Below are positions 1 through 36,915 of a stretch of 36,915 nt of DNA, piece after piece. A program made the position numbers and the translations under genes. Numbering within the stretch: the first letter of the stretch is position 1; each line of letters begins with the position of its first letter. Under the pieces are notes generated by a model. That model had not been told where the DNA came from, did not search any database, and saw only the letters and a program-made list of their open reading frames with translations. The stretch lies in NCBI GenBank assembly GCA_027366675.1, contig DAHXND010000112.1, forward strand, positions 1 to 36,915, read 5' to 3'. This DNA is from Acidimicrobiales bacterium. GTDB taxonomy: Bacteria; Actinomycetota; Acidimicrobiia; Acidimicrobiales; JAMCQF01.

Positions 1-1
1 G

Positions 2-1237
2 ATGCGCGAGGTCTTCATAGCAGGCACCGGTATGAGCCACTTCGGAAAGTTCCCGGACTCAACCATCCGTTCCCTTAGCGAGCAAGCCGTAGGGGAAGCC
101 ATGTCAGATGCGAAGATAACTGCTTCTGATGTCGATATTGCGTATTTCGGCAATGGCGCAGCAGGCATCATTACAGGGCAGGAAATGATAAGAGGACAGG
201 TGGCATTACGAACGAGCAACCTGCTCGGGACACCTATTGTCAATGTGGAAAACGCATGCGCGTCGAGCTCGACAGCTTTCTACCTCGCGCGCATGGCAGT
301 GGCTTCCGGCGAAGCTGAGGTGGCGCTTGCCGTTGGAGCCGAGAAGCTTTCCCACCCCGACAAAGCTAAATCATTCGGGGCCCTCGGTGCAGCGGTCGAC
401 CTGCTCATGGTCCAGGACCTGATGGCTGCTCTCAAGAGCTCATCACCGAAGGATCACGACGGCCAGTCTCGCAGCTCCGAGAAGAACGAGGGCAAGGGCC
501 ACTCACCATTTATGGATATCTATGCTGCGTGGGCCGAAGAGTACATGAGGTTGAGCGGCGCCACGCAAGAAGACTTCGCTCGCGTAGTGGTTAAAGCTCG
601 TCACAACGCTTCTCTGAACCCGAAGGCACAGTTTCGTGACGAAGTCACGATTGATGATGTCTTGGCGAGCCGTGCAATCGCAGGCCCACTCACTTTGTTC
701 ATGTGTGCTCCCATCGGAGATGGCGCTGCGGCAATCGTAGTGGCCTCCGAGGAATGGATCAGGCGCCATGATCTGAATCCGGTTCGGATCCGCTCTTGCG
801 TTCTTCTGTCTGGACGTGAGCGTAAGATAGACGAGCCTGGGGTAGCCGCACGGGCCGCCCATCTGGCTTTCGAGTCTGCTGGCATCGGCCCCTCTGACAT
901 CGATGTCGTGGAGCTGCATGATGCAGCTGCTCCTGCTGAGCTCGCAACGATGGAAGAGATCGGGCTGTGTGCAACCGGTGAAGCGCCGAAGCTGCTGGGC
1001 GCCGGGGAAACGGGGATAGGGGGTCGCTTGCCAGTTAACCCAAGTGGTGGATTGCTATGCCGCGGCCATCCGATTGGAGCTACGGGCTGCGCTCAGCTTG
1101 TAGAGCTCGCCGACCAGCTTCGAGGCCGTTGCGGCGCACGTCAGGTTGACGGTGCGAGAATCGCGCTGGCAGAGAACGGAGGCGGCTTCCTTGGAACTGA
1201 TGCCGCCGCAATGGTAGTTACCATACTCGAGCGCTAG
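2..1237 (+). CDS. Thiolase-family acyl-CoA acyltransferase (SCP2/lipid-transfer type)
   Basis: The 411-residue product is a thiolase-fold enzyme, probably breaking or forming a C-C bond on an acyl-CoA or sterol-type substrate in the cytoplasm. The nucleophile region reads NACASSSTAF with Cys86, the usual thiolase position. A conserved histidine lies in VELHDAAAP, and the C-terminal GHPIGATG motif is the family signature. The C-terminal catalytic Cys of degradative thiolases is not obvious, which fits the SCP2-thiolase/lipid-transfer subgroup. The ATG is base 2 of the window and starts a typical N-terminus (MREVFIAGTGMSHFGK), so the gene looks complete, but its ribosome site lies outside. These proteins often pair with a DUF35 OB-fold protein, which could lie to the left. 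The substrate cannot be told from sequence. Confidence 0.88.
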   Translation: MREVFIAGTGMSHFGKFPDSTIRSLSEQAVGEAMSDAKITASDVDIAYFGNGAAGIITGQEMIRGQVALRTSNLLGTPIVNVENACASSSTAFYLARMAVASGEAEVALAVGAEKLSHPDKAKSFGALGAAVDLLMVQDLMAALKSSSPKDHDGQSRSSEKNEGKGHSPFMDIYAAWAEEYMRLSGATQEDFARVVVKARHNASLNPKAQFRDEVTIDDVLASRAIAGPLTLFMCAPIGDGAAAIVVASEEWIRRHDLNPVRIRSCVLLSGRERKIDEPGVAARAAHLAFESAGIGPSDIDVVELHDAAAPAELATMEEIGLCATGEAPKLLGAGETGIGGRLPVNPSGGLLCRGHPIGATGCAQLVELADQLRGRCGARQVDGARIALAENGGGFLGTDAAAMVVTILER

Positions 1238-1325
1238 CTACGTACCTATCGCCTAGACCCTCGCGTTTTACCCCTGGGATGGGTTGGGCGGCTGGCGGTG
1301 GACCAGCAGTGGACATACTGTTCAT

Positions 1326-1361
1326 CTCTGGCACCCAATACTCAGCTCTGGCACCTAATAC
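1326..1361. repeat. 16-bp direct repeat, period 20
   Basis: CTCTGGCACCCAATAC (1326-1341) recurs with one mismatch at 1346-1361, just upstream of the nitroreductase ribosome site. It is one of a series of short direct duplications in this window. Nothing else was recognised in the 142-bp gap between the thiolase and nitroreductase genes. Confidence 0.7.
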
Positions 1362-1379
1362 GAACAGGAGAAGACAGGA

Positions 1380-2543
1380 ATGGAATTCAAACGAGTTGTT
1401 GGCACACGCAGATCCATACGCTGGTTCAAGCCATGGAGGCCCGTAGACCGTTCGAAGATCCAAACCATCCTCGAGGCAGCGAATCGGGCATCTCGCTCGA
1501 TGAATGCTGACTATCCCAGAGCGCTGGTCGTATACCGGGATGATCTGCCGGACGAAGTACGTGAAGCGCTCCGCAACCCGACCACTTCAGTTGACCTCGA
1601 CCTCGCGCCCGTGTTCATATTCTGGTACTTCGACCTCAACTACCCCAGCGGAACCCAGGATCGACTGAAGGAGTTGGTAGCGCAGAATGCATTGCCGGCA
1701 GCTCATGGATGGTCTGACGCCTACGTGGAAGAGTTCCTATGGCCTCAGGTCCTGGCCCCCATAGCCAAAGATCCGAATGCTCTGGTATTCATGGGTGCTA
1801 CCGAGACTGGTATCGCGATTTGCAACGCACTGAATGCTGCCGTAGATGAAGGGCTGGGAACATGTCTCCATGCCTTCACGGCACCAGACAAGGTAAAGGC
1901 TATCTTCGGTGTCCCGGACACCTGGATCCCTGTCTGGCTGCAGCTGGTAGGGTACCCGATGGAGGAGCCCGAGGCCGGAGGCCAGCGGCCACGACAGCCT
2001 CTTGGCGCGCTATTCTTCGAGGGTAATTGCAATACACCATGGGAAGACGACCCGGCTACTACGAGCCGCCTGCGCTCAGAAGGCCTGATCCAGGAACCAG
2101 GTCCCCTCCCCTGGAGAGAGAAGGAAGTCCAGATGATAGCGCGGATGTTTGGTCTTCCGGAAGGGTCGGCGCGCCAGGAGGACATTCCCGCTCATGCGGC
2201 ACCAGGCACTCCGGCATCGCTCACACGGTGGCTGAGTGCGCTCGGCGCAAACGACCCGGCTCGAGCGGGAGAAGCCGAGGCTCTGACGGGAACGCTTGAA
2301 TCATTCATCGCGTTCGCTGGTGCGGAGGGACCGGACGAATTGGTGGAGCGATGTGTGAGGACCACGAAGCAGGGAGATCTCGCCCTCAGCGCAAAGGGCC
2401 GTCGGGAGATCGACCAGCAGATCGACGCCTGGGCCGCGGAGCGAGGACTTCGAGGTCGAGATGCCATCGTAGCGGGAAATCGCATCCGGGAATTCCTCAT
2501 ACACAACGGCGTCTTCATGCAAGGGCGGGTGGCCTTCCCCTGA
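1380..2543 (+). CDS. Nitroreductase-family protein with long C-terminal extension
   Basis: The N-terminal 230 residues match FMN-dependent nitroreductases: an RRSIRWFKP-type flavin phosphate-binding start, a central GATETGIAICNALNAA helix, and a PRQPLGALFFEG segment closing the fold. The family usually ends near 190-230 residues, but this protein runs to 387. The extra 150 or so C-terminal residues are hydrophilic, mostly helical-looking and unrecognised. The ATG at 1380 follows AGGAG (1367-1371) at good spacing. The gene is in the same direction as the thiolase 142 bp upstream. It may be a cytoplasmic flavin reductase or dehydrogenase acting on a thiolase-linked substrate, but that is inference from position only. 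Confidence 0.8.
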   Translation: MEFKRVVGTRRSIRWFKPWRPVDRSKIQTILEAANRASRSMNADYPRALVVYRDDLPDEVREALRNPTTSVDLDLAPVFIFWYFDLNYPSGTQDRLKELVAQNALPAAHGWSDAYVEEFLWPQVLAPIAKDPNALVFMGATETGIAICNALNAAVDEGLGTCLHAFTAPDKVKAIFGVPDTWIPVWLQLVGYPMEEPEAGGQRPRQPLGALFFEGNCNTPWEDDPATTSRLRSEGLIQEPGPLPWREKEVQMIARMFGLPEGSARQEDIPAHAAPGTPASLTRWLSALGANDPARAGEAEALTGTLESFIAFAGAEGPDELVERCVRTTKQGDLALSAKGRREIDQQIDAWAAERGLRGRDAIVAGNRIREFLIHNGVFMQGRVAFP

Positions 2544-2563
2544 CATCCACCGGATCCCTATAG

Positions 2564-2599
2564 CTGGTAGGCGGGCAAGCACGCCGGCCCATCTACCAG
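2564..2599 (+). terminator. Terminator-like hairpin after the nitroreductase gene
   Basis: CTGGTAG (2564-2570) pairs with CTACCAG (2593-2599), with a further GGCG/CGCC pairing inside, starting 21 nt after the nitroreductase stop. There is no T-run after it, so intrinsic termination would be inefficient. It could instead be a transcript-stabilising 3' hairpin. Confidence 0.4.
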
Positions 2600-2668
2600 A
2601 AAGCAGCGGATGAGTGGCTGGTGCCTTCGCGTCAGCGCAATGCTGCCTCACGAACCGTTACCTACCAT

Positions 2669-2694
2669 GTGTAGTAAAACGCTACACTTGAGTC
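2669..2694 (+). promoter_or_regulatory. Putative leaderless promoter with overlapping dyad, upstream of the histidine kinase
   Basis: A perfect inverted repeat GTGTAG-7 nt-CTACAC (2669-2687) lies directly before the GTG at 2695. Its right arm overlaps TACACT (2683-2688), a reasonable -10 hexamer six bases before the GTG. That spacing predicts a transcript starting at or next to the start codon. No good -35 is visible (TTACCT at 2658-2663 is too far). The dyad would suit an operator, perhaps for the neighbouring response regulator. Confidence 0.45.
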
Positions 2695-3873
2695 GTGTCG
2701 TCGGGACATCGCGTCTGGGACTCACCGAGCTCAGATAGCCCCTTTACGGATCACCATCCAGGCAACGGCAGCAGCCAGCCCGGCAAGGAGGCCAGCCATC
2801 TGGGCAACTGCACCGACCAGCCCGGCGACGGTGACGGTCATTCGTCGGAGGAGTCCATTACCGATCATGAGGTAGAGTCCCGTTCCACTGTGCACCTGGA
2901 CGAGCCCTGGAGAGATCCACTCTGGCTGCACGAGTTCGTCGAATCCGCGCCCGATGGAATACTCATCGTCGCAGGCGACGGCAGGATAAGGTACGCCAAC
3001 CGCCAGGCAGGCGAGATATTCGGCTACAAGCCGTGCACCATGGTCAACATGATGGTCGAAGAGCTTGTTCCCGAGCCGCAACGCTCGTCCCACAAGCGCC
3101 TACGTGTATCTTACCTCGCCGACACCCGACCCCGCCCGATGGGCACAGGACTGGAGCTATGGGGCCTCAGAGGGGACGGGGCAGAAGTTGGTCTCGATAT
3201 CAGTCTTAGCCCAATAACACTCGGAGGCGAACCATACGTAATAGCCTTCGTTCGCGAGGTGAGCGAGCTCAGGCTCGCCCGTGACAGGGAACGTATCGCC
3301 CGTGACCTCCACGACACTGTGATCCAGCGCCTGTTCGCTACGGGAATGGGACTGCAAGCCGCTGCCACCAGGGTGAATGACCCCATGACGCGCGGCCGCA
3401 TCGAAAGAGCAATAGACGATTTGGACGAGGTCGTAAGAAGCCTGAGAAGCACGATCTTCGCTCTCCAGGCCGGAGCCGGGTTAACCCTGCGCAAGCAGAT
3501 CCTCGATCTTGCGGCAAAAGCTGCCGAAGCTCTTGGGTTCATGCCGCATGTTCATTTCCACGGGCCCGTAGACACAGGCGTTCCAGATCGCGTGGTGGCG
3601 GAGCTCATTCCCTCGCTGAGCGAAGCGCTCAGCAACGTCGCAAAACATGCGAATGCCACGTGGACCCTGGTAAGGCTCGAGGTGGCCGGGGAAGTCACGC
3701 TAACGGTCTCTGACAACGGCAAAGGCATAGACGGCGCTGCATTGGAACGGGCTACAACAGGATATGGACTCAGAAATCTCAGCGCAAGGGCACGAACACT
3801 CAAGGGAGAATGCACAATCGGCCACCGACCAGAGGGCGGAGCGATACTGGTCTGGCATGTGCCTATCGACTGA
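2695..3873 (+). CDS. PAS-domain sensor histidine kinase (HisKA_3/NarX-DevS type)
   Basis: This is a soluble 392-residue sensor kinase. Residues 1-75 are polar and low-complexity. Residues about 76-195 form a PAS-type sensor domain (ESAPDGILIVAGDGRI...). Dimerisation follows with the HisKA_3 motif ARDLHDTVIQRLF, with phosphoacceptor His206, and a C-terminal HATPase has N-box (LSEALSNVAKHAN, about 308-320), DNGKGI (340-345) and GYGLRNL (356-362). There is no membrane segment, so it should sense a cytoplasmic signal; a ligand cannot be inferred. The GTG at 2695 has no clear ribosome site, matching the proposed leaderless promoter. A later start would still keep the PAS domain. The likely partner is the LuxR-type regulator that converges on it from the opposite strand. 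Confidence 0.88.
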   Translation: MSSGHRVWDSPSSDSPFTDHHPGNGSSQPGKEASHLGNCTDQPGDGDGHSSEESITDHEVESRSTVHLDEPWRDPLWLHEFVESAPDGILIVAGDGRIRYANRQAGEIFGYKPCTMVNMMVEELVPEPQRSSHKRLRVSYLADTRPRPMGTGLELWGLRGDGAEVGLDISLSPITLGGEPYVIAFVREVSELRLARDRERIARDLHDTVIQRLFATGMGLQAAATRVNDPMTRGRIERAIDDLDEVVRSLRSTIFALQAGAGLTLRKQILDLAAKAAEALGFMPHVHFHGPVDTGVPDRVVAELIPSLSEALSNVAKHANATWTLVRLEVAGEVTLTVSDNGKGIDGAALERATTGYGLRNLSARARTLKGECTIGHRPEGGAILVWHVPID

Positions 3874-3937
3874 GAATCACCACGTGGCGCGTCCTGATCT
3901 CTGCACTCCCGCCACCGGCACCAACGAACCGTGTTCC

Positions 3938-3956
3938 CTGGCATGACTTATGCCAG
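3938..3956. terminator. Inverted repeat in the convergent kinase/regulator junction
   Basis: CTGGCAT-5 nt-ATGCCAG (3938-3956) is a perfect 7-bp-arm hairpin in the 113-bp gap between two convergent stop codons, so it could act on both strands. No T-run follows on either side. Confidence 0.4.
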
Positions 3957-3986
3957 AGGGTTGCCAACTGCTAACGGTTCACCGCA

Positions 3987-4661
3987 TCACCACCGAGCGC
4001 CTCGTTGTGCATTCTCAGCCTTTAGCGGCGAGTCTGCCAGGCGCGCCGCGAAGACAGCTGCCTCCGTCCGCCGCCGCATACCCAGCTTCGTCAACACATT
4101 CGACACGTAGTTCTTCACCGTCTTCTCCGTAACGCCCATCTCCTCGCCTATCTGGCGGTTCGTGAGGCCCCCGGCCAGCAGCTCCAGGACGCTCCGCTCT
4201 CGAGGCGTCAGGCTGGCAAGCCGGGAATCCTCCTGCGCCCCTGACCTGAGCCGGCTCACGACGCGCTGAACCAGCTGCTGGTCGAGTAACGACTCGCCTG
4301 CTGCTGCCCTCCGCACGGCATTTACCAGGTCGTTTCCCCGGATCTGCTTCAGCACGTAACCCGCGGCACCCGCAACGACGGCCGCCAGCAACGCCTCGTC
4401 GTCGGCGAAGCTGGTAAGGATCAAGCACGCCACCTCCGGCAGGCTTGATCTAATCTCACGACACACCTCTACCCCGTCGCCGTCAGGGAGTTGAACATCC
4501 AGCACAGCTACATCAGGTCGAACCGCCGGTATGCGCTCCAACGCCTCGCCAGCGCTCCCGGCGTCACCTACGACTACGATGTCTCCGTCGGCTTCGAGTA
4601 GCAGCCGGAGGCCATCACGAACAACCTGGTGATCGTCCAAAAGAAAGACGCTTATGCTCAC
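3987..4661 (-). CDS. NarL/DevR-family response regulator
   Basis: The 224-residue product has a receiver domain followed by a LuxR-type DNA-binding domain. Acidic residues Asp9/Asp10, phosphoacceptor Asp55 (VAVLDVQLPDGDG) and Lys105 (GYVLK) are intact. The LuxR HTH occupies about 151-194 (LTPRERSVLELLAGGLTNRQI...). I chose the GTG at 4661 because AGGAGG lies 7 nt upstream and it places the receiver at residue 3. A longer form from an ATG at 4742 would add 27 unconserved residues. The gene converges with the histidine kinase rather than following it. DevR/NarL regulators typically bind short dyads as dimers, so the repeat at 2669-2687 is a candidate target. Confidence 0.9.
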   Translation of the reverse strand: MSISVFLLDDHQVVRDGLRLLLEADGDIVVVGDAGSAGEALERIPAVRPDVAVLDVQLPDGDGVEVCREIRSSLPEVACLILTSFADDEALLAAVVAGAAGYVLKQIRGNDLVNAVRRAAAGESLLDQQLVQRVVSRLRSGAQEDSRLASLTPRERSVLELLAGGLTNRQIGEEMGVTEKTVKNYVSNVLTKLGMRRRTEAAVFAARLADSPLKAENAQRGARW

Positions 4662-5098
4662 CAACGACCTCCTGGGTGCTAGTAGCCTTACCTTACCATC
4701 CGTAGACGATTGTAGGTGTATCTGAGTCTCATCTTGCTCCATGGAAGCTTCTGCGACCAGAGGCTTTGGTCCCTGCGCACTGCGGCCATGACTCGTTGCC
4801 GGTGTGCAGGAGGCCCTTCGGCGCTGCAGCGAACTGCTGGAGGAGCATCCGCGAATCCCGCCCGGCGAGGACAGAGGGCGGCACTCCAGGGGGAAGGCCC
4901 CAGAAGGATGGCGAGAGCACCCGAGTCGAATGACCCAGGCCCGGGAAATCTCAGATGCACCAGCATTTCGGGACCTTCGACTCTGGCATGAAAGCTATGA
5001 GCGCCGCATGATGGATAAACGGGAATCAGGTGTGGCAGGGGGAGAGATCAGTCCTATGGCCACACCTGGATGCAGGGATGAGTTAGGAGGCCATTGGC
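4662..5098. other. 437-bp non-coding region between response regulator and radical SAM genes
   Basis: This divergent intergenic region should hold promoters for both neighbours. A TACAAT hexamer on the minus strand (4714-4709) is a possible -10 for the regulator, but I see no convincing -35. On the plus side the leader contains the stem-loop at 5027-5068. An open frame from GTG 4804 runs past the radical SAM start and is not supported as a gene. Confidence 0.5.
5027..5094 (+). promoter_or_regulatory. Leader with 10-bp stem-loop and alternative pairing over the ribosome site
   Basis: CAGGTGTGGC (5027-5036) and GCCACACCTG (5059-5068) are perfect complements around a 22-nt loop. An alternative pairing is possible between ATGGCC (5056-5061) and GGCCAT (5089-5094). 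The latter includes the last two bases of the AGGAGG ribosome site (5085-5090) of the radical SAM gene. The two pairings share bases and exclude each other, so the leader could switch translation. Alternatively, the repeat is simply a protein operator. Confidence 0.4.
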
Positions 5099-6166
5099 TT
5101 GATCCGGCAGCTTCACTTCGATGTCGGGCAGCGCCCGTTTCTGGTGCTATTCGAACTTACGAAAGCATGCAGTCTGGCTTGCCGGCACTGCAGAGCTGAA
5201 GCAGGGCCACAGCGTGAGCCCGACGAGCTCTCTACGAGAGAGGTGACCACAGTGCTGGACGATCTGGCAGGACTGGGCCCACCTCGTCCCATCGTGGTCC
5301 TGACGGGCGGAGATCCATTAGAGCGGGATGACATATTGACGATCGTGAGGCACGGGGCGAGTCGCGGCCTTCGGATGGCCGTCTCGCCTGCAGCTACACC
5401 GAGAACTGCGGCTAGATTGGCTTCCCTGCGCGAGGCAGGAGCGGTAGCTGTCTCCCTGTCGCTCGACGGAGCGACCATGGAGTCCCATGACGCTTTCCGC
5501 AGGACCCCAGGTTCCTTCGAGTGGACACTGACTGCCTGCCGAGCAGCGAAGGCTGCCGGGGTGCATCTCCAGGTGAACACTACCCTTTGCCGTGACAACC
5601 TAACTGAGCTGACGGGTATATCCGAGCTGGTTTCTTCGATGGCCGTAGGGCTCTGGAGCGTATTCTTCATGGTGCCCGTTGGACGCGGGCGGGACATTGC
5701 CGCACTTTCCGCCAACGATACCGAGCGAACGTTGGGAGCGCTCCGAGATCTGGGAAGGAACATTCCCCTCAAGACGACGGAGGCTCCACAGTTCCGGCGT
5801 CTTCTGATCCAGGGCTCCGCACTACGCCAACCAGACGTCAAGCGGCCACCCCTTGCCGTTAGTGACGCCCGAGGAGTGGTATTCATCTCCCGGCGTGGCG
5901 ATGTCCAACCGAGCGGCTTCCTGCCGATCATCGTTGGCAACGTTCGGGAACGGCCGCTCACTGACATATATGCTTCCTCCCCTCTCTTGCGTGCCATACG
6001 GGATCCCGAGCGGCTCCGGGGGCGGTGCGGCCGCTGCGAATTCCGTTCCCTGTGTGGTGGCTCACGAGCGCAAGCCTTCGCGCGTAGCGGAGATCCACTC
6101 GGCGAAGATCCGACGTGCCCCTACGTGCCAGATACTGGCGACCACGCGCTAGTCGGGAACTGCTGA
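5099..6166 (+). CDS. Radical SAM/SPASM-domain protein (TIGR04053-like)
   Basis: The 355-residue product is a radical SAM enzyme. The SAM-binding [4Fe-4S] motif is C24-x3-C28-x2-C31 (KACSLACRHCRAEA), followed by a VVLTGGDPL glycine strand. The C-terminus carries a SPASM-like cysteine set (CGRCEFRSLCGGSR...TCPYVP) for an auxiliary cluster. Overall it resembles NirJ/AhbD-like enzymes and the TIGR04053 group. SPASM proteins modify peptides or tetrapyrroles; which applies here is open, and no precursor peptide was recognised nearby. The start is TTG at 5099, chosen because AGGAGG (5085-5090) lies 8 nt upstream. The stop is 7 bp from the ABC exporter, so the two are probably co-transcribed, which suggests export of a modified product or self-protection. 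Confidence 0.85.
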   Translation: MIRQLHFDVGQRPFLVLFELTKACSLACRHCRAEAGPQREPDELSTREVTTVLDDLAGLGPPRPIVVLTGGDPLERDDILTIVRHGASRGLRMAVSPAATPRTAARLASLREAGAVAVSLSLDGATMESHDAFRRTPGSFEWTLTACRAAKAAGVHLQVNTTLCRDNLTELTGISELVSSMAVGLWSVFFMVPVGRGRDIAALSANDTERTLGALRDLGRNIPLKTTEAPQFRRLLIQGSALRQPDVKRPPLAVSDARGVVFISRRGDVQPSGFLPIIVGNVRERPLTDIYASSPLLRAIRDPERLRGRCGRCEFRSLCGGSRAQAFARSGDPLGEDPTCPYVPDTGDHALVGNC

Positions 6167-6173
6167 GCTTCCG

Positions 6174-8042
6174 ATGCCGACATCGCCTGCACTCCTGGAA
6201 CCTGGCGCCCTGGTCTCTTCAAGTGGGGATCCTATGGTCGCGGTCACCGGGCTTCGCAAGACGTTCGGGAAGGTGGTAGCTGTTGACGGGATCGACCTGG
6301 AAGTTCCGCAGGGCAGCGTCCTAAGCCTGCTCGGACCTAACGGGGCAGGGAAAACCACCACGGTGCGCATCCTTGCAACGCTGGTCAAGCCCGATTCGGG
6401 CAGCGTCAAGATCGCGGGCTTCGACGCCATCCGGCAGGCAAAGTCCCTCCGAAGGGCCATAGGACTTGCCGGGCAGGAGGTAGCACTCGATGCCCACCTG
6501 ACCGGACGAGAGAATCTCGTAATGGTTGGGCGACTGTACCACCTACCCTCGTCATCAGCTCGCCAGCGAGCTGATGACCTATTGGAGCGCTTTGATCTCT
6601 CTTGGGCAGCAAATCGTTCTACCAAGACATACTCTGGCGGGATGCGCCGGCGCCTGGACTTGGCATCAAGTCTGATCGGCCGGCCACGAGTCCTTTTCCT
6701 GGATGAACCGACTACGGGCCTCGACCCTCGCGCGCGTGAGGGACTGTGGGAGGTAATCGAGGGCCTGGTAGAAGAAGGGGTCACGCTCCTGCTCACAACC
6801 CAATACCTCGAGGAAGCTGACCGGCTGTCGGATTCGATCGCCGTCATCGATCATGGAAGGGTAATAGCCTCGGGGAGCCCTGACGACCTCAAGCGCTCCC
6901 TCGGAGAGGAAGTGCTCGAGGTGACGCTCCGACACCGAACCGATATTCCTGCCGCGCAGAAAGCGCTTTCGCAGCTAAATCCAGGGGCTCTTCAGATCGA
7001 CCCATCCGTGGCACGGCTCAGGATGGACATTCCAGGAGGAACTTCCACCCTGGTGGAGGCGATCCGCCGTCTGGATGTAGAGCACATCGAACTGAGCGAT
7101 GTGGTCCTGCATAAGCCGACTCTAGATGATGTGTTCCTCAAGCTCACAGGTGCCCCCGCAGCTACCGGCGGGGGCGATGCCTACGAGTGCGATGAAGGCG
7201 AGAGGAGCCCTGGCAACACCACCCGCACTAGCGAAGGTGCACCTCCAAACGCAGCAGGCAGCGGCCCGACCGGCAGGATCTTGCGAATAGGGTGGATGGT
7301 AGACTATATCGTTATCTGCAAGCGGAACCTTCTTCGCTACTTGCGCCTGCCGAACCTGCTCGCAACCTCGACAATCGAACCCATAATGCTCGTGCTTCTG
7401 TTCATATACGTATTCGGCGGGGTGATGAAGCTGGAGGTTCACAACTATGTGGACTTTCTGATGCCCGGCATCTTCGTCCAGGCGGTCCTGTTCGGATCCA
7501 CCCAGACAGGTATCGGTCTTGCTCAGGACCTCACCACGGGGATTGTCCAACGGTTCCGATCGCTACCTATCGCCCGTTCAGCCGTCCTGGCAGGTCGCAC
7601 CCTGTCAGACGTCGTTCGCAATGTCGGAGTCGTGCTCCTCGTGACGGGCGTCGGGCTACTACTGGGATTTCGAATCCACGAGGGACCCCTCTCTGTAGCA
7701 GCGGCACTCGGGATCCTCGTGCTCTTTGGACTGGCATTCTCCTGGGTATCAGCCGTGATCGGGCTCATCGCCGGTGACGTGGAGTCGAGCCAGGCAGCCA
7801 GCTTCGTGTGGGTCCTGCCGCTCACCTTCGTGAGCTCAGCGTTCTTGCCTATCAGCTTCCTGCCGGGATGGCTCCAGGCATTTGCCAAGGCCGACCCGGT
7901 AACGCATACGGTGGACGTCCTGCGCGCCCTTATCTCAGGCGGGCCAGTGGCGGGACAGCTCTGGGAAACCCTTGCCTGGCTCTCGGGAATCGTGGCCGTC
8001 AGCGTGCCAATCGCGGTCCTGCGTTACCGAAAAGCAGTGTGA
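6174..8042 (+). CDS. DrrA-DrrB-like ABC exporter, ATPase and permease fused
   Basis: One 622-residue chain carries both halves of a DrrAB-type ABC-2 exporter. Residues about 21-325 are the ATPase: Walker A GPNGAGKT (54-61), signature YSGGM (153-157), Walker B VLFLDE (173-178). The H-loop histidine is replaced by Gln (TTQYLEEAD), as is common in DrrA. A polar linker spans about 326-370. The permease half (371-622) has about six hydrophobic segments and an ABC-2 layout. DrrA and DrrB are usually separate proteins, though fusions are known in actinobacteria. The ATG at 6174 has a weak ribosome site; ATG 6234, behind GGGGAT, is an alternative that still keeps the ATPase. Its position after the radical SAM gene suggests a shared substrate. 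Confidence 0.88.
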   Translation: MPTSPALLEPGALVSSSGDPMVAVTGLRKTFGKVVAVDGIDLEVPQGSVLSLLGPNGAGKTTTVRILATLVKPDSGSVKIAGFDAIRQAKSLRRAIGLAGQEVALDAHLTGRENLVMVGRLYHLPSSSARQRADDLLERFDLSWAANRSTKTYSGGMRRRLDLASSLIGRPRVLFLDEPTTGLDPRAREGLWEVIEGLVEEGVTLLLTTQYLEEADRLSDSIAVIDHGRVIASGSPDDLKRSLGEEVLEVTLRHRTDIPAAQKALSQLNPGALQIDPSVARLRMDIPGGTSTLVEAIRRLDVEHIELSDVVLHKPTLDDVFLKLTGAPAATGGGDAYECDEGERSPGNTTRTSEGAPPNAAGSGPTGRILRIGWMVDYIVICKRNLLRYLRLPNLLATSTIEPIMLVLLFIYVFGGVMKLEVHNYVDFLMPGIFVQAVLFGSTQTGIGLAQDLTTGIVQRFRSLPIARSAVLAGRTLSDVVRNVGVVLLVTGVGLLLGFRIHEGPLSVAAALGILVLFGLAFSWVSAVIGLIAGDVESSQAASFVWVLPLTFVSSAFLPISFLPGWLQAFAKADPVTHTVDVLRALISGGPVAGQLWETLAWLSGIVAVSVPIAVLRYRKAV

Positions 8043-8049
8043 CAACCTA

Positions 8050-8081
8050 TCGTTCAGATCGCTGGTCGTTCAGATCGCTGG
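8050..8081. repeat. Perfect 16-bp tandem duplication after the ABC exporter stop
   Basis: TCGTTCAGATCGCTGG occurs twice head to tail (8050-8065, 8066-8081), beginning 8 bp after the exporter stop codon. It lies in the 138-bp gap between convergent genes. No terminator hairpin is obvious there. Confidence 0.85.
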
Positions 8082-8180
8082 CAGCCCGGGATCTCCCGCA
8101 CCGGTAGCTCGGAGCCTGATGCGAAGATCGCCAGAACAGGCGTCGCTACGAGAGCAGCAACCTCCCCACGTCCGATGCAA

Positions 8181-8912
8181 TCAGCCCGTGACCGCCGTAT
8201 AGGGGATAGTCTCCGAAGACGGTGGGGCAGTCACGTGCACCGCCTCACCCCACCTGGAGAAGCCCTCGGTGACAGATCCGGCGGAGCTCTTCGAGGTCTC
8301 CCTGACCGGCAGCGAGTTGGCAATGGTCAGGCTGCTCGTGAGCTTCGGTGAAGACTTTGTGGCAGGCGAGGACCACTCCAGAACATCCTCCCTGGAGCCG
8401 TTGACCACATTGCTTATAGCCTTGGTGGACTTAGCTGCGGGGAGCTGGCCGGCTATTCCCCCGACTGTGACTGAGTCCTTGAGGGAGCTGTACGGGCTCG
8501 AACTCGAGCTGATCAGGAGCCAGCGAGCTCCCACCTTCGCTGCTTCCTTGGTGGTAAGACCCACGAGCTGCGTTAGTCCCAACGAGCTACCCGCGAGATA
8601 GGCGTCCGAGGGAGTGAGCTTCACAGCCAGGGTAGCTTTCCCCTGGGTTACCCTTTCTTCCCCACTCGCGATCCCGAAGTCGCCAACGACGCTCTCTATA
8701 GACGAGCTGACAGCCTGCTTCGCTGTCACTACGAAATGCACGCTGGTCTGCTTGCCCAGGCTCGCCTTCAGCGCAGCCAGGACAGGCGCTGACGGCAGGC
8801 TCTTGGCCGAGGACACGCTGGTGCTGCCACAGGCCGCCGCCAACAGACCCACAGATATCAGTGCGATCGATAAAGCTTTCCTGGGAATCCTACGCGTCAG
8901 GCCAACTGTCAC
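8181..8912 (-). CDS. Predicted exported lipoprotein
   Basis: The 243-residue product has a Tat/Sec-like N-terminus (RRIPRK, then a hydrophobic stretch) ending in a lipobox LAAAC with Cys28. It should be lipid-anchored on the outer face of the membrane. The mature part is Ser/Thr/Ala-rich with beta-type patterning (VHFVVTAKQ..., TLAVKL...AYLAG). This is reminiscent of the LppX/LprG lipid-carrier lipoproteins of mycobacteria, but the resemblance is weak and no function should be assigned. The GTG at 8912 follows AGGG at 7 nt. The gene diverges from the lipase-like gene, 260 bp away; the two exported proteins may be functionally linked. Confidence 0.75.
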   Translation of the reverse strand: MTVGLTRRIPRKALSIALISVGLLAAACGSTSVSSAKSLPSAPVLAALKASLGKQTSVHFVVTAKQAVSSSIESVVGDFGIASGEERVTQGKATLAVKLTPSDAYLAGSSLGLTQLVGLTTKEAAKVGARWLLISSSSSPYSSLKDSVTVGGIAGQLPAAKSTKAISNVVNGSREDVLEWSSPATKSSPKLTSSLTIANSLPVRETSKSSAGSVTEGFSRWGEAVHVTAPPSSETIPYTAVTG

Positions 8913-9017
8913 AGAGCAACCCTAATCCCTGCCCGAACCTGTCGCTGGGCGGCCCAGAACCATCAGCTACTGGACGCGAGGCACCAGGCTAACGTTCCCG
9001 CCAGGTAGGCCCGAGCC

Positions 9018-9046
9018 TTGTACCACGCTGCCTGGCGTGGTATAGT
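9018..9046 (+). promoter_or_regulatory. Sigma-70-like promoter with an operator-like dyad between -35 and -10
   Basis: TTGTAC (9018-9023) and TATAGT (9041-9046) are separated by exactly 17 bp. Between and over them lies a perfect inverted repeat TACCACGC-6 nt-GCGTGGTA (9021-9042). A factor binding the dyad would block the promoter. Transcription would start near 9053, leaving a leader of about 120 nt before the lipase TTG at 9173. Confidence 0.6.
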
Positions 9047-9172
9047 GTCGTCACGAGGCGACTGGGGCCATCGTGCTGTGTGGCCAGGTGACTCGCAGCC
9101 TGCGGGCAGGAACGCCGTAGGTAGCCACCTCGGGAACGAAGGTGATGCACGGCTAGGGGAAGGGGGCATCTG

Positions 9173-10159
9173 TTGCATCAGCAACGCCAGCTCGCGATAA
9201 GAGCGTTCGTCGCCATCTCTGCGGTAGCTCTTCTGAGCTCAGCCTGTGTACTGCCGTCTCCGACCGCCCCAGCGCCAGCTGGCACCAGCACCAGCACGAC
9301 GGCAAGCACGACTCCCCACTATCCTATCGGGAACGTCTACAACGGTTACGAGGAAGAGCTCGTTGCCCCGCAGTCCACGCCGCCCGGCGCAGACATCTGG
9401 TCTTGCAAGCCATCAGCGGCACATCCCTATCCCGTAGTACTCGTCCACGGAACCTTCGCGAACATGGCCTTCAGCTGGCAGACCCTTTCCCCAGAGCTGG
9501 CAGACGCCGGATACTGCGTGTACGCACTGAACTATGGCGCCACCAGCTCCACCTTCGGGCGGTTCTACGGGCTCGCTCCTATCGCCCAGTCGGCAGCACA
9601 GCTGGGCCAGTTCGTGACGAAGGTGCTGGCGGCGACGGGCGCCAAGAAGGTGGACATCGTGGGACACTCCCAGGGCGGCATGATGCCCAGGTACTATATA
9701 GATTTCCTGGGAGGCGCCACGAAGGTCCATATCCTGATCGGTCTGGCACCCTCTAACCATGGGACCACGGTAGACGGCTTACTGAGCATCGCAGACCTCT
9801 TCCAGCGCTACGGGCTCCTGAACTTCTCTGCCCTCGGGTGCACCGCCTGCACGGAGCAGGAAGCTGGGTCCGCCTTCCTGAAGACGCTGAACGCGGGAGG
9901 CGGCATCGTGCCAAGTGTCACCTACGCGGTGATAGAGTCTAAGTACGATGAGGTGGTGACACCCTATACCTCTGCGTTCCTTCCAAGCGCGCCGAACGTC
10001 TGGAACATAACTCTCCAGAACTACTGTGCCACCGACTACACGGAGCACCTGGGCATCATCTATGACCCCGTAGCCATGCAGCTCATAATGAACATCCTGG
10101 GCCCTGACTCCCGTAGCTATCGCCCGAAATGCACGATCGTCCCGCCGATCTTCAGCTAG
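9173..10159 (+). CDS. Secreted lipase/esterase-like alpha/beta hydrolase
   Basis: The 328-residue product is an exported alpha/beta-hydrolase resembling lipase class 2/EstA-type triacylglycerol lipases. The N-terminal 25 residues form a signal sequence ending LLSSAC. This is an imperfect lipobox (Ser at -3), so it could be a lipoprotein or be cut by signal peptidase I. A Ser/Thr/Pro-rich linker follows (about 28-48). The hydrolase domain has the oxyanion loop VHGTF (91-95), nucleophile elbow GHSQG (Ser166), a candidate acid in SKYDEVV and a candidate His in TEHLG. Several cysteines (WSCKP, GYCVY, GCTAC, NYCATD) could form disulfides outside the cell. The start is TTG 9173 behind AGGGGGC. Confidence 0.85.
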   Translation: MHQQRQLAIRAFVAISAVALLSSACVLPSPTAPAPAGTSTSTTASTTPHYPIGNVYNGYEEELVAPQSTPPGADIWSCKPSAAHPYPVVLVHGTFANMAFSWQTLSPELADAGYCVYALNYGATSSTFGRFYGLAPIAQSAAQLGQFVTKVLAATGAKKVDIVGHSQGGMMPRYYIDFLGGATKVHILIGLAPSNHGTTVDGLLSIADLFQRYGLLNFSALGCTACTEQEAGSAFLKTLNAGGGIVPSVTYAVIESKYDEVVTPYTSAFLPSAPNVWNITLQNYCATDYTEHLGIIYDPVAMQLIMNILGPDSRSYRPKCTIVPPIFS

Positions 10160-10162
10160 CAC

Positions 10163-10193
10163 GTACCGATCTTCATCTGCCTCGTCTCGGTAC
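10163..10193. terminator. Inverted repeat at the lipase/ispDF convergent junction
   Basis: GTACCGA (10163-10169) and TCGGTAC (10187-10193) form a 7-bp stem with a 17-nt loop. The repeat straddles the 13-bp gap between the two convergent stops and runs into the last codons of ispDF. It may be a weak two-way terminator; there is no T-run. Confidence 0.35.
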
Positions 10194-11465
10194 AAGCGTC
10201 ACCACGGCAAGGCAGGCTATCCCTTCACCACCCCCGAGAGGACCCATACCCTCGGGGGTGGTGGCCTTCACGGATACGGGGCCGCGTGCAGCCTCCGTCA
10301 GGCGCTCGGCCATCTCCGGCATGTAGGAGGCGAGGCGGGGGCGCTGTGCTATCACGGTACAGTCGCCATTGGCCAGGACGAATCCCTCTCCGGCAACGAG
10401 CTCGACCACGTGCCTGAGCAGCACCATGCTGTCTACGCCTTTCCATGCCGGATCGGTATCGGGGAAATGCCTTCCGAGGTCTCCCAGGCGGGCCGCACCT
10501 AATAGCGCGTCAGCGAGAGCGTGAACGACAACGTCGGCATCACTGTGGCCGACCAGGCCGAAGCCCGAAGCCACCTCCACGCCACCAAGAACGAGCGGGC
10601 GCCTGGCATCGCTGGAGAGTCGATGGATATCCACACCCAGCCCAGTACGCACCAGGGCCAGGAGCTCGTCATCCGCACCATTGCGTACAGGAGCATCAGC
10701 CACCATACGCTCAGAACTCCCTGAAGCCCCCAGTGCAACAGGGGCAGGGGCTCGTGCCGGGTGACCTCCCGTGGAAGCAACCCGCATTCCAAGTAGCGCA
10801 CTCGCCAGCTCCAGGTCTCGGGCGTCTGTGATCTTCAGATTCTCCGGGCGGCCTTCCACCACTACCACCGAGGCTCCCATTGCCTCGCAGAGCGCCGCGT
10901 CATCGGTGGCATCGGGTCCACTCTGGTGAGCGTTTCGCAGGACCGAGGTCCGGAACGCCTGCGGTGTCTGCGCCAGTCCGAGCTTCGACCTGTCAAGCGT
11001 GCGCACCACACGACCTCCATCTACCTCCTTCACGGTGTCGCTCGGCGCCAGCAGGGGGACGGCTGCACCGGCGCCGGCTTCGACTGCCCGTACTACGGAG
11101 TGGAACAGGGCAGCGTCCGCCAGGGGCCGGGCTGCGTCGTGGATCACTACGATCTGAACATCGTCTGGAACCAGCTCGAGACCAGCCCTCACCGAAGCGG
11201 AGCGCGTGGCTCCACCACTGACGACCCCACGTACCAGCGGGTCCCGCAATAGCTCCCGCACCCGAGCGCCGAGAGAGGCAGGCTCCCCTGCCTCGATCCC
11301 GGAGATAACGTCACCAGGAAGCACCAGGACTACGGCCTCGGCTACGGATGCCGCGGCAGCTACCGACCAGTCGAGCACGGTGCGACCCCCGAGCTGAGCG
11401 AACTGCTTCATGGCCCCGAAACGCTCGCCCCTCCCCCCGGCTACGACGACGGCCCATACATTCAG
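10173..11465 (-). CDS. ispDF: IspD-IspF bifunctional MEP-pathway enzyme (CTG start proposed)
   Basis: This fused enzyme makes CDP-methylerythritol (IspD, about residues 1-228) and methylerythritol cyclodiphosphate (IspF, about 274-430), two non-consecutive steps of isoprenoid synthesis. IspD motifs are IHDAARPL and LAQTPQAF. IspF motifs are GLGVDIHRL (metal Asp/His), GHSDADVVVHALADALLG and VKATTPEGMG. A Pro/Ala-rich linker joins them. The first ATG (11411) would remove the CTP-binding loop, but the same frame continues upstream without a stop and encodes NVWAVVVAGGRGERFGA, an IspD N-terminus. No ATG, GTG or TTG precedes it in frame. CTG at 11465, with GAGGG 4 nt upstream, is the best start. 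It is downstream of carD in the same direction. Confidence 0.9.
   Translation of the reverse strand: MNVWAVVVAGGRGERFGAMKQFAQLGGRTVLDWSVAAAASVAEAVVLVLPGDVISGIEAGEPASLGARVRELLRDPLVRGVVSGGATRSASVRAGLELVPDDVQIVVIHDAARPLADAALFHSVVRAVEAGAGAAVPLLAPSDTVKEVDGGRVVRTLDRSKLGLAQTPQAFRTSVLRNAHQSGPDATDDAALCEAMGASVVVVEGRPENLKITDARDLELASALLGMRVASTGGHPARAPAPVALGASGSSERMVADAPVRNGADDELLALVRTGLGVDIHRLSSDARRPLVLGGVEVASGFGLVGHSDADVVVHALADALLGAARLGDLGRHFPDTDPAWKGVDSMVLLRHVVELVAGEGFVLANGDCTVIAQRPRLASYMPEMAERLTEAARGPVSVKATTPEGMGPLGGGEGIACLAVVTLVPRRGR
10226..10263. repeat. Perfect 13-bp inverted repeat inside the ispF part
   Basis: CACCACCCCCGAG (10226-10238) is exactly complementary to CTCGGGGGTGGTG (10251-10263), with a 12-nt loop. 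It overlaps the conserved TPEGMG...GGGEGIA coding stretch. It would fold strongly in either transcript and lies where read-through from the lipase gene would arrive. Confidence 0.7.
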
Positions 11466-11563
11466 GCTGCCCTCATTGGATTCCTCGCTGGTGATCGACC
11501 GCCCTGGGGATGGCTGCCCACCGCCGGAGCAGCCGTCCTGTGATCCACCAGGGGTAGCTGATG

Positions 11564-12097
11564 TCAGGGAAGCACCTCGTCGAGCTTCTTCTCCGCTGCC
11601 TCCTCGTCGACACCTATGGCAAACGTGAGCTCGGATACCAGGATCTGACGGGCACGCGCGAGCATTCGCTTCTCACCTGCCGAGAGCCCCTTATCCTTAT
11701 CGCGTATAGATAGATTACGCACTACCTCTGCCACCTGGTAGATGTCCCCAGACTTCAGCTTCTCGACGTGGTTCTTGTAACGGCGAGACCAGTTGGTCGG
11801 CATGCGTGCTTCCTTCTTGCGAAGGACAGCGAATACCTCCTCGACCTCCTCGTCGTTTATTACTTCGCGCAGTCCCACTTCATCCGTGTTCTCGCATGGC
11901 ACCATGAGGGTGAGGTCACCATAAGCCAGCCGCAGAACCAGGTACTCCCGCACCTGGCCGAATGCCTCCCGCTGCTCTCGCCTCTCGACGATCGCGGCTC
12001 CATGGTGTGGATAGACGACCTTGTCACCGACGTCAAACGTCAAACCTGGCTTCGTACCGTCCACTTGGCTAGGAACCTCCTGCGTCTTGGCTGGCAT
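11564..12097 (-). CDS. carD: CarD-family RNA polymerase-binding regulator
   Basis: This protein binds the RNA polymerase beta subunit and stabilises open promoter complexes, particularly at rRNA promoters. The N-terminal CarD/TRCF interaction domain is clear ([21 protein letters not shown]). The helical C-terminal DNA-contacting domain follows ([28 protein letters not shown], then [12 protein letters not shown]). The length of 177 residues is close to the family norm of about 160-180. I use ATG 12097; an adjacent GTG at 12100 would add one residue and cannot be excluded. The GGGG upstream (TGGGGATAG) is the likely ribosome site. The disA stop is 24 nt upstream, so the genes are probably one operon. 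Confidence 0.93.
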
Positions 12098-12121
12098 CAC
12101 CTATCCCCAGCTCTCTCCATA

Positions 12122-13180
12122 TCAAGTGTACCTGTCCAGGATGCTCACCTCGGTCAGCCGTGCCAAGCCATCCTTGACCGACCTTGCCCGCGACGTGCCC
12201 ACGCCTCCCACCTTCTCCAGATCACCAGTAGTGGCACGCATGATTCCCTGCAGGGTACCAAACCTGTCGACGATCCGCTCGATAAGAGGCTCCGGGAACC
12301 TCGGTACCCTGTGAAGCATCCGGTACCCCCGGGGTTCGATCGGCTGATCGAGATCTGACGGCAGTCCGAGCGTCTTGGCAAGAACTCGTAGATCCAACAG
12401 GTCTTCAGGCGCCAGCGCGCCGAGGTCCTGGCACACCTTGTCAGTGTCCTCGTCGCCAGCCCGATAATCTCGTATTAGCAGCCGGCGATCGATGTCCACA
12501 CCGTCCAAGAGCTCACCAAGCTGCAAGCGCAGGAGACGGCCATCATCGCCCAGCTCGGCCAGGTAGTCCTCCACCTCTTCTGCGATCCTGCCAACCATCT
12601 CCACCGGCTGGATGGTCCCCGCCACATCTCGGATCGTGACGCTGTCTTCCACTTCGAGACCCGACAGGCTTGCCATGGCGAGGTCCATACGATGCTTGAA
12701 GCGCTCGACCGCCTGCATGGCCTGAGAGGCCCTGTCGATAAGCCAGGATGTCGAATGCAGAACGTGTTTACTGGTATGGCGATACACAGTTACGATCGAC
12801 ATGGCAGCGGAGACCGATATCGTAGGGACGTCGATGGACCGCGCCACCCGCTCTGCAGTGCGGTGCCTGGTCCCTGTCTCGGTCGTCGCCACGCGCTGAT
12901 CAGGCATGAGATGAACGTTCGCGCGGGCGATACGGCTGGCGTCGCGCGTCAGCACGATCGCACCGTCCATCTTGGCCAGCTCCGACATACGCTGGGGCGT
13001 GAACTCGGAATCGAGCAGGAAACCGCCAGTGCAGATCGATAGCACATGGGGGCCGTCGCCCACCACTACCAGCGCCCCGCGCTTAGCAAGAAGTATGCGG
13101 TCTATGCCGTCCCGCAGCATCTTCCCCGGTGCCAGTAGCTCGAGTGCTTCGGTCATGGCGGGGCTGCGATTCGGCGCCAC
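12122..13180 (-). CDS. disA: DisA diadenylate cyclase (c-di-AMP synthase, DNA-scanning)
   Basis: This enzyme makes cyclic di-AMP from two ATP and halts synthesis at branched DNA. The DAC domain shows both hallmark motifs, DGA (72-74, MDGAIVL) and RHR (105-107, GTRHRTAER). A helical spine follows. The C-terminus has helix-hairpin-helix DNA-binding elements (GDLEKVGGVGTSRARSVKDGL). The 352-residue length is usual. GTG 13180 is chosen: GGTGGA precedes it closely, whereas ATG 13156 has no ribosome site. The gene follows radA by 11 bp; DisA and RadA are known to interact functionally, and the cluster order radA-disA-carD is common in actinobacteria. Confidence 0.95.
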   Translation of the reverse strand: MAPNRSPAMTEALELLAPGKMLRDGIDRILLAKRGALVVVGDGPHVLSICTGGFLLDSEFTPQRMSELAKMDGAIVLTRDASRIARANVHLMPDQRVATTETGTRHRTAERVARSIDVPTISVSAAMSIVTVYRHTSKHVLHSTSWLIDRASQAMQAVERFKHRMDLAMASLSGLEVEDSVTIRDVAGTIQPVEMVGRIAEEVEDYLAELGDDGRLLRLQLGELLDGVDIDRRLLIRDYRAGDEDTDKVCQDLGALAPEDLLDLRVLAKTLGLPSDLDQPIEPRGYRMLHRVPRFPEPLIERIVDRFGTLQGIMRATTGDLEKVGGVGTSRARSVKDGLARLTEVSILDRYT

Positions 13181-13191
13181 GATCCACCAGC

Positions 13192-14712
13192 CTAACCGCC
13201 CAGGCCCGAAGAGGCCAGCGCCTCCTCCAGAACCCTAACCCCTCTGAGCTGGAGTGGTCCCCTCCGGCTGGCACCGTTCAAAGCCATCTGTGCACCTGTA
13301 CTGAACCCAGTTCCGCCAACTCCGAGCCCGGCGGCACCGGAGATCTCCAGGCTGCGCTCGGGGAGCACGACCTCGCTGAAGCCAAGGCGAGCTGCCTCGT
13401 CCAGCCGCTCGGTCAGAGGTGTCACCTGGCGAAGCTCGCCACCCAGTCCCAACTCTCCGAACGCAACCAGATGCGCTGGTAAAGGCCGCCGGTAAAGGGC
13501 AGAGACCACTGCCATGACGATTGCAAGATCCGCAGCAGGCTCGCCGGCATCCATGCCACCAGCGACCGACACATAGCAGTCATGGGCGGCGAGAGAGATG
13601 CCAGCCCGCTGCTCCAGCACAGCGAGCAGCATGGCAAGGCGAGCAGAATCCACCCCCTGGGCAGAGCGACGGGGAGAGCCCTGGGCCGCAGGTGTGACCA
13701 GGGCCTGCATCTCCACGAGCACGACCCTCTTGCCCTGCAATACTGGCAAGACGATGCTTCCTGGCATTCCCTCCTGGCGATCCCCGAGGAGCAGCTGCCC
13801 TGGATCTTCCACCTCGCGAAGTCCCTCGGTCCCTATCTCGAACAGACCCAGCTCCCCTGTAGCGGCGAAGCGATGCTTCAACGCTCTGAGGAAGCGGAGG
13901 CTGTGATGACGATCTCCCTCGAACGACAGCACGGTGTCCACCAAGTGCTCCAGGGTACGCGGCCCTGCCAGGCTCCCTTCCTTCGTGACATGACCGATCA
14001 GTAGGACCGCTATGCCGAGACCCTTGGCCAGGTCGGCTAGTATCGAGGCCGACGCGCGCACTTGCCCGACGCTCCCAGGCGCGGCACCGACCCTCGGATC
14101 TGCCACAGTCTGTATCGAATCGACGACGACCAGCGCCGGCGGGTACTCCATGGCCGAGACGGAGGCACACAGTGCCAGCACATCTCCTCCCTCGCTCAGA
14201 AGCAAGCGGTCGCTCAGCCGTCCGAGGCGCCTGGCACGCCTGGCCACCTGCGCCAATGGCTCCTCAGCGCTGTGCATGACCACGAGGTGCCCTGACAGCG
14301 CCATGGAGCTCGCTACCTGGTGGGCCAGTGTGGACTTCCCGACACCAGGCTCTCCCCCGAGCAGGGTCACCGAACCGGGTACGAACCCACCACCAAGCAC
14401 CCTGTCCACCTCATCGTGACCTGTTCCGATAGCCACCATGGCGCTATCGGGCACTGCTGTTATCGCGAGCAGGTCCAATGGGGCTCCGTAGCCGAGCCAA
14501 GCACCAGGCGAGCCCTGTCCAAGACGAGCCGAGCGGCTCTCGCCAGCCCCCACCTGCAGTGGTATCCGGGGGAGGGGAACCGCTCCCATAGTGTCCCACC
14601 TGGAACAGGAAAGGCATCGACCCACCCATTGAGCGGACGTCCATCCGCACGCCCCACAGCGGTACGAACCCAGACGGTCCTTCACACTTGCCATAGCGAG
14701 ACCGTACGCCAT
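13192..14712 (-). CDS. radA: RadA/Sms DNA repair ATPase with altered KNRFG motif
   Basis: This branch-migration ATPase acts in recombinational repair. It has an N-terminal zinc finger (Cys19, 22, 33, 36), a RecA-like core with Walker A GGEPGVGKST (119-128) and Walker B-type LVVVDSIQTV, and a C-terminal Lon-like domain (DCYVSVAGGMDAGEPAADLA). The RadA-specific KNRFG motif reads KHRFA (279-283): the Lys, Arg and Phe remain but Asn is His and Gly is Ala. The usual SGEES is SAEEP. The ATG at 14712 is used; Met7 (14694) is an alternative. The distance to clpC upstream is 182 bp and contains the duplicated clpC 3' end. Confidence 0.93.
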   Translation of the reverse strand: MAYGLAMASVKDRLGSYRCGACGWTSAQWVGRCLSCSRWDTMGAVPLPRIPLQVGAGESRSARLGQGSPGAWLGYGAPLDLLAITAVPDSAMVAIGTGHDEVDRVLGGGFVPGSVTLLGGEPGVGKSTLAHQVASSMALSGHLVVMHSAEEPLAQVARRARRLGRLSDRLLLSEGGDVLALCASVSAMEYPPALVVVDSIQTVADPRVGAAPGSVGQVRASASILADLAKGLGIAVLLIGHVTKEGSLAGPRTLEHLVDTVLSFEGDRHHSLRFLRALKHRFAATGELGLFEIGTEGLREVEDPGQLLLGDRQEGMPGSIVLPVLQGKRVVLVEMQALVTPAAQGSPRRSAQGVDSARLAMLLAVLEQRAGISLAAHDCYVSVAGGMDAGEPAADLAIVMAVVSALYRRPLPAHLVAFGELGLGGELRQVTPLTERLDEAARLGFSEVVLPERSLEISGAAGLGVGGTGFSTGAQMALNGASRRGPLQLRGVRVLEEALASSGLGG

Positions 14713-14821
14713 GCCTGGGACACCGTTCCCGGTGAGCAGCGACGGGAGTTGGCAGCCACGACGAGCGCGAACTCACCAGCGCCGCCGCGCGCGCCAAGAC
14801 ACGAGCTGGCCGGACGGAAGA

Positions 14822-14946
14822 ACCTCAGGGGGTAGGTGCTGCTGGACCCGCGCTCGTCGCGGGCTCCGGCGTGGGCAGTGTTTGCGCCATCACCTCAGGA
14901 GGTAGGTGCTGCTGGACCCGCGCTCGTCGCGAGCTCCGGCGTGGGC
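14822..14946. repeat. 55-bp direct duplication (period 70) covering the clpC stop
   Basis: The segment 14892-14946, which holds the last codons and stop of clpC, is repeated at 14822-14876 with two mismatches. The offset is exactly 70 bp. Because 70 is not a multiple of three, the copy would be read in a different phase ([14 protein letters not shown]) and lies after the real stop, so it is non-coding debris of a duplication. Confidence 0.88.
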
Positions 14947-17393
14947 GGATCGAAGCCTTCGACCGTGTGGAAAACGATCTCGCCATCCTCCGCATCGACA
15001 ACGACGGTCTCACCCACTCGGAACTCCTTCCAGAGAATCCGCTCGGACACCGGGTCCTCGATGAGCTGCTGGATCGCCCTGCGCAACGGCCTGGCACCGA
15101 GGCGCCGGTCATAGCCCTTGTCGGCTACGAGAGCCCGGGCAGCCGGCGTCAACACGAGACCTATTCCCTGGCCCTCGAGCTGGTTGGCGACACGGCGCAT
15201 CATTAGATCGACGATCTCGCTCACCTCCTCCCTCGAGAGCTCATGGAACACGATCACCTCGTCGACACGGTTCAGGAACTCCGGCTTGAAGTGCTGCTTC
15301 AATGCGTCGTTCAGCCGCTCCTTCATACGCTCGTACGTAACAGCCTCATCTGACTTGGCGAAGCCCATCGACGCCTTGCCCAGCTCCGCGGTGCCCAGGT
15401 TTGACGTCATGATGAGAACGGTGTTCTTGAAATCGACAGTGCGGCCCTGGGCATCGGTTAGACGCCCGTCCTCGAGGATCTGGAGCAGAGCGTTGAAAAC
15501 ATCCGGGTGCGCCTTCTCGATCTCGTCGAACAACACGACAGAGAACGGCTTGCGACGCACAGCCTCTGTGAGCTGCCCGCCCTCGTCGTAGCCTACGTAT
15601 CCCGGGGGAGATCCGACCAGGCGGCTCACTGCATGCTTCTCCATGTACTCGCTCATGTCCAACTGGATCAGAGCATCCTCGTCGTCGAAAAGGAACTCGG
15701 CCAGAGCCTTCGCCAGCTCTGTCTTGCCAACCCCGGTCGGGCCGAGGAAGATGAACGACCCCGATGGACGCTTCGGGTCCTTCAGACCAGCACGCGTCCT
15801 GCGAATCGCCCGCGACAAAGCATTTATCGCCGGCTCCTGGCCAACGACTCGCTTATGGAGCTCTTCCTCCATTCTCAGCAGCTTGGCGGTCTCTTCCTCC
15901 GTGAGCTTGTACACGGGAATACCCGTCCAGTTCGCCAGAACGTCAGCTATGACTTCCTCGTCAACTATGTCGTAGAGATCTACACCTTCGGCACGCCACT
16001 GCGACTCCATGGCTGCCTTCTTGTCCATGCGCTCCTTCTCCTGCTCGGTCAGGGCTTTCGCACGATCGAAGTCATTCCTCTCTATCGCGCTCTCCTTGTC
16101 CTTCCGGATCTTCTCGAGCTCCTGCTCCAGCTTCCGGTACTCAGGCGGACTGCCCATCCGCCTTATTCGCAGGCGGCTCCCCGCTTCGTCGATCAGGTCG
16201 ATGGCCTTGTCAGGCAGGAAGCGCTCGGATATGTACCTGTCCGCCAGGTTCGCTGCTGCCACCAGGGCCTGATCCGTGATGGTCACCGAGTGGTGAGCCT
16301 CGTAGCGGTCACGCAGTCCTTTCAGGATCTCTATGGTGTGTGCCAGCGAGGGCTCTTCGACCTTTATCGGTTGGAAGCGGCGCTCCAGAGCTGCGTCCTT
16401 CTCCAGGTGCTTCCTGTACTCGTCCAGGGTCGTTGCCCCTATGGTCTGCAGCTCTCCTCGCGCGAGCATGGGCTTCAGGATCGAAGCGGCATCTATGGCC
16501 CCCTCTGCAGCGCCAGCACCCACGAGGGTGTGAAGCTCATCTATGAACAAGATGATGTCGCCCCGCGTGCGGATCTCCTTCAGTACCTTCTTCAGGCGCT
16601 CCTCGAAATCGCCACGGTAGCGGCTCCCGGCGACGAGCGCACCGAGATCCAGCGTATAGAGCTGCTTTGCACGAAGGGTATCCGGCACATCGTCCGCCAC
16701 GATACGCTGGGAGAGACCTTCGACTATGGCGGTCTTGCCAACGCCAGGCTCCCCTATGAGAACCGGATTGTTCTTCGTCCGGCGAGACAAGACCTGCATC
16801 ACGCGCTCGATCTCCCGCTCACGACCGATCACGGGATCGAGCTTACGGTTGCGCGCCAAGGCGGTGAGGTTCCTGCCGAACTGGTCGAGCACCGGTGAGC
16901 CACTCGGAGCATCCCCTCCGCTCGCTCCCTGGCCGACCCCGACAGCCTCCTTGCCCTGGTAGCCGGACAGCAGCTGGATGACCTGCTGGCGCACACGTGG
17001 GAGATCTGCGCCCAGGCTAACCAGCACCTGGGCCGCCACGCCCTCACCCTCGCGGACCAAGCCGAGCAGCATGTGCTCTGTCCCTATGTAGCTGTGGCCG
17101 AGCTGCAGCGCCTCCCTCAGAGAGAGCTCCAGCACCCTTTTCGCTCGCGGCGTGAAAGGAGGCGAGCCAGGAGGAGCAGACGACGCTGGTCCTATGGTCT
17201 CCTCGACCTTCTCGCGCACCGCCTCCAGCGATATCCCGAGCGCCTCCAGGGCCTTCGCCGCCACACCCTCACCCTCATGTATGAGGCCCAGCAGTATATG
17301 CTCGGTCCCGATGAAGCTGTGGTTCAGCAGGCGCGCCTCCTCCTGTGCCAGGACCAGGACTCGCCGGGCTCTGTCAGTGAAGCGTTCGAACAC
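14895..17393 (-). CDS. clpC: ClpC-type AAA+ protease ATPase
   Basis: This is the unfoldase partner of the ClpP protease (832 residues). Two N-terminal Clp repeats ([17 protein letters not shown]..., then [13 protein letters not shown]...) are followed by the first AAA+ module (Walker A GEPGVGKT, Walker B ILFIDE) and a middle domain with coiled coil ([16 protein letters not shown]...). The second AAA+ module has Walker A GPTGVGKT, Walker [11 protein letters not shown] and pore motif [10 protein letters not shown] start it at GTG 17393, aligned with the canonical MFERFTDRA terminus and preceded by AAGGAG at 8 nt; a longer frame to 17459 is not conserved. The C-terminal tail ([14 protein letters not shown]) is low-complexity and lies inside the duplication. 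Confidence 0.96.
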
Positions 17394-17760
17394 TGCCCCA
17401 TCTCCTTCGATGCTCTCGGTAACTCTGTCGGTACTAGGTTCCCTGCCCAGCCTGGTCACCCAGGTTCGGCCTCCCTGCGTCCCGAAGCCCTACGCCTGGA
17501 GAACTTCTTCCCTGGCTTATCTTCGGTAAGGCAACCGGTTCGCTTGAGAGGTGCCTCTTACTTACTCTCCCAGTGTACCTGCAAGATGGGACGAAGTGAG
17601 CACCACTCCCACCTGCTGCCAAGAACAGGCGGCAGGCGGGCTGGGAAGCGAGGCCCTGATCCCCAGCCACCGTCACAACATACCCAGCCACTGCCACGCC
17701 ATCCCGAGCCTCGCCAGCGCTGAGTCGCCAGCGTCTCACCCTTCGCCTAACGTCTATAGG
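17394..17760. other. 367-bp divergent region between clpC and the polyprenyl synthase
   Basis: This region should hold the clpC promoter and that of the synthase. A small dyad AGAGG-TG-CCTCT (17547-17558) lies about 155 bp upstream of the clpC start and could be an operator. TACACT on the minus strand near 17577 is a possible -10 without a good -35. The frame open from 17551 toward the synthase encodes Ser/Pro/His-rich sequence that does not look like the family. Confidence 0.4.
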
Positions 17761-18765
17761 GTGAACCCCGTAGACCTGCTGGATCTTCCCGGCCTGGCAG
17801 AGAGCCTCGCCATCATGGAGGACCGCCTCGACGAAGCGGTCAGGGTGGGGGACCCTTTCCTGGACCAGGTGACCACACACCTGATAGCGGCAGGAGGCAA
17901 GCGCCTGCGTCCCGCCCTGGCACTTGCGGCAGCCAGCGCGGGCGCTGGTCCCGCCGGGAACCTCGATCCCTCCAGCACCCGGGGAGCTGATCAGATCCAG
18001 GGCGCGGTAGCTGTAGAGCTGGTCCACCTGGCCTCTCTTTACCACGACGACGTCATGGACGAGGCCGTCGTGCGCAGGAACGTAGCGAGTGTCAACGCTC
18101 GCTGGGGAAATCTGGTGGCAATAGTTGCCGGCGACTTCCTGCTCGCACGCTCTGCCGAGCTCGCTGCAGCCCTTGGAGCAGAGATTGCCGGGCTGCTGGC
18201 AGCCACCCTGGGAGCGCTTTGCCAGGGACAGATACAGGAGGTCCAGACCGCTTTCCAGGCCTCCCGAACGAAAAAGCAGTACCGGGCGGCCATCGAGGGA
18301 AAGACCGCCGCCCTGATGGGAACCTCGTGCCGGATCGGCGCCCTGACCGGCGGCGTATCCAGCACCGACATAGATGCGCTGACCAGCTACGGCAGGGAGT
18401 TCGGGATGGCCTTCCAGGTGAGGGACGACATCTTGGACGTCACATCTGGCGAGTCCGAGCTCGGCAAGCCTGCAGGCCAAGACCTGGCGGAGGGCATCTA
18501 CACCCTGCCGGTGCTTTACGCTCTGGCCGACCCCGAGGTCGCTCCCGAGCTGTCAGCCCTGTTGGGACAGCCACTCGCAGAGCCCGAGCGGGACAAGGCC
18601 CGGGCCGCGATTCAGGCTTCCAGCGGGATCAGGGAAGCAGTCCGAGAGTGCAGGCAGTACGCGCGCCGTGCCAGCTCCATCGCCTCCCGCCTGGAGGCCC
18701 GGCCACTCGGCGAAGCACTGGATCGCCTGGCCATCTGGCTCACAGAGTCACTCCCCGAAGTCTAG
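17761..18765 (+). CDS. Long-chain polyprenyl diphosphate synthase
   Basis: This trans-prenyltransferase elongates allylic diphosphates with isopentenyl diphosphate, probably for menaquinone side chains. GGKRLRP (45-51), first Asp-rich motif DDVMD (96-100) and second DDILD (222-226) are intact. A small residue (Ala91) five positions before the first Asp motif suggests a long-chain product; this is inference. I start it at GTG 17761, giving 334 residues, the family norm. A frame open to 17551 would add 70 unconserved residues. The ribosome site is weak. It is on the opposite strand from its neighbours, between clpC and lysS, and would draw on precursors made by the nearby ispDF product. Confidence 0.9.
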   Translation: MNPVDLLDLPGLAESLAIMEDRLDEAVRVGDPFLDQVTTHLIAAGGKRLRPALALAAASAGAGPAGNLDPSSTRGADQIQGAVAVELVHLASLYHDDVMDEAVVRRNVASVNARWGNLVAIVAGDFLLARSAELAAALGAEIAGLLAATLGALCQGQIQEVQTAFQASRTKKQYRAAIEGKTAALMGTSCRIGALTGGVSSTDIDALTSYGREFGMAFQVRDDILDVTSGESELGKPAGQDLAEGIYTLPVLYALADPEVAPELSALLGQPLAEPERDKARAAIQASSGIREAVRECRQYARRASSIASRLEARPLGEALDRLAIWLTESLPEV

Positions 18766-18777
18766 GCATGGTGCCGT

Positions 18778-18878
18778 AGACACCTTCATGAGCACCCGCC
18801 ACGCCACGTCACCAGGTGGCAGGCCGGGCCTCTCAAGCGCCGGACCAGCAGACACCTTCATAAGCACGCGCCACGCCA
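18778..18878. repeat. 29-bp direct repeat (period 72) between the synthase and lysS stops
   Basis: AGACACCTTCATGAGCACCC and the following bases (18778-18806) recur at 18850-18878 with two mismatches. The second copy ends 2 bp before the lysS stop codon. The 115-bp convergent gap also has a small GCCAC-8 nt-GTGGC stem between the copies. No convincing terminator was seen. Confidence 0.8.
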
Positions 18879-18880
18879 GA

Positions 18881-20353
18881 TCAGTCCCCCACGTCCTCAG
18901 ACGACACGACATCCTGTGCCGGCATGCCAGCGGATGGCCTGAGCGTCGGGAAGAGGACGACCTCCCGTATGTTCGACACCCCGGCCAGTATCATGGCCAG
19001 ACGATCTATCCCGATCCCGAGCCCCGCCGTTGGTGGCAACCCATGCTCCAGTGCCCTTAGGTACTCCTCGTCGACCGCCATGGCCTCCTCGTCCCCGGAT
19101 AGGCGCTCCGCGAGCTGAGCCTCGAAGCGCTCTCTCTGATCGTCAGGATCGACCAGCTCCGAGAAGGCGTTCGCCAGCTCGCGGCCCGCGACCACGGCCT
19201 CGAAGCGCTCGACGTAGCCAGAGCGACTCCTGTGCGCCCTGGCCAGGGGAGACACCTCCAGGGGGTAATCACATACGAAGACAGGACCCCAAAGCCCCGG
19301 CTCCACCAGCTTCTCGTAGCATTCAAGCAGTATCTTACCAGGACCCCATGACCCCAGGACCTCTATCCCGTTGCGCGATGCCATGAGGCTTAGCGCATCG
19401 CGACCGACCTCCAGACTGGCATCCTCCCCTACCCGCTCGGACACCAGGTCCACCATCGTTGCACGACGCCATGGCGGCGACAGGTCCAGCTCCCGCCCAT
19501 CGTAGGCAATGGTCGCTGTCCCCCTGATCGACACAGCCAAGTAGGAGACCAGATCCTCCGTCAATGCCATGGCCTCATGGTAATCCGCATATGCTTCGTA
19601 GAGCTCCAGGATCGTGAACTCAGGGTTATGCCGCGGCGAGATTCCTTCATTACGAAATACTCTGCCTATCTCGTAGACTTTCTCGAACCCCCCTACTACG
19701 AGTCGCTTCAGGAACAGCTCCGGGGCTATGCGCAGGTAGAAGTCCTGATCGAGAGCGTTGTGATGGGTCCTGAAGGGTCGCGCCAGAGCCCCTCCCGCGA
19801 CAGCGTGCAGCACCGGGGTCTCGACCTCCATGAATCCCCTCTCCTCGAGCCAGGATCTGATGAGACTTATCATCTTGCTACGCAGCACGAACACGGACCG
19901 CGTAGACGGGTTCGCCCACAGATCGGCCTCGCGCTGGCGATAACGCGTCTCTACATCGCTGATACCCCGCCACTTGTCACCGAAGCCTCTCCTCGCACGG
20001 GCCAGCAACACCCAAGAGGAGACCAACACGGATAGCTCGCCGCGCTTCGTGCGCACGATCTCACCAGTAGCGCCCACCCAGTCCCCCAGACTAAGCCTCG
20101 CCAGAGATGCGAGCTCCGGTGTGCGATCGCTTGTCGCGAACAGCTGTATCGTGCCCGTCGAGTCTCTGAGGGTGGCAAACAGCAACCGCCCCTGACGGCG
20201 GATCAGCATCAGGCGGCCGGCAACCGACACCTCCTCCCCCGTCCCCTCCCCGGCCGCAACCTGCTCGTAACCTGCGGCAAGCTCGGAGGCAGTGGCAGTT
20301 CGCGCGAAAGAATATGGCACCGCGGGTCCAGAGGGGAGCCCCGTGTCCGTCAC
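18881..20353 (-). CDS. lysS: Lysyl-tRNA synthetase, class II
   Basis: This enzyme charges tRNA-Lys. It has an N-terminal OB-fold anticodon-binding domain (VSVAGRLMLIRRQGRLLFATL). The class II catalytic core follows, with motif 2 (FRNEGISPRHNPEFTILE) and motif 3 (GLGIGIDRLAMIL). It is 490 residues from GTG 20353, which overlaps the coaX stop as GTGA and has AGGAG 5 nt upstream. A frame open to 20407 would run back into coaX and is rejected. An additional N-terminal segment of about 40 residues precedes the OB fold. It is the last gene of the nadB-nadC-coaX-lysS series, in the same coaX-lysS order as in other actinobacteria. Confidence 0.95.
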   Translation of the reverse strand: MTDTGLPSGPAVPYSFARTATASELAAGYEQVAAGEGTGEEVSVAGRLMLIRRQGRLLFATLRDSTGTIQLFATSDRTPELASLARLSLGDWVGATGEIVRTKRGELSVLVSSWVLLARARRGFGDKWRGISDVETRYRQREADLWANPSTRSVFVLRSKMISLIRSWLEERGFMEVETPVLHAVAGGALARPFRTHHNALDQDFYLRIAPELFLKRLVVGGFEKVYEIGRVFRNEGISPRHNPEFTILELYEAYADYHEAMALTEDLVSYLAVSIRGTATIAYDGRELDLSPPWRRATMVDLVSERVGEDASLEVGRDALSLMASRNGIEVLGSWGPGKILLECYEKLVEPGLWGPVFVCDYPLEVSPLARAHRSRSGYVERFEAVVAGRELANAFSELVDPDDQRERFEAQLAERLSGDEEAMAVDEEYLRALEHGLPPTAGLGIGIDRLAMILAGVSNIREVVLFPTLRPSAGMPAQDVVSSEDVGD

Positions 20354-21288
20354 GCTGCTCCTGCATTCAGCTCGTAGATGAGGTGCAGCCCGTGAAGCGT
20401 AAGCCATGGATCCACCCAGTCCACGCGCCTCGACGAGGGAGCTATAACCGGGGCGAGCCCACCTGTGGCAACCACCGTGGAGCCTCCGAGCTCCTCCTCG
20501 ATCCGGCAGGCGAGCCCGTCCACCTGGGCGGCGAAGCCGAACACCGTCCCGGACTGCAACGACTCCGCGGTGGAGCGGCCGATTGCACGCTCTGGCGACA
20601 CCAGATCCACCCTGCGGAGCGCGGCAGCATGCACGAAGAGGGCGTCCATGCTGATCTCGACGCCAGGAACTATGGCGCCACCCAGGTACTCCCCCTTCGC
20701 CGTGATCGCGTCGAAGGTCGTTGCGGTGCCGAGATCCACCACTATGACAGGTCCCCCATAGCGATCGAAGGCTCCGGCGGCGTTGGCCACCCTGTCGGCA
20801 CCCACCTCCTTCGGGTTGTCGTAGGCGATCTCTATCCCACTGGGGACCCCTGGCCCCAGCACCACGAACGGCATCGAGAACCGTTGGCTCGCCAGCTCTC
20901 TGAGCGCTGCTGTAGCCACTGGAACCGACGAGGTCACTGCGACCCCACTCACGTCCCGTTCGAGACTGTAGCCATCGAGCTGCAGGAGACCGGCTATCAC
21001 CAACGCGTAGTCGTGAGCAGTCCTATCCCCGACAGTTGCGATCCTCCAGTGAGATATGAGACCTGGCGGCTCAGGTGCTATCGTACTCCGATGCATCTGG
21101 CCGCCTACGCCAGAGAGGCTACCTCCGGGAAGGCTCTGCGGTGCGAGCTCATCAGCGCTCGACCCGGGCGTAGCCTCCTCCCTCTCGAACAGCCCTATCA
21201 CCGTGTTCGTATTCCCGACATCTATCGCCAGCAGAGCCCTACCAGCGGCAGAGCTATCCATAGGATCCCTGGCCTTACCCACATCCAT
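20350..21288 (-). CDS. coaX: Type III pantothenate kinase
   Basis: This enzyme phosphorylates pantothenate, the first step of coenzyme A synthesis. The ASKHA-fold motifs are clear: DVGNTNT (23-29, phosphate loop), GADRVANAAGA and DLGTATTFDAI. At 312 residues it is longer than the usual 250-275. Much of the excess is a low-complexity insertion at about 36-77 (Pro/Gly/Ser-rich), just after the first strands. I start it at ATG 21288, sharing bases with the nadC stop (TGATG) and preceded by GGAGAAGG. GTG 21291 (GTGA overlap) is an alternative, and Met10 gives a shorter form. The open frame extends back into nadC as Arg-rich nonsense, which I reject. Confidence 0.93.
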   Translation of the reverse strand: MDVGKARDPMDSSAAGRALLAIDVGNTNTVIGLFEREEATPGSSADELAPQSLPGGSLSGVGGQMHRSTIAPEPPGLISHWRIATVGDRTAHDYALVIAGLLQLDGYSLERDVSGVAVTSSVPVATAALRELASQRFSMPFVVLGPGVPSGIEIAYDNPKEVGADRVANAAGAFDRYGGPVIVVDLGTATTFDAITAKGEYLGGAIVPGVEISMDALFVHAAALRRVDLVSPERAIGRSTAESLQSGTVFGFAAQVDGLACRIEEELGGSTVVATGGLAPVIAPSSRRVDWVDPWLTLHGLHLIYELNAGAA

Positions 21289-22316
21289 CACCGACCTTCT
21301 CCATCGCCAATGCCGCCATCTGCCGGTACCTGAGACGCCATCTCTGATCGTGCTACAATATCTTCCAGATCCAAGCCAATATCCAATGCGGGGGCGGAAT
21401 GCGTAATCGCCCCTACAGAGATTATATCGACGCCTGTAGCAGCATAGTCTGCGACGTTTTCGAGGGTTATCCCGCCCGATACCTCGAGCAGCACCGAGCG
21501 CCGCCCGGCTCTCTCCTGAAAGCCCGACCGGAGAGCAGCCAATCGCCCGTCGACTTGGGCCACGCACAGGGCAACCGTGGCGGGATCCATGTTGTCGAGC
21601 ATCACCACAGTTGCCCCGGCATCCACAGCTTCGAGGACTTGGTCGACCCTGTCGCACTCGACCTCGACCATCCTGCCGGGCCACGCGTCCCGCGCTCGGA
21701 CAACCGCCTCGGTAATCGTGATGCCAACAAGGTGGTTGTCCTTTATCAGTACCGCTTCCGCCAGATTGCCCCGATGGTTCCTGCCGCCTCCAGCACGCAC
21801 GGCTGCTTTCTCGATCGACCGCAAGCCAGGTGTCGTTTTACGAGTATCCATTATAATGACGCTTCCCGAGACCGCCCGGGCCGCTTCCACGAACCGCCTC
21901 GTGGCGGAGGCCACCCCCGAGAGGTGACAGAGGAAGTTCAGTGCTGTCCGCTCACCCGTGAGGACCGAGGTCAAGGGCCCCTCCAGGAACGCCACGGCGG
22001 TGCCACTTTCCAACATATCGCCGTCACCGCGAACCCAACTGAGCTGCACCCGCGGGTCGACCTGCCGGTAGGACTCCGATGCCAGCGCAGCCCCTGCCAG
22101 AACGCCTGCCCTGCGAGAGACGATGGCTCCGCGTGCCCACAGATCCCGGCTCAAGAGGGCCGCCGACAGATCACCCAGCGGGCTCAGGTCCTCTTCGAGC
22201 GCCAGGCTCACGGCGCGCCTGATGGTACCCGGAGGAACGCAACCTGGCCACGAAGGCTGCCCTGGATGCCCCTCCCTCTCACCCGGGCGACGCTCTCTGG
22301 GCGAGGCAGCGCTCAC
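21288..22316 (-). CDS. nadC: Nicotinate-nucleotide pyrophosphorylase (carboxylating)
   Basis: This enzyme (quinolinate phosphoribosyltransferase) converts quinolinate and PRPP to nicotinate mononucleotide in de novo NAD synthesis. Diagnostic stretches are MDTRKTTPGLRSIEKAAV with RAGGGRNHR, the IKDNH loop, VEVECD and the C-terminal SGGI...DIISVGAITHS. It has about 30 extra polar residues at the N-terminus and a short charged C-terminal tail. GTG 22316 overlaps the nadB stop by 4 nt (GTGA), indicating translational coupling. It has the usual NadB partner upstream; nadA, which supplies quinolinate with NadB, is not in the window. Confidence 0.94.
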   Translation of the reverse strand: MSAASPRERRPGEREGHPGQPSWPGCVPPGTIRRAVSLALEEDLSPLGDLSAALLSRDLWARGAIVSRRAGVLAGAALASESYRQVDPRVQLSWVRGDGDMLESGTAVAFLEGPLTSVLTGERTALNFLCHLSGVASATRRFVEAARAVSGSVIIMDTRKTTPGLRSIEKAAVRAGGGRNHRGNLAEAVLIKDNHLVGITITEAVVRARDAWPGRMVEVECDRVDQVLEAVDAGATVVMLDNMDPATVALCVAQVDGRLAALRSGFQERAGRRSVLLEVSGGITLENVADYAATGVDIISVGAITHSAPALDIGLDLEDIVARSEMASQVPADGGIGDGEGR

Positions 22317-24031
22317 CCTTCCGCCCCTGGTACTTTACGCTGGACAATCCGACATAACCAGCGTGGATCGATGTCCGGATGATCGACACGGGCGTGCGCA
22401 CCACGCGTCTCCTCGCGCCGCCACGCAGCTCCCAGCACGGCTGTCGCGGCGGTTGCGAGATTGCGAAGCTCGTACCAGGCGTGCTCGCAGCCTGGTTCCG
22501 GCTCGCGGGCCATGAAGCCTGCAGTGCAGCGGATCAGCTCACTCGCGCTCTCCTCCAGCGATGCGGCACTTCGCAGCACACCAGCACCGGATGTCATGGC
22601 TCGCTGCAACGACAGTCGATCCTCGGCGATCTCTTTCCCAGGGATCTCTTTCCCACCGGAACGCCCTCTCGAGGCCGGGACCTGCTCTCGGCCTAGCCGG
22701 TCGGCTGACTCTCCTCCCACGATCTGTCCCAACTCTCCGATCACAGGGGACCCCCCGCCCGCCTCGAGGTGGCAACTACCTATCTTGTCAAGATCTGATG
22801 TCCCTTCGGAAGGACCTGCCACCAGTGCCCGCATGGCGCCGCTCGCAGACGGCCCCTCCCTACCAGCGGCTATCGCGTCGGACAGGCGCGCCGCGAAGAC
22901 CATCCCCTCCAGCAGCGAGTTCGACGCGAGCCGGTTCGCCCCATGCACTCCGGTACAGGCAACTTCCCCAGCAGCCCAGAGCCCTGGCAGAAAGGTAGCC
23001 CCGTCGCAGTCCGTAACCACCCCTCCGGACACGTAATGCGCTGCAGGAGCTATCGGCAGCCAGTCGCGTGCGGCATCGAGCCCCGCATCCGCCAGCGAGG
23101 AGGCGAGAGTCGGGAAGCGACGATCGAAATGATCGAGACCCGTCGCGTCCAGCCAGACATGGTCTGATCCCTCTTCGGTTATCTTGTTCGCTATAGCGCG
23201 GCTCACTACGTCACGTGGAGCGAGCTCGTCCACGAACCGGTCTCCAGATGCGTCTCGTATCACTGCACCGTGACCGCGCAATGCCTCGGAGAGAAGGGGC
23301 CTGGGCATGGCCGGATGGTGCAGCGCTGTGGGATGGAATTGCACGAACTCGACATCGGCTACCGGAACACCTGCCCTCAGTGCCATGGCGACCCCATCCC
23401 CTGTGGCTTCAGCCGGGTTGGTGGTCACAGCGAACAACTGACCCTGCCCACCGGTAGAGAGGATCACGTGCTCCGCCCGGACCTCTGTCCGAGCTCCATC
23501 TGGACCGGACGCCATCACCCCACGGCAGCGGCCTCCCTCGATAATCAGGTCAACAGCGAACCAGCCTTCGAGAAGCGCCGCCGCACTGGAGCGAACGGCT
23601 TCCACCAGTGCACGCTCTATCTCTGCGCCGGTCGCAGCACCCCGTGCGTGCAGCACCCTGGCGGTCGAATGCCCACCCTCCCGGGCGAGCTCGAAGCGCC
23701 CCCCCGGGAGGCGATCGAAAGTTGCTCCCAGCGATATCAGCTCGTACACACGATCCGGACCCTCGTCCACCAGGATCCGCACTGCTTCCACATCGCATAA
23801 GCCAGCCCCGGCGGCGAGAGTATCGGCCACGTGAAGATCCGTCGAGTCCTCGTCGCTGCTGAGCACGGCAGCGACCCCGCCCTGCGCCCAGCGGGTAGTG
23901 GACTGCGCGAGATCTGCTTTCGTCAGTACCCCGACGTGCCAGTCCTGCCGTCCGGCAAGTCGGACTGCCGCAGACAGCCCCGCGACCCCACTGCCGACCA
24001 CGAGCACATCGAGCCTGGGTATGTCAGCCAC
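22313..24031 (-). CDS. nadB: L-aspartate oxidase with low-complexity insertion
   Basis: This FAD enzyme oxidises aspartate to iminoaspartate for quinolinate synthesis. It has a dinucleotide-binding GSGVAGLSAAVRLA, a substrate/FAD stretch TTRWAQGGVAAV, EFVQFHPTAL, and GEVACTGVHGANRLASNSLLEG. The C-terminal helical domain is present (GFMAREPEPGCEHAWYELRNL...). Between the two is an unusual insertion of roughly 70-80 Gly/Ser-rich residues with a 5-residue duplication (GKEIPGKEIAED). I start it at GTG 24031, preceded by AGGATGG and aligned with ADIPRLDVLVVGSG; a frame open to 24133 adds unconserved residues. It starts 148 bp downstream of folK. Confidence 0.93.
   Translation of the reverse strand: MADIPRLDVLVVGSGVAGLSAAVRLAGRQDWHVGVLTKADLAQSTTRWAQGGVAAVLSSDEDSTDLHVADTLAAGAGLCDVEAVRILVDEGPDRVYELISLGATFDRLPGGRFELAREGGHSTARVLHARGAATGAEIERALVEAVRSSAAALLEGWFAVDLIIEGGRCRGVMASGPDGARTEVRAEHVILSTGGQGQLFAVTTNPAEATGDGVAMALRAGVPVADVEFVQFHPTALHHPAMPRPLLSEALRGHGAVIRDASGDRFVDELAPRDVVSRAIANKITEEGSDHVWLDATGLDHFDRRFPTLASSLADAGLDAARDWLPIAPAAHYVSGGVVTDCDGATFLPGLWAAGEVACTGVHGANRLASNSLLEGMVFAARLSDAIAAGREGPSASGAMRALVAGPSEGTSDLDKIGSCHLEAGGGSPVIGELGQIVGGESADRLGREQVPASRGRSGGKEIPGKEIAEDRLSLQRAMTSGAGVLRSAASLEESASELIRCTAGFMAREPEPGCEHAWYELRNLATAATAVLGAAWRREETRGAHARVDHPDIDPRWLCRIVQRKVPGAEG
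22629..22656. repeat. In-frame 15-bp tandem duplication in nadB
   Basis: GATCTCTTTCCCA occurs twice with a period of 15 bp (22629-22643, 22644-22656), adding five residues (GKEIP) inside the nadB insertion. It is a multiple of three, so the reading frame is kept. Confidence 0.8.
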
Positions 24032-24179
24032 GAACCATCCTGAAGAACGCGAAGCTTCCAGCTCGGGCACGCAGGCCAGAGCCCTGTCCCTCATGAGCAA
24101 GCATGGTGCAGTCGCGCTCCTCCATCTCGGCATCCCAAGAATGCAGCCTGTGAGCTGGACACGCCGTGCACAGGGCTAT

Positions 24180-24722
24180 TCACAAGAGTCTACCAACCCT
24201 CCTCACCTCGCCAACTAGGTGCCAGGCCGGGTCTCCGGTTGGCTCCGGGCCGGCATTCGCGCTAGCTGCCTGGACCCAGGCAGGTAGCAGATCGGCGGGC
24301 AGGCTTCTCAGGTCCACCAGCTCGAGCAGCGGAACCATGACGAAGCCGCGCTCCCACATGCGAGGGTGAGGGATCTGGAGATCAGGCTCGTCGATGCGCT
24401 GGTCCCCGAACAGGAGTATGTCGATATCCAGGGTTCGAGGGCCAAAGCGAACCGTGCGTACCCGTCCCGCCTCGAGCTCGAGCTCCTGGGCCAGCTGCAG
24501 CAGCTCGTAAGGCCGGAGAGCAGTGTGAATCTCGGCGACACAGTTCAGGTAGGCAGGCTGCCCGGCAGGTCCCCCCACGGGCTCGGTCTCGTAAAGCCCG
24601 GACACTGCGGTCATGCCTGGCAGCATTCCGATGGCCCGGCGCAGAGCCGCTGCCCTGTCGCCCAGGTTCGCACCGAGCCCGAGATATGCCCGAACCGACC
24701 CTGCGGCTCCGGTGCAGATCAA
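24180..24722 (-). CDS. folK: 2-amino-4-hydroxy-6-hydroxymethyldihydropteridine pyrophosphokinase
   Basis: HPPK transfers pyrophosphate from ATP to 6-hydroxymethyl-dihydropterin, the step before FolP. It has the N-terminal AYLGLGANLGDR, the SGLYETEPVGGPAGQPAYLN substrate region and the signature RTLDIDILLFG. At 180 residues it has a normal size plus a short C-terminal tail. The start is TTG 24722, overlapping the folB stop as TTGA; no other start keeps the YLGLGANLG strand. The ribosome site is weak, so expression probably depends on coupling to folB. Confidence 0.92.
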   Translation of the reverse strand: MICTGAAGSVRAYLGLGANLGDRAAALRRAIGMLPGMTAVSGLYETEPVGGPAGQPAYLNCVAEIHTALRPYELLQLAQELELEAGRVRTVRFGPRTLDIDILLFGDQRIDEPDLQIPHPRMWERGFVMVPLLELVDLRSLPADLLPAWVQAASANAGPEPTGDPAWHLVGEVRRVGRLL

Positions 24723-25081
24723 CGGCGGCGCTCACGTGTAAGCGTAACCCCTACCGAGGCCACGTCGAAGGGGAGCGGCGGCCGGAGCTTGCGAACGGTA
24801 ACTGTTGACACCTCCACGCCGGGCTCCCCGAGCAGGCGCGTCGCCACGGCCGCAGCCAGGGTCTCCAGTAGCTGGAACGACGTCCCCTGGACGACAGAGA
24901 CCGCGAGCCCTATCACCTGACCGTAATCGACGGTATCGACGAGCTGGTCTGTGGCGATCGCCGCAGCGAAGCTACCTTCCAGGTCCAGATCCAGCTCGAA
25001 TGGCTGAGCGGCCTCCCGCTCCCCGGGTTCGACGCCATGAACGGCCATAACCCTCAGCCCTCGTATCTCTATCCTGTCCAA
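24719..25081 (-). CDS. folB: Dihydroneopterin aldolase
   Basis: This 120-residue enzyme cleaves dihydroneopterin to 6-hydroxymethyl-dihydropterin in folate synthesis. Family features are the N-terminal IEIRGLRVMAVHGVEPGERE, DTVDYGQVIGLA and the active-site region of TVRKLRPPLPFDVASVGVTL. The length is standard. The start is TTG 25081 with only a weak upstream ribosome site. It lies 31 bp after the pseudophosphatase-like gene and overlaps folK, keeping the folE-folP-folB-folK order. Confidence 0.92.
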   Translation of the reverse strand: MDRIEIRGLRVMAVHGVEPGEREAAQPFELDLDLEGSFAAAIATDQLVDTVDYGQVIGLAVSVVQGTSFQLLETLAAAVATRLLGEPGVEVSTVTVRKLRPPLPFDVASVGVTLTRERRR

Positions 25082-25112
25082 AGCAGATCGCTCTACCCGG
25101 GCCCTTCGGCCC

Positions 25113-25646
25113 TCAGCTGCGAGTTGGTCGGCTACGAGACAACAATGGCTCCACCGCCGCTACCACGGCACGACCCCCGGCTCCGATCTGGCGGCGGGAG
25201 AGCTGCTCCATGGCCGCTATCGCCTGCGGTCCCGACGGCACGCGTGCCGACCAGCAGAGGTAGGCAGCAGCCACCCCCATAAGGCGATCACCCAGCTCCT
25301 CCTGGTGCAACAGCACCCGACCGCCCTCTGCCAGCATATGGTCCAGGTCGCCGAAGAGCTCCTCGAGGTAGGGCCCGGGATCGGTACTGGCTCCCAATGG
25401 CCTGTGAAGCCAGGGGAGCTGCTGCTGATCGTAGGCATGCAGGTTATGAGGGGAGACGAGCAGGGAGACCACCGCGGTAAACCCCTGAACCTTCAGCCAG
25501 ATAATCTCCTCCTGCCGGCGCACCGGCCGGTGAGTGCGCGCATATCCGCCGGGCCTCTCGCTTATAGCCAGACGATCTCGTATCACCCAGGTGAAATACC
25601 TGGGAGGAATGCCTGCTGCCCACTTGCCCTTGGTGGATGAGCTCAC
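25113..25646 (-). CDS. Dual-specificity phosphatase-like protein lacking the catalytic cysteine
   Basis: The 177-residue product resembles the dual-specificity/tyrosine phosphatase fold. An N-terminal strand-rich part (FTWVIRDRLAISERPGGY) is followed by GGRVLLHQEELGDRLMGVAAAYLCW, where active enzymes have HCx5R. Here the nucleophilic Cys is Gln115 (codon CAG), while His114 and Arg121 remain. It should therefore bind but not hydrolyse phosphate esters by the usual route. GTG 25646 shares one base with the folP stop (TAGTG) and has AGGAGG just upstream, so the gene is translated within the folate operon. A frame open to 25784 lies in folP and is rejected. The family match is by motif spacing only. 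Confidence 0.65.
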   Translation of the reverse strand: MSSSTKGKWAAGIPPRYFTWVIRDRLAISERPGGYARTHRPVRRQEEIIWLKVQGFTAVVSLLVSPHNLHAYDQQQLPWLHRPLGASTDPGPYLEELFGDLDHMLAEGGRVLLHQEELGDRLMGVAAAYLCWSARVPSGPQAIAAMEQLSRRQIGAGGRAVVAAVEPLLSRSRPTRS

Positions 25647-26515
25647 TATCTCCCTCCTGCCAGACCCGACGGAGCAGCCTGGACTGCGGCTCCAGACGGC
25701 ACGGACGACCCGATCCGGAGCGCCTGGACTGTCGCTTCCACATCGTGAACACGTACCATGCTGGCTCCCTGGTGCACGCTCCACACCGCCATAGCCACGG
25801 ATGTCTCCATGCGCTCCGATGGCGGGCTGGGAGTGCCATCCCGCAGCGGAGCCACGCGCCCGAGGAATGACTTCCTACTCGTACCGACGAGCAACGAGGA
25901 ACCGGCAGGCGCCATCTTGTCCAGGTGAGCAAGGAGCTCAAGGTTATGCAAAGCTGTCTTGCCGAATCCGATCCCCGGATCCACCCAGATCTCGGGCACG
26001 CCGAGCTCCAGGCCAAGGGCCGCGCGCTCTTCCAGGTAGTCCCTAACCTCTTCCACCACGTCATCGTACCTAGGTGAGAGCTGCATGTCTGCCGGGGTGC
26101 CTCTCATATGCATGGCAACCCAGCCGACCCCGTGTGAGGCGGCGACCTGCGCCAGGTCTCCAGACGCGGTTATGTCATTTATAAGCGTGGCCCCCGAGTG
26201 AACTGCCTCGACCGCCACGGCCGCCTTCCGGGTATCTATGGAGACGCGCACGATAGGGGCAAGCGCCTCCACGACCGGGAGGACCCTGCGCAGCTCCTCG
26301 GCCTCGGGCACCGTGGAGGAGTAGGGGCGGCTGGACTCTCCCCCTACGTCCACCACGTCTGCACCTTCGGCGACTAGATCTTGCCCGTGAGCGATTGCCC
26401 GGTCGTGATCGAAATACCGCCCTCCGTCGAAGAAAGAATCAGGAGTGACATTGCATACCCCCATGACGAGCACAGCGCGGGGCCGCCCGGTTCGGTCAGC
26501 CCACAGGGTGCTCAT
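25646..26515 (-). CDS. folP: Dihydropteroate synthase
   Basis: This enzyme joins 6-hydroxymethyl-dihydropterin pyrophosphate and p-aminobenzoate, the step blocked by sulfonamides. It has [15 protein letters not shown] (loop 1), [10 protein letters not shown] (loop 2), [25 protein letters not shown] and GTSRKSFLG. The length is 289 residues from ATG 26515, which overlaps the folE stop as ATGA; a longer frame to 26635 is spurious. It is followed directly by the pseudophosphatase-like gene. Confidence 0.95.
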
Positions 26516-27153
26516 CGTCCATGCACGAACTGCATGCCCTCTGCCCGCGTAGCCGGATCGGTACGGAACAGACCACGGACCGATGACGTGACAGTGAGCG
26601 TGCCAGGCTTGTGCACACCCCTCATCGACATGCACAAGTGCTCAGCCTCGAGAATCACGAGAGCGCCTCGAGGCGCCAGGGCACGCTCCAGCGCGTCGGC
26701 CACCTGTGTCGTCAGCCGCTCCTGGACCTGAAGCTGCCTCGCGTAACCATCCACGAGCCTGGCCAGCTTGGACAGACCTGTAATACGACCATCCTCGTTC
26801 GGTATGTATGCGAGGTGAGCGTGCCCGATGAACGGCAGCATGTGATGCTCGCACAGGGACGCGAACGGTATGTCACGCACCATGACCATCTCGTCGTGCC
26901 CAGCAGAGAATGTCGTCTCGAGATGATGATCCGGATCCTCGTAGAAACCAGCGAGCAGCTCCCGGTACATGGCCGCCACACGCGATGGGGTATCCAGCAG
27001 ACCGTCCCTATCTGGATCTTCGCCCAGGGCCGCCAGCAGCTCGCGGATAGCGCGCGCCGCGCGCTCCAGGTCGGGGATGCCCCCCGACCGAGGCCGCTCC
27101 CTATCCGACGCCGAGCGCAGGCCTGCCCTTGCCTCGGGCAGGGCTTCAGTCAT
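26512..27153 (-). CDS. folE: GTP cyclohydrolase I
   Basis: This enzyme converts GTP to dihydroneopterin triphosphate, the first step of folate synthesis. Zinc ligands are in place: Cys101 and His104 in [10 protein letters not shown], and Cys174 in [10 protein letters not shown]. The [11 protein letters not shown] strand and [10 protein letters not shown] helix are typical. I use ATG 27153; a GTG at 27159 would add two residues. Either start lies inside the 3' end of hpt (8- or 14-nt overlap). In most actinobacteria ftsH sits between hpt and folE; here the two genes overlap instead. Confidence 0.95.
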
Positions 27154-27763
27154 AGGCACCGCGGTAGGAATGGATATCGCGCAGGTTCCGGAACCGCTCG
27201 CCTACGTCGAGGCCGTAGCCGATCACGAACTGGGGATCGATGGCAAAGCCCGTATAGCGAATCGCGAGGTCAGCACGCTGCTGACCTTTCTTCACCACCA
27301 GAGCGCATATCTCCAGGCTGAGCGGGTGGCGCGTCAGCAGGCTGCGCCGCAGGTACGAGAGCGTGAGACCCGAGTCCACTATGTCCTCGACCACTATCAC
27401 ATGACGACCGGTAAGCTCCTGGTCCAGATCCTTCACGATCCGGACCACGCCACTTGTCTTGGTCGCGCTCCCGTAAGACGCTACGGCCATGAAGTCCAGC
27501 TCGACCTGGAGACGGATCGCCCGAGCAAGGTCGCTGGCGAAAACGAATGCGCCCTTCAGCACCCCGACGAGCAACGGGGGCCGTCCCGCATAATCTCTGG
27601 TGATCTCTGATCCGAGCTCCTCGACTCTCGTGGCTATGGCCCGCTCGGGGAGCACGACCTCACCGACAGCGGGATCCTCCGGGGAGCCGTATGCGCCATC
27701 GACCATCGAGTGGTCCCCGAGGAATCCAGGAGCGTCCACCGCTCGAGCCAGGCGTCCGGACAT
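27146..27763 (-). CDS. hpt: Hypoxanthine-guanine phosphoribosyltransferase
   Basis: This purine salvage enzyme forms IMP or GMP from the base and PRPP. The PRPP-binding motif [13 protein letters not shown] (about 122-134), the [15 protein letters not shown] loop and the C-terminal [19 protein letters not shown] are diagnostic. It has 205 residues. ATG 27763 gives a slightly long N-terminus; Met20 is an alternative, and neither has a strong ribosome site. It follows tilS by 62 bp, a conserved actinobacterial pairing. Confidence 0.94.
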
Positions 27764-27825
27764 CGTACCCGATGGTAGCGCCTCCCGGCGCCATTACGAA
27801 TTCTCAAGCGATCGAGCCCCGCACG

Positions 27826-28836
27826 TCACTTCCCTTCGGGGGCGAGAAGCACCAGGCGCCCTCGGTGGCGGGAGACGCGAGTCCCACCCGCCAGCTCAGT
27901 GGCCCTAACGTAGCCCCGAGCCACTGCCAGAACACGCTCGACCGCCGCCTGGCTGGGAGGGTACGCCTCGGCTGCCTGGCCATCTGATGGCTGCCCGTAC
28001 CCGCCCGGACCTTCAGGCTCTAGGTCCTCGCTCCATGCCCTGGCGTTCGTCTCCTCGCTCCATGCCCTGGCGTTCGTCTCCTGGATCCAGCGCCCGGCGC
28101 TCGTCTCCTGGATCCAGCGCCTGACTGCTCGCCGGGACACTACAGCAGGAGCATTGCGCAGGGCAGCAGAGTCGGTCGGATCCAATGCCGCCGCCAGGGA
28201 GTCCAGGAAATCGGCCTCGTCCCTCAGGAGTCCAGCCTGCCTGCAGAGAACCGGGACGATGTCCCTGCCCGAGAGCTTGTCCAGCAGGGGAAGCAGCTCG
28301 TTTCGCACCCGGTTGCGCCTGAACCGGGGCTCCTGGTTCATGGGATCATGGACGGGCGAAAGGCCCAGAGAGGCGCATAGGCCATGGGTGTCGCTTCGCC
28401 GGAGTGCAAGTATCGGGTGCTCGAAGCCCGGTCGCATTGCCGAGAGCCCGCGCGATCCTGCGCCCCTCAGGAGGTTCAGCAGCACAGTCTCGGCTTGGTC
28501 ATCTGCGGTATGGCCTGTCGCGGCTCCCCTCGGCAGCGCAGCACGGCGAGCGTCGCGCGCACGCGCCTCCAGGTTCGGACCGGGAGGCACCGAGATCAGC
28601 CGCCGCTCGAAAGCTGCCCCGAAACGGGCTGCGGCCTGCTCCACGACGGCTTGGTCCACCATGGTGCCATCTCCCCTGAGGCCATGGTCAACATATATAG
28701 CCGTGACAATGCAACCGGCCGCCGTTGCGAGCGCGAGCAGTGCAAGCGAGTCCGGGCCACCTGAGACCGCGCAGCTCACAGGCGTCCCTGGCTCTGGAAA
28801 GGTGCATGCTTCGAGCAGGCCGCCAAGATCACTCAC
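27826..28836 (-). CDS. tilS: tRNA(Ile)-lysidine synthase with an internal 9-residue repeat
   Basis: TilS puts lysine on C34 of the tRNA-Ile with anticodon CAU, so that it reads AUA. The ATP-binding PP-loop motif SGGPDS (25-30), YVDHGLR and GHTADDQAETVLLNLLRG are all present. Near the C-terminal side is a run of about four 9-residue units (RWIQETSAG, RWIQETNAR, AWSEETNAR, AWSED), encoded by 27-bp repeats, which is unusual for the family. GTG 28836 overlaps the stop of the upstream metalloprotease gene (GTGA). Confidence 0.93.
   Translation of the reverse strand: MSDLGGLLEACTFPEPGTPVSCAVSGGPDSLALLALATAAGCIVTAIYVDHGLRGDGTMVDQAVVEQAAARFGAAFERRLISVPPGPNLEARARDARRAALPRGAATGHTADDQAETVLLNLLRGAGSRGLSAMRPGFEHPILALRRSDTHGLCASLGLSPVHDPMNQEPRFRRNRVRNELLPLLDKLSGRDIVPVLCRQAGLLRDEADFLDSLAAALDPTDSAALRNAPAVVSRRAVRRWIQETSAGRWIQETNARAWSEETNARAWSEDLEPEGPGGYGQPSDGQAAEAYPPSQAAVERVLAVARGYVRATELAGGTRVSRHRGRLVLLAPEGK
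28025..28132. repeat. 27-bp in-frame tandem repeat in tilS, about four units
   Basis: Units at 28025-28051 and 28052-28078 are identical. Units at 28079-28105 and 28106-28132 are diverged from those but similar to each other in their first half. The 27-bp period keeps the reading frame. The identity of two units points to a recent duplication within an older one. Confidence 0.85.
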
Positions 28837-30014
28837 GGCTGCTGATCCCCCGATCCAACCCGTTTGATGAAGCGCCTCGGGTCACGGATCTCCTCCAACG
28901 ACGGAAGCCACGCAGGTCCCTGCCAGACCTTGGCCACGAGGCTGTCACCTCCCGCCTCTTGCAAGGCTTTCACGAAACGCTCCCCAGCCGCGTACTGCCT
29001 GAGCTTTGCCTCCAGCCCGAGGGCCTGGCGCAGGAGCCGCTCCGGGAGTAGCCCCCTCTCTGCACGGCGCCGGTCGAGCACCGCAGCGAAGTGGCGGGCT
29101 TCCGGCAACCGTCCCAGCGAAGCCTTTTCCATCATCGCGTCCCCGTGACCTTCCAGCAGGCTCATGAGTGCCTGCATCCTGGCGAGCAGCTCACGCTGGG
29201 CCGGCGTAGCGACGAGCCCCATAGCACCGATCTCCATCAACGGGTTACGCCCAGATCGCGTCTCACTCGCGAACCAGCGCAGGTTCTCGAGGAGCTGACC
29301 GGGGTCGGGGCGCACCAGCGTGAGCGCCTCTCTGACAAGCGACTGGAAGTAGTCACGAAGCCAGTGCACGCCCATGAACTGCGCGCGGTGGGTCAGCTCG
29401 TGGATCGCGAGCCAGAGGCGAAACGGCCGGCTGGGGAAGGCGTACCTACGCTCCAGATCTACGACATTCGGGCCAACGAAATATACCGTATCGGGATCAC
29501 CCAGGACAGGCGCGAGACGATCAGGCGCGACCGTTCGGTCCGTACCGGCGTCCCGGCCTGACTCGACCGCTGCCGCCTCGTCGATCAGGAGGATATCGTA
29601 CTGACCAAGCACGCGACCCGACATCCAGCCCAGGACCGTGCCCACCTGGGCGCCTGCAGCCAGCCTGCTGACCCGGAGCATGGCATCTGGGGTGAGCTCC
29701 CACGCAGCTCCGCTGCGCCTGGCCGGGGCCGGGACAATTCCGAGGAGCCGGTGCAGAGACGCTATGTTCGCCATGGCCCACCCTGCGCGACCTGTCACGA
29801 GTGCCCGAGCCGGGCCACCCGAGTGAGCGAGACCGGTTGCCTCTTCGACGAGCGACTCCGCGACCGGGACCAGCTCGGCGAAGTCGTCTTCCAAGCTGTC
29901 GTAGCGGTAGGACTGCTCTTCCCGCTCTTCCCGCTTGCTCCCCGCCCTGGTGGCAACACGCTCTGCCACGTGCCAGTCTATGAGCTCGTCCATGGATGCG
30001 GCTTCTCTGGCCAT
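28833..30014 (-). CDS. DUF2342 zinc metalloprotease-like protein
   Basis: The 393-residue product belongs to the actinobacterial DUF2342 family (TIGR03624-like, often annotated as a putative hydrolase or F420-biosynthesis-associated protein). It has the zincin motif HELTH (205-209, AIHELTHRAQFMGVHWL) and a later EGHGDAMME that may supply further ligands. There is no signal peptide. The substrate is unknown. The start ATG 30014 has no strong ribosome site; Met8 is an alternative. It overlaps tilS by 4 nt, a pairing that is common in actinobacteria. The 161 bp upstream to the anti-sigma gene contain no recognised gene. Confidence 0.85.
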   Translation of the reverse strand: MAREAASMDELIDWHVAERVATRAGSKREEREEQSYRYDSLEDDFAELVPVAESLVEEATGLAHSGGPARALVTGRAGWAMANIASLHRLLGIVPAPARRSGAAWELTPDAMLRVSRLAAGAQVGTVLGWMSGRVLGQYDILLIDEAAAVESGRDAGTDRTVAPDRLAPVLGDPDTVYFVGPNVVDLERRYAFPSRPFRLWLAIHELTHRAQFMGVHWLRDYFQSLVREALTLVRPDPGQLLENLRWFASETRSGRNPLMEIGAMGLVATPAQRELLARMQALMSLLEGHGDAMMEKASLGRLPEARHFAAVLDRRRAERGLLPERLLRQALGLEAKLRQYAAGERFVKALQEAGGDSLVAKVWQGPAWLPSLEEIRDPRRFIKRVGSGDQQP

Positions 30015-30175
30015 GAGCGCACGCTAGCCGTCGAGAGCCTGCACGGGAACGCGACACGCTCCTCCGCGAATCACCCAGGCTCACCCCGGGCTGGTCTGGG
30101 CGGATCCAAGCGGGCGACGCAGCACCGGGCCGGCTGGGTCCTTCTTGTTCGGGCCGGGTAGCTCAGCTGGCTAGC

Positions 30176-30502
30176 TCAGCCGGGCTCTCCGGATCGACCG
30201 GTCTGGCGGGTTCGGTCCGCGGGCTTCGCCGACTTGCCTGCTTCGTGCTGTATGGCGCGAGCAACACGCTCGCGCAGGGATTCGGGGACGCGGTCCTGGC
30301 AACGCCGCGCTATAACATGGCGCAGCTCCGCCTCGAAGTCGAAAGCGTTCAGGCAAGGCCGGCATTCGTCCAGGTGACGCCGGATCGCAGCCCGCCGATC
30401 CTCGGTCAGCTCGCCATCGAGGAAATGGTACAGGCGATGGACGGTCTCCCTGCAGCTATCCTCACAGGACGCTGACCCGTCCGGCCTGTCCGCATCACCC
30501 AT
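30176..30502 (-). CDS. Zinc-binding anti-sigma factor, RsrA-like
   Basis: This 108-residue ZAS-domain protein probably holds the adjacent sigma factor inactive in reducing conditions. Motif His43-x3-Cys47-x2-Cys50 (RHLDECRPC) is present, as are N-terminal Cys13 and Cys17, matching the RsrA/RshA mode where thiol oxidation releases zinc and the sigma factor. The C-terminal tail is polar. ATG 30502 has AGGGG 7 nt upstream. It lies 131 bp after the sigma gene in the same direction. Confidence 0.88.
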   Translation of the reverse strand: MGDADRPDGSASCEDSCRETVHRLYHFLDGELTEDRRAAIRRHLDECRPCLNAFDFEAELRHVIARRCQDRVPESLRERVARAIQHEAGKSAKPADRTRQTGRSGEPG

Positions 30503-30586
30503 GAAAGACCCCTATATAACCGGCTAGCTGCACCGATATCATCATAGAGTCCGAGACACCCGACCAGCGCGGCTAGGGCACGACGC

Positions 30587-30628
30587 GCTTTCACCACTCA
30601 TGCTGCAGCTTTCACCACTCATGCTGCA
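30587..30628. repeat. Perfect 21-bp tandem duplication next to the sigma gene stop
   Basis: GCTTTCACCACTCATGCTGCA occurs twice in tandem (30587-30607, 30608-30628), ending 5 bp from the sigma factor stop codon at 30634, in the gap before the anti-sigma gene. Confidence 0.9.
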
Positions 30629-30633
30629 GGGTT

Positions 30634-31287
30634 TCAACGCTTGGACTGCTCTCTCGCTCTACCGTCACCAGCCACCACTGGGCTCGACTGGGCCGGCGGC
30701 TGCGAGTGGCCTGTAGATGCCACCTGTGGCGGGACGATGCCATTGGCGACCGCGAACGCGAGAAGAGACCTCTGGAGCGATTTGCGGCCGCGGTGTATCC
30801 TGCTCATGACCGTACCGATGGGCACCTCGAGTATGTCACTGATCTCCTTGTAGGAGAACCCTTCCACGTCGGCCAGGAGCACGGCTATCCTGAACTGCTC
30901 GGGAAGCGACTCGAGAGCCTCCTTCACCTCCACATCTGTGATGCGGTCGAGAACCTCCTCCTCGGCGCTCCGACCCAGATGGGAGTCTGCCAGCTGAGAG
31001 ATGTGCTTGTAAAGATATAGATCCTCCACGTCATCGACGTTCGACGGCTCCGGGTGCCGTTGGGCTTGGCGGTAGCGATTTATGTAGGTGTTCGTCAGGA
31101 TCTTGTAGAGCCAGGCTCTTAGGTTCGTGCCCTCTTCGAACGTGTTGAAGGAGCGGAACGCCTTCAGGTAGGTCTCCTGAACCAGGTCCTCGGCATCTGC
31201 GGGGTTGCGCGTCATGCGCATGGCCGCGGAGTACAGAGCGGGCATGTGCTCCATGGCTGTATCGGCGAAGTGCGCTCGGTCGGCCAT
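30634..31287 (-). CDS. ECF sigma factor, SigR/SigH-like
   Basis: This sigma-70 family factor of the oxidative-stress (SigR/SigH) type has region 2 ([39 protein letters not shown]) and region 4 ([25 protein letters not shown], then [12 protein letters not shown]). With the RsrA-like gene downstream, thiol stress is the likely signal. The C-terminus has a low-complexity Pro/Ser/Gln tail of about 30 residues. I use ATG 31287; the frame stays open to ATG 31374, which would add 29 residues (a longer isoform is known for Streptomyces SigR). Within that extension lies a GGAAC-9 nt-GTTCC dyad. No SigR-type promoter with correct spacing was found upstream. Confidence 0.88.
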
Positions 31288-31373
31288 GACTGGACGATAG
31301 CTCGTCGCTACCCTGCGGGCACTTCTCGCTGATAGGAACAGTGCTTCAGTTCCCATCACACCGGCGAGCTCCA

Positions 31374-31467
31374 CCGATCAGCCAACCAGGCCGAGTGCGT
31401 GAGCGGCCACGAGGGCCATACAGGCCGATCAGCCGACCAGGCCGAGTGCGTGAGCGGCCACGAGGGC
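31374..31467. repeat. 43-bp direct duplication (period 51) covering the flavodoxin-gene stop
   Basis: The segment 31425-31467, with the last codons and stop of the flavodoxin-like gene, recurs with one mismatch at 31374-31416. The extra copy also holds the HALGLVG-stop sequence and sits immediately before the longest possible start of the sigma gene. Confidence 0.88.
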
Positions 31468-31890
31468 AGCTATCTCCCCGCATGCGGTGCTGTCCTCCCT
31501 GGCCGGTGTCCCTATGACCACGAGCGGCGGAGCCACCCTCCGCCACGAGAGCCCGGTGGTTATCACCTCGATTGCCCGAAGCGCTCCCGCGACGTCCTCG
31601 TTACCGTGGACGTAGGCGGCGTAAGGCCGTCCCGCGGTCTCTGACAGGCAGGGGTAGTAGATCTGATCGAAGAAGTGCTTCAGGGCGCCTGATATATACC
31701 CTATGTTCGCTGGGGTTCCGAGCACGATACCGTCCGACTCGAGCACGTCCGTGACGTTAGCTCCAAGAGCTGGGCGCGACACGATCTCCACGCCTTCCAG
31801 GCCCGGCTGCGCCAGCCCGGAGATGGCTGCCTCGTGGAGGGTGTGAAGCGCAGGAGAGGTAGTGTGGTGAACGACCAGGATACGGGTCAT
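31429..31890 (-). CDS. Flavodoxin-like NAD(P)H-dependent FMN reductase family protein
   Basis: The 153-residue product has a flavodoxin fold: ILVVHHTTSPALHTLHEAA (phosphate loop), then DGIVLGTPANIGYISGALKHFFDQIYY, typical of WrbA-like and NADPH-dependent FMN reductases. It probably carries FMN and acts as a cytoplasmic quinone or flavin reductase; the partner is unknown. ATG 31890 has no ribosome site within the 23-bp gap to the divergent peroxiredoxin gene, so the mRNA is probably leaderless. Confidence 0.82.
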   Translation of the reverse strand: MTRILVVHHTTSPALHTLHEAAISGLAQPGLEGVEIVSRPALGANVTDVLESDGIVLGTPANIGYISGALKHFFDQIYYPCLSETAGRPYAAYVHGNEDVAGALRAIEVITTGLSWRRVAPPLVVIGTPAREDSTACGEIAALVAAHALGLVG

Positions 31891-31900
31891 GGCAACGCGA

Positions 31901-31908
31901 TAATATTA
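31901..31908. promoter_or_regulatory. Palindromic shared -10 element for two divergent leaderless genes
   Basis: TAATATTA (31901-31908) is a perfect palindrome in a 23-bp divergent gap. On the plus strand TAATAT (31901-31906) ends 7 bases before the peroxiredoxin GTG (31914). On the minus strand TATTAT is 9 bases before the flavodoxin ATG (31890). Neither gene has a ribosome site, so both mRNAs should start at or very near the start codon. Confidence 0.6.
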
Positions 31909-31913
31909 CTTTC

Positions 31914-32396
31914 GTGCTAAGAGTGGGAGACACCGTATCCGATTTCGCCCTACCCGACCAGTCCGGCTCGACACGCCAACTGAGCGAGTTCCTCGCCACA
32001 GGCCCGGTCGTCTTGTTCTTCTATCCAGCCGCTATGACGTTCGGCTGCACGAAGGAGAGCTGCCACTTCCGGGATCTTGGCAAGGAGTTCGCCGAGATAG
32101 GAGCGCACCGGATCGGCATAAGTGCCGATGCGGTAGATAAGCAGAAGCGATTCGCAGACAAGCACGGGTTCGACTATCCACTCCTCTCTGATACTGACCG
32201 CGTGGTCGCAGATCAGTTCGGCGTGACCAGTGGCTTCAAGCTAGGCCCCGTGCGGCGCGTCACCTTTGTCATAGGTACGGATGCGAAGGTTCTCGGAGTC
32301 ATCGGGTCGGAGCTCCGCTTCGCCACCCATGGCGACCAGGCCCTGGACCTTCTGCGCAGGAAGGCAGAGAGCCCGGGAGGAGACTCGAGCTCCTGA
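31914..32396 (+). CDS. bcp: PrxQ/Bcp-type thiol peroxidase
   Basis: This 160-residue peroxiredoxin reduces hydrogen peroxide and organic peroxides. The peroxidatic Cys45 and resolving Cys50 lie in MTFGCTKESCHF, the atypical 2-Cys PrxQ pattern, although the usual PGxxTPGC reads PAAMTFGC. LFFYP before it and the ISAD...KRFADKHGFDYPLLSD segment are typical. The start is GTG 31914, with no ribosome site, matching a leaderless transcript. Its divergent flavodoxin partner and the nearby SigR/RsrA pair suggest a thiol-stress setting. It is the last backbone gene before the GC-richer island. Confidence 0.92.
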   Translation: MLRVGDTVSDFALPDQSGSTRQLSEFLATGPVVLFFYPAAMTFGCTKESCHFRDLGKEFAEIGAHRIGISADAVDKQKRFADKHGFDYPLLSDTDRVVADQFGVTSGFKLGPVRRVTFVIGTDAKVLGVIGSELRFATHGDQALDLLRRKAESPGGDSSS

Positions 32397-32404
32397 CCTG
32401 CGCA

Positions 32405-32536
32405 TTACGATTTCCTCAGGTGCGCTGTCGGGTGTAGAGCGAGCTCAGCACGACGGCGGCGACCAGGCTCAACGTCGCGGCGAGCCCGTTCCGCCACGGC
32501 TGGATCGAGGCTCACAGTTACCTTGGCGACGGTCAT
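32405..32536 (-). pseudogene. Truncated ribbon-helix-helix antitoxin-like ORF
   Basis: This 43-codon frame starts MTVAKVTVSLDPAVAERARR, which closely resembles the N-terminus of small RHH-type antitoxins common in actinobacteria (K-V-T-V-S-L strand, then an ER-AR-DVE helix). After about residue 25 the sequence turns Arg-rich and no longer fits, and it ends at 43 residues where 70-90 are expected. A frameshift or deletion is likely. It begins 24 nt after the DUF499 stop, on the same strand. No toxin gene follows, because the peroxiredoxin gene is next. Confidence 0.5.
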
Positions 32537-32559
32537 ACTTTTACGTCACCAGATGATCG

Positions 32560-35500
32560 CTACTCGTCTTCGAAGCCCTGCTCGGTGAAGTGCAGGGTGC
32601 GGGCGTTCTCCGTGACCGTGCGGACGACCGCTTCGTCGAAGCCGTCAGCCGTATCGGCGGAGATCTCGACGGTGACCTCAACGGTGGCTGTGGAATCGGC
32701 CAGGTGCTGGACGACTTCCTGGACGACCCGGCCGAACTCGAGGCTGAGCCGCTCGGAGCGCAGCACGATGCTGCCGTGGAAGCGCCGTGGCTTCGATGGG
32801 CCAGCCGTCGCCGCTCCTACAGTGGTCGTTGGCGCCAGCATGGAGGTAGGCATGGCTCCTGTGGCGCCCCTCGCCGCGGCTTCGCCTGTGACCGCGGCCT
32901 CGCCCGTCGCCTGGTGATCAGCTCGCAGCTGCGCCATGGCCACCTCCGGCCGCACGAGCAAGGTGGACGGCGACGTGCCGCTCGACCCTCCAGGTCCGAC
33001 GACGAGGCCGACGTAGCGCCCGCTGGCACTGTCGTAGCCTTCGGCGAGCGCGAAGCCCTCTTCCGCCCACGCGAACCCGGCAGGGCCATCCTGGACGCTG
33101 CGCTGGAGAACCAAGCGGTCTCTCAGACGTGGCAGGTACGGATAACGAGCGAGCGCCTCCCACAGCGCACCGAGAGCGACGTGCCCGCTCTCCCACAGCG
33201 AGGCGAGCGGGCCGCTGAGCACGAGGGTGCGTAGCAGCGACGGGGCATAGACGATCGTGAGGTGACCCTTGTCGATGAGGCGTCGCGCCGTACGAGCGGC
33301 GAGGGCGCCCTGGCCTTCGATGCGGACCGGGTCGAAGACGATCGGCCCGGTCGGTTCGGGCTGCGTTGGCACGAGCGCCCAGGTGTAGGTGTCGGCCAGG
33401 CGGCGCTCGACGGTGCTCTCGGCCTCCTCCGCCTTGGTGGCCGCCTGGGCTGCCTGCTGGGCGCCGAGACCCAGTTCCTCGGACTCCGCGGCGATCGATC
33501 CCCAGGCGAGCGCCTCGGCCATCCCTTGCCGCAGGTCGTCGACCCGGCGGTGGTCCGCGGCGAGGAACACCACCATGTTGCGGAACAGCCGGGGTGCGCT
33601 GCCCCGGTGCTCGAGGATCTCTCTTGCCGCTCCGAGGGCGGGAGAGTCCTCGGTCTTCGCGACATGGGCCGCATGCGGTGGCAGCACGACGAGGCGGACC
33701 TGATCGTCGTCATCGACATCGGCTGAGGACTGCGGAGCGACGTGCACCCCGGCGAGCTCCCCCCGGTCACGCTGGCGGCGGATCCGCTCGCAGAGCGACG
33801 CGTCGACTTCGGCGATCCCGGTGGCCAGCCAGCGCTCCGCGCGGTCGCGGGCCATGCGGGCCACGCTCGGGCTGAGCCCGTACCAGTAGCGGTCGCGATC
33901 CACATAGAGGTAGGTGGCCTTATCCGAAAGGCGCGCGAGCGCGTCGGCGTAGGTCGCTACCGCCTCACCAGGCGCGGCACAGCCGAGACGCACCCGGGCT
34001 GCCTCGACACCGCGATGCGGCGAGTGCACCGTCGGCGCTGAGCCCAAGAACACCGCGCGGGCAACCTTGCACGTGGCGCCGTAGCGGCCGAGGTTCTGGT
34101 AGGTGGCATCGAGCTGGGAAGGAAGCGACGCGGCGCCATCGACGTCGGCGTCCATGACCGGCTTCCAGGAGTCCTCGAGGTTCCGGGCGAGCTCGGAGGC
34201 GACCGGAGCATCGTCCAGGGGGATAGTCCCGGGCACGATGAGCGGGGACTGGTCCCCGCCCCGCCACAGCGCGCCCACCACCTGGGCCATGAGCCGCAGC
34301 ACGCCCCGGGTGCGCTGGAAGCGTTCCAGGGTGGACCAGTCCTCGTAGAGCCGGTCGAACAATTCGGGGTGGATCGGGTACGCGGCACGCAGCCGTCGCT
34401 CGTAGGCGGCCTCGCGGCACTCAGCGGGGAACTCGGCGGCCTGGGACTGGTACAGCTTGGCGAAGGCCTGCGCCGTCGCGTCTCGATAGACGAGGTTCTC
34501 GGCGTCGATGGACCGGAACAGGCGGCGGCGGACGATCTCGAAGCCTTCCTCGGCCGAGGCTGGTCGCCAGGAGGACCCCACCCGCCCGATCACGCTTCGC
34601 AGCCGGCGCAGCGCTTCGGCGCCACCGGGCCCGCCGATCTCGACGCTCGAACCGCCGCTCCCCGGGGCGCCGGAGGAGGGATCGGTCGAGACCGAGGCCG
34701 GCAGGCTCACGACGAGGAGCGCCTGGTCGGTCGCCCGCGCCGCCTCGGTGAGCGCCTGGGCGAAGCTGACGTGCGCTTCGAAGCTGCCGCCGGCTAGACG
34801 CTCGTCTGTGGCATACAGCTGGCGGGCGTAGGCCACCCACTCGTCGACGAGGACCAGGCACGGCGCGCACGCCTGGAACAGCTCCGCCAGCGCGCCCCCG
34901 GGGCTCGTGCCGGTCCGGTCGGCTTCGGCGACGAGCTCGTAGCCGTCCTTGCCGGCGAGCTGCCACGCAAGCTCCCCCCACAGGGTCGCCACCTCGGTCC
35001 CGTCCGACTTGACCGACACCTGCCCGGGAGGGATCCAGCCGCCCACGAGCGCGGCCCGTCGCACCTCCGGGAAGGCGTCGGTCCCGGCAGCGCCGACCAG
35101 CTCTTGGACCTCCTCCGGCAGGTCGGCTAGCGCCACGCCTGAGCACAGGTGCCACAGAGCGATCAGCGTGTGGGTCTTGCCACCACCAAAGGTGGTCTGC
35201 AGGTCGACCACCGGCACGCCACCGGTTCCCGCCAGGCGCCTGGTGGCCTCGGAGAGCAGCTGACGAAGCCCCTCGGTCAGGTACGTGCGGCGGAAGAACT
35301 CGACCGGATCGGCGTACTCCGCCCTGCCAGATCCTGCTGCCACCTGGTGGAGATCGGCAGCGAACTCGGCCAGCTCGTAGCGGCCCTGCGCGACGTCGTC
35401 ATGGGGAACGATGACCTCGCGCCACGGGCGAAGCCCAGCCACCGCGCCGCTCGTCGCCGCCACCGGCGCGGCAGCCTTGCGAACGTCGGCCTCGTAGCGA

Positions 35501-35907
35501 AGTCGCATCAGCTCGGTCTTCGACCTGCCGACCGCCTCGGCTTCTTTCGCGTCGGCGGCAGCGAGCAGCCGCTCGATCGAATCGAGCGCCCGGTAGGTGT
35601 CGTCCGCGTTGAATGCATCGTTGTGGGCCCAGCGGTTCCGCACGTCACGCAGCTCGAAGACCAGGTTTCGGTCCGAGCGGGTGAGCCGGGTGCGAAACGC
35701 CGAGTCCCACGCCTCGGCCATCACCTTCAGCAGGAACGCCGGATCACGAAGCGACGCCAGCGCGGCGTTGCGCGGGCCGGAGTCGACGAAGCCCTCCAGC
35801 CAACCCTCACTGTGCACTGAAGCCATCTGGCGGTCGACGAACGGTGCGAGCCCCGTGGCCAGCACCTCGAAGGCCCGCCCGACGCGTTCGCGGTTACTGA
35901 CCGCCAT
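32560..35907 (-). CDS. Swt1-HEPN/DUF499 large ATPase, putative defence protein
   Basis: The 1115-residue product has an N-terminal Swt1-type HEPN domain (about 1-120) with an Arg90-x4-His95 motif (RNRWAH), the arrangement seen in HEPN ribonucleases. The DUF499 P-loop ATPase follows, with Walker A GGGKTH (241-246) and Walker B-like CLVLVDEW (350-357). A long C-terminal part of unknown fold includes an acidic DVDDDDQ stretch and a low-complexity region near 1000. DUF499 ATPases occur in defence islands, often beside DUF1156-type DNA methylases; none is in the window, but one could lie to the right. ATG 35907 overlaps the preceding HEPN-like fragment by 14 nt and has GAGAGG upstream. High G+C suggests transfer. 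Confidence 0.85.
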   Translation of the reverse strand: MAVSNRERVGRAFEVLATGLAPFVDRQMASVHSEGWLEGFVDSGPRNAALASLRDPAFLLKVMAEAWDSAFRTRLTRSDRNLVFELRDVRNRWAHNDAFNADDTYRALDSIERLLAAADAKEAEAVGRSKTELMRLRYEADVRKAAAPVAATSGAVAGLRPWREVIVPHDDVAQGRYELAEFAADLHQVAAGSGRAEYADPVEFFRRTYLTEGLRQLLSEATRRLAGTGGVPVVDLQTTFGGGKTHTLIALWHLCSGVALADLPEEVQELVGAAGTDAFPEVRRAALVGGWIPPGQVSVKSDGTEVATLWGELAWQLAGKDGYELVAEADRTGTSPGGALAELFQACAPCLVLVDEWVAYARQLYATDERLAGGSFEAHVSFAQALTEAARATDQALLVVSLPASVSTDPSSGAPGSGGSSVEIGGPGGAEALRRLRSVIGRVGSSWRPASAEEGFEIVRRRLFRSIDAENLVYRDATAQAFAKLYQSQAAEFPAECREAAYERRLRAAYPIHPELFDRLYEDWSTLERFQRTRGVLRLMAQVVGALWRGGDQSPLIVPGTIPLDDAPVASELARNLEDSWKPVMDADVDGAASLPSQLDATYQNLGRYGATCKVARAVFLGSAPTVHSPHRGVEAARVRLGCAAPGEAVATYADALARLSDKATYLYVDRDRYWYGLSPSVARMARDRAERWLATGIAEVDASLCERIRRQRDRGELAGVHVAPQSSADVDDDDQVRLVVLPPHAAHVAKTEDSPALGAAREILEHRGSAPRLFRNMVVFLAADHRRVDDLRQGMAEALAWGSIAAESEELGLGAQQAAQAATKAEEAESTVERRLADTYTWALVPTQPEPTGPIVFDPVRIEGQGALAARTARRLIDKGHLTIVYAPSLLRTLVLSGPLASLWESGHVALGALWEALARYPYLPRLRDRLVLQRSVQDGPAGFAWAEEGFALAEGYDSASGRYVGLVVGPGGSSGTSPSTLLVRPEVAMAQLRADHQATGEAAVTGEAAARGATGAMPTSMLAPTTTVGAATAGPSKPRRFHGSIVLRSERLSLEFGRVVQEVVQHLADSTATVEVTVEISADTADGFDEAVVRTVTENARTLHFTEQGFEDE

Positions 35908-36106
35908 CTGGTTCCTCTCCCCCCAGGGCGCGGTGCGCGAGTGCAGTAACCTGTTCGGCGAGCTCGACCGCTCGCGTGGCGTCAGTGGTTGTGGCCTCGT
36001 CTAGGTCCTCGGGATAGCGGCCCTCGATCGCCCAGCGGGTGAGCTCCTCCAAGTCCACCTCGAAGAGCAGGCGGGCTCGCTCCTCGCTCGGGTCGACCCT
36101 AGCCAT
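35894..36106 (-). CDS. N-terminally truncated HEPN-domain protein (70 residues)
   Basis: This short ORF matches only the C-terminal half of the HEPN family that partners MNT proteins (RWAIEGRYPEDLDEA..., then AVELAEQV helix). The N-terminal half, present in the other copy at 36585-36915 (VVEKALKATLI, KTHNL), is missing because MNT coding sequence occupies its place. ATG 36106 overlaps the MNT stop by 8 nt and has AGGGG 8 nt upstream, so it is probably still translated. Its end overlaps DUF499 by 14 nt. A frame open further upstream is MNT read out of phase. Confidence 0.65.
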   Translation of the reverse strand: MARVDPSEERARLLFEVDLEELTRWAIEGRYPEDLDEATTTDATRAVELAEQVTALAHRALGGEEPDGGQ

Positions 36107-36461
36107 GGACGGCGACCCCTTCACGAAGCGCCACACGCACGACACCGGGCGCCCGCGAGCGCCCGTCCAGCTCGGTCGCGTCGGTGACCACGAGGTCGAC
36201 CGGGACCGGCAGGTCACGAAGCGACCGCAGCATGGTGACCGCCGCGTCGTGGTGACGACCTTCGAGCTTCGATAGGACCACGAGCAGGTCGATGTCCGAC
36301 TCGCGCCCGTCATCTCCTCGGGCCACCGAACCGAAGAGCACGACGCGCAACGGGTCGAACCGCTCGACCAGCCGGGCCACGACGTCGGGCACCCATTCGG
36401 CCAGCGTCCGGCCGTCGTAGATGGCCTTGCCGTCTCGCACCTCGTAGGCGACCGAGCTCAT
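36099..36461 (-). CDS. Minimal nucleotidyltransferase (MNT-type antitoxin)
   Basis: The 120-residue product has a pol-beta-like nucleotidyltransferase fold with the GSVARGDDGRESDID motif: Gly44-Ser45, Asp56 and Asp58, plus the third acidic residue Asp89 (VDLVV). All catalytic residues are present. In HEPN-MNT pairs the MNT typically neutralises its HEPN partner by adding AMP to it. Here the HEPN that follows is truncated, and a fuller HEPN lies upstream. ATG 36461 overlaps the stop of the preceding small ORF as ATGA. It has the normal length for the family. Confidence 0.88.
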   Translation of the reverse strand: MSSVAYEVRDGKAIYDGRTLAEWVPDVVARLVERFDPLRVVLFGSVARGDDGRESDIDLLVVLSKLEGRHHDAAVTMLRSLRDLPVPVDLVVTDATELDGRSRAPGVVRVALREGVAVHG

Positions 36462-36598
36462 TGGCCAAGCTCCTGCTGGACCAGCGCTCGTGCTCGGGCA
36501 CTGTGCACGAGACGCATCTGTTGCTCGACGAAGGGGCCGAGACCCTCGGCGAGCACCTCGAAGGCCCGACCGACCCGCTCCCGGTTACTGACGGCCAC
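36458..36598 (-). CDS. 46-residue remnant of a second Swt1-HEPN/DUF499 N-terminus
   Basis: The frame from GTG 36598 encodes VAVSNRERVGRAFEVLAEGL and on to VHS. Of its first 33 residues 26 are identical to the N-terminus of the large DUF499 protein at 35907. It then diverges (ARARALVQQELGQ) and stops. GGAG lies 7 nt before the GTG, and the start overlaps the preceding HEPN stop by 14 nt, exactly as in the intact copy. The stop overlaps the MNT start (ATGA). It is either a degenerate gene or a small protein kept for coupling. Confidence 0.75.
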   Translation of the reverse strand: MAVSNRERVGRAFEVLAEGLGPFVEQQMRLVHSARARALVQQELGQ

Positions 36599-36915
36599 GT
36601 TCTGCTCCTAGCTCTCGTCGCACCTCGACCACGACCTGCTCGGCAAAGGCCGCCAGACTTTCTGCAAGCTCAGCGTTCGCCTCGGCGAGGTCATCCGCGT
36701 AGCGCCCGTCGACTGCCCACGGGTTGCACCACGCCAACAGCTGTCGGTCGAGCTCGACGAGGCGCCCCAGCCCGACGCACGAGTCGTGCAGGACAAGCAG
36801 GTTGTGGGTCTTCTGGAACGGCACGCCTGCGTCGATGAGCGTGGCTTTCAGGGCCTTCTCGACGACGAGATGGGAAAGAAAGCACACCATGCGACCGGGG
36901 GATTCGGGGTCCCGG
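36585..36915 (-). CDS. HEPN-domain protein, 5' end cut by window edge
   Basis: At least 109 residues are visible of a HEPN protein of the MNT-associated type: a PGRMVCFLSHLVVEKALKAT helix, KTHNLLVLHD, then WAVDGRYADDL and a final AEQVVVEVRREL helix. The frame is open through the right edge, so the true start lies outside; an internal ATG at 36890 is probably not the start. No classical Arg-x4-6-His is obvious in the visible part. It overlaps the DUF499 remnant by 14 nt. Its MNT partner could be the gene downstream or one beyond the edge. Confidence 0.78.
   Translation of the reverse strand, partial: RDPESPGRMVCFLSHLVVEKALKATLIDAGVPFQKTHNLLVLHDSCVGLGRLVELDRQLLAWCNPWAVDGRYADDLAEANAELAESLAAFAEQVVVEVRRELGAERGRQ

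Follow-up and report, generated by a model that had tools for sequence, protein, structure and literature searches.

The Hma system is built from the HmaA helicase, the HmaB methylase and the HmaC ATPase (PADLOC, PMC8565338), and has been renamed the Type-1 BREX-related (BR) system (PMC12839542). Among Type-1 BR systems the latter work counts 1370 taxa with a HEPN-DUF499 fusion, and it names HEPN and HEPN-MNT among the auxiliary effectors of BREX and BR systems. Fusion of a Swt1-HEPN domain to DUF499 is a known architecture, described for the Ava_2192-type ATPase, which is encoded in an operon with a helicase and a methylase (PMC3710099). For HEPN/MNT pairs, MntA adenylylates HepT in Class I, whose HEPN carries the RX4HXY motif, and Class II had no biochemical test as of that study (PMC7641770).

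The window (the whole stretch of DNA analysed here, 36,915 nucleotides) is an entire contig from an acidimicrobial actinobacterium, in an assembly of 234 contigs that is 85% complete. Its right end contains the 3′ portion of an anti-phage operon, Hma (Type-1 BREX-related). Its HmaC is a DUF499 AAA+ ATPase (PADLOC HmaC, E 9.1e-290; Pfam DUF499, E 5e-25) with a HEPN_Swt1 domain at residues 11-117 (E 8e-31); the RX4H motif RNRWAH at residues 90-95 indicates that the N-terminal Rx4-6H HEPN of HEPN-fused Type-1 BR systems is present. It thus shares both its domain fusion and its kind of operon with the Ava_2192-type proteins, but in the window another HEPN, of a separate type, lies embedded immediately upstream of it. 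HmaA and HmaB lie off the contig, and HmaB was not found in the window's own assembly with one protein query, but the tail of HmaB is present in a short reading frame described below; in L037, the closest relative with an intact operon, both match with E 0, so that all three L037 genes, like the window HmaC, match PADLOC models. What sets the window apart from the described Hma system is an MNT-HEPN pair placed between hmaB and hmaC and doubled, with a scar and a HEPN stub. The initial annotation had suspected a three-part defence system; we find instead a known operon, Hma, whose hmaB-hmaC gap carries an accessory MNT-HEPN pair.

Gene order and the 46-residue reading frame

The features of the right end of the window, all on the minus strand, are these:

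36585..36914, minus: HEPN-B, C-terminal 109 of about 139 residues; predicted foreign module of intact type; Pfam HEPN PF05168, E 1.6e-11
36458..36598, minus: 46-residue scar ORF, whole; HmaC head followed by HmaB tail
36500..36598, minus: HmaC head remnant, first 33 codons; 26/33 residues identical to the window HmaC; HEPN_Swt1 positions 1-32, E 4e-4
36458..36499, minus: remnant of the tail of HmaB (DUF1156 methylase), with VQQELGQ-stop as its end; continues the HmaC head in frame
36099..36461, minus: MNT-A, complete minimal nucleotidyltransferase; predicted resident module; Pfam NTP_transf_2, E 2e-11; GSX10DXD
35894..36106, minus: HEPN-A stub, 70 residues; aligned to the HEPN-A of L026, L034 and L036, with helix positions from the L036 model
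32560..35907, minus: HmaC, 1115 residues, intact; Swt1-HEPN domain fused to DUF499 AAA+ ATPase; PADLOC HmaC

This order of genes agrees with the initial annotation, as does the overlap of every join: 14 nt between HEPN-B and the 46-residue ORF, 4 nt between that ORF and MNT-A, 8 nt between MNT-A and the stub, and again 14 nt between the stub and hmaC. Both HEPN/hmaC joins also have the common start context GCnGTCAGTAACCG, and the 26 identities over the first 33 residues of the two DUF499 copies (78.8%) were recovered with E 2e-8 in the whole genome. The window carries a tandem of two diverged MNT-HEPN pairs, a putatively newer B and an older A. The contig ends inside HEPN-B; that MNT-B and hmaB precede it in this genome is therefore a prediction.

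The 46-residue ORF had been taken for a DUF499 N-terminal remnant. This holds for its first 33 residues, which are the HmaC head, but its last 13 or so are an HmaB C-terminus that had been missed: the tail, VQQELGQ-stop, corresponds to the HmaB end of another related locus, L123 (ASPAPVQQELGQ-stop), and the last 24 nt before the MNT-A start are identical to the end of L123 hmaB at 21 of 24 positions. A score of 21/24 was reached at one of 73,782 window positions, which is the place itself, and in none of 200,000 shuffles. The exact hmaC/hmaB breakpoint is uncertain within 36480-36499. As read from these alignments, the ORF is a fusion scar of two parents, hmaC head then hmaB tail; at the joint, therefore, the beginning of an hmaC leads into the final part of an hmaB. 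Such a joint is expected if the incoming module is placed upstream of the resident, or from out-of-register recombination between two Hma operons.

The two HEPN/DUF499 junctions had each been described as reduced to a complementary half; of the two HEPN genes only one is in fact reduced. HEPN-B has 97% amino acid identity, over the part available, to the intact 139-residue HEPN-B of L037, and we reject its reading as a half gene: its 5′ end is merely cut by the end of the contig. HEPN-A is indeed shortened, being 70 residues against 139 in relatives, but it has not lost exactly its head as had been supposed; the stub keeps its first codons, MA-VD, and resumes at EERARLLF, so that the 69 missing residues represent an internal in-frame deletion. 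In a model of L036 HEPN-A (pLDDT 88.6, seven sequences) long helices lie at 7-31, 37-58 and 110-136; the stub is without the first two, and keeps the conserved GRYPEDLDEA segment. From this model it appears unlikely that the stub folds as a HEPN, and it would be non-toxic. A 30-nt stretch of the GRYPEDLD region of HEPN-A recurs exactly on another contig of the genome (L002 1501-1530; G000 contig C186, 27740-27769), amid scrambled short repeats, and was rejected as a second copy of the locus.

MNT-A has the GSX10DXD motif (GSVARGDDGRESDID at residue 44) and is 92.5% identical to the MNT-A of L026. In this, and in the overlapping MNT-then-HEPN genes, the pairs resemble HepT/MntA, but the HEPN here is a PF05168 protein adjoining a PF01909 MNT, and RX4HXY is not present: at that place HEPN-A has RYPEDLD and HEPN-B has GRYADDL. 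The pairs therefore fall in Class II by the scheme of PMC7641770. They differ from HepT/MntA further in that one of the two has a truncated HEPN. HEPN-B would likely be a toxin held by the predicted MNT-B. An intact HEPN, restrained by its MNT, could provide a back-up suicide response when Hma fails.

Single pairs, other genes of the gap and a mirror-image locus

At least seven related loci have one MNT-HEPN pair directly before hmaC and, where upstream sequence exists, the pair directly follows hmaB (DUF1156 methylase). The intact single cassette, for which the initial annotation had proposed a search among relatives, is therefore real: in L037 (Acidiferrimicrobium), HmaA, HmaB (DUF1156), MNT, HEPN and HmaC stand intact in one run. 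The single pair lies between an hmaB tail and an hmaC head in L123, L125 and L142, and also in L126 and L035, while L034 and L038 have it upstream of hmaC on contigs that begin within or just before MNT. The pairs are of two types, A and B, with MNT identity of about 50% between types; L037 and L035 are B, and L034 is A.

Several loci show other arrangements. In L026 (G021:C8, 477-1617) an orphan MNT-A/HEPN-A pair is flanked by what is left of an hmaB tail and of an hmaC head, the latter with an early stop; here the remainder of Hma appears to have been lost and the pair retained. L119 (G224:C186) and L122 (G299:C9) have MNT-A homologues with no hmaC head or hmaB tail nearby; the neighbouring HEPN-A matches in part only or is missing, and a short HEPN-A-like piece (residues 32-52) lies elsewhere in each locus. 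In the wider HmaC set the gene directly upstream of hmaC is often a methylase and in some loci another small gene, with matches to PemK/MazF (L053), DUF4276 (L063), DUF5615 (L066, L104) and DUF433 (L102); L072 has a PF05168 HEPN in this place. These PemK/MazF, DUF4276, DUF5615 and DUF433 genes, found in other phyla, hint that the site 5′ of hmaC may be a hotspot for toxin-antitoxin and accessory genes.

One relative, L036, is a mirror image of the window. Its order is hmaB, MNT-A, full HEPN-A, scar ORF, MNT-B fused to a HEPN-B stub, and hmaC; the scar ORF consists of 12 residues of HmaC head and then ENALGFNALVTSW...QPELES, which is HmaB tail, and of HEPN-B the final 43 residues are left, in frame with MNT-B. 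Its breakpoints differ from those of the window, so the two are separate events, and a mirror image in a related bacterium suggests that MNT-HEPN pairs are exchanged as cassettes inside the operon. In the HmaC tree the window is placed beside L034, which has an A pair (99/98), and L036 falls with the B-pair loci L035 and L037 (100/99). In both loci, therefore, the truncated pair next to hmaC agrees in type with its HmaC lineage, and it is the intact pair upstream that is foreign. For the window, divergence from L037 is likewise discordant, with dS of 0.09 for HEPN-B and 0.76 for HmaC, and identity, at 90-100% up to that point, drops to about 65% immediately beyond hmaC codon 11.

These two tandem loci are the only ones known. 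The 395 genomes of the class that were drawn gave no further tandem candidates, and MNT-B matches there, besides the window and L026, were at most 56% identical; MNT relatives were absent from the plasmid records and viral contigs searched, so that no mobile carrier was found. In the literature searched we found no description of cassette exchange, or of tandem MNT-HEPN pairs, in Hma.

Proposed cassette exchange at the hmaB-hmaC junction

We propose, with a probability of roughly 0.8, that an MNT-HEPN cassette was exchanged at the hmaB-hmaC junction and that the resident HEPN was then lost in frame. The operon of the window would first have carried an A-type pair in this junction. A B-type pair would have arrived recently by horizontal recombination and been joined upstream of the resident A pair, leaving the 46-codon in-frame scar in which the HmaC head runs into the HmaB tail. 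The resident HEPN-A, now redundant, may then have lost its N-terminal helices through an in-frame deletion, with MNT-A and the overlapping translation chain into hmaC being retained. L036 would record the reciprocal event, B resident and A incoming. Five elements of this account can be taken as established at the level of sequence: the anatomy, both parents of the scar, the reciprocal locus, the in-frame joints and the discordance of tree and dS. That two related, diverged cassettes recombined had already been suggested by the initial annotation; the unit that it proposed, MNT-HEPN-DUF499 with simple deletion of a DUF499 body, gives way to one made of the MNT-HEPN pair with an hmaC head and an hmaB tail.

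An unlikely alternative is plain decay, in which the tandem would be neutral debris with no selection on the frame or on the second MNT. The truncation of HEPN-A fits this, and with only two tandem loci known the phase of the joints could be luck: all four rearrangement joints (two scars and two HEPN truncations, in the window and L036) are in frame, for which the chance is 1 in 81 if phase is random and the joints are independent. However, no cassette piece contains a frameshift or a stop, the overlaps are preserved, HmaC is intact and MNT-A has a pN/pS of 0.14-0.31, although the purifying selection seen in MNT-A and in the stub could date from before the deletion. Under cassette exchange, the frame would be kept by selection for the overlapping translation chain, that is, for translational coupling into hmaC.

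The short ORF and the HEPN stub might instead be functional small proteins, for instance ones that regulate the intact HEPN's operon or bind that HEPN as dominant-negative partners. The stub does retain GRYPEDLDEA and overlaps hmaC, and L036 has a similar C-terminal stub, but the two loci differ in the length of the stub and in their joints, the bundle is without its first two long helices and the scar ORF is not conserved elsewhere, so that we regard this as improbable. Very improbable is an assembly chimera, in which A-type and B-type strains were joined in silico: the window is one whole contig of a 234-contig metagenome assembly and ends in the cassette, but exact repeats in the locus reach 17 nt at most, making k-mer collapse unlikely, the scar joins unlike sequences, and L036, from an independent genome, has the reciprocal structure with a different breakpoint.

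The cassette exchange that we favour leads to a further suggestion, which we offer as a quite doubtful one: that the displaced MNT is kept since one of the operon's HEPNs remains its target, either the incoming one or the Swt1-HEPN fused to HmaC. The hmaB-hmaC gap would then be a site of exchange where residents are disarmed by in-frame HEPN truncation, and nucleotidyl transfer would control the Hma suicide response.

The novelty of the locus is modest: within a known defence operon, MNT-HEPN pairs appear to have been exchanged as cassettes on two occasions, in opposite directions, and there is no new three-part system. Its value is that toxin-antitoxin turnover within a defence operon can be followed with readable breakpoints. 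This raises the question of whether MNT-HEPN pairs cooperate with Hma or are only its passengers, and provides a testable model in which accessory suicide modules may be swapped while the core ATPase continues to be expressed.
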